The notes under the pieces are model-generated. The model was not told the DNA's origin. It did not search any database and worked only from the letters and a program-made list of their open reading frames with translations. Shown piece after piece: positions 1-64,000 of a stretch of 64,000 nt of DNA. The position numbers and the translations under genes are program-made. The stretch is taken from NCBI RefSeq assembly GCF_014764365.1, contig NZ_CP061718.1, positions 2,806,501 through 2,870,500 on the forward strand, given 5' to 3'. Source of the stretch: Roseococcus microcysteis (GTDB lineage Bacteria; Pseudomonadota; Alphaproteobacteria; Acetobacterales; Acetobacteraceae). Numbering within the stretch: position 1 is the first letter of the stretch; every line of letters starts with the position of its first letter.

Positions 1-1
1 C

Positions 2-1231
2 CGCCCGCTGATGATCAACCGCACGCCCGCCTTCATGTTCCGCAGCGTGGGCCTGACGCGCGACAATGTGGAGCAGAACGTCCGCCAGACCGGCGATTTC
101 GAGGTGCAGGTCACCTTCAACCAGGCCTATGCGCCCACGCTGATCCAGAACCTGTTCACGGCCAACATCGCCTCTGTGCTGGACAGCCGGCTGGTGCAGC
201 AGAATGCCGGCGACGACATGGGCAACAGCTGGCTGAACCGCAACTCCGCGGCGTCCGGCGCCTACCGTCTCGTGCGCTACCAGCCCAATGAGAGCTATAT
301 GCTGGAGCGCAACGACCAGTGGTGGCGTGGCCGCGCCAACCTGCAGCGCGTCATCGTCCGCCATGTGCCCGAGGCCGCGACGCAGCGCCTGCTGCTGGAG
401 CGCGGCGATGTGGACGTGGCGCGCAACCTGACGCCGACCGACATCACCGCGCTGCGCGGCCGGCCCAACATCACCCTCGCGGAGTTTCCGCGCGGCACCA
501 TCCAGTATTTCAGCGCCAACCTGACCTTCCCGCTGCTGCAGAACCCGAAGGTCGTCGAGGCGCTGAAGTATCTCGTGGATTATGACGGCATTGCCAACAA
601 CCTGCTGCCGGGCCAGGTCTTCCCGCACCAGAGCTTCATCCCCCGCGCCATCCTGGGCGCGGTGGACACGCGGCCCTACACCTATGACCCCGACCGCGCC
701 CGCCGCCTGCTGGCCGAGGCCGGCCACGCCAACGGCATCGCGCTGACCATTGATACAGCCAACAGCTTCCCCTCGCTGGACGTGGCGCAGACGCTCCAGG
801 CCAGCATGGCCCGCGGCGGCGTGCGGCTGGAGGTGCTGCCGGCCACCGGCGCCCAGGTGCTGGCCAAGTTCCGCGCGCGGAACCACCAGCTCTTCATCGG
901 CATCTGGGGCCTGGGCTATCCGGACCCGCACTACAATGCGGACAGCTTCAGCAGCAACCCGCCGGGCACGGACAACCCGGGCAAGCTCACCTGGCGCAAT
1001 GGCTGGGACATTCCCGAGCTGACCCGCCGCACCGAATCCGCGATGACCGAGCGCGACCAGAATGCCCGCGCCGCCATCTACCGCCAGATCCAGGAGGAGT
1101 TCATGAACACCTCCCCCTTCGCGATCTTCGCGCAGCAGCAGGTGCAGGTGGCGCATCGTTCCAACCTGCGCGGCTACATGGCCAGCTCGCCAGGGCTGTC
1201 GGCCATCTATTGGCTCGCGAACAAGGGCTGA
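2..1231 (+). CDS. Peptide-type ABC transporter substrate-binding protein (5' end outside window)
   Basis: This is the C-terminal part (about 409 residues) of an extracytoplasmic receptor of the SBP_bac_5 family, which captures oligopeptides, nickel or similar solutes for an ABC importer. The frame is open to the window edge, so the true start and the signal peptide lie upstream. The visible part has family features: a YRLVRY-type strand followed by ERNDQWW (about residues 98-110), and a late stretch of the type in which DPHYNADSF and the final segment around IYWLANKG close the second lobe. The gene stops 4 bases before the first permease gene, and four more transporter genes follow in the same direction, so it is the receptor of that importer. 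The substrate cannot be read from the sequence. Confidence 0.9.
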   Translation, partial: RPLMINRTPAFMFRSVGLTRDNVEQNVRQTGDFEVQVTFNQAYAPTLIQNLFTANIASVLDSRLVQQNAGDDMGNSWLNRNSAASGAYRLVRYQPNESYMLERNDQWWRGRANLQRVIVRHVPEAATQRLLLERGDVDVARNLTPTDITALRGRPNITLAEFPRGTIQYFSANLTFPLLQNPKVVEALKYLVDYDGIANNLLPGQVFPHQSFIPRAILGAVDTRPYTYDPDRARRLLAEAGHANGIALTIDTANSFPSLDVAQTLQASMARGGVRLEVLPATGAQVLAKFRARNHQLFIGIWGLGYPDPHYNADSFSSNPPGTDNPGKLTWRNGWDIPELTRRTESAMTERDQNARAAIYRQIQEEFMNTSPFAIFAQQQVQVAHRSNLRGYMASSPGLSAIYWLANKG

Positions 1232-1235
1232 TTCC

Positions 1236-2276
1236 ATGAGCGCCACAATGGGCGGGGCCGGCGCGCTGCGAGGCGCCCGCCGGGGAGGCGAATTCGTCCT
1301 CCAGGTGGCGCTGACGCTGCTGGGCCTGCTGGCCGTCACCTTCTTCATCGGCCGGGTGGTGCCGATCGACCCGGTGCTGGCCGTGGTGGGCGACCAGGCG
1401 CCGCGCGACGTCTATGAGGCGGTGCGCGCGGAGCTGGGCCTCGACCAGCCGCTGTGGATGCAATTCTGGCTCTACGTCCAGAAGATGGCGGTGGGGGATT
1501 TCGGCACCTCGCTGGTGACGAACCGGCCGGTGCTGGACGACATCGCCCGCGTGTTCCCGGCCACGCTGGAGCTGGCCACCATCGCCACCATCATCGGCGT
1601 GGTGCTGGGCGTGCCCATGGGCATCGCGGGTGCGGTGTATCAGGACCGCTGGCCGGACCAATTGGTCCGCGTGATCGGCCTGGTGGGTTATTCCGTGCCC
1701 ATCTTCTGGCTGGGCATCATGGGGCTGCTGGTCTTCTACGGCATCCTGGGCTGGGTCTCCGGCCCCGGGCGGCTCGGCGTCTTCTTCGAGGGCATCGTGG
1801 ACCCGGTGACGGGTGTGATCCTGATCGACGCCGCCATCGCGGGCGAGTGGGAGGTGTTCTGGAACGCCGTCAGCCATGTGGTGCTGCCGGCCGCGGTGCT
1901 GGGCTATTTCTCCATCGCCTACATCGCGCGCATGACGCGGTCCTTCATGCTGGACCAGCTCAGCCAGGAATATGTCATCACCGCCCGCGCCAAGGGACTG
2001 TCCGAGGCGCGGATCATCTGGGTGCATGCGCTGAAGAACATCTCCGTCCAGCTCATCACCGTGATCGCGCTGTCCTATGCGCGGCTGCTGGAAGGCGCGG
2101 TGCTGACCGAGACGGTCTTCGCCTGGCCGGGCCTCGGCCGCTACCTCACCACCGCGCTGCTGGCCGCCGACATGAACGCGGTGCTGGGCGGCACGCTGGT
2201 GGTGGGCGCCGTCTTCGTGGGGCTGAACCTGCTGTCGGACGCGCTCTACAAACTCATGGACCCGAGGGCGCGATGA
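1236..2276 (+). CDS. Peptide-type ABC transporter permease (DppB-like)
   Basis: First membrane subunit of the oligopeptide-type importer, 346 residues, of the DppB/OppB family. One N-terminal membrane segment (about residues 20-40) is followed by the family pattern GLDQPLWMQFW and by five more hydrophobic segments. The cytoplasmic EAA loop, which docks on the ATPase, is at about residues 244-267 (EYVITARAKGLSEARI). The ATG starts 4 bases after the receptor stop codon. Its TGA overlaps the ATG of the next permease gene (ATGA), which indicates translational coupling. Confidence 0.93.
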   Translation: MSATMGGAGALRGARRGGEFVLQVALTLLGLLAVTFFIGRVVPIDPVLAVVGDQAPRDVYEAVRAELGLDQPLWMQFWLYVQKMAVGDFGTSLVTNRPVLDDIARVFPATLELATIATIIGVVLGVPMGIAGAVYQDRWPDQLVRVIGLVGYSVPIFWLGIMGLLVFYGILGWVSGPGRLGVFFEGIVDPVTGVILIDAAIAGEWEVFWNAVSHVVLPAAVLGYFSIAYIARMTRSFMLDQLSQEYVITARAKGLSEARIIWVHALKNISVQLITVIALSYARLLEGAVLTETVFAWPGLGRYLTTALLAADMNAVLGGTLVVGAVFVGLNLLSDALYKLMDPRAR

Positions 2277-3172
2277 GCACCTGGCGCGCACAACTCCTCA
2301 CCGACACCCCCGCCTCGCGCAACCAGGCGCGGCTGGGGCAGCTCTATCGCGGCTGGCTGCAGTTCAAGCGGAACAAGCTGGCCGTGCTGGGCCTGCTGAT
2401 CGTGCTGCTGCTGATCGTGGTCGCTGCCTTCGCGCCCTGGATCGCGACGCATGACCCCTATGCCCAGGACCTGTCGCGGCGCCTGCTGCCGCCGGGCACG
2501 CCGGGCAACTGGCTCGGCACCGATGAGTTCGGGCGGGACACCTATTCGCGCCTCGTCTATGGCGCGCGGATCACGTTGATGATCGTGGTGCTGGTGGCGG
2601 CCATCGCGGCCCCCATCGGCCTGCTGGTGGGCACGGCGGCCGGATATCTCGGCGGCTGGGTGGATGCGGTGCTGATGCGCCTCACCGACGTGTTCCTGGC
2701 CTTCCCCAGCCTGATCCTGGCGCTGGCCTTCGTCGCCGCGCTCGGGCCGGGCATCGAGAACGCCATCATCGCCATCGCGCTCACGGCCTGGCCGCCCTAT
2801 GCGCGCATCGCCCGCGCCGAGACCATCACCATCCGCAACAGCGACTACATCGCGGTGGCGCGGATGCAGGGGGCGCGGACGGCGCGCATCCTCTGGGCCT
2901 ACATCATGCCGCTCTGCGTCGCCTCGCTGGTGGTGCGGGTCACGCTGGACATGGCGGGCATCATCCTGACGGCCGCCGGCCTGGGCTTCCTCGGCCTCGG
3001 CGCGCAGCCGCCCATGGCGGAATGGGGTGCCATGATCTCGGCCGGGCGGCGCTATGTGCTGGACCAGTGGTGGGTCGCCACCATCCCGGGCATCGCCATC
3101 ATCGTGGTCAGCCTCGCCTTCAACCTGCTGGGCGACGGGCTGCGCGACGTGCTGGACCCGCGCAAGTCATGA
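2273..3172 (+). CDS. Peptide-type ABC transporter permease (DppC-like)
   Basis: Second membrane subunit of the importer, 299 residues, DppC/OppC family. The N-terminal cytoplasmic tail is followed by a first membrane helix at about residues 34-58. The family signature GTDEFGRDTYSRLVYGAR comes after the first periplasmic loop, and the EAA loop is near residues 190-213 (DYIAVARMQGARTARIL). I chose the ATG that overlaps the previous stop codon because the preceding open frame is a shadow of the first permease gene. Its own stop overlaps the start of the first ATPase gene by an ATGA. Confidence 0.93.
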   Translation: MSTWRAQLLTDTPASRNQARLGQLYRGWLQFKRNKLAVLGLLIVLLLIVVAAFAPWIATHDPYAQDLSRRLLPPGTPGNWLGTDEFGRDTYSRLVYGARITLMIVVLVAAIAAPIGLLVGTAAGYLGGWVDAVLMRLTDVFLAFPSLILALAFVAALGPGIENAIIAIALTAWPPYARIARAETITIRNSDYIAVARMQGARTARILWAYIMPLCVASLVVRVTLDMAGIILTAAGLGFLGLGAQPPMAEWGAMISAGRRYVLDQWWVATIPGIAIIVVSLAFNLLGDGLRDVLDPRKS

Positions 3173-3996
3173 GCAAGCCGCTGCTGGAGGTCGAGGACCT
3201 CCGTGTCACCTTCCCCACACCGACCGGCCCCTTCCGGGCGGTGCGGGGCGTGTCGTTCAGCCTGGGGCGGGAGCGGCTGGGCATCGTGGGCGAAAGCGGT
3301 TCCGGCAAGTCGGTCACCGGCCGTTCGATCCTGCGCCTGCTGCCGCCCCATGCGCGGCTGGAGGCCAAGCGCCTCAGCTTCGACGGGAAGGACTTGCTGA
3401 CGGCCAGCCCGGGCGAAATGCGCGCGCTCCGCGGCAGCCGCATCTCGCTGGTCATGCAGGACCCGAAATACTCGCTGAACCCCGTGATGCGCGTGGGCGA
3501 GCAGATCGCGGAGGCCGTGCGCGACAAGGGCCCCGGCGCCCGTCGCCGCGCCATGGAGATGCTGGAAGCGGTCCGCATCCGCGATCCGGAGCGCGTCTTC
3601 AACCTCTACCCGCACGAGGTCTCGGGCGGCATGGGCCAGCGCATCATGATCGCGATGATGCTGGCGCCGGAGCCGGACCTGCTGATCGCGGACGAACCCA
3701 CCTCGGCGCTCGACGTCACGGTGCAGATGCAGGTGCTGGCCATCCTGGATGACCTGGTGGCGAAGCGCGGCATGGGGCTGATCTTCATCAGCCATGACCT
3801 CGACCTCGTGTCCTCTTTCTGCGACCGCGTGCTGGTCATGTATGGCGGCCGGGTGATGGAGGAACGCCATGCGCGCGACCTGCGCCAGGCCACCCACCCC
3901 TACACCCAGGGCCTGCTGGACAGCCTGCCCCGCATCGATGACGACCGCGCCGAGCTGCCCACGCTCAAGCGCGACCCCGCCTGGCTGAAGGACTGA
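3169..3996 (+). CDS. Peptide-type ABC transporter ATP-binding protein (DppD-like)
   Basis: First ATPase of the importer, 275 residues. Walker A GESGSGKS is at about residues 41-48, the signature motif VSGGMGQR near 150, and Walker B LLIADEPTSALD near 170, followed by the H-loop SHDLDL. The signature is the GGM variant that is common in DppD-type subunits. The protein is shorter than typical DppD (about 320 residues) and its C-terminal extension after PRIDDDRAELP is brief, so an iron-sulfur type extension is not present. The start is the ATG overlapping the permease stop; the open frame upstream of it is non-coding shadow. Confidence 0.92.
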   Translation: MSKPLLEVEDLRVTFPTPTGPFRAVRGVSFSLGRERLGIVGESGSGKSVTGRSILRLLPPHARLEAKRLSFDGKDLLTASPGEMRALRGSRISLVMQDPKYSLNPVMRVGEQIAEAVRDKGPGARRRAMEMLEAVRIRDPERVFNLYPHEVSGGMGQRIMIAMMLAPEPDLLIADEPTSALDVTVQMQVLAILDDLVAKRGMGLIFISHDLDLVSSFCDRVLVMYGGRVMEERHARDLRQATHPYTQGLLDSLPRIDDDRAELPTLKRDPAWLKD

Positions 3997-4000
3997 CCGC

Positions 4001-4764
<764 letters not shown>

Positions 4765-4774
<10 letters not shown>

Positions 4775-5703
4775 GGGCGCGCCACATACCGTGCCAGCCC
4801 CATCAGCGCGGGCTGGTCATGGATGATGACATGCACGGGGATGCGGGAGAGATAGGCCTGCATCTTGGGCTTGTCCTGGAAGCGGTTCAGGAAGGCCTCC
4901 ACCGGCAGCAGGTCGAACAGCTTCTGGGCCGCGCCGCCGGCGAGATACACGCCGCCGCGCGCGCCCAGCAGCAGCGCCGCATCGCCGCAGAAGCCGCCCA
5001 GCGCGCGCCAGAACACGCCCACCGCCTCCTGCGCCAATATGTCCCCGCCGCGGGCGGCATCGGCGATGGTGGCGGCGTTCTTCGGGCTGCGCTTGCCGCC
5101 ACGCATCTCGGCGAGCGCGGCGTAGAGGCGTGGCAGGCCGCTGCCGGAGAGCAAATCCTCGTTCGACACCGGCCCATGGCTGGGGCGCAGATGGGCCAGC
5201 AGCGCATCCTCCAGCGCGTCGCCGGGGGCGAAGGCGCTGTGCCCGGCCTCGGTGGCGATGGCCTGGCCCGCGGCCATCCCCGCCATGCCGAGGCCCGTGC
5301 CCGGTGCCACCACCAAGAGCGGCGCGCCGGGCACGGCCTCGCCCGCATGGAGGGTGCGGAGATCCTCGGCGGCGAGGGCGGGCAGGGACCAGGCAGTGGC
5401 CTCCAGGTCGTTCAGGAAATCCACCTGGCCGATGCCGAGTTCCTCGCGCAGAGCGTCGCGGTCCAGCACCCAGGGCGCGTTGGTCAGGCGGATGGGCCCG
5501 GCCTCGATGGGCGCGGCCAGCGCGCAGACGAGCCGGGCCAGCGGGCCGTCATGCCCCAGGCGTTGCAGCGCCTGGCGGATGGCCGGGGCGGGGCCGTCAT
5601 GCTCCTTCACGCGCAGGGCGATGATGCGGCCATGCCGGCCGCCCTCGGCCAGGGCGAATCGGGCATTGGTGCCCCCCAGATCGGCGATGAGGGTATGGGT
5701 CAT
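4765..5703 (-). CDS. glk: Glucokinase
   Basis: ATP-dependent phosphorylation of glucose to glucose-6-phosphate, in the bacterial Glk family (not ROK). The 312 residues have the usual length. The phosphate-binding motif DLGGTNARF is at residues 8-16. NDLEATAW at about 98-105 carries the likely catalytic aspartate, APGTGLGMAG at about 133-142 is the second nucleotide-binding loop, and EAGHSAF follows at about 152. It is encoded alone on the minus strand, convergent with the peptide importer and divergent from the PhoX-like phosphatase gene, so it is probably transcribed by itself. Confidence 0.92.
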
Positions 5704-5869
5704 GCCGCCACCGTGCCCCAGGGCGCGCCGCGACCCAAGCCATCCCCTTCCGCAACTACATCATCACGCATTCGTCACTGATCCCGCAGCCCAACCGTCA
5801 CGGTGAGCATGGATCAACGGCGTGAGGCGGGGGCGCGTTGCCGCCGCCGGGCCAGGACGAGGCATCCCG

Positions 5870-7891
5870 ATGATCCACTCCCAGCACGACGCCCTTGTAG
5901 ACCTCGAAGCGGGAGACGAGCCGCTGTCCAACCCTTCCGCCAACCCCTTCTTCACCGACATCGCCGCCCAGCGCATGTCGCGCCGCGGCTGGATGGCAGG
6001 CGGCATGGCCGCCTTCATGACGGGCTTCCTGCCTGTCGGTTCCGCCAAGGCCTCGGTGACCGGCCCGCAACCCGCCATCGGCTTCCAACCCGTGCCCGTT
6101 GCGGTGCATGACCGCGTCACCCTTCCGCCCGGCTATTCCGCGCAGGTGTTGATCCCGCAGGGCACCATGCTGGATGGCAGCGCCGGCCGGCCCCTGGTCG
6201 AGATGTCGGGCGAGGAACAGGGCCGCGCCATCGGCGCCCACCACGACGGCATGCATTTCTTCCCGATCGAGGGGCAGGCGCCGGACCAGGGCAGCAGCAC
6301 CGAGGGGCTGCTCGTGCTGAACCACGAATATGTGGAGCCGCGCTTCATGCATGCCCGCGCCGCCGGACTCAGCCTCGGCGCGGGGCGCATGCCGCTGGAG
6401 GATGGCGCCCGCAACCCCGACGAGGTGCTGAAGGAGATCAACGCCCATGGCGTCTCCGTCGTGCGCGTGGCTCGCGGCACCTATGGGGCCTGGAATGTCG
6501 TGGCGGACCCGCGCAACCGCCGCGTCACCGGCGGCGCGCCCATGGAGATCGCGGGCCCGGCGCGCGGCCACGCCCTGCTGCGCACGAAATACAGCCCGGA
6601 CGGCACCCGCACCCGCGGCACCCTCAACAATTGCGCGCATGGCGTGACGCCCTGGAACACCTACCTCACCTGCGAGGAGAACTGGGCCGGCTATTTCGTA
6701 AACCGCACCCAGCCGGAACAGCGGCCGCGCGAACAGGCGCGCTATGGCGTGCCGACCCAGCAGGCCCGCTACAACTGGGACCAGGCGCGGGGCGGGGCGG
6801 ATGAGTTCCTGCGCTTCAACGCCACCATCCAGGGGACCGACGCCACCGCCGACTACCGCAACGAGCCCAATGGCTTCGGCTGGGTGGTGGAAATCAACCC
6901 CTTCGACCCCGCCAGCACGCCGGTGAAGCGCACCGCGCTGGGCCGCTTCGCGCATGAGGGCGTGGTGTTCGGCCCGGTGGCCGAGGGAAGGCCGGTGGTG
7001 GCCTATTCGGGCGACGACAGCACCTTCGAGTATATCTACAAATTCGTGAGCCGCGCGCCCTTCCACCGCGCCACCGCCAATGGCGCGCTGCTGGACGAAG
7101 GCACGCTCTACGTCGCGAAGTTCAACGCGGACGGCACCGGCGAATGGCTGCCGCTGGTGCATGGCCAGGACCCGCTGACCGCCGCCAACGGCTTCGCCGA
7201 CCAGGGCGAGGTGCTGGTCAACACGCGCCTGGCCGCCGACACGGTGGGCGCCACCAAGATGGACCGGCCGGAATGGGGCGCGGTGGACCCGGTGGATGGC
7301 CGCGTCTACTTCACCCTGACCAACAACAGCCGCCGCACCGAGGCGCAGGTGGACGCCGCCAACCCGCGCCCGCGCAACGCCTTCGGCCAGATCGTCCGCT
7401 GGCGCGAGGAGGGCGACGACCACGCCGCCACCCGCTTCGCCTGGGACCTCTTCGTGATCGCGGGGCCGGAGGGCGACAGCCGCGTGACCGGCGAGGCGGC
7501 GCTGACCGCGGACAACATCTTCGCCTGCCCCGACGGGCTCTGGTTCGACGCGGACCGGCGCCTCTGGATCCAGACCGATATCGGCGAGAACGAGCAGCTG
7601 CGCGGCCCGCTCGAGCCCTTCGGCAACAATGCCATGCTCTGCGCCAACCCCGTGACGGGCGAAATCCGCCGCTTCCTCACCGGGCCTGTCGGCCAGGAGA
7701 TCACGGGCGTCGTCACCACGCCGGACCGCCGCACCATGTTCGTGAACGTGCAGCACCCCGGCGCCACCACCCCGGCGGCGGACTTCGCCGCGGGCCGGGT
7801 GAACAGCACTTGGCCGGATGGCGAGGGGCGGCTGCCGCGCTCGGCGACCATCGTCATCACCAAGAACGATGGCGGCGTGATCGGGACCTGA
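5870..7891 (+). CDS. PhoX family alkaline phosphatase-like protein (DUF839)
   Basis: A 673-residue secreted protein of the PhoX/DUF839 family, whose characterised members are Ca2+/Fe-dependent phosphomonoesterases. I chose the ATG at 5870 over an upstream in-frame ATG at 5822. It is preceded by a purine-rich AGGACGAGG, and the residues added by the earlier start look random. A twin-arginine-like leader (SRRGWMAGGMAAFMTGF, about residues 36-52) fits Tat export of a folded metalloprotein. Family stretches include a GLLVLNHEYVEP segment, NNCAHGVTPWNTYLTCEENW, and DGLWFDADRRLWIQTD near the C terminus. Phosphate regulation is plausible but the upstream box is weak. Confidence 0.88.
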   Translation: MIHSQHDALVDLEAGDEPLSNPSANPFFTDIAAQRMSRRGWMAGGMAAFMTGFLPVGSAKASVTGPQPAIGFQPVPVAVHDRVTLPPGYSAQVLIPQGTMLDGSAGRPLVEMSGEEQGRAIGAHHDGMHFFPIEGQAPDQGSSTEGLLVLNHEYVEPRFMHARAAGLSLGAGRMPLEDGARNPDEVLKEINAHGVSVVRVARGTYGAWNVVADPRNRRVTGGAPMEIAGPARGHALLRTKYSPDGTRTRGTLNNCAHGVTPWNTYLTCEENWAGYFVNRTQPEQRPREQARYGVPTQQARYNWDQARGGADEFLRFNATIQGTDATADYRNEPNGFGWVVEINPFDPASTPVKRTALGRFAHEGVVFGPVAEGRPVVAYSGDDSTFEYIYKFVSRAPFHRATANGALLDEGTLYVAKFNADGTGEWLPLVHGQDPLTAANGFADQGEVLVNTRLAADTVGATKMDRPEWGAVDPVDGRVYFTLTNNSRRTEAQVDAANPRPRNAFGQIVRWREEGDDHAATRFAWDLFVIAGPEGDSRVTGEAALTADNIFACPDGLWFDADRRLWIQTDIGENEQLRGPLEPFGNNAMLCANPVTGEIRRFLTGPVGQEITGVVTTPDRRTMFVNVQHPGATTPAADFAAGRVNSTWPDGEGRLPRSATIVITKNDGGVIGT

Positions 7892-7903
7892 CGCCGTGGA
7901 AAA

Positions 7904-7927
7904 GCCGGCGCCCGCCCGGGCGCCGGC
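7904..7927 (-). terminator. Intrinsic terminator between phoX-like and Bug receptor genes
   Basis: A perfect 11-bp inverted repeat (left arm 7904-7914, right arm 7917-7927) lies between the convergent ends of the phosphatase and Bug receptor genes. Read on the minus strand, the stem is followed directly by four T residues, so it should terminate the receptor operon. On the plus strand there is no T tract, but the stem may still slow transcription from the phosphatase gene. Confidence 0.7.
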
Positions 7928-7933
7928 CCTGTC

Positions 7934-8893
7934 TCAGCCCGCGGTCAGGTTCGCGGTGCGGACGATCTCAGCATAGGTGGCGGTGTCGCTGCGGATGCGG
8001 TCCCGCAGCGCGTCCGGCCCCTGCGCCAGCACGTCAATGCCGATGGCGCCAAGCCGCGCCTGCGTCTCCGGCCGGCGGATGGAGGTGAGGAAGGCGTTGG
8101 ACAGCGCCTCACGCACCGCCGGCGCCGCGCCCTTGGGCATGACCACGCCATACCACGTGTCGGAGAGAAGCTGCGGGAAACCCAGCTCCGCGCAGGTGGG
8201 CACCTCGGGCAGCATGGCGTGGCGCGTGGCGTTCACGATGCCCAGCGCGACCAGGCGGCCATCGCGCAGCCCGGGCAGCACGTCCGGCAGGTTGCCGATG
8301 GAGTAGTCCACCCGCCCCGCCAGCAGATCCACCAGCATGGGGGCCACGCCGCGATAGGGCACGTGCTCGGCGTTCAGCCCGGCCAGGATCTTCAGGTGCT
8401 CCAGCCCCATGTGCTGGCTGGTGCCCTGGCCATTGGTGCCGAAGCTGAGGCCGCGGCCCGGCGCCCGCGCCTTCGCCAGGAAGCCCGCGAAATCCGAGGC
8501 CACCGACGGATGGCAGACCAGGACATGCGGCGTGTAGACCAGCAGGGCCAGCGGTTCAAAATCCGCCTCGGCGTCATAGGGGCGCGGCTGGTGCAGCGTC
8601 TGGTTCACGGTGAAGCTGTTGGCGACCATCAGCACCGTCTGCCCATCGGCGGGCATGGCCTTCACCGCCTGCACGGCGACCAGCGTGCCCGCGCCAGGGC
8701 GGTTTTCCACCACGACATTCTGGCCGAGCAGGGAGGCCGCGCCCTCCGCCACCGCGCGCCCGACCGTGTCGAAGCTGGAGCCGGGCGGGAAGGGAACGAC
8801 GTAGCGGACGGGCGAGGCGGGGCGCCACCCGCCCTGCGCCAAAGCGGGGGTGGCAAGCAGGCCGGGCAGGGCCAGCAGGGAACGACGGCGCAT
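7934..8893 (-). CDS. Bug/TctC family tripartite tricarboxylate transporter receptor
   Basis: A 319-residue periplasmic solute receptor of the Bug (TctC) family, usually binding carboxylates or related small molecules. The leader is MRRRSLLALPGLLATPALAQG, with cleavage expected after AQG/AQ. Typical Bug stretches are RYVVPFPPGSSFDTVGR after the leader, VVENRPGAGTLVAVQAV, FGTNGQGTSQHMGLEHL, and VPYRGVAPMLVDLLAGRVD. The start has a strong GGAGG ribosome site 8 bases upstream. It follows the formamidase gene by about 90 bases on the same strand. No TctA/TctB membrane partner is nearby, which is usual for the many orphan receptors of this family. Confidence 0.92.
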   Translation of the reverse strand: MRRRSLLALPGLLATPALAQGGWRPASPVRYVVPFPPGSSFDTVGRAVAEGAASLLGQNVVVENRPGAGTLVAVQAVKAMPADGQTVLMVANSFTVNQTLHQPRPYDAEADFEPLALLVYTPHVLVCHPSVASDFAGFLAKARAPGRGLSFGTNGQGTSQHMGLEHLKILAGLNAEHVPYRGVAPMLVDLLAGRVDYSIGNLPDVLPGLRDGRLVALGIVNATRHAMLPEVPTCAELGFPQLLSDTWYGVVMPKGAAPAVREALSNAFLTSIRRPETQARLGAIGIDVLAQGPDALRDRIRSDTATYAEIVRTANLTAG

Positions 8894-8983
8894 GAAACCT
8901 CCAGATGAAACAGGAACCTGACCCGCGCGAACGGGCCATGCTGCAATGCAGCAATTCCTGTGCCAGCCGGTGGCGTCAGCGCC

Positions 8984-9934
8984 TCAGAACAGCAGGCCCT
9001 TCTTCAGCAGGCCGTGCACGCCCTTCTCGCCGTTCACGGTCTGCGTCACGTGGAAATCCACCGCCAGCGAGCAGAACTGGTAGGCATCGGCCGCGCTCAG
9101 GTTGGTGCGGCTGGTGATGAAGCCGATCATCTCGCGCAGCGCGCGCTTCATCGCCTCGTCCAGATCCTCGTGCATCCCCATGGAGATGAAGTGCGTGGCG
9201 GTTTCGGCGCGGGGGTATTTGAGGTCCATCCCCTTCTCGACCGTCAGGCGGAAATGCCCCGTAAGGCACATTTCCAGGGCATTGATGCACACCTCGCCAT
9301 CACCTTGCACGCCATGGCCGTCACCCGCGCTGAACAGGGCGCCGGGGGCATGGACGGGCAGGAAAAGGGTGGCACCCTCGCCGATCTCCTTGTTGTCCAG
9401 GTTGCCGCCATGGGCGCGCGGCTCCTTGGTGGAGATGGCACCCCACTCGGCCGGGGGGGCCACGCCCATCACGCCGAAGAAGGGCGAGAGCGGCAGGGTC
9501 ACGCCCGGGCCCACCGGCACATGGCCCGTGCGCTTCTCGCGGTCCACGGGGATGTGCAGCATGCGCTTGTAGGGGAAGTCCTCGGGCAGGGTGCCACCCA
9601 GGGGGCGGAAGCCGCAGAAGCCCCAGTCATTGCCCAGCTCGATCTTCTCGATGTCCACGCGCAGCACGTCGCCCGGCATGGCGCCCTTCACGGCGACGGG
9701 GCCGGTCAGGATGTGCGGCCCGAGGCGCGGCGGGTTGCTGGCATGGATGGCGGCCAGGTGCGCCGGCACCTTCAGCCCCGAGGCCGGGTCCGGCATCACC
9801 TCCGGCCCGCCGGAGACGCATTCGAGGATGACCAGGTCCCCGCTCTCCACCTCGATCAGCGGCTTGTAGCTGGCGTCGAAGGTGCCCCAGCGGATGGTCT
9901 CGGGCGTGGCGGACAGGCGATGAGTGGCGGGCAT
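8984..9934 (-). CDS. Acetamidase/formamidase family protein
   Basis: A 316-residue hydrolase of the FmdA/AmdA family, which releases ammonia from formamide or short amides. Family features are IRWGTFDASYKPLIEVESGDLV at the N terminus (quoted in part: IRWGTFDASYKP), then HILTGPVAVKGAMPGD, GDGHGVQGDGEVCINALE (the conserved acidic/His region) and a terminal region with TSRTNLSAADAYQFCSLAVDF, shortened here to SAADAYQFCSLAVDF. A GGAGAG ribosome site precedes the ATG by 7 bases. It lies between a metallo-beta-lactamase-fold hydrolase gene and the Bug receptor gene, all on the minus strand, so the three may form an operon for uptake and breakdown of an amide. Confidence 0.9.
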   Translation of the reverse strand: MPATHRLSATPETIRWGTFDASYKPLIEVESGDLVILECVSGGPEVMPDPASGLKVPAHLAAIHASNPPRLGPHILTGPVAVKGAMPGDVLRVDIEKIELGNDWGFCGFRPLGGTLPEDFPYKRMLHIPVDREKRTGHVPVGPGVTLPLSPFFGVMGVAPPAEWGAISTKEPRAHGGNLDNKEIGEGATLFLPVHAPGALFSAGDGHGVQGDGEVCINALEMCLTGHFRLTVEKGMDLKYPRAETATHFISMGMHEDLDEAMKRALREMIGFITSRTNLSAADAYQFCSLAVDFHVTQTVNGEKGVHGLLKKGLLF

Positions 9935-10009
9935 GCGCGGCTCTCCAGGGTTCCACTATCCTGTTGCCGAGACGCGCGCGCGGGGTCAATCCGCGCGCGC
10001 ATCAGGGGT

Positions 10010-11017
10010 TCAGGTGAACTGCGCGGGGCGGGGAACGTAGAGATAGCCCTCGCCATCCCGGATGATGCGGCCGAAGCCGGGCCAGGGCACATGGACGCCG
10101 CCCATCAGGATGCCCTCGCTCGCCAGCATGTCGAGCGTGCGGACGCGGCTTTCCACCCCCGCATCCGGGTCCACGTCCACGCCCACGCGCCAGCGCGGCC
10201 GGGCGAGCTGGATCACCATCTGGTGGGCGATGTCGCCCCAGATCAGCATGGTCTGGTTTTGCGAGGTCAGGCGGAAGCTGACATGGCCGGGGGTGTGGCC
10301 GGGGGCAGGCTCCATGAAGACGCCGGGAATGACCTCCAGCCCCGAGCGCATCTCCACCGTTCGGATGCGGTTCGGATAGGGCCCGATGGCCCGCCGCGCG
10401 GCCTGGATGAAGCGCTGGCCCTGGGGCACGCGGCTTTCCATGCCGGGGTCGGTCCAGAACTGGTGGTCCACCTGGGTGACCACAATCTCGGCATTGGGGA
10501 AGTTGCGCGTGGTGCCGTCATAGCTGAGGCCGAGCGCGTGCTCGGGGTGGATGTGCGTCAGCAGCACCGTGTCCACCTGCTCCGGGCTGTAGCCGCTGGC
10601 GCGCAGCGCGTCGAGCGTCTGGCCGGTGGTGGGGATGAAGCTGGAATGCCCGCCGCAATCCACCAGCGCCAGGTTGCGCCCGGTGTTGAGCAGATAGGCG
10701 CCCACGGGCTGGTGCAGCGCGCCGCTGTCGCTGCGGAAGGCGCGTTCGCGCAGGGGGGCGATCTGCTCCGGCGTGCTGTCGGGAAAGAAGCGCTGGATGC
10801 CGTCGGGCTGGCCCTGCATGGCGCCGTCCAGCAGCGTCGTCACCTCCACATCGCCCACCTTCATGCGGTGGAAGCGGGGCGGCATGGGGCCCTGCTGGGG
10901 CGGCACGCTGCGGGCCGGCTGGGCCTGGGCGTTCATGGGCGTCGCGGTGGCGGTGGCCAGGCCGGCGGCGCCGAACAACGCGGCGCGGCGGGCGAAGGAA
11001 AGCAGTTTCAGGTCCAT
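10010..11017 (-). CDS. Metallo-beta-lactamase fold hydrolase, exported
   Basis: A 335-residue metal-dependent hydrolase. I start it at the ATG at 11017, which has GGGAGA 9 bases upstream; the longer open frame adds 22 residues of no apparent meaning. The leader contains FARRAALFGAAGLATATA, a twin-arginine-like or Sec signal. Metal-ligand motifs are THIHPEHALGL, GHTPGHVSF, WGDIAHQM and GGVHVPWPG, matching the canonical order. The first motif reads HxHxEH rather than the usual HxHxDH. The overall type resembles lactonase or organophosphate-hydrolase-like relatives, but the substrate is unknown. It leads the formamidase-receptor gene group and is divergent from the quinone-oxidoreductase-like gene. 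Confidence 0.85.
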   Translation of the reverse strand: MDLKLLSFARRAALFGAAGLATATATPMNAQAQPARSVPPQQGPMPPRFHRMKVGDVEVTTLLDGAMQGQPDGIQRFFPDSTPEQIAPLRERAFRSDSGALHQPVGAYLLNTGRNLALVDCGGHSSFIPTTGQTLDALRASGYSPEQVDTVLLTHIHPEHALGLSYDGTTRNFPNAEIVVTQVDHQFWTDPGMESRVPQGQRFIQAARRAIGPYPNRIRTVEMRSGLEVIPGVFMEPAPGHTPGHVSFRLTSQNQTMLIWGDIAHQMVIQLARPRWRVGVDVDPDAGVESRVRTLDMLASEGILMGGVHVPWPGFGRIIRDGEGYLYVPRPAQFT

Positions 11018-11060
11018 GGGGCCGTCTCCCGTTTCGTCTCGCGGGGGAATAGGGTGGAGG

Positions 11061-11092
11061 TCCGAACATGTCAGCCCGTTCATGTTCTCGGA
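11061..11092. promoter_or_regulatory. Palindromic operator candidate in divergent promoter region
   Basis: The roughly 100-bp divergent gap between the metallo-hydrolase and the oxidoreductase gene holds GAACATG (11064-11070) and CATGTTC (11081-11087), a perfect 7-bp inverted repeat with a 10-base spacer. It extends to TCC...GGA with a single extra base on the right side. Arms 17 bp apart centre to centre suit a dimeric repressor or activator acting on both genes. No regulator gene is adjacent, so the factor is unknown. Confidence 0.45.
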
Positions 11093-11118
11093 TACAAATC
11101 GTTACAGGGGAACGCCCG

Positions 11119-12132
11119 ATGAAGGCCATCGCCTACACTCAATGCCTGCCCGTGACCGATCCCAACTCCCTGAAGGACATGGAATTGCCGGACCCCGCGG
11201 CACCAGCCGGCCGCGATGTGCTGATCGAGGTGCGCGCCGTCTCGATCAACCCGGTGGATACGAAGCAGCGTGCCAAGTCCGACCCCAAGGGTTCGCCGCG
11301 CATCCTGGGCTTCGACGGCGCCGGGGTGGTGCGCGCCGTGGGGCCGGACGCCGTGCTGTTCCAGCCAGGTGACCAAGTCTTCTGGGCGGGTGCCATCAAC
11401 CGCCCCGGCAGCAATGCCGAGCTGCAGCTGGTGGATGAGCGCGTGGTGGGCCGCATGCCCACAAGCCTTACCTTCGCCGAGGCGGCCGCCATGCCGCTGA
11501 CCACCATCACCGCCTGGGAAGGGCTGTTCGACCGGCTCCGCATCGCGCGCGACCCCACGCCGACGGGCGAGGCGGTGCTGATCGTGGGCGGGGCCGGGGG
11601 CGTGGGGTCCATCGCCATCCAGCTCGCGCGGAAGCTGACGGGAATGACGGTCATCACCACCGCCTCGCGCCCCGAGACGCGGGACTGGTGCCTGGACCTC
11701 GGCGCGCACCACGTGATTGACCATCGCGAGGACATGGCGGCGCAGGTGAAGGCGTTGAAGCTGCGCGTGTCGCGCATCTTCTCCACGACCAACACGGCCG
11801 CGAACTGGGCCATGCTCTGCGCCATCCTGGCCCCGCAGGGGATGATCTGCGCCATTGATGAAGGCAGCGCCGTGGATATGAGCCTGCTGCGCGCCAAGTC
11901 GGCCGGCTTCCATTGGGAGGGCATGTTCGCCCGTACCCTCTTCCAGACGCCGGACATGGAGGCCCAGCACCGCCTGCTGACCGAGGCCGCCGCCCTTCTG
12001 GATTCCGGCACGCTGCGCACGACAATGACGCGCCACCTCGGCCCCATCACCGCGGAAAACCTCCGCGCCGGGCATGCGCTGGTGGAGGGCGGCACCATGA
12101 TCGGCAAGGCGGTCGCGGAAGGCTGGGTGTGA
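11119..12132 (+). CDS. Zinc-binding alcohol dehydrogenase family protein (quinone oxidoreductase-like)
   Basis: A 337-residue NAD(P)H-dependent medium-chain reductase, resembling quinone oxidoreductases and YogA/zinc-binding alcohol dehydrogenase-like proteins. The N-terminal GroES-like domain is followed by the nucleotide-binding motif GGAGGVGSIAIQLARKL (about residues 156-172). The pattern of catalytic cysteine ligands of true zinc alcohol dehydrogenases is not visible, so it is probably a zinc-free reductase. The ATG at 11119 has AGGGGAA upstream. The final GTGA overlaps the GTG start of hrpB, so the two are translationally coupled. Confidence 0.88.
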   Translation: MKAIAYTQCLPVTDPNSLKDMELPDPAAPAGRDVLIEVRAVSINPVDTKQRAKSDPKGSPRILGFDGAGVVRAVGPDAVLFQPGDQVFWAGAINRPGSNAELQLVDERVVGRMPTSLTFAEAAAMPLTTITAWEGLFDRLRIARDPTPTGEAVLIVGGAGGVGSIAIQLARKLTGMTVITTASRPETRDWCLDLGAHHVIDHREDMAAQVKALKLRVSRIFSTTNTAANWAMLCAILAPQGMICAIDEGSAVDMSLLRAKSAGFHWEGMFARTLFQTPDMEAQHRLLTEAAALLDSGTLRTTMTRHLGPITAENLRAGHALVEGGTMIGKAVAEGWV

Positions 12133-14546
12133 CGCTTCCCGTCGAGGAGGCGCTGCCCGCGCTGCGCCAGGCGCTGCGCGAAGGGTCGAGCGCGGTGCTG
12201 GTGGCGCCGCCGGGCGCGGGCAAGACCACGCTGGTGCCGCTGGTCCTGCGCGAGGAGGAATGGGCGCAGGGCGGGAAGATCCTGGTGCTGGAGCCCCGCC
12301 GCGTCGCCGCCCGCGCCGCCGCCCGCCGCATGTCGGAGATGCTGGGCGAGAGCCTGGGCCAGACCGTGGGGATCACCACGCGGCTGGACCGCGCGACCTC
12401 GGCCGCCACGCGGGTCGAGGTGGTGACGGAGGGGTTGCTGGTGCGCCGCCTGCAATCGGACCCGGGGCTGGAGGGCGTGGCCGCCGTCATCTTCGACGAG
12501 GCGCATGAACGCCACCTGGACACCGACCTCGGCCTGGCCCTGTGCCTGGACGTGCAGCGCGGGCTGCGGCCGGAATTGCGGCTGCTGGCCATGTCCGCGA
12601 CCCTCGATGCCCAGGGCTTCGCCGGGCTGCTGGGCGGCCCGCTGGTGGAGAGCGCCGGCCGCGCCTTCCCGGTGCGGGTGGAACACCACCGCCGCGACCT
12701 GACCGACCCCCGCGACCTGCCCGAGGCCATGGCGCAATCCATCCGCGCCGCCATGGCGCGTGAACCGGGTGATGTGCTGGCCTTCCTGCCCGGCTGGGGC
12801 GAAATCCGCCGCACCGCCGAACGCCTGTCGGGCCTGGACGCCGATGTGCTGCCGCTGCACGGCGAACTCCCGCCCGCCGAGCAGGACCGCGCCCTGACGC
12901 CGGGGCCGCGGCGGCGCGTGGTGCTGGCCACCTCCATTGCGGAAACCTCGCTGACCGTGCCGGGCGTGCGGATCGTGGTGGATGGCGGCTTCCGCCGCAC
13001 CCCGCGCCTGGATGGCGCGACGGGGCTGACGCGCCTGGTCACCGCGCGGATCAGCCGCGCGGCGGCCGAGCAGCGCGCCGGCCGCGCGGGCCGCACCGAG
13101 CCGGGGGTGGCCATCCGCCTCTGGAGCGAGGCGCTGCACCGCGGCCTGCCCTTGCAGGACCGCCCGGAAATCCTGGAGGCGGAACTTTCCTCCCTGGTGC
13201 TGGATTGCGCGGCCTGGGGCGTGGCCCCGCGCGATCTGCCCTTCCTCGACCCCCCGCCCGAGGGCCAGGTCGCTGCCGCCCGCGCCCTGCTGGCCAGCCT
13301 GGATGCGCTGGACGAGGCGGGCCGCATCACCACCACCGGCAAGCGCATGGCCCGCATGGGCACGCATCCGCGCCTGGCGCGCATGATGTGCGCCGTGGCC
13401 GATGAGGGCGAGGCGGCCTTGGCCGCCGACCTGGCCGCGCTGCTGGAGGAACGTGACCCGTTAAGGGGCCGCGAGCCGCCCGCCGACATCACCCTGCGCC
13501 TCGATGCCCTGCACGGCCATGGGCGGGAGGAGGCGGATGGCATCGCGCTGCGCAACATCCGCCGCACCGCCGCCTTGCACCGGCGCCGCCTGGGCGTGCA
13601 CGGCAACACACCGCCCGAGGGCGATGCCGGCGCGCTGCTGGCGGCGGGGTTTCCGGACCGCATCGCGCTCAAGCGCGGCACCATGGATGGCGCCTTCCGG
13701 ATGGCCTCGGGGCAGGGGGCGCGGCTGTCGGTCGCGGACCCGCTGGCCAAGCAGCCCCTGCTGGCCGTGGCCGACCTGGAACTCAAGGGCACCGAGGCGC
13801 GCATCCGCATGGCGGCACCCGTCAGCCGCGCGGTGCTGGAGGCGCGCTTCCCCGACCGCTTCCGCACGGTGGAGGGTGCTTCCTTCGACGCGCGCGCGGG
13901 CGCCGTGCTGGCGCGCAAGCGGCTGATGTTCGGCCCGCTGGTGCTGGAGGACTCGCCCCTGCCCGGCGCGGACCCCTCCGTCATCGCCGAAGCCCTGGCC
14001 GTCGCGGCGGCGGAACGCGGCTTTCGCGATCTCGACTGGGGCGAATCGGGCCGGCAGTTGCGCGCCCGCATCGCGCGAATGCATGCGCTGGAAGGCGCCC
14101 CCTGGCCCGATGTGTCGGACGCCGCGCTCGCCGCCACCGCGCGGGAATGGCTGGCGCCCTACTGCGCGGGCATGTCAAAGCTGAGCGAGTTGAAGGGGGT
14201 GGATGTGGCACAGGCGCTGCTGCCCGGTGACTTGCGCCGAAAGCTGGACGCCGCCTTGCCTGCGCGTCTCTCGCTGCCGAACGGCCGCAGCGCCGCCGTG
14301 GACTACACCGCCGAGACGCCCACCCTGGAAGCCCGCGCCCAGCATTTGTTCGGCCTGCGCGACATGCCGCAGCTGGCGGGCGGGCGGGTGAAGCTGCAGG
14401 TGGCGCTGCTTTCCCCCGCCGGGCGGCCCGTGGCCATCACGGCCGATCTGGCGGGGTTCTGGGCCTCGGGCTGGGCCGATGTCCGCAAGGACATGCGCGG
14501 CCGCTACCCGAAGCATGACTGGCCGGAGAACCCGGCCAGCGCGTGA
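12129..14546 (+). CDS. hrpB: ATP-dependent helicase HrpB
   Basis: A DEAH-box RNA/DNA helicase of the HrpB family, 805 residues, the usual length. It starts at a GTG that overlaps the preceding stop codon (GTGA); residues encoded upstream in the same frame are shadow of the oxidoreductase gene. Walker A APPGAGKTT is near residues 26-34 and the DEAH box IFDEAHERH near 121-129. SATLDAQGF is motif III, and the helicase C-terminal motifs TSIAETSLTVPGVRIVVD and QRAGRAGRTEPG follow. The HrpB-specific C-terminal domain is present, including GMSKLSELKGVDVAQALL and a GRYPKHDWPENP ending typical of the family. Its cellular role is poorly defined even in model species. Confidence 0.95.
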   Translation: MTLPVEEALPALRQALREGSSAVLVAPPGAGKTTLVPLVLREEEWAQGGKILVLEPRRVAARAAARRMSEMLGESLGQTVGITTRLDRATSAATRVEVVTEGLLVRRLQSDPGLEGVAAVIFDEAHERHLDTDLGLALCLDVQRGLRPELRLLAMSATLDAQGFAGLLGGPLVESAGRAFPVRVEHHRRDLTDPRDLPEAMAQSIRAAMAREPGDVLAFLPGWGEIRRTAERLSGLDADVLPLHGELPPAEQDRALTPGPRRRVVLATSIAETSLTVPGVRIVVDGGFRRTPRLDGATGLTRLVTARISRAAAEQRAGRAGRTEPGVAIRLWSEALHRGLPLQDRPEILEAELSSLVLDCAAWGVAPRDLPFLDPPPEGQVAAARALLASLDALDEAGRITTTGKRMARMGTHPRLARMMCAVADEGEAALAADLAALLEERDPLRGREPPADITLRLDALHGHGREEADGIALRNIRRTAALHRRRLGVHGNTPPEGDAGALLAAGFPDRIALKRGTMDGAFRMASGQGARLSVADPLAKQPLLAVADLELKGTEARIRMAAPVSRAVLEARFPDRFRTVEGASFDARAGAVLARKRLMFGPLVLEDSPLPGADPSVIAEALAVAAAERGFRDLDWGESGRQLRARIARMHALEGAPWPDVSDAALAATAREWLAPYCAGMSKLSELKGVDVAQALLPGDLRRKLDAALPARLSLPNGRSAAVDYTAETPTLEARAQHLFGLRDMPQLAGGRVKLQVALLSPAGRPVAITADLAGFWASGWADVRKDMRGRYPKHDWPENPASA

Positions 14547-14550
14547 AGGT

Positions 14551-15564
14551 TCAGCCGGGCTGGATCTTTTCCTCGCGCGTCTCGCCACGGGTCTTCCACA
14601 GCGAGAACAGCACGCCGCCCAGGATCAGCGCCAAGGTGACGCCGAGCGAGATGGCCGGGTCCATCTTGCCCACCAGGCTGTTCCAGAAAATCTTGAGCCC
14701 GATGAAGACGAGCACCATCGCCAACGCGTATTTCAGGTATTCGAAGCGGTGCACCATGGCGGCCAGCGCGAAGTAGAGCGCGCGCAGGCCCAGGATGGCC
14801 ATGATGTTGGCCGTGTAGACGATGAAGGTGTCGGTCGTGATGGCGAAGATGGCCGGCACGCTGTCCACCGCGAAGATCAGGTCGGCGATGTTGATGACCA
14901 CCAGCGCGACAAAGAGCGGCGTGGCGGCACGCACCAGCTTGCCGGTTTTCTCGTCCACCTCGCGCACGAAGAACTTCTGGCCGTGCAGCTCCTTCGTCAC
15001 GCGCATGCGCTTGTTCAGGAAGCGCACCACCGGGTTCTTGGACACGTCGGGGTCGGATTCCGGCACAACCAGCATCTTGATACCGGTCGCGATCAGGAAG
15101 GCGCCAAAGAAATACAGCACCCAGCCATAGTTCTGCACCAGGGCCGCACCCACCGCGATCATCAGCCCGCGCAGCACGATGACGGCGATGATGCCCCAGA
15201 CGAGCGCGCGATACTGGTATTTCCGCGGGATGGCGAAGTAGCCGAAGATCAGGCTGATGACGAAGACGTTGTCGATGGACAGCGCCTTCTCGATGAAGAA
15301 GCCGGTGAAATAGGCCATGCCGGCGTGGCTGCCATCGCTGGTGGTAATGACGCCGGCCTCATAGGCCCACCAGATGCCGCCGCCATAGAGGATGGCGAAG
15401 CCGATGTAGAAGACGGAGAGCAGCAGGCTCTGCTGGATCCCCATCTCCTTGTTCTCGCGGTTGAGGACGCCGAGGTCGAAGGCGAGCAGGGCGAGGACGA
15501 TGGCGATGAAGCCCGTCCACATCCACACAGGCTTCCCCAGCCATTCGAGGGCGATGAATTCCAT
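14551..15564 (-). CDS. TerC family integral membrane protein (Alx/TerC-like)
   Basis: A membrane protein of the TerC family, 337 residues with about nine hydrophobic segments. Members include Mn2+ exporters (Alx, MeeY/MeeF-like) and proteins named for tellurite resistance. Diagnostic features are FDLGVLNRENKEMG after the first helix, FIEKALSIDNVFVISLIF with the conserved acidic metal-site residues, and IADLIFAVDSVPAIFAIT as the matching second half. I start it at the ATG of MEFIALEW; the open frame reaches 50 residues further but those residues look non-coding. It is convergent with hrpB (4 bases apart) and divergent from tatA. A small hairpin lies just upstream of the start, but I see no convincing yybP-ykoY manganese riboswitch. 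Confidence 0.92.
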   Translation of the reverse strand: MEFIALEWLGKPVWMWTGFIAIVLALLAFDLGVLNRENKEMGIQQSLLLSVFYIGFAILYGGGIWWAYEAGVITTSDGSHAGMAYFTGFFIEKALSIDNVFVISLIFGYFAIPRKYQYRALVWGIIAVIVLRGLMIAVGAALVQNYGWVLYFFGAFLIATGIKMLVVPESDPDVSKNPVVRFLNKRMRVTKELHGQKFFVREVDEKTGKLVRAATPLFVALVVINIADLIFAVDSVPAIFAITTDTFIVYTANIMAILGLRALYFALAAMVHRFEYLKYALAMVLVFIGLKIFWNSLVGKMDPAISLGVTLALILGGVLFSLWKTRGETREEKIQPG

Positions 15565-15891
15565 AGGTTCGGACCCCGGGCGTGACCCCGACATGCGGGG
15601 CCGCGACGATGTTGGTGGAATGATCCGACATCGCGGAGGGCGGATGGCCGGGCGGGCGCCCTGGACAACCACCGGCCGCCAGAGGGGCCCGGATCGCGGC
15701 GAGACATGCCGCACCCGTGATCATTTTGCAAGCACGATGTTGCGCCCTGTCCATCTGGATGGGCCATGGCCATTGCCTCCGGGGGGCGGCCTCCCCACAT
15801 CGTGATGGACCGGCGAACCGGTGTTTGCGCTCAAGCCGCGCGCGGACTAGGTTCCGCCCCACAGAGTTCCGATAGGGATCGAGGCGCGACG
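15565..15891. other. Divergent intergenic region between terC-like gene and tatA (327 bases)
   Basis: No gene is visible here. It must hold the promoters of both divergent genes. CCCCG/CGGGG arms at 15586-15600 form a 5-bp hairpin in the leader of the terC-like gene. A motif pair, GACATGC followed by ACGATGTTG, occurs twice (15590-15614 and 15703-15742) with different spacing. There is also a second GC-rich dyad near 15781-15797. I could not recognise a known riboswitch or a clear -35/-10 pair. Confidence 0.4.
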
Positions 15892-16167
15892 ATGGGTACC
15901 TTCAGCATCTGGCATTGGGTGGTTGTTCTTCTGGTGGTCCTGCTGCTGTTCGGCAGCGGCAAGATCAGCGGCCTGATGGGCGACCTCGCCACCGGCATCA
16001 AGTCGTTCAAGAAGAACATCAAGGACGACGACAAGCCCGCGGACGCCGCCATGACGGCCGACAGCGCGCCGCCGGCCGCGCCCACCGGCAACATCCCGGG
16101 CCCGCAGCCGGCCGCGGCGACGCACACCGAGGCGCAGCAGCCCGCCGGCGGCCGCCCCGCCGCCTGA
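15892..16167 (+). CDS. tatA: Sec-independent translocase subunit TatA
   Basis: A 91-residue TatA/E protein: a short N-terminal membrane helix (about residues 4-20), the [13 protein letters not shown] amphipathic helix, then the phenylalanine-containing [10 protein letters not shown] stretch and an Ala/Pro-rich, unstructured tail. It oligomerises into the pore that exports folded proteins with twin-arginine leaders; several proteins in this window carry such leaders. The ATG is preceded by GAGG 11 bases upstream, and the in-frame residues before it do not look coding. tatB and tatC are not in the window. Confidence 0.93.
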
Positions 16168-16173
16168 TGCGAC

Positions 16174-16196
16174 GCGCGCCGGCTCGCCCGGCGCGC
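16174..16196 (+). terminator. Hairpin between tatA and mtnB
   Basis: A perfect 9-bp inverted repeat, GCGCGCCGG with CCGGCGCGC and a 5-base loop, starts 7 bases after the tatA stop. It is followed by CCTTCG with no long T run, so it could be a weak terminator or an mRNA-stabilising stem. It ends only 11 bases before the mtnB ATG, where no clear ribosome-binding site is visible, so it may also influence mtnB translation. Confidence 0.5.
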
Positions 16197-16207
16197 CCTT
16201 CGCCCCG

Positions 16208-16822
16208 ATGAACGCCCTTCCTGCCGAGGCGGTGGAAGCGATCCGCGCCGCCGGACGCCGCCTGGACCAACGCGGCTGGGTGCCGGCCACGGCCGGCAAT
16301 ATCTCCCTGCGCCTGGCGGATGGCCGCATCGCCATCACCCGTTCGGGTTTTCACAAAGGCTTCATCCCGAAGGACGGGGTGATGGCGGTGGACCTGCATG
16401 GGCGGCCCGAGGCGTCCAATTTGCGCCCCTCGGCCGAGACGGGGCTGCATTGCGGCATCTATCGCCGGTTCCCCGCCGCGCGCGCCGCGCTGCATGGGCA
16501 TTCGGTGCCGGCCACGGTGCTGTCACGCCGTGGTGGCGACCACCTCGAACTGGCGGGCTACGAACTGCTGAAGGCCTTCCCCGGCCTGCCCACCCATGAG
16601 GCCAGCATCCGCCTGCCCATCCTGGACAATGACCAGGACATCGCGCGCCTCCAGGCCCGTGTGGAGCAGGTCTGGGATGCAAGGCCCGATGTGCCGCCGG
16701 GCTACATCCTGCGCGGCCATGGCGTATATGTCTGGGCCGAGGACATGCCCGGCGCCCTGATGCGCCTGGAAGCCCTGGAATTCATGCTGGCCTGCGAGCT
16801 GGAAGCCGCGCGCCTGCCCTGA
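16208..16822 (+). CDS. mtnB: Methylthioribulose-1-phosphate dehydratase
   Basis: A class II aldolase-fold, zinc-dependent enzyme of the methionine salvage pathway, 204 residues. It converts 5-methylthioribulose 1-phosphate to the diketo intermediate. Visible family motifs are ATAGNISLRLADGRIAITRSG near the N terminus (in part TAGNISLRL), the metal-ligand segment ALHGHSVPATVLSR near residues 96-109, and the late GHGVYVWAED histidine. mtnD and mtnC follow on the same strand. The genes mtnN, mtnK and mtnA, needed to enter the pathway from methylthioadenosine, are not in the window. Confidence 0.94.
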   Translation: MNALPAEAVEAIRAAGRRLDQRGWVPATAGNISLRLADGRIAITRSGFHKGFIPKDGVMAVDLHGRPEASNLRPSAETGLHCGIYRRFPAARAALHGHSVPATVLSRRGGDHLELAGYELLKAFPGLPTHEASIRLPILDNDQDIARLQARVEQVWDARPDVPPGYILRGHGVYVWAEDMPGALMRLEALEFMLACELEAARLP

Positions 16823-16847
16823 CCACCCTGCAAGGGAGTGACCCGCC

Positions 16848-17387
16848 ATGAGCCGCCTCACCATCTGGGACGCCGCCACCAAGGCCGAGCTCCAGCGCAC
16901 CGAGAACCCGGACGAGATCGCCGCCGCCCTGCGCGAGGTCGGCGTGCGCTTCGAGCGCTGGCCGGTGGCGGACCTGCCGCCCAAGGCCTCGGCCGACGCC
17001 GTGCTGGCCGCCTACAAGCCCCGCCTGGATGCCTTCCTGGCCGAGACCGCCGCCGGTACCGCCGATGTCATCCAGCTCACGCCCGACCACCCGATGAAGG
17101 ACGCGCTCCGGGACAAGTTCCTGAAGGAGCACATCCACACCGAGGACGAGGTCCGCTTCTTCCACGAGGGCGCCGGCAATTTCGTGCTGCACATCAATGG
17201 CCGCGTCTATGACGCCCATTGCACCCGGGGCGACCTGATCAGCGTGCCGGCCAACACCCAGCACTGGTTCGACAGCGGCGACGCGCCGGACTTCACCGTG
17301 CTGCGCGTCTTCACCGACACCAGCGGCTGGACGCCCCACTACACCGGGACGGACATGGCGGAGCGTTTTCCCGTCCAGGTGGGCTGA
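16848..17387 (+). CDS. mtnD: Acireductone dioxygenase
   Basis: A cupin-fold metal dioxygenase, 179 residues, that oxidises the acireductone of methionine salvage. With Fe2+ it makes the keto-acid precursor of methionine and formate; with Ni2+ it makes an off-pathway product and CO. The metal ligands are in HIHTEDE (about residues 97-103) and in NTQHWFD (about 138-144), the canonical 3-His-1-Glu set. An AAGGGAG ribosome site precedes the ATG. The TGA overlaps the ATG of mtnC (TGATG), indicating coupling. Confidence 0.95.
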
Positions 17388-18076
17388 TGCCGCCCACCCA
17401 CATCCTGACGGATATCGAGGGCACCACCACCGCCATCGCCTTCGTCCACCAGCGCCTGTTCCCCTATGCGGCCGAGGCGCTGGAGGGTTTTCTCGCCCGC
17501 CACGCCGCGCGCGCGGAGGTGGCGGCCATCCTTCGCGACGTGCCGGGCGAGGACAAGCTCGCCACCCTTCGCGGCTGGATGGCGGAGGATGCCAAGGTCA
17601 CCCCGCTCAAGGCGCTACAGGGGCTGATCTGGCGCCAGGGCTATGACGAGGGCGCGCTGAAAGGCCATCTCTGGCCCGATGTGGCGCCGGCCCTGCGGGA
17701 ATGGCAGGCGGCGGGGCTGCGTCTGGCCGTCTATTCCTCCGGCAGCGAGGAGGCGCAGCGCCTGCTGTTCCGCCATTCCGAGGCCGGCGACCTGGAAGGC
17801 CTCTTCGAGGGCTTCTTCGACACCCGCATGGGCGCCAAGCGCGAGGCCGCAAGCTATGCGCGCATCGCCGGCGCCTGGGGCGCGCCGCCGGGCGCCATCC
17901 TGTTCCTCTCCGACGTGGCCGAGGAGCTGGACGCGGCGCGGGAGGCGGGGCTTGCCACCTGCCAGCTGGTCCGCCCCGAGGATGGCACGCGCCCTTCCGG
18001 CCGCCACCCCGAGGCCGCGGATTTCATCGGCGTGACACCTTGCCTCCAGCGCTCCAAGGGCGTTGCCCGGCGCTGA
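17387..18076 (+). CDS. mtnC: Acireductone synthase (enolase-phosphatase E1)
   Basis: A HAD-superfamily bifunctional enzyme, 229 residues, that enolises and dephosphorylates the diketo phosphate made by MtnB to give the acireductone used by MtnD. The nucleophile motif appears as [14 protein letters not shown] (residues 8-21), motif II as [10 protein letters not shown] (about 116-125), and the acidic motif as [17 protein letters not shown] near 170. The start overlaps the mtnD stop codon. Gene order mtnB-mtnD-mtnC completes the middle part of methionine salvage. Confidence 0.94.
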
Positions 18077-18130
18077 ATTCTTCTCTACCGGCCGCTTCGG
18101 CCCTGCACGCTCCCTCAAGGAACCCGGTGA

Positions 18131-19105
18131 ATGCTGACAACCTTTGCCGTTCGCCAAGGGGCACTTCTGCGGGGGGAGGAGGCGGCGCCGCTGCGCGGGG
18201 CCGTCTGGATCGACCTGCTGGATCCCACGCCCGAAGAGGAGCGCCTGGTCGAGGAGGCGGTGGGCTTCGAACTCCCCTCGCGCGAGGAGATGCAGGAGAT
18301 CGAAAGCTCCTCCCGCATGTACCGCGAGGGAGATGTGCTGTTCCTCACCGCGAACTTCCTGCACGGCGTGGAGGGCAGCGACTATGAGTCCACGCCCATC
18401 TCCTTCGTGTTGGCCCCCTCCGTGCTGGTCACGGTGCGCCATGCCACGCCCAAGGCCTTCTCCGTCTTCACCGCCCGTTGCCAGAAGGCGCCGGAGGCAC
18501 TGCTGGGCAGCCCGGACGCCGTGCTGCTGCACCTGTTCGGCCAGATCGTGGACCGGCTGGCGGATATCCTGGAGCGGATCGGTCTCGACATCGACCGCGC
18601 CAACCAGGACGCCTTCCGCGCCGCCCGCAGCGCCAAGAAGGTGACGCAGAAGGACCAGGACCTGCGCTCGGTGCTGCTGACGCTGGGCCTGGTGGGCGAC
18701 CTGACGGCGCGGACCACGGACACCCTGCTCGGCCTCACGCGCATCCTGACCTTCCTGACCGCCGAGAAATCCGCGGTGCGCAAGGAGAACCAGCACCTCA
18801 TCAAGACGCTGGTGCGCGACGTGCGAAGCCTGGTCGAGCACGGCAATTCCATGAACCACAAGGCGACCTTCCTGCTCGACGCCGTGCTGGGCATCATCAA
18901 CGTCGAGCAGATGAACATCATCAAGACCTTTACCGTGGTGAGCGTGGCGCTGATGCCGCCCACCCTCATCGCCAGCATCTACGGCATGAACTTCCAGCAC
19001 ATGCCGGAGCTGGAATGGCCCATCGGCTACCCCCTGGCGGTGCTGGCCATGATCCTGAGCGCGCTGGGGCCCGTGCTCTACTTCAAGCGCAAGGGCTGGC
19101 TGTAG
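18131..19105 (+). CDS. corA: CorA family magnesium transport protein
   Basis: A Mg2+/Co2+ channel of the CorA family, 324 residues. The cytoplasmic N-terminal domain is followed by a long helix, then two C-terminal membrane segments joined by the ion-selective YGMN motif (about residues 284-287) and the MPEL loop, both diagnostic. It ends with a short basic tail (FKRKGWL). An AAGGA ribosome site is present. Palindromic sequence starts 9 bases after its stop; that may end its transcript, or belong to the mrp promoter downstream. Confidence 0.95.
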   Translation: MLTTFAVRQGALLRGEEAAPLRGAVWIDLLDPTPEEERLVEEAVGFELPSREEMQEIESSSRMYREGDVLFLTANFLHGVEGSDYESTPISFVLAPSVLVTVRHATPKAFSVFTARCQKAPEALLGSPDAVLLHLFGQIVDRLADILERIGLDIDRANQDAFRAARSAKKVTQKDQDLRSVLLTLGLVGDLTARTTDTLLGLTRILTFLTAEKSAVRKENQHLIKTLVRDVRSLVEHGNSMNHKATFLLDAVLGIINVEQMNIIKTFTVVSVALMPPTLIASIYGMNFQHMPELEWPIGYPLAVLAMILSALGPVLYFKRKGWL

Positions 19106-19114
19106 CCGCCGCCG

Positions 19115-19153
19115 CGTCCGGCTTTCCGGACGCCGCGTTCGGCTTTGCGAACG
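19115..19153. promoter_or_regulatory. Tandem palindromes: candidate enhancer sites for a sigma-54 activator (or corA terminator)
   Basis: Two 18-bp dyads lie in tandem: CGTCCGGCTTTCCGGACG (19115-19132) and CGTTCGGCTTTGCGAACG (19136-19153). They match at 15 of 18 positions. One C-G pair of the first is replaced by T-A in the second, so the symmetry is kept. Their centres are 21 bp apart, about two helical turns, and lie about 120 and 99 bp upstream of the start point predicted from the sigma-54 promoter. That is the usual arrangement of NtrC-type activator sites. The same sequence could fold as two small hairpins after corA, but no T tract follows. Confidence 0.55.
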
Positions 19154-19215
19154 GGCGCTGACGGCCCACGCGCGGCCGTGCCGCGCCTTTCCGCGCTTTC
19201 CGCCGGGGCATGCGG

Positions 19216-19232
19216 TTGGCACGGCTGTTGCA
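19216..19232 (+). promoter_or_regulatory. Sigma-54 (-24/-12) promoter of the mrp/cation operon
   Basis: TTGGCACGGCTGTTGCA matches the sigma-54 consensus YTGGCACGRNNNTTGCW at every specified position, with correct GG to GC spacing. It predicts transcription starting near 19243, two bases before the GTG of mnhA. A sigma-54 activator gene with GAFTGA lies in the same operon, and two palindromes of suitable type lie about 100 bp upstream. Confidence 0.8.
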
Positions 19233-19244
19233 ACATTCGCCGCC

Positions 19245-21521
19245 GTGAACTGGATCCTCGCCCTCATCCCCTGCCTGGCGTTGCTGGCCGTTCCGGCGGT
19301 AGCGCTCGGCCTGCGCGCGCGCCCCGCGCTCGCCCCCGCGCTGGCGCTGCTGCCGGCGACGCTCTTCGGCCTCATCCTGCTGCTGCCGCTGGGCGCCACC
19401 TTCCGCCTGGACTGGATGCCGGCCTTCGGCATCGGCTTCGCCTTCCGCCTGGACGGGCTGTCGCAGCTGATGGCGCTGCTCATCACCGGCATCGGCACCG
19501 GCATCTTCCTGTTCTCGGGCAGCTACATGACCAGCTACCCGAAGCAGCACCGCTTCATGGCGGTGCTGACGCTGTTCATGGCGGCGATGCTGGGCGCGGT
19601 GCTGGCCGATGACCTGATCGTGCTGTTCATCTTCTGGGAGCTGACCAGCCTCGCCTCCTTCATGCTGATCGGCTTCGAGGCCCACAAGCCCGCCGCCCGG
19701 CGCGCCGCACAGCAGGGCCTGCTGGTGACGGTCTCGGGCGGGCTCGCGATGTTGGCGGGCATCCTGCTGCTGGGCACGGCGGCCGGCACCTTCACCATTT
19801 CCGAGATCCTGGCGAACCGCGCCGTGCTGGCCACGCATGCCTTCACGCCCTGGATCATCGTGCTGGTGGCGATGGGCTGCTTCGCGAAGTCGGCGCAGTG
19901 GCCGCTGCACATGTGGCTGCCCAATGCGATGGCGGCACCTACCCCCGTCTCGGCCTATCTGCATTCCGCCACGATGGTGAAGCTCGGCGTCTATCTGCTG
20001 GCGCGGCTGAACCCGGCCTTCCAGGAATGGGCGCTGTGGCAGGGGCTGCTGACCGGCGCGGGCACGCTGACCATGCTGACCGGCGCCGTGCTGGCCCTGC
20101 GCGAGCGCGACCTGAAGCGCAAGCTCGCCTGGTCCACCGTGGTGGCGCTGGGCACGCTGGTGACGCTGATTGGGCTGGAGGAACCGCTGGCGGCCACCGC
20201 GGCCGTGGTGTTCCTGCTGGTGCACGCGCTCTACAAGGCGAGCCTGTTCCTCGTGGCCGGCATCCTCGACAAGAAGGCCGGCACACGCGACGCGCTGATG
20301 CTGCGCGGCCTCGGCCGCCACATGCCGCTCACCGCCATCGCGGCACTTCTGGCCGCGCTCTCCATGGCCGGCGCGCCGGGCTTCATCGGCTACATGGCCA
20401 AGGACCTGCTGTTCACCGTGCAGCTCGGTGTGCCCGGGCTGCTGCCCCTGGTGGCGCTGCTGGTCAACGCGGCCATGGTGGTGGTGGCCGGCGTGGTCGC
20501 GGTGCGGCCCTTCTTCGGCAAGCCCATGGAAATGGAGCGCCAGGCCAAGGACCCCGGCTTCACCATGCTGGCCGCGCCGCTGACGCTGGCCATCCTGGGC
20601 CTCGTCTTCGGCCTGGCGCCCGCGCTGATCTCGGTGAACCTGGTCGAGCCCGCGGCCGCCGCCATCCTGGGCGAGCCCACCGGCATCGCGCTGGGCGACA
20701 AGCACGCGACCGAGATCGTCTACTACCTCTCGCTGGTGGTGCTGGGGCTGGGCGTCATCGCCTTTCTCGCCTGGACGCGGTTGCAGCCGCGCCTCGCCGC
20801 GCAGACCTGGCTCGACGACTACGGGCCGGACGCCGCCTATGGCCGCATCCTGCGCGGCGTCTCCGTGATCTCCGGTGCGGTGACGCGCCGTGTGCAGACC
20901 GGCAGCCTGCGCTTCTACATCGGCGCGACGGTCGTGCTGATGTTCGGCGGCACGCTGGTGCTGCTGGTGGCGGGCGGCGGCCTTGGCCTGCCCTCGGCCG
21001 ACCCGTTGCCGTTGCCGCACCAGGCCGTGCTGGTGGGCCTCGTCATCGCGGGCGCGGTGGCCGTCTGCCGGCTGCAGATGCTGTTCGCGCAGGTGATGGC
21101 GGCCGCGGTGGTGGGCTTCGGCGTCGGCATCCTGTTCCTGACGCTGGGCGCGGCGGACCTCGCCTTCACGCAGTTCACCGTCGAGACCATCGCCATCGTG
21201 CTGCTGGTGGCCATCCTGGCGCGCCTGCCCTTCCGCGAGCTGGATGCGCGCCGGCGCGAGGAACACCGCCGCGACGGCGCCATCGCCATCGGCGCGGGCG
21301 TGGTGGGCTTCCTCACGCTGCTGGCCGTGCTGTCCGTGCCCTTCGACACCCAGATGCCCGACTGGATGGGCGCCGCCGCCTGGCCCGAGGCGAAGGGCCG
21401 CAACGTCGTCAACGTCATCCTGGTGGATTTCCGCGCGCTGGACACGCTGGGCGAGATCGCGGTGCTGCTGATCGCGGCGCTGGCGGCCACGGTGCTGCTG
21501 CGCCGCGCGCGGGGGAAGTGA
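19245..21521 (+). CDS. mnhA: Mrp-type Na+/H+ antiporter subunit A
   Basis: The large membrane subunit of the multisubunit Na+(K+)/H+ antiporter, 758 residues, related to complex I NuoL. Hydrophobic segments run throughout. The NuoL-like core includes SGSYMTSYPKQHRFM, FWELTSLASFMLIGFE (conserved Glu), the MGCFAKSAQWPLHMWLPNAM motif and SAYLHSATMVKLGVYLLAR. The C-terminal extension (about residue 560 onward) is the MbhD/MbhE-type module fused in most MrpA proteins and includes a DLAFTQFTVETIA stretch. It starts at GTG with no Shine-Dalgarno sequence. The predicted sigma-54 transcript would begin two bases before it, so the mRNA may be leaderless. Confidence 0.93.
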   Translation: MNWILALIPCLALLAVPAVALGLRARPALAPALALLPATLFGLILLLPLGATFRLDWMPAFGIGFAFRLDGLSQLMALLITGIGTGIFLFSGSYMTSYPKQHRFMAVLTLFMAAMLGAVLADDLIVLFIFWELTSLASFMLIGFEAHKPAARRAAQQGLLVTVSGGLAMLAGILLLGTAAGTFTISEILANRAVLATHAFTPWIIVLVAMGCFAKSAQWPLHMWLPNAMAAPTPVSAYLHSATMVKLGVYLLARLNPAFQEWALWQGLLTGAGTLTMLTGAVLALRERDLKRKLAWSTVVALGTLVTLIGLEEPLAATAAVVFLLVHALYKASLFLVAGILDKKAGTRDALMLRGLGRHMPLTAIAALLAALSMAGAPGFIGYMAKDLLFTVQLGVPGLLPLVALLVNAAMVVVAGVVAVRPFFGKPMEMERQAKDPGFTMLAAPLTLAILGLVFGLAPALISVNLVEPAAAAILGEPTGIALGDKHATEIVYYLSLVVLGLGVIAFLAWTRLQPRLAAQTWLDDYGPDAAYGRILRGVSVISGAVTRRVQTGSLRFYIGATVVLMFGGTLVLLVAGGGLGLPSADPLPLPHQAVLVGLVIAGAVAVCRLQMLFAQVMAAAVVGFGVGILFLTLGAADLAFTQFTVETIAIVLLVAILARLPFRELDARRREEHRRDGAIAIGAGVVGFLTLLAVLSVPFDTQMPDWMGAAAWPEAKGRNVVNVILVDFRALDTLGEIAVLLIAALAATVLLRRARGK

Positions 21522-21524
21522 GCC

Positions 21525-21923
21525 ATGAAGACCAGCTTCATCATGAACGCCTCGGCGCGCTACGTGCTGTGGGCCTGCGTCCTCCTCTCCCTCTTCGTGC
21601 TGCTGCGCGGCCACAATGAGCCGGGCGGCGGCTTCATCGGCGGGCTGATCGGCGCGCTGGGCTTCGTCTTCCACGCGCTGGCGCGCGGGGCGGGGGCCAC
21701 GCGCGCGGTGCTGCGGCTGCAGCCGCTGACCTGGGCGGGCATTGGCCTGCTGTTTGGCATCCTGGCCGGCCTGCCGGCGCTGCTGCTGTTCGGGGAGCCC
21801 TTCCTCACGCAGCAATGGCTGGGCACCACCCCCATCGGCACCACCGTGCTGTTCGACCTGGGCGTCTACCTCGTCGTGCTGGGCTTCGCGCTCGCCTTCG
21901 TGCTGCCCTTCATGGAGGCCTGA
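21525..21923 (+). CDS. mnhB: Mrp-type Na+/H+ antiporter subunit B
   Basis: A 132-residue membrane subunit of the Mrp antiporter with four hydrophobic segments. The family motif [22 protein letters not shown] is visible near residues 26-47 (core [13 protein letters not shown]). It starts 3 bases after the mnhA stop codon, and mnhC follows after 4 bases. Confidence 0.93.
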
Positions 21924-21927
21924 GCCC

Positions 21928-22362
21928 ATGGAATTCCTCCTGGCGCTCCTCTTCGGCGTGCTGCTCTCCGCCGCCATCTACCTGCTGATGGCGCGTTCCC
22001 TCGCGCGCTCCATCCTGGGCCTGCTGCTGCTGGGCAATGCGGCCAACATCGCCATCATCGCCAGCGGCCGCGTGCTGGGCTGGGCGCCGCCGCTCGTGGC
22101 GCCCGGCGCCAATGCCCTGGTGGCCGATGCCTCCAACCCGCTGCCGCAGGCGCTGGTGCTGACGGCCATCGTCATCTCCTTCGGCCTCACGGCCTATGTG
22201 ATGGTGCTGAGCTGGGCGGTGTGGCGCGGCAAGGGCACGGTGGACACCGAGGCGCTGCGCGTCGCCGAGCCGCGCGGCCTGCCCGCCGCCGATGCGCGTG
22301 AAGCCGCGGAGGCCGAGACGCTGGCCGCCGACCTGCTGCCCACCCGCACGGGAGCGCGCTGA
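21928..22362 (+). CDS. mnhC: Mrp-type Na+/H+ antiporter subunit C
   Basis: A 144-residue, NuoK-like subunit with three membrane segments. The family stretches LLGNAANIAIIASG and DASNPLPQALVLTAIVISF are present. The C-terminal tail after the last helix (TEALRVAEPRGLPAADAREA) is longer than in many MnhC proteins. The ATG at 21928 follows a GGAGG-type site; the open frame before it is shadow of mnhB. The stop overlaps the ATG of mnhD (TGATG). Confidence 0.93.
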   Translation: MEFLLALLFGVLLSAAIYLLMARSLARSILGLLLLGNAANIAIIASGRVLGWAPPLVAPGANALVADASNPLPQALVLTAIVISFGLTAYVMVLSWAVWRGKGTVDTEALRVAEPRGLPAADAREAAEAETLAADLLPTRTGAR

Positions 22363-23876
22363 TGGCCACCCGCGCCGACTGGCTGCTCGCGCTGCCCCTC
22401 CTCCTGCCGCTGCTGGCCTGCGCGGCCACGGCGGCGCTGCAATCCCGCCGCGACCTCCAGCGCGGCATCACCGCCATCACCGCGGTGGGCCTGCTGCTGG
22501 CCTCCGCGGCCCTGGTGGCCGAGGTGATCGGGCGGGGCGTCATCGCCTCGCAGATGGGCCAATGGCCCGCGCCCTTCGGCATCACGCTGGTGGCGGACCT
22601 CTTTGCCGCCTCCATGGTCGCGATCACGGCGCTGATGTATGCCGCCACCGCCCTCTACGCGCGCGGTGACACGGACGTGCTGGAGAACGAGGCGCTGTGG
22701 CACCCGCTGCTGGCCGCGCTGGCCCTTGGTGTCGGCGGCGCCTTCCTGGCGGGCGACCTGTTCAACCTCTACGTCTGGTTCGAGGTGATGCTCATCGCCT
22801 CCTTCGGCCTGATCGTGCTGGGCGGCGGGCGCGAGCAGCTGGATGGCGCGGTGAAATATGCCATGCTGAACCTGCTGGCCACGACGGTGTTCCTGATTTC
22901 GGTCGGCATGATGTACGGGCTGACGGGCACGCTGAACCTGGCCGACATGGCCCGCCGCATCCCGGAGATCGAGAACCAGGGCGCGGTCGCGGCGGTGGCC
23001 TTCCTCATGCTGGCGGCCTTCGGCGCCAAGGCGGCGGTGTTCCCGCTGTTCTTCTGGCTGCCCGCCTCCTACCACACGGCCATCGCGCCCGTGGCGGCCA
23101 TCTTCGCCGCGCTGCTGACGAAGGTCGGTGTCTACGCGCTGATCCGCATCGTCACGCTGCTGCTGCCCGAGGGCCATGCCTGGGTGGCGCCGCTGATGTG
23201 GTTCCTCGCCGCCGGCACCATGGTGGTGGGTGTGCTGGGGGCAGCCGCGCATTGGGAAATCCGGCGCATCCTGTCGTTCCACATCATCAGCCAGATCGGC
23301 TACATGATCGTGGGCATCGCCATCGCGACACCCTTGGCGCTGGCGGGTGCCGTTCTCTACATGCTGCACCATATCGTGGTGAAGGCGAACCTGTTCCTGG
23401 TGGCGGGTGTGATCCGCCGCGCGGGCGGCACCTTCTCGCTGGCCACGCTGGGCGGGCTGTGGCGCCGCGACCCGTGGCTCGGCCTGCTGTTCGCCATTCC
23501 CGCGCTGTCGCTGGCCGGCATTCCGCCGTTCTCGGGCTTCTGGGCCAAGCTGTTCGTGTTGAAGTCGGGCTTTGACGCGGGCTGGTATGTGCTGGCGGGC
23601 ATCGCGCTCGCGACGGGCATCCTCACCCTCTACTCCATGCTCAAGATCTGGATGGAGGCCTTCTGGAAGGAAGTGCCCGAGGGCACGCCCGAGCTGCCGA
23701 CCATCACCGGCGCCACGCGCTGGCTGCTGCTGGCGCCGGTCGCGGGGCTTGGCCTCATCACCATCACCATCGGGCTCTGGACCGAGCCCTTCGCCGCCTT
23801 CGCGCTGGCTGCCGGCGAACAGCTCGCCAGCCGGGAGGCCTACATCACCGCCGTGATGGGAGTGATCCGGCCATGA
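22362..23876 (+). CDS. mnhD: Mrp-type Na+/H+ antiporter subunit D
   Basis: A 504-residue NuoN/NuoM-like membrane subunit with about 14 hydrophobic segments. The conserved glutamate lies in the FNLYVWFEVMLIASFG segment, and a lysine-bearing helix is AKAAVFPLFFWLPASYHTA (core KAAVFPLFFWLP). ILSFHIISQIGYMIVG is the discontinuous-helix region. Together with MnhA it forms the proton-translocating half of the complex. Its end overlaps mnhE by ATGA. Confidence 0.94.
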   Translation: MATRADWLLALPLLLPLLACAATAALQSRRDLQRGITAITAVGLLLASAALVAEVIGRGVIASQMGQWPAPFGITLVADLFAASMVAITALMYAATALYARGDTDVLENEALWHPLLAALALGVGGAFLAGDLFNLYVWFEVMLIASFGLIVLGGGREQLDGAVKYAMLNLLATTVFLISVGMMYGLTGTLNLADMARRIPEIENQGAVAAVAFLMLAAFGAKAAVFPLFFWLPASYHTAIAPVAAIFAALLTKVGVYALIRIVTLLLPEGHAWVAPLMWFLAAGTMVVGVLGAAAHWEIRRILSFHIISQIGYMIVGIAIATPLALAGAVLYMLHHIVVKANLFLVAGVIRRAGGTFSLATLGGLWRRDPWLGLLFAIPALSLAGIPPFSGFWAKLFVLKSGFDAGWYVLAGIALATGILTLYSMLKIWMEAFWKEVPEGTPELPTITGATRWLLLAPVAGLGLITITIGLWTEPFAAFALAAGEQLASREAYITAVMGVIRP

Positions 23877-24226
23877 CCGAGAAAGCCCCGACCCCACGCC
23901 CCTGGAACATCCTGGCCTGGCTCTGGCTGCTGGTGCTGTTCCTGCGCGAACTGGTGCTCTCCGCCTGGGCGGTGATCAGCGCCACGCTGGCGCCCAATGT
24001 GCGCGCGCGCTCCGGCGTGGTTGCGGTGCCGCTGCGGCTGCGTTCCGCGGCCGGCATCACGTTGCTGGCCGACATGGTGACGCTGACACCCGGCACCACC
24101 GCGCTGCATGTCTCGGAGGACCGCAGCATTCTCTACGTGCATGTCATGGACATCGAGAGCCCCGAAGCCGTCCGCGCCAGCATCGCGGAACGGCTGGAGC
24201 GCCCGGCGATGCGGGTGCTGCGATGA
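23873..24226 (+). CDS. mnhE: Mrp-type Na+/H+ antiporter subunit E
   Basis: A 117-residue subunit with one clear N-terminal hydrophobic stretch (LAWLWLLVLFLRELVLSAW) and a soluble C-terminal part. The family region LTPGTTALHVSEDRSILYVHV is present (core TPGTTALHV). It is shorter than many MnhE proteins (about 160 residues), having lost part of the N-terminal membrane region. It overlaps both neighbours by ATGA. Confidence 0.9.
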   Translation: MTEKAPTPRPWNILAWLWLLVLFLRELVLSAWAVISATLAPNVRARSGVVAVPLRLRSAAGITLLADMVTLTPGTTALHVSEDRSILYVHVMDIESPEAVRASIAERLERPAMRVLR

Positions 24227-24513
24227 GCTTCCTGACCGTCGCCCTGATCTTCTCCGCGCTCATGGTCGCGGTGGCCGTGGGCCTGACCGGCTGGCGCATG
24301 CTGCACGGACCGGGCATCGCCGACCGTGCGGTGGCGATGGACCTGCTGGGCCTGCTCGCCGTCGCGGCCACCGCGCTGGTGGCGCTGGGCGGTGGCTACC
24401 TCGCGCTGCTCGACATCGCGCTGGGCCTGGGCCTGGTGGGCTTCATCGGCGCCGTGGGTGTCGCCACCTTCATCAAGCGCGCGTCCGAACCGCCGGAGGA
24501 CCAGGATGTCTGA
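24223..24513 (+). CDS. mnhF: Mrp-type Na+/H+ antiporter subunit F
   Basis: A 96-residue subunit with three membrane helices and the family segment LHGPGIADRAVAMDLLG between the first two. It overlaps mnhE by 4 bases and mnhG by 8 bases, so translation of E, F and G is probably coupled. Confidence 0.93.
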   Translation: MSFLTVALIFSALMVAVAVGLTGWRMLHGPGIADRAVAMDLLGLLAVAATALVALGGGYLALLDIALGLGLVGFIGAVGVATFIKRASEPPEDQDV

Positions 24514-25729
24514 GATCGTCGCGGCGCTGCTGCTGCTGTCGGGCGCCACCATCTCGTTGATCGCGGCCATCGGCGTGGCGCGCCTGCCCGATGCCTTCCT
24601 GCGGATGCACGCGGCCACCAAGGCCGGCGTGGTCGGCGCGGGGCTGACGCTGCTCGGCGTCGCCTTCGCCTTCGACACGGGCGAGGCCTGGTTCCGCGTC
24701 ACCCTCATCGTGGTCTTCCTGCTGGTGACGGTGCCCATCTCCTCCCATGCGCTCGGGCGCGCGGCCTATGTGGGCGGGGCGCCCATGTGGTCGGGCACGG
24801 TGATGGACGACCTCAAGGGCGTGCTGCCGCGCCATGCCATTGATGCGGACCCCGAGGCGCAGCGCGCCATCGCCATGCCGGTGGGTGCCGCCGGCCCCGA
24901 GACGGGCGCCCGGCCCGCGCCGCATGCCGCCGCCGCCCCGCGCCGCATGCTGCTGGCCCTGGCCGATGGGTCGGGTGCCGCCGCCGCGCTGCGCGCCGCG
25001 CTGGAGGTGACCGCCGGCCCGCGCACCGAGGTGACGCTGCTGAGCCTGCTCTGCACGCCCAGCCTCAACCAGACCGGTCCCATGCCCGTGGGCGGCGCGC
25101 ATTTCGGACGCCGCCTGGTGGAGGGCCGCTTCGCCAAGGCGCGTGAGGCCGCGGCTTCGCTCGCCACCCAGATGGAAACCTTCTGCCAGACCCAGGGCTA
25201 CCATTTCCGCATGCGCCACGAGGAGGGCGATGCGGGCACCCTGCTGGGCCATGCCGCCGCGCATCATGACCTGACGGTGCTGCCGCGGGGCACCTGGTTC
25301 GACCACGCGCAGGCGCTGGAGGAGGGCTATGCCGCCCAGCGTTCGGCGCGCGTGTCGCTGCCCGGGCTGCTGCTGGCCGCGCCCGACTTCACCATGCCCG
25401 GCGCGCTGCACTTCCTGCACGAGGGCGACCTGGCCTCCAGCGAGGCGCTGAAGCGCTTCCTCGGCCTCTCCTTCCTCGCGCACCTGCCATTGACCATCAC
25501 GGGGCTCGACCTCGACGGCGCGGAGGCGGCGCTGGAGGAGGCGGTGGCCCTGGCGGCGGCGCGCGAACGCCCGGTGCATCGCGGCCCCGTGCTGCTGCAC
25601 CCTGATCGTCCGGCACCGCTGCCGGCCTTCACGGGCGGCGCGCTGGCCATCATCCCCGCCCGCTCCTCCTCCGGACGCACGGCGTGGCGCAGCCTGCGGG
25701 AGATGGAGGCCTCGGTCCTTCTCGCCTGA
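24506..25729 (+). CDS. mnhG: Mrp-type Na+/H+ antiporter subunit G fused to a universal-stress-like C-terminal region
   Basis: Residues 1-100 are a typical MnhG: three membrane helices with VARLPDAFLRMHAATKAG in the first loop. MnhG normally ends at about 110-130 residues, but here the same frame runs on without a stop to residue 407. The extra part (about 145-407) has an alternating strand/helix pattern beginning PRRMLLALADGSGAAAAL. It includes a DLTVLPRG strand and a second, similar half from about 270 (LPGLLLAAPDFT). This resembles two tandem universal-stress-protein folds, but the ATP-binding glycine motif is not evident. I infer the fold from pattern only. It would place a cytoplasmic sensor or regulator on the antiporter. 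Confidence 0.82.
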   Translation: MSEIVAALLLLSGATISLIAAIGVARLPDAFLRMHAATKAGVVGAGLTLLGVAFAFDTGEAWFRVTLIVVFLLVTVPISSHALGRAAYVGGAPMWSGTVMDDLKGVLPRHAIDADPEAQRAIAMPVGAAGPETGARPAPHAAAAPRRMLLALADGSGAAAALRAALEVTAGPRTEVTLLSLLCTPSLNQTGPMPVGGAHFGRRLVEGRFAKAREAAASLATQMETFCQTQGYHFRMRHEEGDAGTLLGHAAAHHDLTVLPRGTWFDHAQALEEGYAAQRSARVSLPGLLLAAPDFTMPGALHFLHEGDLASSEALKRFLGLSFLAHLPLTITGLDLDGAEAALEEAVALAAARERPVHRGPVLLHPDRPAPLPAFTGGALAIIPARSSSGRTAWRSLREMEASVLLA

Positions 25730-25759
25730 TTTCGCGGGCGATCGGGGTGGCGAGGTGCC

Positions 25760-27207
25760 ATGGCCTGCCCCCATATGGGCCGCATGCCGCTTCGCTACTC
25801 CCGTGCCTGGAACGCGCTGCCCATCGCGCTCAGCCTGCCGCTGCTGGCGGGGCTGGCGGCCTTCGCCGCGGCGCTGATCGTGGCGCAGGTGGCGACACGC
25901 TCCCTGGAGCGGGAATTCGCGCGGGAGGCGGCGCGGCTCGGGGCCGTCTATCTCGACGGCATCTCGGCGGCGCTGATCGAACCCCTGCGCGCGGGCGACC
26001 CGCGCGCCATAGAGGCCGTGCTGTTGCGCGCCCTGGGTTTCCAGGAGGGCGTGCGGGAGCAGCGACTGGTGGTGGTGCCCGCCCCGGGGGCCGTGCCCAT
26101 CGTGGTCGGCGCGCGCGAGGACCCGGCCCTGCCGCCCCCCTTCACCCAGGGCCGCAACACCGCATGGGAGGTCTCGCCCGATGCCCGCAGCGCCTGGGCG
26201 CAGCGCACCCTGTTGGTGGAGGGCGCCCCCCCGCCCAGGTCGCCGCGCAGCTCGATTTCGCGCGGTCGTTGGAACGGCGCGCGCAACTCGGGCCGCTGCT
26301 GCTGGGGCTGGAGGGGATGCTCGCGGCCCTGGCCGGCATGCTGGTCGCGTTGCTGACACGCCGGGCCTTGGCGCCGCTGCTGGCCGTCACCGAGGCGCTG
26401 GACCGCGCCGGCGCCGGCGATTTCCGCCCGAGCACTGCCGCGCAGCGCCCGCCCGCCGGCACCGAGGCCGCGCGGCTGATCGAGGCGGTGGACCTCATGG
26501 CCGCGCGCCTCGCGGAGCGCGAACGCCTCGCCGCGCGCCTCGCGGAGCGTGCCCAGGCGGCGGAACTGGGCGACCTCGCGGCCACGGTGGCGCATGAGGT
26601 TCGGAACCCCCTGGCCGGCATGCTGACGGCGCTGGGTTCCGCCCGCCGCTTCGGCGAGAGCCGGGCGGCGCGCGAGGAGGCGCTGGACCTCGTGGAGCGC
26701 GGTCTTCGGCAGATCCAGCAGGTGGTGCAGACCACGCTCGACGTCCATCGCGGCACCCTGGCCCCGCGCCCCCTGACGCGCGAGGATCTGGAGGATGTGG
26801 TGCGCCTGGTCCGACCGGAGGCCGAGCGGCGCGGGCTGCGCCTGGAACTGGCGGGCGAACTGCCGGAACCCTTCCCCGCCGACGCGCTGCCGGTGCGTCA
26901 GGCGCTGCTGAACCTGCTGCTGAACGCGGTGGCGGCGACCGGAGCGGGCGGCGTGGTTTCCTTGGGTGTCAGACGCGAGGCGGATGGCACGCTGCGCCTG
27001 GAAGTGGCCGATGAGGGCGGCGGCCTGCCCGAACCCGCCCTGCGCCAGATCGAGGGGGGAGCGCGCAGCGGGCCGGGCCTCGGGCTGTCGGTGGTGATGG
27101 CGCAGCTGGCGCGTCTGGATGGCCGCATCGAGGTGGATTCCCGCCCTGGCGAGGCCACGCACATCGCCCTCTTCCTCCCGCCCGCGCCGGAGGGCGCGCC
27201 CGCATGA
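25760..27207 (+). pseudogene. Sensor histidine kinase, frameshifted at a C run (possible sequencing error)
   Basis: A two-component kinase split by one frameshift. The first part (from ATG 25760, with GAGG upstream) has a membrane helix (IALSLPLLAGLAAFAAALIV) and a periplasmic region ending TLLVEGAP. The rest continues in the next frame with PAQVAAQLDFARSLERR, a second membrane helix, a HAMP-like linker and the kinase core. The H box is ATVAHEVRNPL (His codon near 26592), the N box [11 protein letters not shown], and the G boxes VADEGGGLP and GPGLGLSVV. The break lies in seven C residues at 26226-26232; one more C restores a single protein of about 482 residues. Everything else is intact and it overlaps its response regulator by ATGA, so I think the gene is functional and the break an error. 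Confidence 0.82.
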
Positions 27208-28514
27208 GCGTCCCCGTGGTCATCATCGAGGATGACGAGGTGCTGGGCGGCGCCCTGGTGCAGCGCCTGCGGCTGGAGGGCTTCGCGCCGCGCTGGGCGC
27301 GCACCCTGGCCGAGGGCGAGGCGCTGCTGGCGCGCGGCCCCCGGGCGCTCTGCGTGCTGTGCGACATGCGCCTGCCCGATGGCTCGGGCGAGGCGCTGCT
27401 GCTGCGGCTGATGCCCAGCCTGGGCGCCACCCCCGTCATCGCCATGACGGCCTATGGCGGGGTGGAGCAGGCGGTGCGCCTGGTGCGCGCCGGGGCGGAC
27501 GACTACCTGACGAAACCCTTCGAGATCGAAGCGGTGCTGGCGCGGCTCTCGGCGCTGAGCCCGCTGGCCGAACCGCCCGCCCCCGCCGGGACGGTGGGCT
27601 GGCAATCGCCCGTCATGCAGGCGCTGGAGAACGACCTCACGCGGCTCGCGCCCGCCCTGGCCCCGGTGCTGCTGCTGGGCGAGAGCGGGGCGGGCAAGGA
27701 GGTGGCCGCGCGCCGCCTGCACGCCATGGGCCCCCGCGCCGAGGCGCCCTTCGTGGCGCTCAACTGCGCCGCCATCCCGCGCGACCTGCTGGAAAGCGAG
27801 GTCTTCGGCCATGAGCGCGGCGCCTTCACGGGTGCCGCCGAACGCCGCCTGGGCGCGGCCGAACGCGCCGGCGCCGGCACCCTGCTGCTGGACGAGGTGG
27901 CGGAGCTGGAACCTGCCCTCCAGGCCAAGCTGCTGCGCCTGCTGGAGGACCGGCGCTTCCTGCGGGTCGGCGGCGCCAAGGAAATCCCGCTGGAGGCGCG
28001 CGTGGTGGCGGCCACCAATGCGGACCTCGCCGCCCGCGTGGCCGAGGGGCGCTTCCGCGGCGACCTCTACTACCGCCTGGCGGTGGTGGAGCTGCATGTG
28101 CCGCCGCTGCGCGAACGCGCGGAGGACATCCTGCCGCTGGCGCACGCCCTGCTGGCCGAAAGCGCCCGGCAGGCGGCGCGGGTGGACCTCTCCCTCACGC
28201 CCGAGGCCGAGGCTGCCCTCGAAGCCCATCCCTGGCCCGGCAATGTGCGGGAACTCCGCAACCGCATCGAGCGCGCGGCCCTGCTGGCCCCCGCCGCCGC
28301 GCTGACGCCGGCCGACCTCTTTCCCGGGGCCGTGGCTCCGCCCGCGCCGCAGACCCTGGCCGAGGCGCGCGACGCGGCCGAGCGCGCGCACATCCAACGC
28401 ATGCTGGCGCGCTGCGGGGGCCGCATGGCCGACGCCGCGCGCCTGCTGGGCATTTCGCGCACCACGCTGTGGGAACGCGCGAAGCGGCTCGGCCTTTCCC
28501 CTCAAGAGGATTGA
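27204..28514 (+). CDS. Sigma-54-dependent response regulator (NtrC/AtoC class)
   Basis: A 436-residue transcriptional activator in three parts. The receiver domain (about 1-120) has IEDDE and the phosphorylation aspartate in CDMRLPDG near residue 53. The central AAA+ domain has Walker A GESGAGKE near 159, the sigma-54-contacting loop GAFTGA near 205, and Walker [11 protein letters not shown] near 230. A C-terminal Fis-type helix-turn-helix reads [21 protein letters not shown]. The GAFTGA loop means it should open sigma-54 promoters; an exact sigma-54 promoter precedes mnhA at the head of this block. It is coupled to the kinase gene upstream by ATGA. Direct control of the mrp operon is inferred from proximity and promoter type. 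Confidence 0.95.
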
Positions 28515-28523
28515 GACCTTCCC

Positions 28524-29507
28524 ATGGAACTCGCGCTCTGGCTGCTCGGCGGCCTGGTCCTGCTGGTGCTCGGCGGTGAATTGCTGGTGCGCGGGGCGGT
28601 GCAGATCGCCGCACGCCTCGGCATCTCGCCGCTGCTGGTGGGGCTGACGGTGGTGGCCTTCGGCACCTCCATGCCGGAGCTGGTGACCAGTGTGCAGGCC
28701 TCGCTGGCCGGGTCGCCGGGCATCGCGCTGGGGAACATCGTGGGCTCGAACATCGCGAATGTGCTGCTGATCCTGGGCGTGGCGGCGCTGCTCTGCCCCG
28801 TCGCGGTCAATTCACGCGCCCTGGCACGGGATGGGGGATTGGGTTTCCTGGCCGCGCTGGCGCTGCTGGCGGTGGGGCTGTTCTGGACGATGGACCGCGC
28901 GGTGGGGCTGCTGCTGCTGCTGGGGCTCGTCGGCTACATCGTCTTCGCCTACCGGCAGGAGCGGTTGGCGGATGGCGCCGACCACGGCGCCGCCTATGAC
29001 AAGGCCGAGGCCTTCGCCGCGGCGCAACCCCCCGCTCTGCCCCTGTCACGCGCGCTGGGCGGGCTGCCGGGCGCCATCCTGCAACTGGTGGCGGGGCTCG
29101 GGCTGATCGTGGCCGGGGGTGCCGTGCTGGTGGACGCCGCCGTGACGCTCGCCCGCGCGCTGGAAGTCTCGGAGGAGGTGATCGGCCTGACCATCATCGC
29201 CGTCGGCACCTCATTGCCCGAGCTGGTCACCTCGGTCGTGGCCGCGCTGCGGCGGCAGGCGGATGTGGCGCTGGGCAATGTGCTGGGGTCCAACATCTAC
29301 AACATCCTGGGCATCGCGGGCGCCACGGCCTTGATCGCGCCGACCGAGGTGCCGGCCGCCATCGCCAACTTCGACGCCTGGGTGATGGTCGCCGCCGCCC
29401 TGCTGCTGCTGGTGGTGGCCCGCACCGGCTGGCGGGTGGGCAGGCGCGAGGGCGGGGTTCTGCTCGCCTGCTATGCGGCCTATGTCTGGAGCGCCTGGCC
29501 CGCCTGA
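28524..29507 (+). CDS. Calcium/sodium antiporter (CaCA family, YrbG-like)
   Basis: A 327-residue cation/Ca2+ exchanger with about ten membrane segments. The two inverted alpha-repeats that form the ion site are clear: [15 protein letters not shown] with [16 protein letters not shown] (about residues 50-85), and [15 protein letters not shown] with [16 protein letters not shown] (about 230-265). Both carry the essential glutamates. It starts 9 bases after the response regulator, and ktrB follows after 20 bases, so it belongs to the cation block. Confidence 0.93.
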
Positions 29508-29527
29508 GCCAGTCTGGAGGAACGCCA

Positions 29528-30859
29528 TTGGGGCGCACGCTGGCCCACCCCGCCCGCATCATCCCGCTGGGCTTCCTGGCGGCGATCCTGCTGGGCACCG
29601 CCCTGCTGATGCTGCCCGTCTCCCGCGCCGGGCCAGGGGGCGCGCCCTTCATCACCGCGCTGTTCACCGCGACCTCGGCCGTGTGCATCACGGGCCTCGC
29701 GGCGGTGGACACGGCCACCTACTGGTCGGGCTTCGGCCGCGGTGTGATCCTGGCGCTGTTCCAGCTGGGCGGCTTCGGCATCATGAGCGGCGCCACGCTG
29801 CTGGGCCTGCTGGTGGCGCGGCGGCTGCGCCTGGGCACGCGGCTGATCGCGCAGCATGAGACCCGCAGCCTGGGCCTGGGCGATGTGAAGCGCGTGCTGC
29901 AACTGGTGCTGGGCATCACCGTGGTGGTGCAGGCGGCGGCGACGCTGGCGCTGGCGCTGCGGCTGCGGCTGGGCCACGGGATGGGCTGGGAGGAGGCGCT
30001 GTGGCACGGGCTGTTCCACGCCGTCTCGGCCTTCAACAATGCGGGCTTCTCCACCTTCAGCGACAGCATGGTGGGCTTCGCGCGGGACCCGCTGGTGCTG
30101 GCGCCGGTGGGGCTCGCGGTGTTCATCGGCGCCATCGGCTTCCCCGTGGTGGCGGATTTGCTGCGCGACCCCTGGCGGCCCGCGCGCTGGTCGCTGCACG
30201 CGAAGCTGACGTTGGTCGGCACGGCCATCCTCTTCGGTGGCGGCGTCCTCGCCCTGCTGGCCTTTGAGTGGGACAATGCCGCGACCCTGGGGGCCCTCGA
30301 ATGGCCGCACCGGCTGGCAAACGCCGCTTTCCATTCCGCCATGCTGCGCTCCGGCGGGCTGAACAGCGTGGATGTGGGGCTGATGCGCGACGAGACGCTG
30401 ACCGTCAGCTACGCGCTGATGTTCGTGGGCGGCGGCAGCGCCGGCACGGGCGGCGGCGTGCGGGTCACCACGCTGGTGGTGCTGGCGCTGGTGGTCTGGG
30501 CGGTGGCGCGGGGCGAGCCGGATGCCAATGTCTTCGGCCGCCGCATTCCCGTGGAGGTCCAGCGCCAGGCGCTGGCGGTGGTGATGCTGGCGCTGGCGCT
30601 TTGCGCCGGCGGTTCGCTCGCCCTGCAAATCCTGACGGATTTCCCCCTGCGCGACGTGATGTTCGAGGTGATCTCCGCCACCGCCACGGTCGGCCTGTCC
30701 ACCGGCATCACGCCCGACCTGCCGCCCGCCGCGCAATTCGTGCTGGCGGTGTTGATGTTCACGGGCCGGGTGGGCACCGTGACCGTCGTCACGGCCCTGG
30801 CCCTGCAACGCGGCCTGAACCCCTACCGCTATCCCGAGGAGCGCCCGATCGTTGGCTAG
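29528..30859 (+). CDS. ktrB: Potassium uptake protein KtrB/TrkH family
   Basis: A K+-translocating membrane subunit, 443 residues, with four pore loops: SAVCITGLAAVDT, AFNNAGFSTF, LRSGGLNSVDVG and SATATVGLSTGI, each with its filter glycine. The length and its pairing with a short one-domain regulator fit Ktr (often Na+-dependent) better than the longer TrkH/TrkA pair. The start is a TTG supported by a GGAGG ribosome site 7 bases upstream; there is no ATG at a plausible place. It overlaps ktrA by 8 bases. Confidence 0.9.
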   Translation: MGRTLAHPARIIPLGFLAAILLGTALLMLPVSRAGPGGAPFITALFTATSAVCITGLAAVDTATYWSGFGRGVILALFQLGGFGIMSGATLLGLLVARRLRLGTRLIAQHETRSLGLGDVKRVLQLVLGITVVVQAAATLALALRLRLGHGMGWEEALWHGLFHAVSAFNNAGFSTFSDSMVGFARDPLVLAPVGLAVFIGAIGFPVVADLLRDPWRPARWSLHAKLTLVGTAILFGGGVLALLAFEWDNAATLGALEWPHRLANAAFHSAMLRSGGLNSVDVGLMRDETLTVSYALMFVGGGSAGTGGGVRVTTLVVLALVVWAVARGEPDANVFGRRIPVEVQRQALAVVMLALALCAGGSLALQILTDFPLRDVMFEVISATATVGLSTGITPDLPPAAQFVLAVLMFTGRVGTVTVVTALALQRGLNPYRYPEERPIVG

Positions 30860-31520
30860 GATCATTCCGCATGGCGATATCGTCGTCATCGGCCTTGGCC
30901 GCTTCGGCGGCGCGGTGGCGGCCGAACTCGCCAAGCTCGGCCATGACGTGCTGGGCGTGGACGAGAATGCCGAACTCGTCCAGTCCTGGTCCGACCGGCT
31001 GACCCATGTGGTCCAGGCCGATTGCACCAGCAGCGAGACGCTGCGCCGGCTGGGCATCGCCGAGTTCAGCCACGCCGTGGTGGCCATCGGCACGGATCTG
31101 GAGGCCAGCGTGCTGACCGTGCTGGCGCTGAGCGAGCTGGGTGTGCCCGACATCTGGGCCAAGGCGCTGGGCCCCAAGCATGGGCGCATCCTGGAGCGCA
31201 CGGGCGCGCACCATGTCGTCTATCCCGAGGCGGAGATGGGCGAGCGGGTGGCCCACCTGGTCGTCGGCGGCAAGATGATGGACTTCATCGAGCTGGATGA
31301 CGGCTTCGCCATCGGCAAGACCCGCGCGCCGCCCGAGGCCATCGGCAAGACGCTGACCGAATGCGGGCTGCGCCGGAAGCATGGCGTGACCGTGGTGGGG
31401 GTGAAGCGCCCGCGCGAGGAATTCACCAACGCCACCCCCGACACGCTGATCCAGGCGGGGGACCTGCTGATCGTCTCCGGGCCGACCGACAAGGTGGAGG
31501 CCTTCGCCCGCATCACGTGA
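30852..31520 (+). CDS. ktrA: Potassium uptake regulator KtrA (RCK, NAD-binding)
   Basis: A 222-residue cytoplasmic gating subunit. The Rossmann motif VVIGLGRFGGAVAAEL begins near residue 11, with the dinucleotide-binding aspartate in GVDENAEL. An RCK_N domain fills the first 140 residues and an RCK_C domain the rest, ending DLLIVSGPTDKVEAF. One RCK pair only (TrkA has two) supports the Ktr assignment. It begins at a TTG inside the end of ktrB, with GAGGAG upstream. This is the last gene of the cation block; a multi-arm palindrome follows. Confidence 0.9.
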   Translation: MARIIPHGDIVVIGLGRFGGAVAAELAKLGHDVLGVDENAELVQSWSDRLTHVVQADCTSSETLRRLGIAEFSHAVVAIGTDLEASVLTVLALSELGVPDIWAKALGPKHGRILERTGAHHVVYPEAEMGERVAHLVVGGKMMDFIELDDGFAIGKTRAPPEAIGKTLTECGLRRKHGVTVVGVKRPREEFTNATPDTLIQAGDLLIVSGPTDKVEAFARIT

Positions 31521-31526
31521 TTCCTG

Positions 31527-31627
31527 GCCCTCAATCGCCGGGCGCCGCGCATCCGCGCGGCTTGGCTTCGCGGCACAGGCCGCGGGCCGCATTCGCGGCC
31601 TCGGCCCTACGGGCCGCAAGACCAAGC
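31527..31627. repeat. Intergenic multi-arm palindromic element
   Basis: This stretch after ktrA is built from inverted repeats. A hairpin GCCGCGC/GCGCGGC lies near 31544-31561. Outer arms GCTTGG (31560-31565) and CCAAGC (31622-31627) enclose three inner arms: GCGG/CCGC, GGCCGC/GCGGCC and GGCCC/GGGCC. It can be drawn as a cloverleaf. The first 19 bases (31527-31545) recur with one mismatch at 53313-53331, also intergenic. It may be a dispersed repeat, a terminator, or both. Confidence 0.5.
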
Positions 31628-31716
31628 TTCACCCGGCGTCGCACATCCATGACCCTGCCCGGCTTGCAGCCGCGCGCGGCGCGCCACATCCTGGGACACT
31701 TCCAGGAGACGCCCCC

Positions 31717-32678
31717 ATGCTCAACCGCCGCAATGCCCTCGGGCTGGGCCTGGCCGCGCTCGCCGCGCCGGCCGCGGCCCAGGCCGGCTTTCCCGAACGC
31801 CCGCTGCGCTGGATCGTGGGCTACCCGCCCGGCGGCCCGTCGGACGCCTTCGCCCGGCTGATCGGCGCGCAGATGGCCCCCCGGCTGGGGCAGAATGTGT
31901 TGATCGAGAACCGCGTGGGCGGGGGTGCGGTGCTGGCCAGCGAGACGGCGGCCCGCGCCGCGCCCAATGGCTACACCTGGCTGCACGTGGACAATGGCAT
32001 CCTGACCTACAACCCGGCGCTCTATGCCCGGCTGCCCTACAATCCGGACACGGATTTGACGGGGGTGGGGTTCATCGGGCGCTTTCCCCTCTACATCGTG
32101 GTGCGGCGGGAGGGGGGCCGGCCAGCTTCGCGGAATTCCTGGCCGCCGCCCGCACGCGGGCGCCCACCTATGGCTCGCCCGCCGTCGCCTCCCCGCACCA
32201 TTTGGCCATGGAGATGGTCCGCCGCCGCACGGGGCTGGACGCCACCCATGTGCCCTATCGCGGCGGGCCGGCCGCCATGCAGGATCTGATGGGCGGCAGC
32301 GTGGACAGCGTGATGATCGACACCGCCACCGGCCTGCCCTTCATCCGCGACGGGCGGGTGCGGGCGCTCGCCGTGCTGAGCGAGGCGCGCAGCCCCCAGG
32401 CGCCCGAGGTGCCCACGATGCGGGAACTGGGCCATGACGCCGTGGCCTTCGGCTGGCAGGGCATGAGCGTGCCCACGGGCACCCCCGCCCCCATCATTGA
32501 CCGCCTGGCGCGGGACATGATCGCGGCCATCCAGTCCGAACCCATCGTCCAACGCATGCAGGACCTGGGCATCCAGTACCAGCCCTGGACGCCGGCCGAA
32601 TTCAACGCCTTCGTCGCCGCCGAGAACGCGCAGTGGCGCCCGTTGATCCGGGAACTGGGCATTCGCCTCGACAGCTGA
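31717..32678 (+). pseudogene. Bug/TctC family receptor, frameshifted at a G run (possible sequencing error)
   Basis: A periplasmic solute receptor of the Bug family split by one frameshift. The 5' part has the leader MLNRRNALGLGLAALAAPAAA, then LRWIVGYPPGGPSDAFAR and VLIENRVGGGAVLASE. After RREGG at about 32115 the frame shifts, and the protein continues PASFAEFLAAARTRAPTYG, VPYRGGPAAMQDLMGGSVD and on to a normal end. Six G residues at 32112-32117 mark the break; adding one G restores an uninterrupted protein of about 320 residues, the normal family length. AGGAGA precedes the start. Both halves are well conserved in style, so either a recent mutation or a base-calling error is likely. Confidence 0.85.
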
Positions 32679-32685
32679 GAACCCC

Positions 32686-34023
32686 ATGAACATCACCCGC
32701 CGCGCTACTCTGGGCGCCTTCCTCGCCACGCCCTTCCTCATCCGTGCCGCCCGCGCGCAGGAGGGGCACATCCCCATCCTCATGGTCCATGGCAATGGCG
32801 ACCACGCGGCGCTGTGGCTGACCACGCTGTGGCGCTTCGAGGCCAATGGCTGGCCGCGCGACCGCCTGCGGGCCGTGAACATGCCCGACCCCGTGGCGCG
32901 CGCGAACGATTCCGTGCCGCAGGAGCATCGCAGCTCCAGCGCCGAGCAGACCGAGCGCCTGGCCGCCATGGTGGCGGAGTTCCGCGCCCGCACGGGTGCG
33001 GAGAAGATCGCGCTGATCGGCAATTCGCGCGGCGGCTATCCTATCCGGGATTTCGTGGTGCACCAGGGCGGGCATTCGCAGGTCAGCCACGCCATCCTCT
33101 GCGGCACGCCCAACCGCGGCGTCTTCGACTGGGAGTTCAACCCGGGCAGCGAGTTCAACGCCCGCAGCCCCTTCCTGCAGCGGCTGAACGGTGGGGCGAC
33201 GGATGTGGTGGAGGGCACGGCCTTCCTGACCATCCGCTCGGACAATGACCTCTTCGCCCAGCCCGATGGCCGCTTCGTGGGCCGCGCCGGCACGCCCACC
33301 GGCATCACCCAGGACGGGCCGGCGCTGCGGGGCGCCACCAACATCCTGCTGCCCGGCCTCGATCACCGCGAGGTGGCCTATCACTGGCGCGCCTTCCGCG
33401 AACAGTTCCGCTTCATCGCGGGGCGGGAGCCGGAGACTCTGGTCGTTCCGGCCGAGGCCCGGCCGGTGCTGAACGGGCTGGTGACGAACCTCGTGGCCGG
33501 CGCCGCCACCAACCGTCCCGTGGCCGGCGCGGTGGTGGAGGTGTTCCGCACCGACCCCGCGACCGGCGCCCGCATGGGCGAGGCGCTGCACCGCCGCGAG
33601 ACCGGCGCGGATGGCATCTGGGGCCCCGTCACGGTGGACAGCGCCTGGACGCTGGAAATCGTGCTGGCGGTGCCCGGCCACCCCATCGCGCATTACTTCC
33701 GCTCACCTTTCCCGCGCAGCACCGATGTGCTGCACCTGCGCCCGCCCGCGCCGCTGAACGAGGCCGACCGCGCCGCCGCCTGCCTGGTGCGGATGACGCG
33801 GCCGCGCGGCTATTACGGCTGGCCGCGCGACGTGGTGCTGCTGGACGGGCGCGAGGCCGCCGAACGGCGCGAGGGCGTGGCGAGCCTGGCCGTCACCACC
33901 GCCCGCCTGCCGGCCGAGCGCGCCGGCACGCCCGTCCAGGGCCTGTTCAACCAGGAGCGTGTCTCCGGCCGCGTGCTGCCGCTGGGTGAGAACCGCGTTG
34001 CCCTGCTGGAAATGACCTGGTGA
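32686..34023 (+). CDS. Secreted alpha/beta hydrolase (lipase/esterase-like)
   Basis: A 445-residue exported hydrolase. The leader MNITRRATLGAFLATPFLIRAARAQ has the twin-arginine pattern and an AxA-like cleavage site (positions 1-25 overall, core NITRRATLGAFL). The oxyanion region is ILMVHGNGDHAALW and the nucleophile elbow is LIGNSRGGYP (Ser near residue 109), as in triacylglycerol lipases. A candidate histidine is in LPGLDHREVAYH. Residues beyond about 250 form an additional beta-rich domain (VAGAVVEVFRTDPATG) resembling carboxypeptidase-regulatory-like folds. The substrate is unknown. It starts 8 bases after the Bug receptor gene and overlaps the HAD gene by GTGA. Confidence 0.8.
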   Translation: MNITRRATLGAFLATPFLIRAARAQEGHIPILMVHGNGDHAALWLTTLWRFEANGWPRDRLRAVNMPDPVARANDSVPQEHRSSSAEQTERLAAMVAEFRARTGAEKIALIGNSRGGYPIRDFVVHQGGHSQVSHAILCGTPNRGVFDWEFNPGSEFNARSPFLQRLNGGATDVVEGTAFLTIRSDNDLFAQPDGRFVGRAGTPTGITQDGPALRGATNILLPGLDHREVAYHWRAFREQFRFIAGREPETLVVPAEARPVLNGLVTNLVAGAATNRPVAGAVVEVFRTDPATGARMGEALHRRETGADGIWGPVTVDSAWTLEIVLAVPGHPIAHYFRSPFPRSTDVLHLRPPAPLNEADRAAACLVRMTRPRGYYGWPRDVVLLDGREAAERREGVASLAVTTARLPAERAGTPVQGLFNQERVSGRVLPLGENRVALLEMTW

Positions 34024-34637
34024 CGCGCTGGGTCGTCTTCGACGTGGGCGGCGTGCTGGTGGACGAGGCACGGGTCTGGCGCGGCTGGGCCGAACTCGTG
34101 GGCCTGTCCGAACACGCCTTCCGCGCGGCGCTGGCGGCCGGCATCCGCGCCGGCAAGGGCATTGGCGGCACGGTGCGGGAGCTGGCGCCGGGCCTCGACA
34201 TCCGCGCCCACCGCCAGCGCCTGGCCGAGCTGGAAATCCCGCGCGAGGAGGACCTCTACCCCGATGTGCGCCAGGCCCTGGCCGAACTGCGGGCGGCGGG
34301 CTTCGCCATCGGCATCGCGGGCAATCAGCCGGAAGGGGTGGCCGAAGCTTTGACTGCGCTGGACCTGGGTGCGGATTTCATCGCGACCTCGGCGCAATGG
34401 GGCATTTCCAAACCTGATTCCGGCTTCTTCGCCCGGGTGACGGAGGCCGCGCAGGCGCCCTCCGAGCGCATCGTCTATGTGGGCGACCGGCTGGACAATG
34501 ACGTGGCTCCGGCGCGGGCCGCGGGGATGCGCCCCCTCTTCCTCCCGCGCGGCCCCTGGGGCGAGGCGCATGACGAAACCCCCCATGTGGCCGAGCGCGT
34601 GGAGAGCCTGCTGGACATCCGGGCAGCGCTGGGCTGA
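34020..34637 (+). CDS. HAD family hydrolase (subfamily IA)
   Basis: A 205-residue phosphatase-like protein. Motif I is VVFDVGGVLVDE (residues 5-16); the second aspartate is replaced by glycine, as in many HAD-IA members. GIAGNQPEGV is motif II, SKPDSGFF carries the motif III lysine, and YVGDRLDNDVAPARAAGM is motif IV. It starts at a GTG overlapping the stop of the hydrolase gene. The substrate cannot be predicted. Confidence 0.88.
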   Translation: MTRWVVFDVGGVLVDEARVWRGWAELVGLSEHAFRAALAAGIRAGKGIGGTVRELAPGLDIRAHRQRLAELEIPREEDLYPDVRQALAELRAAGFAIGIAGNQPEGVAEALTALDLGADFIATSAQWGISKPDSGFFARVTEAAQAPSERIVYVGDRLDNDVAPARAAGMRPLFLPRGPWGEAHDETPHVAERVESLLDIRAALG

Positions 34638-34755
34638 GCCGCCCTTGCCTTGGGCATGTTCAGGCTTGCAACCCGCCGCCCGGCGCGGCATCCCTGCTGT
34701 TGCAACCCGCGCCGGCGCCAACATGTCCGGTGCCCAGAATGGTCGGAGGCGGTAG

Positions 34756-35775
34756 ATGCGGACTCGCTACAGGATCGAACGGCGCGCGCTTCTTGGCGGC
34801 GGCGCGGCACTCGCGCTGGCCGCGGTGCCCGGCGCGCGGGTGGGCGTGGCGCAAAGCCTGGACCGCGTGATCTTCCACACCGATTGGCGCGCCCAGGCCG
34901 AGCATGGCGGCTTCTACAAGGCGGTGGCCGACGGCATCTACCGCCGCCACGGGATCGAGTGCGAAATCCGCCAGGGCGGGCCGCAGCAGAACCCCGCGCA
35001 GTTGCTGCTGGCCGGGCGCGTGGACGCCATCATGGGCAACGGCTTCCAGGCGTTGAACTTCGTGCGGGAGAACATCCCCTTCCTCTGCGTCGGCGCCATC
35101 TTCCAGAAGGACCCGCAGATCCTCATGACGCATGAGGGCAACGGGATCACGCGCTTTGAGGAGATGCGCGGCCGCCCGGTGCTGATCGGCGCCGCGGGGC
35201 GCGTCACCTTCTGGCCCTTCCTCAAGGCGCGGTTCGGCTTCACCGATGACCAGATCCGCCCCTACACCTTCAACATCCAGCCCTTCCTGGCCGACCGCAT
35301 GGCCATCCAGCAGGGCTTCCTGAGTTCCGAGCCCTTCAGCGCCATCCAGGCCGGCGTGCGGCCGCGCGTCTTCCTCATCGCCGATGCGGGGTATGAGAAC
35401 TACAACAACACCGTGCTGGTCAGCCGCCGCATGGTGGACCAGCGGGGCGAGGTGCTGCAGCGCTTCATGACCGCCAGCATCGAGGGCTGGGCCGGCTACA
35501 TGGCGGGCCGCGACAATGCGGCGGCCGACGCCGCCATCATCCGCGACAACCCCGAGATGAACGCCGAGCGCATCGCCTATGCCATCCGCGTGATGAACGA
35601 GATGGGCATCGTCATGAGCGGCGACGCCGAGCGCCTGGGCATCGGCGCCATGACCGACGCCCGCTGGGAAAGCTTCTATAATTCCTGCCGCGATGCGGGG
35701 CTCTATCCCGCGGACATGGATTTCAAGCGGGCCTATGACCTGCGCTTCGTGAACCAGCGGGTGGGCCTGACCTGA
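34756..35775 (+). CDS. ABC transporter substrate-binding protein (NMT1/THI5-like)
   Basis: A 339-residue receptor of the NitT/TauT/thiamine-precursor type. The basic leader contains IERRALLGGGAALALAAVPG, a possible twin-arginine signal. The mature part opens IFHTDWRAQAEHGGFYKAVADG, shortened here to DWRAQAEHGGFYKA, the hallmark of NMT1/THI5-like receptors for pyrimidine precursors. GGAGG lies 7 bases before the ATG. An ATPase, a permease and a cytosine-deaminase-like enzyme follow in one operon. A pyrimidine or hydroxymethylpyrimidine-like ligand is a reasonable inference, not proven. Confidence 0.9.
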   Translation: MRTRYRIERRALLGGGAALALAAVPGARVGVAQSLDRVIFHTDWRAQAEHGGFYKAVADGIYRRHGIECEIRQGGPQQNPAQLLLAGRVDAIMGNGFQALNFVRENIPFLCVGAIFQKDPQILMTHEGNGITRFEEMRGRPVLIGAAGRVTFWPFLKARFGFTDDQIRPYTFNIQPFLADRMAIQQGFLSSEPFSAIQAGVRPRVFLIADAGYENYNNTVLVSRRMVDQRGEVLQRFMTASIEGWAGYMAGRDNAAADAAIIRDNPEMNAERIAYAIRVMNEMGIVMSGDAERLGIGAMTDARWESFYNSCRDAGLYPADMDFKRAYDLRFVNQRVGLT

Positions 35776-36533
35776 GCGCGCCGCCTCTCGTTGCGCTGAA
35801 GGGCGTCGCCAAGCGCTACGGCACCGGGACGCTCGCCGTGCAGGCGGTGGACATGGAGCTGGCGCGCGGGGATTTCCTCGCGCTGCTGGGGCCGTCAGGC
35901 TGCGGGAAGTCCACCCTGTTGCGGATGATCGCGGGGCTGATCCCGCCCTCTTCCGGCGAGATCAGCTTTCCCGCCGACCCCGCGGCCCGCAAGGGCATCG
36001 GCTTCGTCTTCCAGGAGCCGACGCTGATGCCCTGGGCCACAGCCGCACGCAACGTCGCCCTGCCGCTGGAACTGGCTGGCATGCCGAAGCGCGAGGCCCA
36101 TGCCCGCGCTGTGGAAATGCTGGCGCGCGTGGAACTGGCCGGCTTCGAGGATGCCTATCCGCGTGCATTGTCGGGCGGCATGAAGATGCGCGTCTCCATC
36201 GCCCGCGCGCTGGTGACCAGGCCGCGCCTGCTGCTGATGGACGAGCCCTTCGCCGCACTCGACGAGATCACCCGGTTCCGTCTGAACAATGATCTGCTGA
36301 ACCTCTGGCGGGATGAACGCTTCACCGTGGTCTTCGTCACCCATTCCGTCTTCGAGAGTGTGTTTCTCGCCGAGCGCATCATGGTCATGGCGCCGCGCCC
36401 CGGCCGCGTGGTGCGGGAGTTGCACGTGCCCGCCGAGGACCGCGACGCGCCGGAATTCCGCACCTCCGCCAGCTATGCCGCGCATTGCCGCGAGGTGAGC
36501 CACGCGCTCGCCGCCGCGATGGAGGTGGCGTGA
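35772..36533 (+). CDS. ABC transporter ATP-binding protein (NitT/TauT type), probable CTG start
   Basis: The ATPase of the importer, 253 residues from the start chosen here. Walker A GPSGCGKSTLL, signature LSGGMKMRVSIARAL and Walker B LLLMDEPFAALDEITR are intact. The first ATG/GTG/TTG in frame is GTG at 35838, which would remove the conserved first strands (LVALKGVAKRYGTGTLAV). The frame is open back to an in-frame stop at 35736, and the only sensible initiator is CTG at 35772, overlapping the receptor stop as CTGA. I therefore extend the gene to that CTG; 35838 remains the conservative alternative. The stop overlaps the GTG of the permease. Confidence 0.85.
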   Translation: MSAPPLVALKGVAKRYGTGTLAVQAVDMELARGDFLALLGPSGCGKSTLLRMIAGLIPPSSGEISFPADPAARKGIGFVFQEPTLMPWATAARNVALPLELAGMPKREAHARAVEMLARVELAGFEDAYPRALSGGMKMRVSIARALVTRPRLLLMDEPFAALDEITRFRLNNDLLNLWRDERFTVVFVTHSVFESVFLAERIMVMAPRPGRVVRELHVPAEDRDAPEFRTSASYAAHCREVSHALAAAMEVA

Positions 36534-37324
36534 TCTCGCGCGCGCAGGCGCTGCGCTGGTTCGCCCCCGCGGTGCTGGGTTTTCTCGCGCTGGCCGCCTG
36601 GGAATGGGTGGTCTGGGCGCGGGAAATCCCGCCCTTCATCCTGCCGGGCCCCGTGCAGATCGCGCGCACCCTCGCGCGTGACTGGGATTCGCTCTCGGTC
36701 TCCCTGCTGGTGACGGTGCAGATCACCTTCGCGGCACTCGCCGTCGCGGCCTCGCTGGGGCTGCTGCTGGCCATTCTCTTCGCGCAATCGCGCGTGATCG
36801 AGATGAGCCTGTTTCCCTATGCGGTGGTGCTGCAGGTGACGCCCATCGTGGCCATCGCGCCGCTCATCATCATCTGGGTGGATGACGTGCGGGCGGCGCT
36901 GCTGATCTGCGCCTGGATCGTCGCCTTCTTCCCCATCCTGTCCAACACGACGGTCGGACTGCAAAGCACGGACCGGAACCTGCTGGACCTGTTTCGCCTC
37001 TACGGCGCCTCACGCTGGCAGGTGCTGTGGCGGCTGAAGCTGCCCTCGGCCATGCCGTATTTCCTGGCGGGGCTGCGGATTTCGGGTGGGCTCGCGCTGA
37101 TCGGCGCCATCGTCGCGGAATTCGTGGCGGGGACGGGGGGCACCGCCTCGGGCCTGGCCTATCGCATCCTGGAATCCGGCTACCAGTTGCAGATCCCGCG
37201 CATGTTCGCGGCACTCGTGCTCGTCTCCGGCACGGGCATCGCCATCTTCATGGCGCTGTCGCTGCTGTCCCACCTCCTTCTGCGGCGCTGGCACGAAAGC
37301 GCCGATACGGGTGAACACCGATGA
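36530..37324 (+). CDS. ABC transporter permease (NitT/TauT type)
   Basis: A 264-residue membrane subunit with about six helices and the family phrase IPPFILPGPVQIARTL after the first helix. The ATPase-docking loop is SRWQVLWRLKLPSAMPYFLAGL, with core WRLKLPSAMPYFLAGLR at about residues 180-197. It starts at a GTG overlapping the ATPase stop (GTGA); the open frame upstream is shadow. Its own TGA overlaps the ATG of the deaminase gene. Confidence 0.92.
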   Translation: MISRAQALRWFAPAVLGFLALAAWEWVVWAREIPPFILPGPVQIARTLARDWDSLSVSLLVTVQITFAALAVAASLGLLLAILFAQSRVIEMSLFPYAVVLQVTPIVAIAPLIIIWVDDVRAALLICAWIVAFFPILSNTTVGLQSTDRNLLDLFRLYGASRWQVLWRLKLPSAMPYFLAGLRISGGLALIGAIVAEFVAGTGGTASGLAYRILESGYQLQIPRMFAALVLVSGTGIAIFMALSLLSHLLLRRWHESADTGEHR

Positions 37325-38658
37325 TGCAGGCATTGCGGGCCACGCTGGCCGGGGCAGGGGCGCGCTACTGGCTGCGCGACGCGCGCGTGCCGGCCTCGCT
37401 GGTCGAGGGCGCTCCTGGCGCCCCGGACGCGCAGGACCTGCTGCGGCTGGATGTGCGGATCGAGGACGGCCGTATCACCGCCCTTGCCCCCCTGGGCACC
37501 GCGACGGAAGGCCCGTCGCTCGATGGCGGGCAGCTCTGGCCCGGCCTGGTGGACGGGCACACGCATCTCGACAAGGGCCACATCTGGCCGCGCCGCCCCA
37601 ACCCCACCGGGGATTTCGCCGGCGCCCTGGAAAGCGTCATGGCGGACCGCGACGCGAACTGGTCCGCACGCGACATCGCCGCCCGCGCCGATTTCGCCCT
37701 GCGCTGCGCCCACGCCTATGGCACGGTCGCCATCCGCACGCATCTCGACAGCTACATGCCCCATGCCCCCATCGCCTGGGAGGCCTTCCGCCGCCTGCGC
37801 GAGGCCTGGGCCGGGCGCATCACATTGCAGATGTCCTCCATCTGCCCGCTGGACCGCTTCGCCAGCGCGGAGGGCGAGGAGTTGGCCGATATCGTGGCGC
37901 GCACAGGCGGCGTGCTGGGCATGGTGACGCGGCTGACCGGCGGCGTGCATGAGGACCTGCCGCCCGACTTCCAGCCCATGCTGGACCACTTCTTCGCCCT
38001 GGCCGAGGCGCGTGGCCTCGACCTTGACCTGCATGTGGATGAAAGCGGCGAGACCGGCGCCCGCGCGCTCCGCGAAATCGCGCTCACGGCGTTGCGGCGC
38101 GGCTTCAAGGGGCGCATCCAGTGCGGGCATTGCTGCTCGCTCTCGCTCCAGCCAGACGCCTATGCGCGCGAGACCATCGCGCGCGTGGCCGAGGCCGGCA
38201 TCTCCATCATCGTGCTGCCCATGTGCAACATGTACCTCCAGGACCGCGTGGCCGGCCGCACGCCGCGCTGGCGGGGTGTCACGCTGGTGCATGAGATGCG
38301 CGCGGCCGGCGTGAACGTCTCCGTCGCCTCGGACAACACGCGCGACCCCTTCTACGCCTATGGCGACCTCGACATGGTGGAAGTGATGCGCGAGGCCACG
38401 CGCATCCTGCACCTGGACCACCCGCCCACGGGCTGGGCGGCGGCGGCGGGCGCCAACCCGGCGCGCGCCATGGGCATCGCGGCGGGGGTGATCCGCGTGG
38501 GTGCGGTGGCGGACCTCATCGCCTTCCGCGCGCGCGGCCTGACGGAATGGCTCAGCCGCCCGCAGAGCGACCGCATCGTGCTGCGCGCCGGCCGCTTGCT
38601 GGACGCGACCCCGCCCGATTACCGGGAGCTGGACGAAGCGCTCGGCCTACCAGGCTGA
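37321..38658 (+). CDS. Cytosine deaminase-like amidohydrolase
   Basis: A 445-residue metal-dependent amidohydrolase most like CodA-type cytosine deaminases. Metal-site motifs in order are DGHTHLDKGH (first HxH), the DLHVDESGE histidine, QCGHCCSLS, and the catalytic aspartate in ASDNTRDPF. It is coupled by ATGA to the permease gene, so substrate import and deamination are probably one pathway. Cytosine, a modified pyrimidine or a similar cyclic amine/amide are candidates. Its end overlaps the convergent reductase gene by 12 bases. Confidence 0.87.
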   Translation: MMQALRATLAGAGARYWLRDARVPASLVEGAPGAPDAQDLLRLDVRIEDGRITALAPLGTATEGPSLDGGQLWPGLVDGHTHLDKGHIWPRRPNPTGDFAGALESVMADRDANWSARDIAARADFALRCAHAYGTVAIRTHLDSYMPHAPIAWEAFRRLREAWAGRITLQMSSICPLDRFASAEGEELADIVARTGGVLGMVTRLTGGVHEDLPPDFQPMLDHFFALAEARGLDLDLHVDESGETGARALREIALTALRRGFKGRIQCGHCCSLSLQPDAYARETIARVAEAGISIIVLPMCNMYLQDRVAGRTPRWRGVTLVHEMRAAGVNVSVASDNTRDPFYAYGDLDMVEVMREATRILHLDHPPTGWAAAAGANPARAMGIAAGVIRVGAVADLIAFRARGLTEWLSRPQSDRIVLRAGRLLDATPPDYRELDEALGLPG

Positions 38659-39228
38659 CAGCCGCGCCTTCACCTTCGCCAGGAAGCGCGTGCGGTCGGC
38701 CGTGCCCCGCGTGTCCATTCGCGTGAGATAGAGCCAATCGATCGGGCAACCCTTCGCGCAAAGCCGCCGGATGCCGCCCGCGATCACCCTCCGGTCCGGC
38801 CACAGCAGGAACAGCAGCAGCCAGAGCGGCGAGCCATAGGTCGTCACCACCCCCATGCGCTTGATGTTCCCCAGCGCGGGCTGGATGGCGCCCTCGCTGA
38901 AGGTGAAGGTGACGCCTGGCACCCAGACGCGGTCGAACCAGCCCTTCAGCATCGCGGGCATGCCATACCACCAGGTGGGGTAGACCAGCAGCAGGGCGTC
39001 GGCCCGGCGCAGCTGCGCGATCTCGTGCTCGATGCCCGCCTGGTTCGCGCTCTCGTCATTGTAGACGCCGCGTTCCTCGGCACTCAGCACCGGGTTGAAG
39101 CCCTCGGCATAGAGGTCGCGCAGTTCGACCTCATGGCCGCGGGCCCGCAGCGCCTCCAGGGCCGTGTCCCGCAGAGCCGCGGAAAAACTGTCGGCGCGCG
39201 GGTGGCAATAGACCATCAGGACGCGCAT
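38647..39228 (-). CDS. NAD(P)H dehydrogenase/flavodoxin-fold oxidoreductase
   Basis: A 193-residue FMN/FAD quinone reductase-like protein with the flavodoxin fold. Features are LMVYCHPRADSFSAALRD at the N terminus, VYPTWWYGMPAMLKGWFDRVW in the middle (core YPTWWYGMPAMLKGWFDRV), and a GSPLWLLLFL-type segment after it. This matches the NQO1/MdaB-like family. I start it at ATG 39228, which overlaps the TGA of the FAD-oxidase gene (TGATG); a GTG lies one codon earlier. It is the last gene of a minus-strand trio with the FAD oxidase and the creatininase-like enzyme. Confidence 0.88.
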   Translation of the reverse strand: MRVLMVYCHPRADSFSAALRDTALEALRARGHEVELRDLYAEGFNPVLSAEERGVYNDESANQAGIEHEIAQLRRADALLLVYPTWWYGMPAMLKGWFDRVWVPGVTFTFSEGAIQPALGNIKRMGVVTTYGSPLWLLLFLLWPDRRVIAGGIRRLCAKGCPIDWLYLTRMDTRGTADRTRFLAKVKARLSAW

Positions 39229-40625
39229 CACTCGGCCTCGTCGTCGGATGCCGGGAACAGGTAGACCTTGCCCGGCCGATCCGGCGTCCAGTCCGGATCG
39301 TCCCAGGCCAGCATCTTGCCGGGGTTGAGCAGGCCCAGCGGGTCGGCCTGCCGCTTGAAGGCGAGCTGCGCGGCATCCACCTGCTTCATGCCGCCTTCCT
39401 CCAGCGTGAAGGCGTGCGGGTTGAAGATGGGCGCGCCGGAATCCTCATGGATGCGGATGATCTCGGCGAGGCGCTCCTCCGTCGTGAAGCGCACCAGTTG
39501 CAGCCCGAAGCAGCACACCTTCCCGCCGAGCCGCACGTATTCGAGGTGGATGGGCACCTCGTCGCCGAACTCGCGTTCCATCCGCGCGATCAGCGCCAGG
39601 TGATCCGGCGCGGGGAACAGCGTCTGGAGGTAGGTGATGGAACGGTCCACCTTCAGCGCCTGGAGCGTGGTGTGGTTCCAGGTGAACTCATAGGCGGGGA
39701 TGGGCGCGTCCTCAGTGCGGAGGCGCGCCACCTCGCGGCCGCGATGCCGTGCCAGCAGTGGCGCCAGCGCGTCGAGATAGGGCGGCGCCACCATGGCCAG
39801 CACCACCGCCTCGGTGTCGCCCAATGCCGGGAAGCCCTTGAAATATTGCTGCGCGATGGGCGCGGCCAGCACACAGACCAGCTTCTTCACCACGCCGTCC
39901 ATGGCGGTCAGCGCATCGCCGAAGCGCGCCGCGTCCATCAGCGAGGGAAAGGCCAGCGTCAGGTCCAGCCAATCCTCGGCGGGGGCCAGCGGCATCTCCA
40001 CCTCGGTGATGATGCCCGTCGTGCCATAGGCGTGGTTGGCGAGATCGAGATCGGCCCCGCGCAGTTCCAGCACCCGCGGCGTCGCTTCCATGGTCACCAT
40101 GCGCAGCCCCAGCACATTGCCCGGCTCGCGCAGGATGCCCCAGGTGCAGGAGCCGATGCCGGAAGACCCGCCGCCGATGAAGCCGCCGATGGTGGCGGTG
40201 CGCTTGGTGGAGGGGTGGAAGCGCAGCTCGCCCCCCACCGCCGCGCGGGTGTGGCGGTCCATGTCGATGATCTTGGCACCCGCCTGGGCGCGCACGAGGC
40301 CGGGCTTCGCCCAGAGCACGGCGTCCATGGCCGACATGTCCAGCACCACCCCGCCCAGCAGCGGCATGGCCTGGCCGTAATTGCCCGTGCCCGCGCCGCG
40401 CGTGGTGACGGGGATGCGCCGGGCGTGGCATTCCGCCAGAAGCCGGATCACCTCTTCCTCGTTGCGCGGCACGGCCACCACATCGGCGCGCGCGCCGTTC
40501 AACTGGCGCTTCAGCACGGGGCTGTACCAGAAGAAGTCGCGGCTTTTCTGGCGCACCAGCGCGGGGTCGGTGATCCAGTCGAGGCCGGGCAGGGCGGCCA
40601 TCAGGCCCGTGATGTCATGGGTCAT
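39228..40625 (-). CDS. FAD-binding oxidase (glycolate oxidase GlcD/VAO-like)
   Basis: A 465-residue flavoprotein with an N-terminal FAD_binding_4 domain: AVPRNEEEVIRLLAECH, then RGAGTGNYGQAMPLLGG contacting the FAD, and GGFIGGGSSGIGSCTWG. The C-terminal oxidase domain ends with the family phrase LLNPGKMLAWDDPDW. Substrates in this family are 2-hydroxy acids or related alcohols. The ATG at 40625 overlaps the creatininase stop (ATGA); ten residues encoded further upstream in frame are probably not used. Confidence 0.9.
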   Translation of the reverse strand: MTHDITGLMAALPGLDWITDPALVRQKSRDFFWYSPVLKRQLNGARADVVAVPRNEEEVIRLLAECHARRIPVTTRGAGTGNYGQAMPLLGGVVLDMSAMDAVLWAKPGLVRAQAGAKIIDMDRHTRAAVGGELRFHPSTKRTATIGGFIGGGSSGIGSCTWGILREPGNVLGLRMVTMEATPRVLELRGADLDLANHAYGTTGIITEVEMPLAPAEDWLDLTLAFPSLMDAARFGDALTAMDGVVKKLVCVLAAPIAQQYFKGFPALGDTEAVVLAMVAPPYLDALAPLLARHRGREVARLRTEDAPIPAYEFTWNHTTLQALKVDRSITYLQTLFPAPDHLALIARMEREFGDEVPIHLEYVRLGGKVCCFGLQLVRFTTEERLAEIIRIHEDSGAPIFNPHAFTLEEGGMKQVDAAQLAFKRQADPLGLLNPGKMLAWDDPDWTPDRPGKVYLFPASDDEAE

Positions 40626-41431
40626 GGCAATCCCTCGGGGGTCTGTTCGAGCCAAGCGGCGATGTCGCAGCGGCGCACCGCCTCCAGCAACGCCGCGACG
40701 CGCGTGGCCGCGTGGTCCAGGATCGCGGCGCCGGCCTCCACCGTCGCGGCGGCCGCATCGCCCACCGCGCCGGCGGGGTGCAAATCCTGCGCCTGCCAGG
40801 CCGGCGCCGCCCCGCTGCCGGGCGCGAGCGGCGCCTCAAGCCCGGCCCAGGCCGAGCGGAAATCCCGCGCCTGTTCCATCCGCACCCGCGCGGGGTCCAG
40901 CGTCAGCATCAGGCTGGTTTCCACGAAGCCCGCATGGATGCCGAAGCGGTCTTCCTCCGCGCCCACCAGCCCGGGTGGGTTCCCCATCCGCCCCGGATTG
41001 GCGGCGACGGCGAAGAGCCCCGCCTCGATCCGCAGCCGCCGCGCCAGGATCTCCATGATCTGCTGGTTGCCGCCATGCGTGTTCAGCAGCACCAGCCGCT
41101 TCACCCCCGCACGCGCCACCCCGTGCCCGATCTCGGTCCAGAGCGCCAGCAGCGTCTCGGGCGAGCCCGTCAGCGAACCCGGAAACCGCCCATGCTCGAC
41201 CGAGCAGCCGATGGCCTGCATGGGCAGCACCAGCACCGGGAAATCCTCGGGCAGCCGGGCCAGCGCCGCGTCCAGCACGCCCTCGTTGATGCGCGTGTCC
41301 ACCGACAGCGGCAAATGCGGCCCATGCTGTTCGGTGGCGGCCAGCGGCAGCACGGCCACCGTGTCGGGCGGCAGGCCAGCGAAGTCGGTCCAGGCCAGGT
41401 CGGCCCAGCGGCGGGAGGGCAAGGGAGGCAT
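40622..41431 (-). CDS. Creatininase family protein
   Basis: A 269-residue metal-dependent amidohydrolase of the creatininase fold; relatives include creatininase, MftE and FAPy deformylase-like proteins. Metal and active-site motifs are PLAATEQHGPHLPLSVDT (about residues 29-46), LLNTHGGNQQ (about 113-122) and GIHAGFVETSLML (about 163-175). It leads the three-gene minus-strand group with the FAD oxidase and flavodoxin-fold reductase. No clear ribosome site is visible. Creatinine is not implied by family membership alone. Confidence 0.88.
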   Translation of the reverse strand: MPPLPSRRWADLAWTDFAGLPPDTVAVLPLAATEQHGPHLPLSVDTRINEGVLDAALARLPEDFPVLVLPMQAIGCSVEHGRFPGSLTGSPETLLALWTEIGHGVARAGVKRLVLLNTHGGNQQIMEILARRLRIEAGLFAVAANPGRMGNPPGLVGAEEDRFGIHAGFVETSLMLTLDPARVRMEQARDFRSAWAGLEAPLAPGSGAAPAWQAQDLHPAGAVGDAAAATVEAGAAILDHAATRVAALLEAVRRCDIAAWLEQTPEGLP

Positions 41432-41449
41432 GCATCCGCTTACCGCGGA

Positions 41450-42718
41450 TCAACCAGGGCGTGCCAGTTCCCGCGCGCCCTCCGGTGCCACAAGGCCGAG
41501 CCAGCCCAGCACCCACAGGATCAGCAGCCCGTCGCCGCGCAGCAGCGCGGCCTCGGTGTTGGCATGGATGGCGCCCACCAGCAGCAGCATCAGCACCCAA
41601 TAGCCCAGCGCGCGCCGCTTCCCCGCCAGCCGCCACAGCGCCACGGCCAGGGTCAGCGCCGCCGTCACCGCCAGCACCGCGAAGCCCACCCAGCCCAGTT
41701 GCAGCACCACCTCGCGCCAGCCGCTGTGCGAATCGGGCGCGGGCCATTGCAGGTCGAGCCAGATGAGTTCAGCCGGCGTCAGCCCCTGCAGCCAGAAGGC
41801 GGCGAAGCCGTGGCCCAACAAGGGGCGCTGCGCGATGGCGCGGTCCACGCTGGCCCAGATGTCGGTGCGGCCGGTCAGCGTCTCTTCCTTGCCCAGCAGG
41901 TCGAAGAAGCCCTCGGTGCCGAAGGCGCCGGCGAAGCCCAGCGCGGCGGCGGTGAACCCGCCCACCCCCAGCAGCAGCAGCGCCAGCCAGGCGCCGCCCG
42001 CCCGCGCCGCCAGCCAGGCCAGGGTCAGCCCCAGCACCAGCAGCGCGAGCACCAGCGCGGTGGAGGACCGCGCCAGCACCAGCATCACCAGCAACAGCAG
42101 CGCGATGGCCATGTGCCGCCCCGTGACCCGGCCGGCGGCGAGCATCAGAAAGCCCAGCGCCAGCATCCCGTGCAGCAGCGCCGTGCCGAAGCCGTTCTTC
42201 TGAAGGAACACCCCGCGGATGGCGTTGCTGTAGAACCCCTCGTCGAAGCCGATGGCGGGCCGCAGCAGGGCTTCCAGCAAGCCCAGCGCCACTGTCAGCA
42301 GCACCACGCCCAGGAAGAGGCGCATGGCCCGGTGCAGTCCCAACTCGCTGAACAGCAGGAAGAGGAACAGCATCTGCGCCGCCACGGCGACACTGCGGCG
42401 CAGGCTCTGCCCCGGCGCCTGGGACCACAGGATGGAGGCGCCCGCCAGCGCGAAGAGCAACAGGAAGGGCCAGGCCGCCAAGGCGAGCCGCGCCACCCGC
42501 GCCGGATGCCGCAGGGCGAAGCCCAGGCCCAGCAGCAGCACCGCCGCCTGGATGGCCGTGTTCACCGGGTTGGAGCCCGAGAGGATGGCGGCCGGGTCGG
42601 GCGGTGCCAGCGAAATCCGCGCGCCCAGGTAGTTGAAGAGCGCCACGACCATGACGGCCAGCACGAGCCGCCCCGGCGCGGCGGCCAGGGGCGGGGCGGC
42701 GGCGAGGGCCGTGCTCAT
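41450..42718 (-). CDS. O-antigen ligase/polymerase family membrane protein
   Basis: A 422-residue protein with about 11-12 hydrophobic segments, typical of Wzy polymerases and WaaL-type ligases (PF04932-like). The long periplasmic loop carries the family pattern GRTDIWASVDRAIAQRPLLGHGF (core GRTDIW...LLGHGF) followed by DSHSGW, where the arginine and histidine are usually functional. I start at ATG 42718, which has GGGAGAAGG upstream; the open frame continues far upstream without coding character. It is divergent from the epimerase gene and is the first gene of the polysaccharide cluster. Confidence 0.9.
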   Translation of the reverse strand: MSTALAAAPPLAAAPGRLVLAVMVVALFNYLGARISLAPPDPAAILSGSNPVNTAIQAAVLLLGLGFALRHPARVARLALAAWPFLLLFALAGASILWSQAPGQSLRRSVAVAAQMLFLFLLFSELGLHRAMRLFLGVVLLTVALGLLEALLRPAIGFDEGFYSNAIRGVFLQKNGFGTALLHGMLALGFLMLAAGRVTGRHMAIALLLLVMLVLARSSTALVLALLVLGLTLAWLAARAGGAWLALLLLGVGGFTAAALGFAGAFGTEGFFDLLGKEETLTGRTDIWASVDRAIAQRPLLGHGFAAFWLQGLTPAELIWLDLQWPAPDSHSGWREVVLQLGWVGFAVLAVTAALTLAVALWRLAGKRRALGYWVLMLLLVGAIHANTEAALLRGDGLLILWVLGWLGLVAPEGARELARPG

Positions 42719-42866
42719 CGGGCCTTCTCCCCGCGCCAGCGGCGCCGACATTCCCGCATCTGCCTTCCCGTGGTGTCCCGCCTGCATCCCGCATAGCGGG
42801 TGGGGCCGGGCGAAATCAAATGCCGCGCGGCTGGCGGCGCGGTGCCGCTGCGCTACAACAGGTTGC

Positions 42867-43808
42867 ATGGGCGTCCAAACCCTTCTCGTGACCGGGGCCA
42901 GCGGCTTCATCGGCGGCGCCATCGCCCGGCGCCTGGGCGCGCGCGGGGATATGGCGGTGCGGGCGGCCTCGCGACGGGCCCTGCCGGGCGGCGCGCGGCT
43001 GGACCTGACGGACCCCGCCACCCTGCCCCCCGCGCTGGCCGGCGTGGACGCCGTGATCCATTGCGCGGTGGGCGACGCGGCCACCACCATCGCCGGCACG
43101 CGGCACCTGCTGGCGGCCGCCCGCGCGGCGGGGGTGCGGCGCTTCGTGCATCTCAGCTCCGTCAGCGTCTATGCCGCGACCGAGGGCGCCCTGGCCGAGG
43201 ACAGCCCGCGCGTGACCTCCGAAGGCGCCGGCTATGCCCATTGGAAGGCCGCCGCCGAGCGGGAATGCGAGGCCGCCGGCATCGAGACCGTGCTGCTGCG
43301 CCCCGCCATCGTTCATGGCGCGGGTTCCGTCCTGTGGGTCGGCAAGATGGGCGCGCGGCTGCGCCACGGTCTGGTGGGCGAGATGGGCGCGGCGGGCGAG
43401 GGCTGGTGCAACCCCGTCCATGTGGAGGACGTGGCGGCGGCGGCCGAGGCGGCGCTGACCGGAAGGCCCGGCGCCTACAACATCAGCGGCGCGGCGCCCC
43501 TCACCTGGAACGCCTATTTCGCCGGGCTGGCGGCGGCGATGGGCCTCGAAGCGCCACGCCTTTCGCCCGCGCGGGTGGCGCGGAATGCCTGGCTGTCCCT
43601 GCCCCTGAAGGCCTTGGCGCGCGCGGCCCCGGCGCTGCGCCCGCGCCTGCCCGCCTTGGTGGAGGCCCCGGCGCGTGGCGAGCTGGCGCTGTTCCGCCAG
43701 CGCGTCACCTACCCGATCGAGGCCGCGGCGGAGGGCTTGGGCTGGCACCCCGCCATCAGCGTCGCGCAAGGATGGGCCGAGGGCGCGGCCTGGCTTCGCG
43801 CCGCATGA
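42867..43808 (+). CDS. NAD-dependent epimerase/dehydratase
   Basis: A 313-residue extended short-chain dehydrogenase acting probably on a nucleotide sugar. The Rossmann motif TGASGFIGGAIARRL is at residues 8-22, the catalytic serine lies in LSSVSVYA, and the YxxxK pair in GYAHWKAAAERE near residue 125. GDAATTIAGTRHLL gives the NAD(P) domain helix. It begins a plus-strand row (epimerase, glycosyltransferase, Gfo/Idh/MocA, DUF6492-like), each overlapping the next, so sugar modification and transfer are probably co-translated. Confidence 0.88.
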   Translation: MGVQTLLVTGASGFIGGAIARRLGARGDMAVRAASRRALPGGARLDLTDPATLPPALAGVDAVIHCAVGDAATTIAGTRHLLAAARAAGVRRFVHLSSVSVYAATEGALAEDSPRVTSEGAGYAHWKAAAERECEAAGIETVLLRPAIVHGAGSVLWVGKMGARLRHGLVGEMGAAGEGWCNPVHVEDVAAAAEAALTGRPGAYNISGAAPLTWNAYFAGLAAAMGLEAPRLSPARVARNAWLSLPLKALARAAPALRPRLPALVEAPARGELALFRQRVTYPIEAAAEGLGWHPAISVAQGWAEGAAWLRAA

Positions 43809-44761
43809 GCACGCCCGTGGCCAGCATCGTCATCACCACGCACAGCCGGCCGCTGCTGCTGGAGGCCGCGCTGCGTTCCTGCCTCGCCCACGCCACCCGG
43901 CGCGGCCTGGAGTTCGAGGTGGTGGTGGCCGACAACAGCCCGGATGGCCATGCGGCGGCGGTGCTGGCGCGCCTCGACCCCCATGTGCCGCTGCGCGCGG
44001 TGCCCTGTTCGCCGCCCAACATCTCGGTGGCGCGCAATGCCGGGCTGCGCGCCGCCCGCGCCCCCCTGGTGGCCTTCCTGGACGACGACCAGGAGGTGGA
44101 GCCCGGCTGGCTCGACGCGCTGGTGGACACGCTGGAGCGCACGGGCGCCGATGCCGTGCTGGGTGCGGTGCGGCCGCTGCTCCCGCCCGGTGTGGACCCC
44201 GCCCCCTGGGACCCGGAGAGCCGCCAGTTCAGCCGCCTCAGCCCCATGCCCGAGGGCGCGCCCGTCATCGCCGGCGGGCCTTCCCGCACACGGGACTTCG
44301 TGGTGGGCGCCGGCAATTCCCTCTGGCGCGCCGCCACCTGCTTCACCGAGCCGGAGCCCTTCGACCTCGGCTACGGCGCCTGCGGCGGCGAGGATCTGGA
44401 GCTGTTCCTGCGGCTGGAGCGGGCAGGGCGGCGCTTCGCCTGGTGCCCCTACGCCGTGGCGCTGGAGAAGGTGCCGGCCAGCCGCTTCGCCCTGCGCTAT
44501 GCGCTGCTGCGGGCCTATTCCGGCGGACAGGTCTTCGCCGCCCTGTCGCGGCGCCATGGCGGTGGCGGCACCACCCTGCGCGGCGCGGTGCAATTCCTGG
44601 CCATGGGGCTGCTGGCCCTGCTGCTCTGGCCCTTCCCCGACGCGCGGGGCCGCTTCGGCCGGGCCGCGCTGGCGGCGGCGGCGGGGCTGGGCAAGCTGAC
44701 CTGGTGGCGGCGCGTGGCGCTCTACCATGCCGAGGCGGCGCAACGGGCGGGGGCCACATGA
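43805..44761 (+). CDS. Glycosyltransferase family 2
   Basis: A 318-residue GT-A fold transferase. The N-terminal strand is ASIVITTHSRPLLLEAAL, the nucleotide-sugar motif is NISVARNAGLRAARAPLVAFLDDD (core ARNAGLRAARAPLVAFLDDD) with the DDD metal site near residue 96, and GGEDLELFLRL is the acceptor-side acidic motif. A C-terminal hydrophobic stretch (FLAMGLLALLLWPF) suggests membrane anchoring. It overlaps the epimerase gene and the next gene by ATGA at both ends. Confidence 0.92.
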   Translation: MSTPVASIVITTHSRPLLLEAALRSCLAHATRRGLEFEVVVADNSPDGHAAAVLARLDPHVPLRAVPCSPPNISVARNAGLRAARAPLVAFLDDDQEVEPGWLDALVDTLERTGADAVLGAVRPLLPPGVDPAPWDPESRQFSRLSPMPEGAPVIAGGPSRTRDFVVGAGNSLWRAATCFTEPEPFDLGYGACGGEDLELFLRLERAGRRFAWCPYAVALEKVPASRFALRYALLRAYSGGQVFAALSRRHGGGGTTLRGAVQFLAMGLLALLLWPFPDARGRFGRAALAAAAGLGKLTWWRRVALYHAEAAQRAGAT

Positions 44762-45909
44762 ACTTCGTCGTCATCGGCTGCGGCTTCGTGGCCGACTACT
44801 ACATGGCCTCGTGCCCCGACCATTCGGGGCTGCGGCTGCTGGGCGCCTTCGACCGCAACCCTACACGGCTGGACGCCTTCGCGCGCTTCCACGGCACGCG
44901 CGCCTATCCCAGCCTGGAGGCCGTGCTGGCGGACCCCGAGGTGGCGCTGGTGGTGAACCTCACCAACCCGCGCAGCCATGTGGAGGTCAGCCGCGCCGCC
45001 CTGCTGGCCGGCAAGCACGTCTATTCCGAAAAACCCCTGGCCCTGACCATGGCCGAGGCCGAGGAGCTGGTGGCGCTGGCCGCCGAACGCGGCCTCGCCT
45101 TGGCCGCCGCCCCCTGCAACCACCTGGCCCCTCCGGTGCAGGAAATGGCCGCGCTGGTCGAGGCCGGGCGCCTGGGCCGCCCCCTCATGGCCCAGGCCGA
45201 GATGGATGACGGGCTGATCCCCTTCCAAGGCCACGAGGCCTGGCGCAGCGCCTCCGGCGCGCCCTGGCCCGCGGCCGACGAGTTCGAGATGGGCTGCGTG
45301 CTCGAACATGCGGGCTACCAGATCGGCCCGCTGGTCACGCTCTTCGGCCCGGTGCGGGAGGTGGTGGCCATGCCCGCGCAATTGCTGCCCGAAAAGGGCG
45401 AGGGGCTCGGCCCCATGAACCCTGATTTCTCGGTGGGCGTGCTGCGCTTCGACCATGGCGTGGTCGCGCGCCTCAGCCTGTCCATCATCGCGCCCCATAA
45501 CCGCTTGCTGCGGGTGGTGGGCACGCAGGGCTTCGCCACCATCCCCGATGTCTGGGACAACCGGGCCAGGCTGCGCCTCAGCCCCACCGGCAAGGGGCTC
45601 CGGCACCGGGCCGCGCGCAAGCTGGAACTCAAGCTGGGCGCCTTCCTGCCCGGCGTCACCCTGGGCCGTGCGCTGCCCGTGCCCTACCGCCCGCGCCCCA
45701 AGGGCCGCCCGCCCATGGACTACCTGCGCGGCGTGGCCCAGCTGGCCGCCCAGGTCGAGCAGGGGGCACCGTCGCTGATGGGGCCGGACCTTGCCCTGCA
45801 CGTCACGGAGGTGACGCTGGCGCTGCAATCGCAAGAGGCCGCCGGCCGCATCCAGACCATGCGCACCGGCCTGGCCGCCCGACCCAGGGAAGCCCGCCTT
45901 GCCCGCTGA
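44758..45909 (+). CDS. Gfo/Idh/MocA family oxidoreductase
   Basis: A 383-residue NAD(P)-dependent sugar oxidoreductase. VVIGCGFVADYYMAS opens the Rossmann domain, and the EKPLALTMAEAEEL motif with its catalytic lysine lies at about residues 92-105. The C-terminal substrate domain runs to the end. In this setting it probably modifies a nucleotide sugar, for example by 3-oxidation before amination. It overlaps the glycosyltransferase gene by ATGA and the next gene by 11 bases. Confidence 0.9.
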   Translation: MNFVVIGCGFVADYYMASCPDHSGLRLLGAFDRNPTRLDAFARFHGTRAYPSLEAVLADPEVALVVNLTNPRSHVEVSRAALLAGKHVYSEKPLALTMAEAEELVALAAERGLALAAAPCNHLAPPVQEMAALVEAGRLGRPLMAQAEMDDGLIPFQGHEAWRSASGAPWPAADEFEMGCVLEHAGYQIGPLVTLFGPVREVVAMPAQLLPEKGEGLGPMNPDFSVGVLRFDHGVVARLSLSIIAPHNRLLRVVGTQGFATIPDVWDNRARLRLSPTGKGLRHRAARKLELKLGAFLPGVTLGRALPVPYRPRPKGRPPMDYLRGVAQLAAQVEQGAPSLMGPDLALHVTEVTLALQSQEAAGRIQTMRTGLAARPREARLAR

Positions 45910-46813
45910 CACGCCGCGCATCGGCATCCTGACCTGTTCCTTCGCCGGCGATTTCCCCCTGTGCCGCACCCTGGCGCGCAGCGTGGAGCGCTTCGCGGAG
46001 CCGGACGTCCTGCACCGCATCGTGGTGCCGCGGCGTGACCTGGCGCTGTTCGGGTCGCTGGCCGGCCCGCGCACCGAGATCATCGCGCAGGAGACGCTGC
46101 TGCCGCGCGGTTTCCTGAACCTGCCGCGCCCGCCGGGCGCGATCCGGCGCTTCATCCCGGCGCTGCGGCGCGAAATCTACCTGACGCCCGTCGGCCTCGT
46201 GCGCGGCTGGATCATGCAGCAGATCGTGAAGTTCGCCGCGGCCGCGGCCATGCCCTGCGACGTCGTGATCCACGCCGACAGCGACACCTGCCTGATCCGT
46301 CCGCTCGACCCCGCTTCCCTGGCGCCCGGGGGGCGGGTGCGCCTCTACGCCCTGCCCGGCGAGGGCCGGCTCGACACCCACCTGCCCTGGCACGCCGCAG
46401 CCGCCGAATTGCTGGGCCTGCCGCCCTGCGACTATTTCGGCGCGGACTATATCGGCTCGCTCATCACCTGGAATCCGGAGAGCGTGCGGGCCCTGCTGGC
46501 CCGCGTGGAATCGGTTGCCGGGAGGCCGTGGACGCGGGCGCTGGCGCGGCGCTGGCAATTCTCGGAATACATCCTCTACGGCGCCTATGCCGGGCGGTCG
46601 GGGCTCTGCCCGATGCCGCACGCGCCCTCATCGCGCTCGCTCTGCCACAGCTCCTGGGGGCATGACGTGCACAGCCCGGAGGGCGTGGCGCGCTTCGTCG
46701 CCGCGCTGGAGCCGCACCATCTGGGCGCCGACGTGCAATCCACCGAAGGGCTGGACGCACCGGCGCGCGAGGCGATCTTCGCCGCGCTGGAGGCGCGGGC
46801 GGCGGAGCTTTAG
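45899..46813 (+). CDS. Glycosyltransferase-like hypothetical protein (DUF6492-like)
   Basis: A 304-residue protein that I recognise only tentatively as DUF6492-like, a family found in surface-polysaccharide clusters. It opens with RIGILTCSFAGDFPLCRTLARSV, resembling the first strand and helix of a GT-A fold (core GILTCSFAGDFPLC). VIHADSDTCLIRPL (about residues 121-134) has a DxD motif of the kind that binds a nucleotide-sugar metal. It starts at TTG within the end of the oxidoreductase gene. It is convergent with, and overlaps by 4 bases, the chain-length regulator gene. Confidence 0.75.
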   Translation: MPADTPRIGILTCSFAGDFPLCRTLARSVERFAEPDVLHRIVVPRRDLALFGSLAGPRTEIIAQETLLPRGFLNLPRPPGAIRRFIPALRREIYLTPVGLVRGWIMQQIVKFAAAAAMPCDVVIHADSDTCLIRPLDPASLAPGGRVRLYALPGEGRLDTHLPWHAAAAELLGLPPCDYFGADYIGSLITWNPESVRALLARVESVAGRPWTRALARRWQFSEYILYGAYAGRSGLCPMPHAPSSRSLCHSSWGHDVHSPEGVARFVAALEPHHLGADVQSTEGLDAPAREAIFAALEARAAEL

Positions 46814-48933
46814 GTCGCCAGCGCGGCCAGCGGCCCCGGCAGCACTTGGCGCCGCCCGGTGAAGGCCAGGCCCGGCAGCGCGCCGCCGGCCGCCAGGATC
46901 TCATCCCGCCGGGCGCGCGCGGCGCGCAGCGTCGTCACCTCGCCCCGCACCACCAGCAGGTTCGCGTCCATCAGCCCCGCGAGGCGCCGTGCGGCGTAGC
47001 CCGAGCCATCGGCGCCCACCACCAGGATCACGTCGAATTCGCGCTTCAGCAGGGCCAGCATGCGCGCGGCCTCGGCCTCGCCGGCGCGCGGGTCGGTCAA
47101 TTGGCTGTGCTGGGATTCATAGGCCACCCAGAGGCGCTCATGGGCGGTGGGGAAGGCGAGGACATGGCCCTCCACGCGCTCCACCGCCTCGGGCGTGCCG
47201 CCCAGGGCGCGCAGATGCGCGGCGCCATCGGTCTGCAGGTCCAGCAGCAGCACCGTGCGCCCGCGGCGCCGGGCGAATTCCTCGGCCAGGGCGCGGGCCA
47301 GCAGGCCGCGCGCGTCATCGCCTTCGCCCGCCAGGTGCAGCACTGGCCGAGGGCCCACCTGGTCCAGCAGCAAGCCTGCCAAGTCGGCCAGCGGGGCCTC
47401 CTCCTCCGGCCGGGCGAAGCTGGCCAGCACGGGCAGGCGGAGATTGGCCACGGCCTCGCCCGGCGTGGCGGGGGTGCGGCGCAGCAGCGTCAGCAGGACG
47501 AGGCCGGCGCCGGCCAGGGTGAAGCCCGCCACCAGCCCGGCGGCGGCGAAGAGCAAGGCGCCGCTGCGGCCCTCGAAGGGCGCGGTGGGGGGCTGCACGA
47601 GCTGCACCGCTGCGGCCCCCCCGCGCCGCGCGCTTTCCTCCAGCCGCACGCCGGCCTCGCGTGCGGCCAGTGTGCGGGTGATGCCATCCAGCGCGTCGCG
47701 CCGGCGGAACAGGTCGCGCAGCACGGCATCGGCGCCGCGCAGGGTGGTGGCGCGCGCCTCGGCCTCGCCGCGCTGGACGCGCACCTCCTCCAGCTGGCGC
47801 GTCAGGCTGTCCATTTCGATGCGCGCCGCGATGACGCGCGCTTCCAGCGCGTCGCGGTTGGGGTTGCGGATTTCGCGGCGGGTGGCGAAGGCCGTGCGCT
47901 CATTGCGTTCCAGCGTCTGGCGGACATTGGCGATGCGCTGGTCCAGCTCCCGCAGTTCGGGCGCGCCGGGGGCGTAGTGGGTCGCGATGTGGCGGCGTTC
48001 CTGCAACAGCCGGGCGAGGGTGTTCCGCGCCTCGTCATTGGGGGCGAGGTTCGTGGCCTCGCTGCCGGCGAAGACGCGCTCTGGCTCCGCCGCCAGACGC
48101 TCCTGCGCGGAGGCGAGCTGCGCCGCCGCCGCCGCCCGCTGCTCGCGCAGGCTGTTCTCACGCTCCAGCAGGGCGTTGAGCCGTGCATTGGCCAGCGCGA
48201 TGTCCTGTCCCAGCTCCATCACGCCGAAGCGCGCCTGGGCCTCCTGGATCTCGCGCTCGATGCCGCGCAGCTCCTCGCGCTGGCGGGCGAGGTCGGAGGT
48301 GAGAAGCCGCGCCCCGCCCTCCTGCCCGGTTTCCGAACGTTGGCGCAGATAGGCCTCCAGCACCGCCTCCAGCACCAGCGTGGCCCGCGCGCGGTCGGTC
48401 GCACGGTAGCGCAGGCGAAGGATGTTGGTGGAGGGCTCGGTGTCCGCGCGCAGTGCGCGGCCGAGCATCGTCGTCGCGGCCTCGACCTGTTCCTCCGGCG
48501 TCAGCGCCCGCTGCCAGGGGCGGGGGTTGGCGAGGCCGGGGGCGATGGTGGCGGGCCCCAGCCGTTCCACCGCGCGGCGGGCCACGGGGCGGCTGGTGGC
48601 GATCTCCATCTCGGAGCGCACGACGCGCAGCTGTTCCACCGTCTGCACCGTGGGGCCGAGGCCGGAGAGGTCGGCGGCCCCCACGCTCTCGCGCGTCACC
48701 TGGATGAGCATGCTGGTCTCGGCCTCGAAGACCGGCTGGCGGGTGAGGGCGAGCGCCAGGCCGCCCGCGACAGGAAGCCCGAAGGCCAGCAGCAGCACCC
48801 AGCGCCGCAGCCAGAGCGTCACCAGCAACTGCGCGGGCGTGAGGCGGCGCAGCGCCAGCACATCCGCGCGCTCCGCCTCGGCGGGGGCGGCGGCGCGGGG
48901 GCGGGCGACGGGGGCGGAGACCGCGAGCGACAT
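46810..48933 (-). CDS. Polysaccharide co-polymerase (Wzz/Wzc-like) with degenerate kinase domain
   Basis: A 707-residue inner-membrane protein controlling exopolysaccharide chain length and export. The first helix is WVLLLAFGLPVAGGLALAL, followed by a Wzz periplasmic domain with long coiled-coil helices (about 190-430) and a second helix SGALLFAAAGLVAGFTLAG. The C-terminal region resembles the BY-kinase domain of Wzc. VLLLDLQTDG stands for Walker A' and FDVILVVGADG for Walker B, but the P loop reads GEGDDARG where G-x-G-K-S/T is expected. There is also no tyrosine-rich tail. Kinase activity is therefore unlikely. The start overlaps the flippase stop (TGATG); the open frame before it is shadow. 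Confidence 0.88.
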   Translation of the reverse strand: MSLAVSAPVARPRAAAPAEAERADVLALRRLTPAQLLVTLWLRRWVLLLAFGLPVAGGLALALTRQPVFEAETSMLIQVTRESVGAADLSGLGPTVQTVEQLRVVRSEMEIATSRPVARRAVERLGPATIAPGLANPRPWQRALTPEEQVEAATTMLGRALRADTEPSTNILRLRYRATDRARATLVLEAVLEAYLRQRSETGQEGGARLLTSDLARQREELRGIEREIQEAQARFGVMELGQDIALANARLNALLERENSLREQRAAAAAQLASAQERLAAEPERVFAGSEATNLAPNDEARNTLARLLQERRHIATHYAPGAPELRELDQRIANVRQTLERNERTAFATRREIRNPNRDALEARVIAARIEMDSLTRQLEEVRVQRGEAEARATTLRGADAVLRDLFRRRDALDGITRTLAAREAGVRLEESARRGGAAAVQLVQPPTAPFEGRSGALLFAAAGLVAGFTLAGAGLVLLTLLRRTPATPGEAVANLRLPVLASFARPEEEAPLADLAGLLLDQVGPRPVLHLAGEGDDARGLLARALAEEFARRRGRTVLLLDLQTDGAAHLRALGGTPEAVERVEGHVLAFPTAHERLWVAYESQHSQLTDPRAGEAEAARMLALLKREFDVILVVGADGSGYAARRLAGLMDANLLVVRGEVTTLRAARARRDEILAAGGALPGLAFTGRRQVLPGPLAALAT

Positions 48934-50204
48934 CAGGCCCCCGTGGTAGCGCAGCTTGGCCGCGCGGGGGAGGTTTCGCGTGCCACCTCGCGCCACAGCA
49001 GCGCGCCCAGCGCCGCCTGGCCCGCCGCCAGCACCATCAGGCTGCCCGGCCCGCCCAGCCACAGGATCATGGGCACCAGCGCGACCACCACCGGCCCCGC
49101 GACGATGCCGATGCGCAGCGCCAGCGCACGAAACCGCGAAGCCGCCTGCAATTGCCCCGCGGCGATTTCCGTCACCGCCTGCAGCCCGATCACCAGCGTC
49201 CAGAGCGCGACCAGTGGTCCGATTCCGTCATAGCGCCCCTGGAGCACATGCAGGCGGACCATGTCCCACACGCCGCCCAGCAGCAGCGCATAGGCCAGCA
49301 CCGCGCCCAGCAGCCCCAAGGTCGCGATGACGGCCTGGCGGCGGATGCGGTGCGCTTCGCCCGCCGCGCGCAGCTGCGCGAAGCCGGGGATGAGGGTGCG
49401 GTTCACCCCCACCAGCAGCAGCGCGGCTGGGGTGAGCAACATGCGGGCGGCGTTGACCTCGGCCACCGCGGCGAGGCCCGCCAGCAGGCCCAGTATGTAG
49501 AAATGCGCCTGGTTCTGCGCCAGCGTCACCGCGACCCCGCCAACGGACCAGCGCCCCTGGTCCCACACCGTCCGCAGCCCGTCGCCCATGCCGCGCAGCC
49601 CCTGCCGCAGCGGCAGCCGGGCGGTGGCGGCCGCGACCACCGCCGTGACCGCGCAAGCCGCGCCATGGCCGGCCAGCGCCGCCACCGGCACCGCGAGCCC
49701 GAGCGCCAGCCCGGCCAGGGCGAAGCCGGCCCAGAGCAGCGCGTTCAGCCCATCCAGCGCCAGCGCCGCCTGGGGCCGCAGCAACGCCAGGCGATGCACG
49801 CGCAGGAAATCCTGCGCGACCGCGGCCGGGATGACGAGCAGCGTCACCGTCACGAAAGGCGTGGCCCAGCCCGCCGCCACCAGCGCGGCCAGCGCCAGCA
49901 GGCAGACCAGCGAGACGCCCCCCGCCTGCGCCAGCAGCAGGGCGGCGGCGAAGGCGGGCCGCGCGGCCTCGGGCCGTCCGTGCTGGGCCACGATGAACTG
50001 GCTGCCGAACATGCCGCCGGCGAAGCTGTTGGCCACCACCACCGCCATGTAGCCCAGCGCGTAGAGGCCGAATTCCTCCTTCGTGCCGAGGCGCAGCACG
50101 GCCAGCGCCACCGCGAAATTGGCGAGGCTGATCACCGCCTGGTCCGCGATGCCGGCCAGGGTGCGCCCGCGCGGCCCCGTCAGCAGGCGCGGCAGGGCGG
50201 GCAT
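48933..50204 (-). CDS. Polysaccharide flippase (Wzx-like)
   Basis: A 423-residue membrane protein with about 12-14 hydrophobic segments, of the MOP exporter superfamily that flips lipid-linked glycan units. The opening GIADQAVISLANFAVALAVLR with RLGTKEEFGLYAL is typical of Wzx-type proteins. Sequence similarity in this family is weak, so the role rests on topology plus position beside the chain-length regulator and polymerase/ligase. It overlaps the co-polymerase gene by TGATG and is divergent from a glycosyltransferase gene. Confidence 0.85.
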   Translation of the reverse strand: MPALPRLLTGPRGRTLAGIADQAVISLANFAVALAVLRLGTKEEFGLYALGYMAVVVANSFAGGMFGSQFIVAQHGRPEAARPAFAAALLLAQAGGVSLVCLLALAALVAAGWATPFVTVTLLVIPAAVAQDFLRVHRLALLRPQAALALDGLNALLWAGFALAGLALGLAVPVAALAGHGAACAVTAVVAAATARLPLRQGLRGMGDGLRTVWDQGRWSVGGVAVTLAQNQAHFYILGLLAGLAAVAEVNAARMLLTPAALLLVGVNRTLIPGFAQLRAAGEAHRIRRQAVIATLGLLGAVLAYALLLGGVWDMVRLHVLQGRYDGIGPLVALWTLVIGLQAVTEIAAGQLQAASRFRALALRIGIVAGPVVVALVPMILWLGGPGSLMVLAAGQAALGALLWREVARETSPARPSCATTGA

Positions 50205-50308
50205 GGAGGAGGGCGGACCGGGGGTTGCACCCCTCCCCTCTACAGGCCGGAGCGGCGCGGGGCCACCGCCGCTTGCCGCGCGGGGCGCGCCCCCACATCC
50301 TGCGCGCC

Positions 50309-51250
50309 ATGCCGCCCCCGCGCCTGAGCGTCGTCATCCCCTGCCATGACCGCATGGACCTGCTGGCGCGCACGCTGGACGCCCTGGCCGCGCAACGCCT
50401 TCCGGAGGGCACGGAATGGGAGGTGGTGGTGGCCGACAACCACCCCGACGCCCTGGCCCGCCCGCTGGTGGAGGGCTTCGCCGCGCCGGTGCCCTTCCGC
50501 CATGTGGTCGCGACGCCCCACCGCAACATCGCCGCCGCGCGCAACCGGGGGGTGGCGGCCGCGCGCGGGGAATTCATCGCCTTCGTGGATGATGACGAGG
50601 CGCCGGAGGAAGGCTGCCTGGCCGCGCATCTCGCCGCGCTGGAGCGCACCGGGGCGGATGCCAGCTTCGGCCCCAAATTCCCGGTCTTCGAGGGCGGCGC
50701 GGCGCCGGACTGGGACCCGGAGGGCGAGTATTTCCGCACCGACCTGGCCCTGCCGCCCGACACGCGGCTGAACCCGCTGGACTGGTGGCATGCCGGCGGG
50801 CGGGGCGTGGGCACGGGCAATTCCCTGCTGCGCCGCGCCACCTGCCTGGTGGGCGAAACCCCATTCAACGAAACCCTGGGCCGGGCGGGCGGCGAGGACA
50901 CGCTGCTCTTTTTCACCCTGGCCAAGCAGGGGCGCCACTTCATCTGGACGCCCGATGCGCGGGTCGAGGAGGTGAACCAGCGCGGGCGCCTGACGCCCGA
51001 CTACATGCGCGCGCGGCTGGCCCGCAGCGCGCGGCATTCGGCGCTGTTCCGCGCGGCGGTGAGCGACCGGAAATGGGCCGCCTGGGCTATGGCCTGGGGC
51101 ATTGGCGCGGCGCAGGTGGCGGTGCACGCGCCGCTCTATCTGCTCAAGCGGCGCGGCCCGCCCTCGGCCTGGATGCGCCACCGCTTCGGCATCGCGAAGG
51201 GGTTGGGCAAGCTCGGCCTGGGGGCGGATTTGGACTTCGTGCGGGAATAG
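50309..51250 (+). CDS. Glycosyltransferase family 2
   Basis: A 313-residue GT-A transferase related in layout to the one at 43805. RLSVVIPCHDRMDLLARTL opens the domain, RNIAAARNRGVAAARGEFIAF with VDDDEAPEEG carries the nucleotide-sugar and metal motifs (core AAARNRGVAAARGEFIAFVD), and GGEDTLLFF is the later acidic motif. I begin at MPPPRLSVV; the in-frame 28 residues before it appear non-coding. It is the last gene of the polysaccharide cluster and is convergent with the BMP receptor gene. Confidence 0.9.
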   Translation: MPPPRLSVVIPCHDRMDLLARTLDALAAQRLPEGTEWEVVVADNHPDALARPLVEGFAAPVPFRHVVATPHRNIAAARNRGVAAARGEFIAFVDDDEAPEEGCLAAHLAALERTGADASFGPKFPVFEGGAAPDWDPEGEYFRTDLALPPDTRLNPLDWWHAGGRGVGTGNSLLRRATCLVGETPFNETLGRAGGEDTLLFFTLAKQGRHFIWTPDARVEEVNQRGRLTPDYMRARLARSARHSALFRAAVSDRKWAAWAMAWGIGAAQVAVHAPLYLLKRRGPPSAWMRHRFGIAKGLGKLGLGADLDFVRE

Positions 51251-51257
51251 GCCCCGC

Positions 51258-52328
51258 TCAGGGCATCTGCACCTCAATGCCCTGGTAGAAGTAGTTTTGG
51301 GCGCGGATCTGGTCGTCGGTCAGGCGCTGCCCGGCGGGGATGACGCTGGTGCCGTCCTGCCGCGTGATCGGACCCTCGAAGGGGTGCAGCGTGCCGGCGG
51401 CCAGGGCGTCGCGGATGCGCTCGGCCTCGCTCGCTTCCTCGGGCGTCATGTTGGTGAAGGGCGCCAGGCGGAACATGCCGGAATCGAGGCCGCCCCAGGT
51501 GTCGCTGGGCTGCCAGCTGCCGTCCAGCACCGCGCGGGCGCGGGCCACGTAGTAGTCGCCCCAATTGTTCACGCTGCTGGTGAGGTGCGCGCGCGGGGCG
51601 AAGCGCGTCATGTCGGACGCCTGGCCGAAGCCGAAGACATTGCCGCGCTGCTCGGCCAGCTGGAGCGGCGCGGGGCTGTCCGTGTGCTGGCAGATCACGT
51701 CGCAGCCCTGGTCGATGAGCGCGCGGGCGGCATCGGCCTCGCGGCCCGGGTTGAACCAGGCGCCGGCCCAGACCACGCGGATGCGCATCTGCGGGTCCAC
51801 GGACCAGGCGCCGCGCATGACGGTGTTGATGGCGTGGATCACCTCCGGCACCGGGAAGGAGGCGACATAGCCGATGGTCTTGCTGCGCGACTTGCGGGCC
51901 GCGATCACGCCCTGGACGTAGCGGCCCTCATAGAAGCGGGCGTTGTAGATGGCGAGGTTGCGGGCGGTGGCGGTGCCGGTCGCACTCTCCCAGAACACGT
52001 TGGGGTTCTGCGCGGCCACGCGCTGCGTCGCCTGGAAATAGGAAAAGCTGGTGGTGAAGATGAGGCGCGAGCCCGTGCGGACCAGCTGCGTCGCCACGCG
52101 GTCGAAATCGGGCGGGGCCACGGCCTCGACCTGGGTGGCGCGCACCCGGTCGCCCAGCACCTCCAGCATGCGGCGGCGGCCCTGGTCGTGCATGGTGGAC
52201 CAGCCGAAATCGCCCACGGGGCCGATCAGGATGAAGCCGACGTTCAGCGGCGCCTGGGCGGCGGCCGGGGAGGTGGCGGCGGCAAGCGCGCCACCGCCGA
52301 GCAGGATGTTGCGGCGGGACAGGGTCAT
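51258..52328 (-). CDS. BMP family ABC transporter substrate-binding protein
   Basis: A 356-residue receptor of the Bmp/PnrA family, which usually binds purine nucleosides or related compounds. The leader MTLSRRNILLGGGALAAATSP has a twin-arginine-like start. Family motifs are VGFILIGPVGDFGWSTMHDQGR (core GFILIGPVGDFGWSTMH) at the N terminus, FTTSFSYFQATQRVA, and CDVICQHTDSPAPLQ. I start at ATG 52328, after a GGAGA site, rather than 18 residues upstream. The ATPase, two permeases and a molybdopterin hydroxylase subunit are upstream in the same direction. Confidence 0.92.
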   Translation of the reverse strand: MTLSRRNILLGGGALAAATSPAAAQAPLNVGFILIGPVGDFGWSTMHDQGRRRMLEVLGDRVRATQVEAVAPPDFDRVATQLVRTGSRLIFTTSFSYFQATQRVAAQNPNVFWESATGTATARNLAIYNARFYEGRYVQGVIAARKSRSKTIGYVASFPVPEVIHAINTVMRGAWSVDPQMRIRVVWAGAWFNPGREADAARALIDQGCDVICQHTDSPAPLQLAEQRGNVFGFGQASDMTRFAPRAHLTSSVNNWGDYYVARARAVLDGSWQPSDTWGGLDSGMFRLAPFTNMTPEEASEAERIRDALAAGTLHPFEGPITRQDGTSVIPAGQRLTDDQIRAQNYFYQGIEVQMP

Positions 52329-52388
52329 GGGGCGGGGGTCTCCTTCGCGGGCGCCACTACACATTCGTGACGCCCCTGTCATCCATGA

Positions 52389-53306
52389 TCAGCGGTCCGG
52401 CACGAAGGGCTGGCCCAGGGATTGCGGCCCGGCCGCCCCCCCGCGCCGCAGCCGCATGATCAGCACCAGCACGAGGATGGTGATGAGGTAGGGCATGGCC
52501 GCCAGAAGCTGCGTCGGCAGCGGCACCCCGGCCGATTGCGCGTGCAGCTGCAGGATGGTGACGCCGCCGAAGAGATAGGCCCCCACCGCCGCCCGCCAGG
52601 GCAGCCAGGAGGCGAAGACCACGATGGCCAGCGCGATCCAGCCGCGGCCGGCCGTCATGCCCGAGGTCCAGAAGGGCGTGTAGACCAGCGAGAGATAGGC
52701 CCCCGCCAGCCCCGCGCAGGCGCCGCCGAACAGCACCGCCAGGAAGCGCACCCGCAGCACATGGTGGCCCAGCGCATGGGCCGAGGCGTGGTTCTCGCCG
52801 CAGGCGCGCAGCACCAGCCCCGCCCGCGTGCGGAACAGGAACCAGGAGACGCCGGCCACCAGCGCGAAGGCGGCATAGACGAAGGGGTCCTGCGCGAAGA
52901 GCACGGGGCCGAGGAAGGGAATGTCCGACAGATAGGGGATCGCGACCTGCCCGATCCCCTCCCGCTGCACCCCCACGAAGGGCGCCCCCACCACGCCCGA
53001 AAGCCCCAGCCCGAAGATGGCGAGCGCCAGCCCCGCCGCCACCTGGTTGGTGGCGAGCCCCAGCGTCAGCAGTGCGAACAGCGCCGCCATGGCCATGCCC
53101 GCCAGCACCGCCGCCAGCACGCCGAAGGCGCTGGACCCCGTGGTGATGGCGGCCGCGATGCCCACCGCGGCGCCCATGATCATCATGCCCTCGACGCCCA
53201 GGTTCAGCACGCCCGAGCGTTCCACGACCAGTTCGCCGATGGCGGCGATCAGCAGCGGCGTGGAGGCGGTGATGACCGTCAGGAGGATGGCTTCGAAAAG
53301 GGTCAT
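52389..53306 (-). CDS. ABC transporter permease (BMP/nucleoside type)
   Basis: A 305-residue permease of the BPD_transp_2 type, pairing with the next upstream permease as in NupPQ-like nucleoside importers. The opening TASTPLLIAAIGELVVERSGVLNLGVEGMMIMGA contains the family hallmark ERSGVLNLGVEGMM. The second half carries FRTRAGLVLRACGENHASAHA, with core RTRAGLVLRACGENHASAH. The 67-base gap to the upstream permease holds a palindrome (53311-53331) shared with the element after ktrA. Confidence 0.9.
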   Translation of the reverse strand: MTLFEAILLTVITASTPLLIAAIGELVVERSGVLNLGVEGMMIMGAAVGIAAAITTGSSAFGVLAAVLAGMAMAALFALLTLGLATNQVAAGLALAIFGLGLSGVVGAPFVGVQREGIGQVAIPYLSDIPFLGPVLFAQDPFVYAAFALVAGVSWFLFRTRAGLVLRACGENHASAHALGHHVLRVRFLAVLFGGACAGLAGAYLSLVYTPFWTSGMTAGRGWIALAIVVFASWLPWRAAVGAYLFGGVTILQLHAQSAGVPLPTQLLAAMPYLITILVLVLIMRLRRGGAAGPQSLGQPFVPDR

Positions 53307-53310
53307 TCTT

Positions 53311-53331
53311 GCGCCCTCAAACGCCGGGCGC
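53311..53331. repeat. Short palindrome shared with the element after ktrA
   Basis: GCGCCC (53311-53316) and GGGCGC (53326-53331) form a 6-bp stem with a 9-base loop between two permease genes. Bases 53313-53331 match 31527-31545 at 18 of 19 positions. Given 70% GC, a single such match in 64 kb is not rare by itself; both copies being intergenic and palindromic makes a repeat family plausible. Confidence 0.4.
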
Positions 53332-53373
53332 TTTGCGGCCGGATACTCGTGGCGCGATTCCGCTCCTGCCCGG

Positions 53374-54450
53374 TCATGCCTCCGCCCTTCGCACCCAGCG
53401 CACGCGATACAGAAGCAGCGTGTCGCAGCCCAGCACATAGAACAGCAGCAGCCCCTGGAAGACGCGCGTCACGTCCAGCGGCATCTGCATCATGATCTGC
53501 GCGTTCTCGCCGCCGATGAAGGTGATGGCCAGGAACACGCCCGCGACAAGGCACCCCACGGGATTCAGCCGGCCGAGGAAGGCCACGATGATGGCCGTGA
53601 AGCCATAGCCGGGCGAAAGCCCAGGCTGCAGCATCCGCACCGTCCCCGCGGCCTCCAGCACGCCGGCCAGCCCGGCCAAGCCCCCCGCGATGGCAAAGAC
53701 CGTCCAGGTGAGGCGCTTCGCGTCGAAGCCCGCGAAGCGCGCGGCGCGCGGCGCCTCGCCCACCAGCGTGATCTCGAACCCCTTCAGCGTGCGCGCCACC
53801 AGCACCGCCGCCAGCACCACCACCAGCAACATGATGGGCGTGCCGAGGTTCAGCCTTCCGCCCTCCATCAGCAGCGGGATGGTGGCCTCGGGCGCGAAGA
53901 CGACAGTCTGGGGCATGTTGAAGCCCTGCGGGTCGCGCCAGGGGCCGCGCACCAGCCAGTCGAGCAACAGTTCGGCCACATAGACCAGCATCAGGCTGGT
54001 CAGGATTTCATTGGCGCCGAAGCGCGTCTTGAGCAGCGCCGGGATCAGGGCGAAGAGCGCGCCGCCCAGCGCGCCCATCACCAGCATGGCGGGCAGCACC
54101 CAGGCGCCGGCGCCCGCGCCATGCGTGGCCACGGCCAGCCAGCCGCCCGCCATGGCGCCCATGAGGAACTGCCCCTCGGCGCCGATGTTCCAGTTGTTCG
54201 AGCGGTAGCAGAGCGCCAGCCCGACCGCGATCAGCACCAGGGGCGTGGCCTTCACCGCCACCTCCTGCAACCCCCAGAGGTCGGAGACGGGCATCACGAA
54301 ATAGACGAACAACGCCTCCAGCGGGTCGCGCCCCATGGCGAGGAAGACCAGCACGGCCGAAACCAGCGTCAGCCCCACCGCCAGCACAGGCGAGGCCAGG
54401 GTCAGCGCCCATGGCGTCTCGGCCCGGCGTTCCAGGACGAGGCGCCTCAT
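53374..54450 (-). CDS. ABC transporter permease (BMP/nucleoside type)
   Basis: A 358-residue permease of the BPD_transp_2 type, the larger of the pair. Family features are ALCYRSNNWNIGAEGQFLMGA (core SNNWNIGAEGQF), LKTRFGANEILTSLMLVYVAE (core FGANEILTSLMLVYVA) and a late SPGYGFTAIIVAFLGRLNPVG. Together with the shorter permease it should form the heterodimeric channel. The ATG overlaps the ATPase stop (ATGA). Confidence 0.9.
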   Translation of the reverse strand: MRRLVLERRAETPWALTLASPVLAVGLTLVSAVLVFLAMGRDPLEALFVYFVMPVSDLWGLQEVAVKATPLVLIAVGLALCYRSNNWNIGAEGQFLMGAMAGGWLAVATHGAGAGAWVLPAMLVMGALGGALFALIPALLKTRFGANEILTSLMLVYVAELLLDWLVRGPWRDPQGFNMPQTVVFAPEATIPLLMEGGRLNLGTPIMLLVVVLAAVLVARTLKGFEITLVGEAPRAARFAGFDAKRLTWTVFAIAGGLAGLAGVLEAAGTVRMLQPGLSPGYGFTAIIVAFLGRLNPVGCLVAGVFLAITFIGGENAQIMMQMPLDVTRVFQGLLLFYVLGCDTLLLYRVRWVRRAEA

Positions 54451-55949
54451 GCGGCACCCCCCATCCGCAGGCCTATGGCCTCGCGCGTCAGGCCGCCCAC
54501 GGGTTCGGCCGGCGAGAGCCGGCCGTGGAACAGCACCGCGATGCGGTCGGCCATCTCCAGCAGTTCATCGAGATCCTGGCTGATGACCAGCACAGCCGAA
54601 CCCTCCCGCGCCAGGTCCAGCAGCGCCTGGCGGATCAGCCCCGCCGCCCCCGCATCCACCCCCCAGGTGGGCTGCGACACCACCAGCAGGCCAGGCTTGC
54701 GCAGCACCTCCCGCCCCACCACGAATTTTTGCAAGTTGCCGCCGGAAAGCGCCCGCGCCTCCGGGTCGCGCGGGCCTTTCCGCACGTCGAAGGCGCGCGT
54801 CACCGCATCCACCCAGCCCAGCATCCGCCCGCGATCCAGCATTCCGTGGCGCACCATGCCGCTGGCCGCATGGCCGGAGACGAGGGCGTTGTCGGACAGT
54901 GTCAGGCGCGGTGCCGCGGCATGGCCCAGCCGTTCCTCCGGCACGAAGGCCGCGCCTCGGCGGCGGCGGGCGTTGATGTCGGCGCGGCCCACCGCCGCGC
55001 CATCCAGCACCACCTGCTCCGCGCGCGGCGCCAGCACCTCGCCGGACAGGGCAGCGAACAGCGCCTCCTGCCCATTGCCGGCCACGCCCGCGATGCCCAG
55101 CACCTCGCCGCGACGCAGATCGAGCGAGACCTCCTTCAGCCCTACCCCATGCGGGTCATCGGCTGGTGCGGACAGCCCGCGCACGGAAAGCCGCACCGGC
55201 CCCCCGGGCGGTGCGGCGGCATGGCGCAGCGCGGCCACCTCGCTGCCCACCATCATGCGCGCGAGGCTCGCGGCCGTTTCCGCGCGCGGGTCGGTGCGCG
55301 CCACCACCCGGCCATGGCGCAGGATGGTGGCGGTCTCGCAGAGGCGCCGCACCTCCTCCAGCTTGTGCGAGATGTAGAGCACGGCCCGCCCCTCCGCGCG
55401 GATGCGGTCCAGCGTGGCGAAGAGGCCCTCGCTCTCCTGCGGCGTCAGCACCGAGGTGGGTTCGTCCAGGATCAGCAGACGCGGGTCCTGCATGAGGCAG
55501 CGCACGATCTCGATGCGCTGCCGCTCCCCCACCGAAAGCCGCCACACCTCGCGCGCGGGTTCGAGCGGCAGGCCATAGGCGCGCGAAACTTCCGCCAGGC
55601 GGGCGGCGATGCGCGGCACGGGCTCGGCGGCGTCCAGCGCCAGCGCCACGTTCTCCGCCACGGTCAGATTGTCGAACAGCGAGAAGTGCTGGAACACCAT
55701 GCCGATGCCCAGGGCCCGCGCCGCGCGCGGCTCGGGCAGGTGGACCGGGCGGCCTTCCCAGGCAATGTGCCCGGCTTCCGGCTGCAACAGCCCATAGAGC
55801 ATCTTCACAAGCGTGGACTTGCCCGCGCCATTCTCGCCCAGCAGCGCATGGGCCTCGCCGGGCATGACGCGCAAATCCACATGGTCATTGGCGATGAGCG
55901 CGCCGAAGCGCTTCACCAAACCGGTGGCGTCGAGCAGCGGCGTGCTCAT
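54447..55949 (-). CDS. ABC transporter ATP-binding protein, two ABC domains (BMP/nucleoside type)
   Basis: A 500-residue tandem ATPase like RbsA/NupA. The first domain is complete: Walker A GENGAGKSTLVKML near residue 38, signature LSVGERQRIEIVRCL, Walker B LLILDEPTSVLTPQE. The second domain has the expected degenerate P loop (GVAGNGQEALFAALSG), signature LSGGNLQKFVVGREV and LLVVSQPTWGVDAGA, so one site probably hydrolyses ATP poorly. It overlaps the molybdopterin-subunit gene upstream and the permease gene downstream by ATGA. Confidence 0.93.
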   Translation of the reverse strand: MSTPLLDATGLVKRFGALIANDHVDLRVMPGEAHALLGENGAGKSTLVKMLYGLLQPEAGHIAWEGRPVHLPEPRAARALGIGMVFQHFSLFDNLTVAENVALALDAAEPVPRIAARLAEVSRAYGLPLEPAREVWRLSVGERQRIEIVRCLMQDPRLLILDEPTSVLTPQESEGLFATLDRIRAEGRAVLYISHKLEEVRRLCETATILRHGRVVARTDPRAETAASLARMMVGSEVAALRHAAAPPGGPVRLSVRGLSAPADDPHGVGLKEVSLDLRRGEVLGIAGVAGNGQEALFAALSGEVLAPRAEQVVLDGAAVGRADINARRRRGAAFVPEERLGHAAAPRLTLSDNALVSGHAASGMVRHGMLDRGRMLGWVDAVTRAFDVRKGPRDPEARALSGGNLQKFVVGREVLRKPGLLVVSQPTWGVDAGAAGLIRQALLDLAREGSAVLVISQDLDELLEMADRIAVLFHGRLSPAEPVGGLTREAIGLRMGGAA

Positions 55950-58204
55950 CGCCCGTGCAGCGCGGCCCAGAGCTTTTCCGGCGTGGCCGGCATGGTGATT
56001 TCCGCACCCACGGCGTCACGGATGGCGGCCATCACGGCCTGGGGGGCCGCGATGCAGCCCGCCTGGCCCGTGCCCTTCACGCCCAGCCCGTTCGCCTCGG
56101 TCGGCGCATCCTCGCGCAAGCTGATGTCCAGCGCCGGCAGATCGGAGGCGCGGGGCAGGCAGTAATCCATCAGCCCCGCCGTCAGAAGCTGGCCGCTCTC
56201 CGCGTCATAGCGGATGGCCTCCAGCAGCGCCTGGCCGATGCCCTGCACCACGCCGCCCTGCACCTGGCCCAGCGCCAGCATGGGGTTCAGCAGGCGGCCA
56301 TAATCATCCACGGCGGTGTAGGCGCAGAGGGTGCATTCGCCCGTCTCCGGGTCCACCTCCACCTCGGCGGCATGGGCGCCATTGGGGAAGGTGCAGAGGT
56401 CGAGCGCGTGGCGCGCCTCGCCCTCCAGCGGCGGTTCCTCGGCGGCGAGTTCGGCCAGTGTCACACTCGCGCCATCGGCCAGGGCGAAGCGGCCGCCGGC
56501 ATAGTGCAGGGATTCGGGCGCGGTCTGCAGCAGACGCGCGGCGCGGCCGCGCGCCTCGGCCAGCAGGTTGTGCGCGGCCTGGCGCATGGCCTCGCCGCCC
56601 ATGTGCAGGCTGCGCGCGCCGCCATGGCCATTGCCGAAGGCCACCAGGTCCGTGTCGGCCTGGATGTAGCCAATGCGCTCCATGGGCAGGTCGAGCTGGT
56701 GGGCCACATATTGCGGGAAGCTCGTCTCGTGCCCCTGCCCGTTGGACTGGGTGCCGATGGCGAGCGTCACACCCCCCTCCGCGTCCACGCTCAGCTTCGC
56801 CCATTCGCCGAAGGCGCCGCGCGCGGTTTCCAGGAAGGCCGTGAGCCCGAAGCCGCGCCGCTTGCCCTGCGCTTCGCTGGCCGCGCGGCGGGCGGGGAAG
56901 CCCGCGCGGTCTGCCAGCGCCGCGCATTCCGTGAGCCTTGCGGCGAAGTTGCCATCCCGCAGCTCCATGCCCAGCGCGGAGCGATAGGGGAACTCACCGA
57001 TCATGTTGCGCGCCCGCAGCGCGGCCGCATCCTGCCCCATGGCGCGGGCGGCGTGCTCGATCAGCGTCTCGATGATGTAGTTCGCCTCAGGCTTGCCCGC
57101 GCCGCGATAGGCCTCCATGGGTGCCGTGTTGGTGAAGGCGCCGCGCACCGTCATGTGGATGGCGGGGATGGCATAGACGCCACCCATGGCGGTGGCCGCC
57201 GCGTTGGTCGGGCAGTGCGGGCCATTGGCCGAGAGATAGGCCCCCATCTCCGCCACGCCGTCGAAATCCAGCGCCAGGAACCGCCCCTCCGCATCCAGCG
57301 CCAGCCGCCCCCGCCCGTGCAGGCCGCGCCCATGGGCCGAGGCCGCGTAATCCTCGCCGATGCGGGCCGTCCAGCGCACGGGCGCACTCAGTTCGCGGGC
57401 GGCGTGCAGCAGGCAGACATGCTCGGGAAAGGCCACGTTCTTCACGCCGAAACCGCCGCCCACATCGGGCACGACCAGGTGCAGCGCCTCGGGCGGCAGC
57501 TTCATGGCGGCGCAGAGCTGGCCACGCATGGAATGCACATTCTGCCCGTTGACGATGAGGCTGAGGCGCGTGGCCTCCGGCACCGCCACGGCCGCCCGCG
57601 GCTCGATGGGCGCGCAGGTGACGCGGGGGTTGGGGATGTCCGCCTCGACCACATGGGCGGCCCCCGCGAAGGCGGCCTCCACCGCCGCACGGTCGCCCTT
57701 GTGCCAGAGGAAGGCGAGGTTGCCCGGCGCCTGTTCGTGCAGGGTGGGCGCGCCCGGTGCCAGCGCCGCGTCGTGGTCCGTGACGGCGGGCAGCATGTCG
57801 TATTCCGCGAGGATGAGTTCCGCCGCGTCCTCGGCCTGATGCGCCGTCTCGGCCACCACACAGGCCACCGCCTCGCCCACATGGCGCACGCGGTCCAGCG
57901 CGAGCGGCGGGTGGTCCGGCTTCACCAAGGGCGTCTCCGCCGCCAGCACGGAGGAACAGGGCAGGCCGCCGATGCCCGCCTCCGCCAGCATGGCGCCCGT
58001 CAGCACCAGGCGAACCCCGGGGGCGGCGCGGGCCGCCGTCACATCCAATGCCAAGAGCCGCGCATGGGCGTGCGGGCTGCGCAGGAAGACGGCGTGCAGC
58101 GCGCCCGGCTGCGCCAGGTCGTCCACATAGCGCCCCTCGCCCTTGAGGAAGCGCGCATCCTCGACGCGACGGATGGATTGGCCGAACAGGCTGATGGCGT
58201 TCAT
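55946..58204 (-). CDS. Xanthine dehydrogenase family molybdopterin-binding subunit
   Basis: The large subunit (752 residues) of a molybdenum hydroxylase of the xanthine dehydrogenase/CoxL family. Opening GQSIRRVEDARFLKGEGRYVDD, GGGFGVKN (cofactor loop), EAYRGAGKPEANY (form II/XDH type) and the C-terminal cofactor segment are clear. The C-terminal segment reads GVKGTGQAG, where the catalytic glutamate is normally in GVKGxGE. No iron-sulfur or FAD subunit genes are nearby. It leads an operon, coupled by ATGA, with a BMP-type importer, which suggests oxidation of an imported purine-like or heterocyclic compound. Confidence 0.9.
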   Translation of the reverse strand: MNAISLFGQSIRRVEDARFLKGEGRYVDDLAQPGALHAVFLRSPHAHARLLALDVTAARAAPGVRLVLTGAMLAEAGIGGLPCSSVLAAETPLVKPDHPPLALDRVRHVGEAVACVVAETAHQAEDAAELILAEYDMLPAVTDHDAALAPGAPTLHEQAPGNLAFLWHKGDRAAVEAAFAGAAHVVEADIPNPRVTCAPIEPRAAVAVPEATRLSLIVNGQNVHSMRGQLCAAMKLPPEALHLVVPDVGGGFGVKNVAFPEHVCLLHAARELSAPVRWTARIGEDYAASAHGRGLHGRGRLALDAEGRFLALDFDGVAEMGAYLSANGPHCPTNAAATAMGGVYAIPAIHMTVRGAFTNTAPMEAYRGAGKPEANYIIETLIEHAARAMGQDAAALRARNMIGEFPYRSALGMELRDGNFAARLTECAALADRAGFPARRAASEAQGKRRGFGLTAFLETARGAFGEWAKLSVDAEGGVTLAIGTQSNGQGHETSFPQYVAHQLDLPMERIGYIQADTDLVAFGNGHGGARSLHMGGEAMRQAAHNLLAEARGRAARLLQTAPESLHYAGGRFALADGASVTLAELAAEEPPLEGEARHALDLCTFPNGAHAAEVEVDPETGECTLCAYTAVDDYGRLLNPMLALGQVQGGVVQGIGQALLEAIRYDAESGQLLTAGLMDYCLPRASDLPALDISLREDAPTEANGLGVKGTGQAGCIAAPQAVMAAIRDAVGAEITMPATPEKLWAALHGR

Positions 58205-58303
58205 GAGGCGAAACTAGCCCCGGATCGGCTTCGGTGGAATCACCGAAGCCGCGCAGCCGCCGCCAGGACGGGCGGCGGCTGCCGCCCGCGCCCGTTTCGC
58301 CTC
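58205..58303. terminator. Nested palindromes between chemoreceptor and molybdopterin-subunit genes
   Basis: The whole 97-base gap is built from perfect inverted repeats. Outer arms GAGGCGAAAC (58205-58214) and GTTTCGCCTC (58294-58303) enclose two hairpins. One has 10-bp arms at 58227-58236 and 58241-58250 with loop GAAT; the other has 12-bp arms at 58253-58264 and 58271-58282. Read on the minus strand it follows the chemoreceptor stop codon, so it probably ends that transcript, although no T tract follows. The leader of the molybdopterin-subunit gene lies within it. Confidence 0.6.
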
Positions 58304-60389
58304 AGGCGGCGCGCATCTGGGTCAGCAGGGTGCTCAACTCGCCCCGCAGCCCCTCGCCCTGCTGGGCGATGTCGTCGGTGGTGGCGGCCAGGCTGGTCAG
58401 GGCGCCCTCGGCGGCCTGGGCGCCCTGGCCCACCTCGTCCATGCGGGCGGCCACGCGGTCGGTGCCGGTGGCGGCCTCGGCCACGTTGCGCGCGATTTCG
58501 CGCGTGGCGGCCCCCTGTTCCTCCACCGCGGCGGCGATGGCGTTGGCGACCTCATTGATCTCGGCCACCACCGTGCCGATGCCCTGGATGGAGCGCACCG
58601 CCCCCTCCGCCGCACCCTGGATGGCGCTGATCTGGGCCGCGATGTCGCCGGTGGCGCGGCCGGTCTGGGCGGCGAGGCTCTTCACCTCGCTGGCCACCAC
58701 GGCGAAGCCCTTGCCGGCCTCACCCGCCCGCGCCGCCTCGATGGTCGCGTTCAGCGCCAGCAGGTTGGTCTGGCCCGCGATGTCGCTGATGAGGCGCACC
58801 ACCTCGCCGATCTTGGTGGCGGCCTCCGTCAGGGCCGCCATGGTGGCATCCGTGGCGCGCGTCTCCTCCATGGCGCGGCCGGCCACGCGGGCGGCCTCGG
58901 CCACCTGGCGGGTGATCTCGCTGACCGAGGCCGAAAGCTCCTCGGCCGCGGCGGCCACGGTCTGCACATTGCGGCTGGCCTGGTCCGCGTCCTGGTTCAC
59001 CGCATCGGCGAGGCGCGCGGTCTGGCCCGCCCCGGCGCGCAGTTCGGCGGTGGCGCCGCGCAGCACCTCCACGCGGTCGGCCATGGTGTCGAGCGCGGTG
59101 CCCAGCGCCGTCTCGATCTGCTGGGCCACCGAGGCGCGCGCCCGGCGGGCCTCCTCGGCGGTGGCGGTGCGCTGGGCGGCCGCGGCCTCCTCCAGGGCAC
59201 GCGCGCGCAGGGCTTCCTGCCGCAGCGTGTCCAGGCCGCGGGCGAGGGCGCCGAATTCATCCGTGCGCGCGGTGGCGGGCACAGGGTCATCATAGGCGCC
59301 GGCGGCCAGGCGGCCGGTGGCCGATTGCAGGCTGGCCAGTGGCGCCAGCACCCGGCGCAGCACCACCCACACCGCGACGGCGAGGAACAGCAGCGTCCCC
59401 CCCAGCACGGCGATGGCGGCGATGGACTGGGCCCGCGCCTGCGCGATCAGCGTGTCCGCACGTTCCTGCGTCACCAGGCTCGCCGCGTCGCGCACCAGCA
59501 GCAGGCTGCCGATCTGCGGCGTGGTCCGCTCAATGAAGGCGGACGCCGCCATACGGTCGGCCGAGGGCTCGGCCTGGGCCGTGCTCAGCGCGCGGAACTC
59601 GGTGAAGTAGGCGGTCCGCGCCGCCGCCACCGCGGCCGCGAGGCGCGGGTCCGTGCGGGTTTCGGGCTCGGCCTCCAGCAGGCGCCAGGCGGAGTCCACC
59701 GCCCCGCGCGACTGCGCGACGGCCGCCTGGTTCTGCGGCGTCAGGCCACGGTTCGCGGCGATGGCGCCGGCCACCGTGCTGCGTTCCTGCCCGGAGGCGT
59801 CGCGCGCCAGCCAGCTCGCCTGCTTCAGCATGTTCAGCCGCGCGATCAGCGGATCATGCTCGCCGGCGGCGGCCAACAGCGAGGACCAGATGCCCTGCTG
59901 CGCGGCCACGAAGCGCGAGAGTTCGCGGTGCATCCCCCCGCGCGCGAATTCCGCGTCGCGCGCCTCGTCCGCCAGGGCCATCTGCGCGTCGGCGCGGCGG
60001 CGCAGGGCCTCCAGCGGCGCGGTCATGCCCTCCAGCTCCTGCAGCATGCGGACGGTCTCGGGCAGGCGGGCCTCGCGCAGGTGGACCAGCGCCTCCGCCA
60101 GCTTGGCCTGGAACACGCCGCGGTGCCGCGCGATCACGCCGCGCGCCGCGTCACCGACGGGCGTGGTGGAGGCCAGCGCCGCATTGCTCTGGGCGCGTTC
60201 CAGGAGCAGCTCGAACAAGCCTTCGTTCAGGCGCGCGGCGGCCTTGTTCATCTCGGCGGCCGCCCGATGCTCCTCCCAGGAGGTCCAAGAGGAACGCAGG
60301 GTGGAGGTGGCCGGGATCAGCGCCAGGATGGCCAGCACGAGACTGACCCCGAGAATCGGCGTCCGGACGGAGCCAAACAACTTGCTCAT
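58302..60389 (-). CDS. Methyl-accepting chemotaxis protein
   Basis: A 695-residue chemoreceptor. The first membrane helix is about residues 8-28, then a long periplasmic, mainly helical sensing region to about 320, and a second helix ([19 protein letters not shown]). A HAMP domain follows ([21 protein letters not shown], core [17 protein letters not shown]). The cytoplasmic signalling domain has its conserved hairpin [20 protein letters not shown] with KSLA following. I start at ATG 60389 (MSKLFGSV); an ATG 11 codons upstream is possible. No CheA/CheW genes are in the window. The ligand is unknown. Confidence 0.92.
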
Positions 60390-60446
60390 GGAGAGAACCT
60401 TGCAGCTATTTCGCCGCAGCATGCCCCCGCGTCCCTGAATCCGCGC

Positions 60447-63400
60447 TTAACGTCGCGTTGGCGCCTCCGGCTCGCCGCCCAGGTCGAAAAGGCCGCGCAG
60501 GAAGCCCGGCGTCAGCGCGGCCAGCGGGTTCACCGTGATGGTAGGGTCCTCCGGTGGGCCCTGCGCGCGGAAGGTGGCGGCGAAGACCCCGCCGCCCCGC
60601 TCGGGGCTGAACAGCCGGCCGACCAACGGCAGGTTGCCCAGCAGCGTGTTGAACACATAGGCGGGCACGATGGTGCCCTCCATGTCCAGCACCGCGCGCT
60701 CCCGCAGCAGCCGCCCTTGCGCCGTCAGCCCCAGCGAGGCGGAGAAGGCCCGCGCCTCGTTCACCCGCAGCACGTCCGGCTCCAGCACGAAGGGTACCAC
60801 GGCGCGGGTGAAGACAAGGCCATTGCCCCCCTGCATGGCCTCCAGCACGCCGAACAGCGTCATGGCCTGCAGCAGCTTGCCCAGCGCCGGCGCGTCGCGC
60901 ACCACGAAATTGTCCAGCTCCGCCGTGCCGGAGAGCGGCGCGCCGGGCCGTGTCTCGGTGTATTGCCCGGTCAGCGCCAGCCGCCCGCCGCGGATCGAGG
61001 TGGTGATGCCCAGCGCCCGCAGCACCGCGCCGCCATCCTCCGCCACCGCCCGCACCTGGCGGACATTGCCGCGGCCGGGTGTCAGCGCCGCCTCGAAGGC
61101 GCCGCCGCCGCGCGCGGTGCGGCCGCGCAGCGTGGCCTGGCGCAGCACGCCGGCCGTATCCATCCGGCCCGTGGCCTGCACGGCGAAGATTTCGCGCTGG
61201 GGGCCGACCAGCACCTGGTCGAAGCGCAAATCCAGGTTCAGCGGCGGCTGTTGGCCCTCGGTGGGGGCGGGACGCTCGCTGGAAGGCGTGCTGGGCCCCA
61301 GCACCGGCCGCAGGTCGAGCAGGGGGCCACGCAGCGTGATGCTCCAGGGTTCGTTCGGTCGTGCGCCGGCCCGCGCATCGCCCACCAGGCGCGAGGCGCC
61401 GAACACCGTCTCCTGCAACTCCACCCGCTCGATACGGTTGGCGCGGGCCACGGCGCGGGCGCGCAGCGCGAGTTCCAGCGCCTCGATCCGGATGCCCTCG
61501 ATGCTGGTGAGCTGGTCATTGTTGAGGCGCAGCGTCGCCTCGGCCTGGCCGGGGCTCCCCTCGGGCTTCTCCCAGCCCAGCGGCGGGAAGGCCAGCACCG
61601 CATCGCGCAGATTGCCCGTCAGCGCGTAGCTGGCCTGGCCGTTGCGCCGGCGTTCGCCCCGCGCCTCGATGGCCACGGGCCCGCGCAGCAGCGCCCCGGC
61701 ATCGAGGCCGAGTGCCGCCAGCTGCGCCGCCGTGGGTCGCGCCGTCAGCGTTTCGCGCGAGACGACCTGCGTGGCCGGCCCGGCGCGGTAGTCCAGCTCC
61801 ACGCCGAAGCGCAGCGCGATGCCGGCCAGCGTGCCGGTGCCGCTGCCGCGCAGCCCCTGCATGTCAGTGGTGAGTTCCGCCGTGGCCCCCTCCAGGTCGC
61901 GCCCCAGCAGCAGGGAGGCGACGCGCCCCTGGGTCAGGCGCGCCTCGGCGCGCAGCTGCATCTGCTCGGTGCGGAGGTCCGCCAGCAGGGGGAAGTCCAG
62001 TTGCAGCCGCCCGTTGAACTGTCCTCCCCGCACGTCGATCGGAAAGGGCCGGCGGTCGAACAGCGCAAGGCGCGGGTGGCGCAGCACCGTCACCAGCCCC
62101 GTCAGGGGGCCGGACAGGTTGAAGGACATCTCGGCCGTGTCCGGCTGGCCCGGCGGCGCGAAGGCGAAGCGCAGCGTGGACTCGCCCGCCTGGATGCCGC
62201 CGGCCTCGGCCGCCAGCGCGCCGCCGCGCGTCTCCACCACCACGCCATCCCGCGCGAAGCGGGCGCGGCCGGTCACGCCGGCGACGGGGGGCATGGGGCG
62301 CAGGTAGTGGACGGTGGCGCCTTCCACGCTTGCCTCGCCCTCCAGCGCCTCCAGCCGCGCCTCGCCCAGGGCTTCATTGGCCGAGACGCCGATGCGCCAC
62401 CGCCCTTCGGTCAGGGTGCCGGCGGTGATGTTGGTGGTGATCCAGTCCCGCGCGCCCCGGACCACGCCCTCGGGCCAGAGCCGGGGCAGTTCCGCGAAGC
62501 GGGCGTCGTTCAGGCTGAGCGAGACCTCGCTGGCCCAGCGCCCCTCGGCGAAGCGCGCCGCACCCGTGGCGGCCAGCCGCGTGGCCGCGCCCCCTGTCTC
62601 GGGGGCGGCCAGATCAAGGTGCAAGGCCTCCAGCGTCACCGCGCCGGGGCCGAGCGAGGCGCTGACCGCCGCCTCCGCGACCTGGAGGGCGCCCATGCCC
62701 GGAGGCGTCACCTCGGCCTCCGCCAGCACCAGGTCCGCGCGGCCGCCCACCACGGCCCAGCGCGTCAGGTCGGGCGCGGTGGTCACGTCCAGAAGCAGCG
62801 CCGCCTCGCGCAGCACGCCCCGCTGCAGCGCCAGCCGCGTGGCCTCCCGCGCCTCGGGCGCGAGCTCGGCGGGCCAGAGGCGCGGGATGGTGGTGATGTC
62901 CAGCTCGCCCAGGTTCAGCCGTGCCCGTCCGCCCCAGCCCGGCGGCCTGCGCTGGAGTTCCGCGCTGGCCTCGATGGGCTGGCCCGCGGTGCCGGGCAGG
63001 CGCAGCATGGCGCGTTCAAGAATGAGGCTGTCCGGCGTGGCCAATGCCTCCGCTTCCAGCGCATCGAAGGGGAGTTCGAGGCCGGGCGCGGGGCGCAGCC
63101 TCCCGCCCTCGGCGGCTTGCAGCGCAAGGCCCAGCCCGTGCACCTGGCCCTCGCCATCCATGCTCAGGCTGGCCTGCACCGCGACCGGCGCGTCCAGCAT
63201 GGTAAGCGGCGCGAGGAAGGGCAGAACCGCGGCCAACTCCGGCGGGCGCAGCACCGGCAGGTCGAGGCGCAGATGCACCTGGGTGGGCTCGCCCTCGGCC
63301 TGGGCGGAGACATGGACGGGTAGGCGCTTGGCGATGCCATCGGCGCCGATCGTCTCCAGCATGGCCTCGCCATCGGCCTCCAGCCCGCCCTCACCGCCGC

Positions 63401-64000
63401 GCAGCAGGGTCAGGTGGATCTCGCGCAAATGGAAAGTGGCGCCGAGTGCCGCGTCACGCAGGCTGATGCGCCCGCCCAGGATGCGGACGCGGCGCAGCAG
63501 GGTGTGGGCGGCGCGTTCCTCCGGCGGGCGCATCAGGTCGGCCAGGAGCTGGGGCAGGGCGGAGGGCGTGCCGTCCGCCGGCGCCGGCTCCGCGCCTGGC
63601 TGGGGCGTCAGGTCGAGGCCCACCGTGCCATCCGCCTCCCGCCGCAGGCTGAGGACGGGGGCGAAGAGGTCCACCGTCGCGGGGGCGAGGGTTCCGCGCA
63701 AAAGAGGCGCCAGGGCGAAGGTGACGGCGGCATCGGGCAGGGCGCCGGCCACCACGCCCTCCGCATCGGTCAACCGGGCGCCGGAGACGCGCACCTCCAC
63801 GGGGGCCGAGCCGCCATGGAAGCCTTCCCAGGCGATGGCCGCGCGGCCGACGGAGAGGCGCAGTTCACCCCCTCGGCATTGGCCGCGCGCTCGATCTGCC
63901 GGGCGAGGAAGGCCGATTCCCAGGGTCCGGAGGAGAGCCGCCAGGCCAGCGCGCCCAGCGCCAGCCCGGCCAGCAGCGGCAGGAAGAGCAGCAGCGAGAG
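60447..64000 (-). CDS. AsmA-like/DUF3971 (YhdP-type) protein, frameshifted near 63870, 5' end outside window
   Basis: A very large envelope protein of the AsmA/YhdP/TamB-like group, thought to help move phospholipids between membranes. About 1,180 residues are visible. They start with the end of an N-terminal membrane anchor (LSLLLFLPLLAGLALGALAW) at the window edge, then a long beta-rich groove-like region. AsmA-like C-terminal features such as LEPDVLRVNEARAFSASLGL and MEGTIVPAYVFNTLLGNLPLVGRL (core GTIVPAYVFNTLLGNLPLVG) lie near the end. The frame breaks between RQIERAANAEG and ELRLSVGRAAIAWEGFHGG at a run of five C (plus strand 63868-63872). One extra base restores it as AEGGELRL. Confidence 0.83.
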   Translation of the reverse strand, partial: LAAALPAAAGRAGAGRAGLAALLRTLGIGLPRPADRARGQCRGGELRLSVGRAAIAWEGFHGGSAPVEVRVSGARLTDAEGVVAGALPDAAVTFALAPLLRGTLAPATVDLFAPVLSLRREADGTVGLDLTPQPGAEPAPADGTPSALPQLLADLMRPPEERAAHTLLRRVRILGGRISLRDAALGATFHLREIHLTLLRGGEGGLEADGEAMLETIGADGIAKRLPVHVSAQAEGEPTQVHLRLDLPVLRPPELAAVLPFLAPLTMLDAPVAVQASLSMDGEGQVHGLGLALQAAEGGRLRPAPGLELPFDALEAEALATPDSLILERAMLRLPGTAGQPIEASAELQRRPPGWGGRARLNLGELDITTIPRLWPAELAPEAREATRLALQRGVLREAALLLDVTTAPDLTRWAVVGGRADLVLAEAEVTPPGMGALQVAEAAVSASLGPGAVTLEALHLDLAAPETGGAATRLAATGAARFAEGRWASEVSLSLNDARFAELPRLWPEGVVRGARDWITTNITAGTLTEGRWRIGVSANEALGEARLEALEGEASVEGATVHYLRPMPPVAGVTGRARFARDGVVVETRGGALAAEAGGIQAGESTLRFAFAPPGQPDTAEMSFNLSGPLTGLVTVLRHPRLALFDRRPFPIDVRGGQFNGRLQLDFPLLADLRTEQMQLRAEARLTQGRVASLLLGRDLEGATAELTTDMQGLRGSGTGTLAGIALRFGVELDYRAGPATQVVSRETLTARPTAAQLAALGLDAGALLRGPVAIEARGERRRNGQASYALTGNLRDAVLAFPPLGWEKPEGSPGQAEATLRLNNDQLTSIEGIRIEALELALRARAVARANRIERVELQETVFGASRLVGDARAGARPNEPWSITLRGPLLDLRPVLGPSTPSSERPAPTEGQQPPLNLDLRFDQVLVGPQREIFAVQATGRMDTAGVLRQATLRGRTARGGGAFEAALTPGRGNVRQVRAVAEDGGAVLRALGITTSIRGGRLALTGQYTETRPGAPLSGTAELDNFVVRDAPALGKLLQAMTLFGVLEAMQGGNGLVFTRAVVPFVLEPDVLRVNEARAFSASLGLTAQGRLLRERAVLDMEGTIVPAYVFNTLLGNLPLVGRLFSPERGGGVFAATFRAQGPPEDPTITVNPLAALTPGFLRGLFDLGGEPEAPTRR

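Follow-up and report, generated by a model that had tools for sequence, protein, structure and literature searches.

The closest described systems to the regulatory genes considered here are NtrB/NtrC, DctB/DctD and MifS/MifR (PMC4482717 for the last). In each of these a kinase is paired with a regulator comprised of a receiver, an AAA+ domain bearing the GAFTGA motif and a helix-turn-helix (HTH), and paired upstream palindromes together with a -24/-12 promoter serve a transporter target. The locus reported here, which lies in a 64,000-nucleotide stretch of DNA that was analysed as a whole (hereafter the window), has the same general layout. However, the target here would be a seven-subunit Mrp cation/proton antiporter, the operator is of the form GTYCGGN4CCGRAC and the predicted transcription start point lies almost on the start codon. 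A second comparison is with the Mrp/Mnh/Pha operons, which likewise carry separate A to G subunit genes in the usual order; unlike these, the present operon has a kinase and a sigma-54 activator directly downstream, a sigma-54 promoter upstream, and an MnhG with a C-terminal extension. Mrp antiporters aid salt and alkali tolerance.

The initial annotation of this DNA knew of no sigma-54 control of mrp operons and, in agreement, no report of sigma-54, RpoN or NtrC control of Mrp was recognised in the open-access literature searched; antiporter terms had zero occurrences in the main texts of two sigma-54 regulon papers (PMC3162934, PMC12316311). The circuit is best described as an NtrC-type one of ordinary design, acting on a target for which no report was found in the open-access literature. 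We consider it highly probable (roughly 0.87) that mnhA-G is driven from the sigma-54 promoter by the regulator encoded downstream, with the linked kinase signalling to it, and on comparative evidence the circuit proposed in the initial annotation is largely supported.

The mnh operon, its putative regulatory genes and its promoter

Pfam searches found all of the Mrp subunit families A to G, in order and as separate genes (Table 1), with gaps of no more than 4 nt or short overlaps from mnhA to mnhG. By its subunit families this is an Mrp cation/proton antiporter operon, for which antiport activity is predicted; the C-terminal extension of MnhG is long and has no Pfam match. The kinase gene starts 30 nt after mnhG and overlaps the regulator gene by 4 nt. 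The AAA+ domain of the regulator (PF00158, E 3.7e-60) contains both Walker A and Walker B motifs, with GESGAGKE at residue 159, GAFTGA at 206 and LLLDEV at 227, and is accompanied by a receiver (PF00072) and a Fis-type HTH (PF02954), with the motifs CDMRLPDGS at 53, LTKPF at 102 and SRTTLWER at 418. By these domains and motifs the protein is an NtrC-class sigma-54 activator, with a predicted ATPase and remodelling activity. When it was compared with the named NCBIfam equivalogs (PEP_resp_reg, NtrC, AtoC, ZraR, NtrX and others), no cut-off was reached, the best score among 25 of the 72 matching models being 345.6 bits against 502.6.

The reading frame of the kinase is broken in the assembly. 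The frame opened at 25760 stops at 26356, and a different frame encodes the HisKA/HATPase part, with the change of frame at or beside a C7 run at 26226-26232; thus HisKA and HATPase_c are both present, but not in one frame with the sensor part, as a cognate pair would have them. In the two closest relatives (L136 and L137) the kinase is a single open frame. The break may be a sequencing error, a real mutation or phase variation; a real break could impair signalling in this strain. The earlier description of an activator and its kinase in the same block consequently holds for their co-directional arrangement and the GAFTGA motif, but not for the kinase as one open frame.

Table 1. Features of the mnh locus, in coordinates of the window
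Feature	Coordinates	Strand	Remarks
Upstream activator site 1 (putative), palindrome cGTCCGGctttCCGGACg	19115..19132	.	7/9 pairs; kept with regulator in relatives
Upstream activator site 2 (putative), palindrome cGTTCGGctttGCGAACg	19136..19153	.	6/9 pairs; kept with regulator in relatives
Sigma-54 -24/-12 promoter TGGCACggctgTTGC	19217..19231	+	10/10 against TGGCAY-N5-TTGC; position kept in relatives
Predicted transcription start point	19243	+	From geometry; 2 nt before mnhA GTG
mnhA/mrpA	19245..21521	+	758 aa, GTG start; Proton_antipo_M, MbhD, MbhE
mnhB	21525..21923	+	MnhB match
mnhC	21928..22362	+	Oxidored_q2, E 1.3e-17
mnhD	22362..23876	+	Proton_antipo_M
mnhE	23873..24226	+	MNHE, E 5.7e-31
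mnhF	24223..24513	+	MrpF_PhaF
mnhG	24506..25729	+	PhaG_MnhG_YufB, residues 8-87 only
Sensor histidine kinase gene	25760..27207	+	Broken frame; open in relatives L136, L137
NtrC-type response regulator, presumed activator	27204..28514	+	Receiver, GAFTGA AAA+, HTH_8
CaCA exchanger, trkH, trkA	28524..31520	+	Co-directional; gaps 9 and 20 nt, 8-nt overlap

Upstream of mnhA, the sequence TTGGCACGGCTGTTGCA was found in the window, containing the core TGGCACggctgTTGC, and the exact -24/-12 match that had been claimed was recovered at every scored position. The transcription start point was placed 12 nt downstream of the C in the GC element, following the general geometry of sigma-54 promoters. Two 18-bp palindromes, also claimed earlier, were found with the 21-bp spacing given for them, their centres lying 119.5 and 98.5 nt upstream of the predicted start point and thus within 1 bp of the distances of about 120 and 99 bp first reported; both fall on one helix face in the range of approximately 70-150 bp upstream that is looked for in paired activator sites. 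In the 4.2-Mb genome, which is a single contig with one rpoN match, TGGCAY-N5-TTGC has 17 exact matches, while its reversed control has 4, and just two of these 17 sites have palindromes within 260 bp upstream, namely those before mnhA and before a sulfite-dehydrogenase-like gene. The pattern GTYCGGN5CGRAC was found at 12 distinct places in the same genome, with a close pair only before mnhA, and is rarer than its reversed control (8 + 8 strand hits versus 18 + 19), thus indicating that the palindromes are no dispersed repeat family.

In all 20 Acetobacteraceae copies which carry the promoter (18 linked copies together with G013 and G009b, see below), the distance from the predicted start point to the first in-frame mnhA start codon is 1-5 nt, which implies that the mnhA mRNA would be leaderless; there is no Shine-Dalgarno-like stretch before the GTG of mnhA in the window. 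Not all sigma-54 sites in this genome would have so short a leader, as the neighbour of a paralogous regulator has its start codon 35 nt from the predicted start point, preceded by GGAGGAA. At five loci of other families the corresponding distances are 3, 16, 17, 21 and 23 nt. A start-site study of Bradyrhizobium found leaderless mRNAs to be preceded by an extended -10 motif and states that no specific promoters have been described for leaderless genes (PMC4842269). The geometry seen here, if confirmed, would mean a further promoter class for leaderless mRNA.

Promoter and regulator linkage across the Acetobacteraceae

Relatives of MnhA and of the regulator were sought in 60 genomes (own included) and 397 of the family, and 21 genomes of the genus were searched with MnhA only; a contig search with MnhA returned four loci, among them those of Roseococcus suduntuyensis (99% identical) and R. 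thiosulfatophilus (98%). Twenty-nine mnhA copies were sorted by the genes that follow mnhG into 19 linked to the kinase-regulator pair, 7 unlinked and 3 ending at a contig edge (G013, G009b and G130). The linked copies comprise 8 of a clade A, which are window-like, and 11 belonging to a clade B, whose MnhA is 52-54% identical, and in one (G002) the cluster is divided over two contigs. Promoters were scored in the 90 bp upstream of mnhA against TGGCAY-N5-TTGC with a cut of at least 9/10, the consensus having been fixed beforehand, whilst the palindrome filter, which admits only A/G at half-site position 5 and G/C/A at position 6, was set after the sequences had been viewed.

A sigma-54 site at or above the cut was present in 18 of the 19 linked copies, in none of the 7 unlinked copies (best 8/10) and in two of the three at contig ends; the sole linked copy without a good -24/-12 element, G082, has 7/10 within 90 bp. 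Filtered palindromes follow the same division: at least one was found upstream of every linked copy and at least two in 14/19, with none before any of the 7 unlinked copies, and at contig ends they occur in G013 and G009b, with none in G130. Some of the filtered palindromes pair at 4/6 positions only (both of the G002 hits). Where palindromes are paired, they are spaced by 21, 30, 31, 32 or 33 bp, i.e., about two or three helical turns, with G015, in which three hits lie 22 and 36 apart, as the exception. The comparison with related genomes that the initial annotation had suggested as a check was thus borne out, as box and palindromes are conserved along with the regulator.

The association of promoter with linkage gives a Fisher p of 1.2e-5 when phylogeny is ignored. 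On a tree of 26 MnhA copies the linkage label changes 5 times, with at least 3 changes forced by supported branches, and 60 of 500 label shuffles need equally few changes; clade A has linked and unlinked copies interleaved, and all of clade B is linked (11/11). As the label changes several times on the tree, promoter and regulator were gained or lost jointly more than once. A 40-row tree, in which six distant copies were taken unchecked as not linked, gives 7 changes with at least 5 forced, and the 26-copy figures are preferred. All of these counts should be read as overstating the effective samples, since G010 and G003 are 98-99% identical to the MnhA of the window and G079 and G402a are near-identical to each other. 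Outside this set of 29, no upstream -24/-12 element reaching 8/10 was found for 13 distant Mrp copies with MnhA 38-45% identical (L041-L048, L050, L051 and L053-L055).

The wider regulator family and its operators

A match to the regulator at E <=1e-105 was found in 14 of 387 alphaproteobacterial genomes, own included, and 14 loci were fetched from the other 13. Five of these, from four alphaproteobacterial families outside the Acetobacteraceae, are mnh-linked kinase-regulator clusters, and their sigma-54 sites comprise one of 10/10, two of 9/10 and two of 8/10, the last two being no better than those of the best unlinked copies. Each of the five has at least one palindrome, and L176 and L177 have two. 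In six of the other nine fetched loci, palindromes and a sigma-54 site scoring 9/10 or better occur immediately downstream of the regulator.

Within the Acetobacteraceae, eight mnh-free regulators whose loci were fetched lie near tctBA (L123-L129) or a gene for a Na+:sulfate-type symporter (L130). Clear operators of this kind adjoin the pair in L123, L124, L125, L126 and L128, and weak ones in L127; a sigma-54 site with palindromes was not found at L129, nor beside the pair at L130. The host genome itself encodes a paralogous regulator, 55-56% identical, beside the sulfite-dehydrogenase-like gene mentioned above, and that neighbour (L116) has an exact sigma-54 site as well as comparable palindromes at a spacing of 31 bp, so that cross-talk between the two systems may occur. 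Taken as a group, these tctBA, symporter and sulfite-dehydrogenase-like relatives resemble the mnh locus in having a regulator 46-66% identical and, beside the pair in L116, L123, L124, L125, L126, L128 and L174, similar palindromes accompanied by a sigma-54 site scoring 9/10 or better, but differ from it in their target genes. In the regulator tree, clades A and B each form one group and clade A joins the tct- and symporter-linked regulators with moderate support; the pairing of regulator and mnh either originated twice or suffered a loss in between.

Regulators of clade A and those adjacent to tctBA have the recognition helix SRTTLWER, or close forms of it, and the operator GTYCGGNNNNCCGRAC, whereas those of clade B have TTLWKR (10/11; TTVWKY in G082) and half-sites of the GTTCAC/GTTCGC type. 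The WE- helix is thus paired with GTYCGG half-sites and the WK- helix with GTTCAC/GTTCGC. A G stands at half-site position 5 in 28 of 30 half-sites from 15 clade A sites, as against 8 of 32 from 16 clade B sites; these counts omit the near copies G010 and G003, the third G015 hit and the single G390 hit, and the 8 tct sites used in the half-site comparison are a selection rather than all hits. The G390 site, a clade B one of GTCCGC type with a WKR helix, misfits this pattern. In other families, the WEK regulators L171, L173, L176 and L178 have GTTCGG operators and the WK- regulators L175, L177, L181 and L183 have GTTCA or GTTCGC operators, in agreement with this pairing. The FEK/FDK regulators L172, L174, L182 and L116 have GTCC-type sites which are more variable; no operators for this comparison were found at L179, L180 and L184. 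In the relatives compared, the operator half-site and one recognition-helix residue change together, which makes this family, tied as it is to several transport operons, a clear example of coevolution between regulator and operator.

The proposed circuit and competing explanations

The sites and the domains were observed directly, as were the way they are kept or missing together in relatives and the operator-helix covariation; on this basis we infer binding, phosphorylation, activation, co-transcription and a signal as follows. The adjacent membrane kinase would sense a signal and phosphorylate the receiver Asp of the regulator, dimers of which would occupy the palindromes at about -119 and -98 and form a hexamer. 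Looping of the DNA would then bring the regulator to the sigma-54 RNA polymerase sitting at -24/-12, where its GAFTGA-bearing AAA+ ATPase would open the promoter, and mnhA-G would be transcribed only while the regulator is active. As the kinase and regulator genes follow so closely after mnhG, the loop is probably self-amplifying.

Three other explanations have to be weighed. A reading of the palindromes as corA hairpins of terminator or REP-like type, with a -24/-12 match that arose by chance, is barely credible. Palindrome 1 is hairpin-like and begins 9 nt past the corA stop codon (gene end 19105), but the palindromes are not a repeated element in the genome, no terminator-like site was detected by a simple scan of 18900-19400 and the RNA folding of 19100-19250 is no better than that of shuffles (z -0.78). 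Moreover, corA precedes mnhA in the window, G010 and G003 only, with no corA match in the other fetched stretches, and the palindromes are kept before mnhA where corA is not its neighbour, as in G013, where the upstream neighbour is the end of hrpB. Sites that persist where the upstream gene differs belong to mnhA, and the lack of filtered palindromes in all seven regulator-free copies points the same way; scan, folding, genome counts and upstream-gene turnover together led us to reject a terminator or repeat reading. It is unlikely that a sigma-70 promoter, or read-through of corA transcripts, accounts for most mnhA transcription and that the sigma-54 promoter is minor or ancestral. corA and mnhA are indeed co-directional and separated by a gap of only 139 nt, but a simple consensus scan of 18900-19400 found no sigma-70-like site, a longer transcript would have no Shine-Dalgarno-like stretch to serve it, and the sigma-54 site is conserved along with its distance to the start codon.

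Quite unlikely, too, is a real sigma-54 promoter under a different NtrC-family protein, such as the paralog beside the sulfite-dehydrogenase-like gene. The similar operators at L116 would suit such a protein, and in G009 the promoter-bearing mnh copy retains its operators with the regulator gene on a different contig. Against this, presence of the promoter follows the linked pair, the operator type tracks the helix of the linked regulator, and among the matches listed at E <=1e-110, G000 and G010 each have a second one, while G003, where the promoter is kept, has none. Control of mnhA-G by the linked regulator is accordingly the reading we prefer. A sigma-54 switch of this kind would hold the mnh operon silent without signal and strongly induced with it, which makes the inducing signal directly testable by reporter.

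A broader reading, to which we give even odds, is that this is an old alphaproteobacterial circuit, in which a two-component system encoded with the Mrp operon places it under sigma-54 control that depends on ATP. The Acetobacteraceae promoter would launch a leaderless mRNA, locking promoter position and translation start together, and the regulator lineage would have been coupled to different transport or redox operons with half-site and helix residue co-changing.

The CaCA exchanger, trkH and trkA genes which follow the regulator are possibly co-transcribed with the upstream block, and in the relatives compared they lie outside the conserved mnh-kinase-regulator cluster. The initial annotation had the pair driving both mnhA-G and these downstream cation genes; the mnhA-G part is supported, as the promoter tracks the pair, and the CaCA/Trk part needs a correction, as these genes fall outside the conserved unit.

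Sigma-54 sites and kinase-regulator pairs elsewhere

The same genome carries a second, paralogous kinase-regulator pair at locus L116, and the window holds a second exact sigma-54 match (Table), where palindromes of the mnhA type were not found and the downstream gene, judged by eye, resembles a tripartite-tricarboxylate receptor. Kinase-regulator pairs related to that of the window also lie near tctBA (loci L123-L129) or near a Na+:sulfate-type symporter gene (L130), and at several of these loci matching operators adjoin the pair.

Table. Coordinates of the additional features
Feature	Position	Strand	Remark
Further exact sigma-54 match within the window	8951-8965	minus	
MnhG	24506-25729		C-terminal extension of ~300 aa
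C7 run	26226-26232		kinase frame break at or beside the run
Sigma-54 site with a pair of palindromes at 31-bp spacing	L116:11400-11680		precedes a sulfite-dehydrogenase-like gene
mnhG of R. suduntuyensis (G010)	L136:15265-16459		match in two pieces

The MnhG extension and reading frames

The MnhG extension has no Pfam match. With tblastn it gave long matches in the regulator-linked copies, those with the kinase-regulator pair after mnhG, and matches of just ~90-115 aa in six of the seven unlinked copies, the exception being genome G229. In R. suduntuyensis the two pieces of the mnhG match lie in different frames, which suggests a frame break in that gene. The kinase, broken in the window, is a single open frame in the two closest relatives.

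Near-identical mnhA copies

The mnhA genes of G079 and G402 (loci L097 and L098) are practically identical, as are their upstream regions; since these genomes belong to two different genera, such near-identity suggests recent transfer or contamination.
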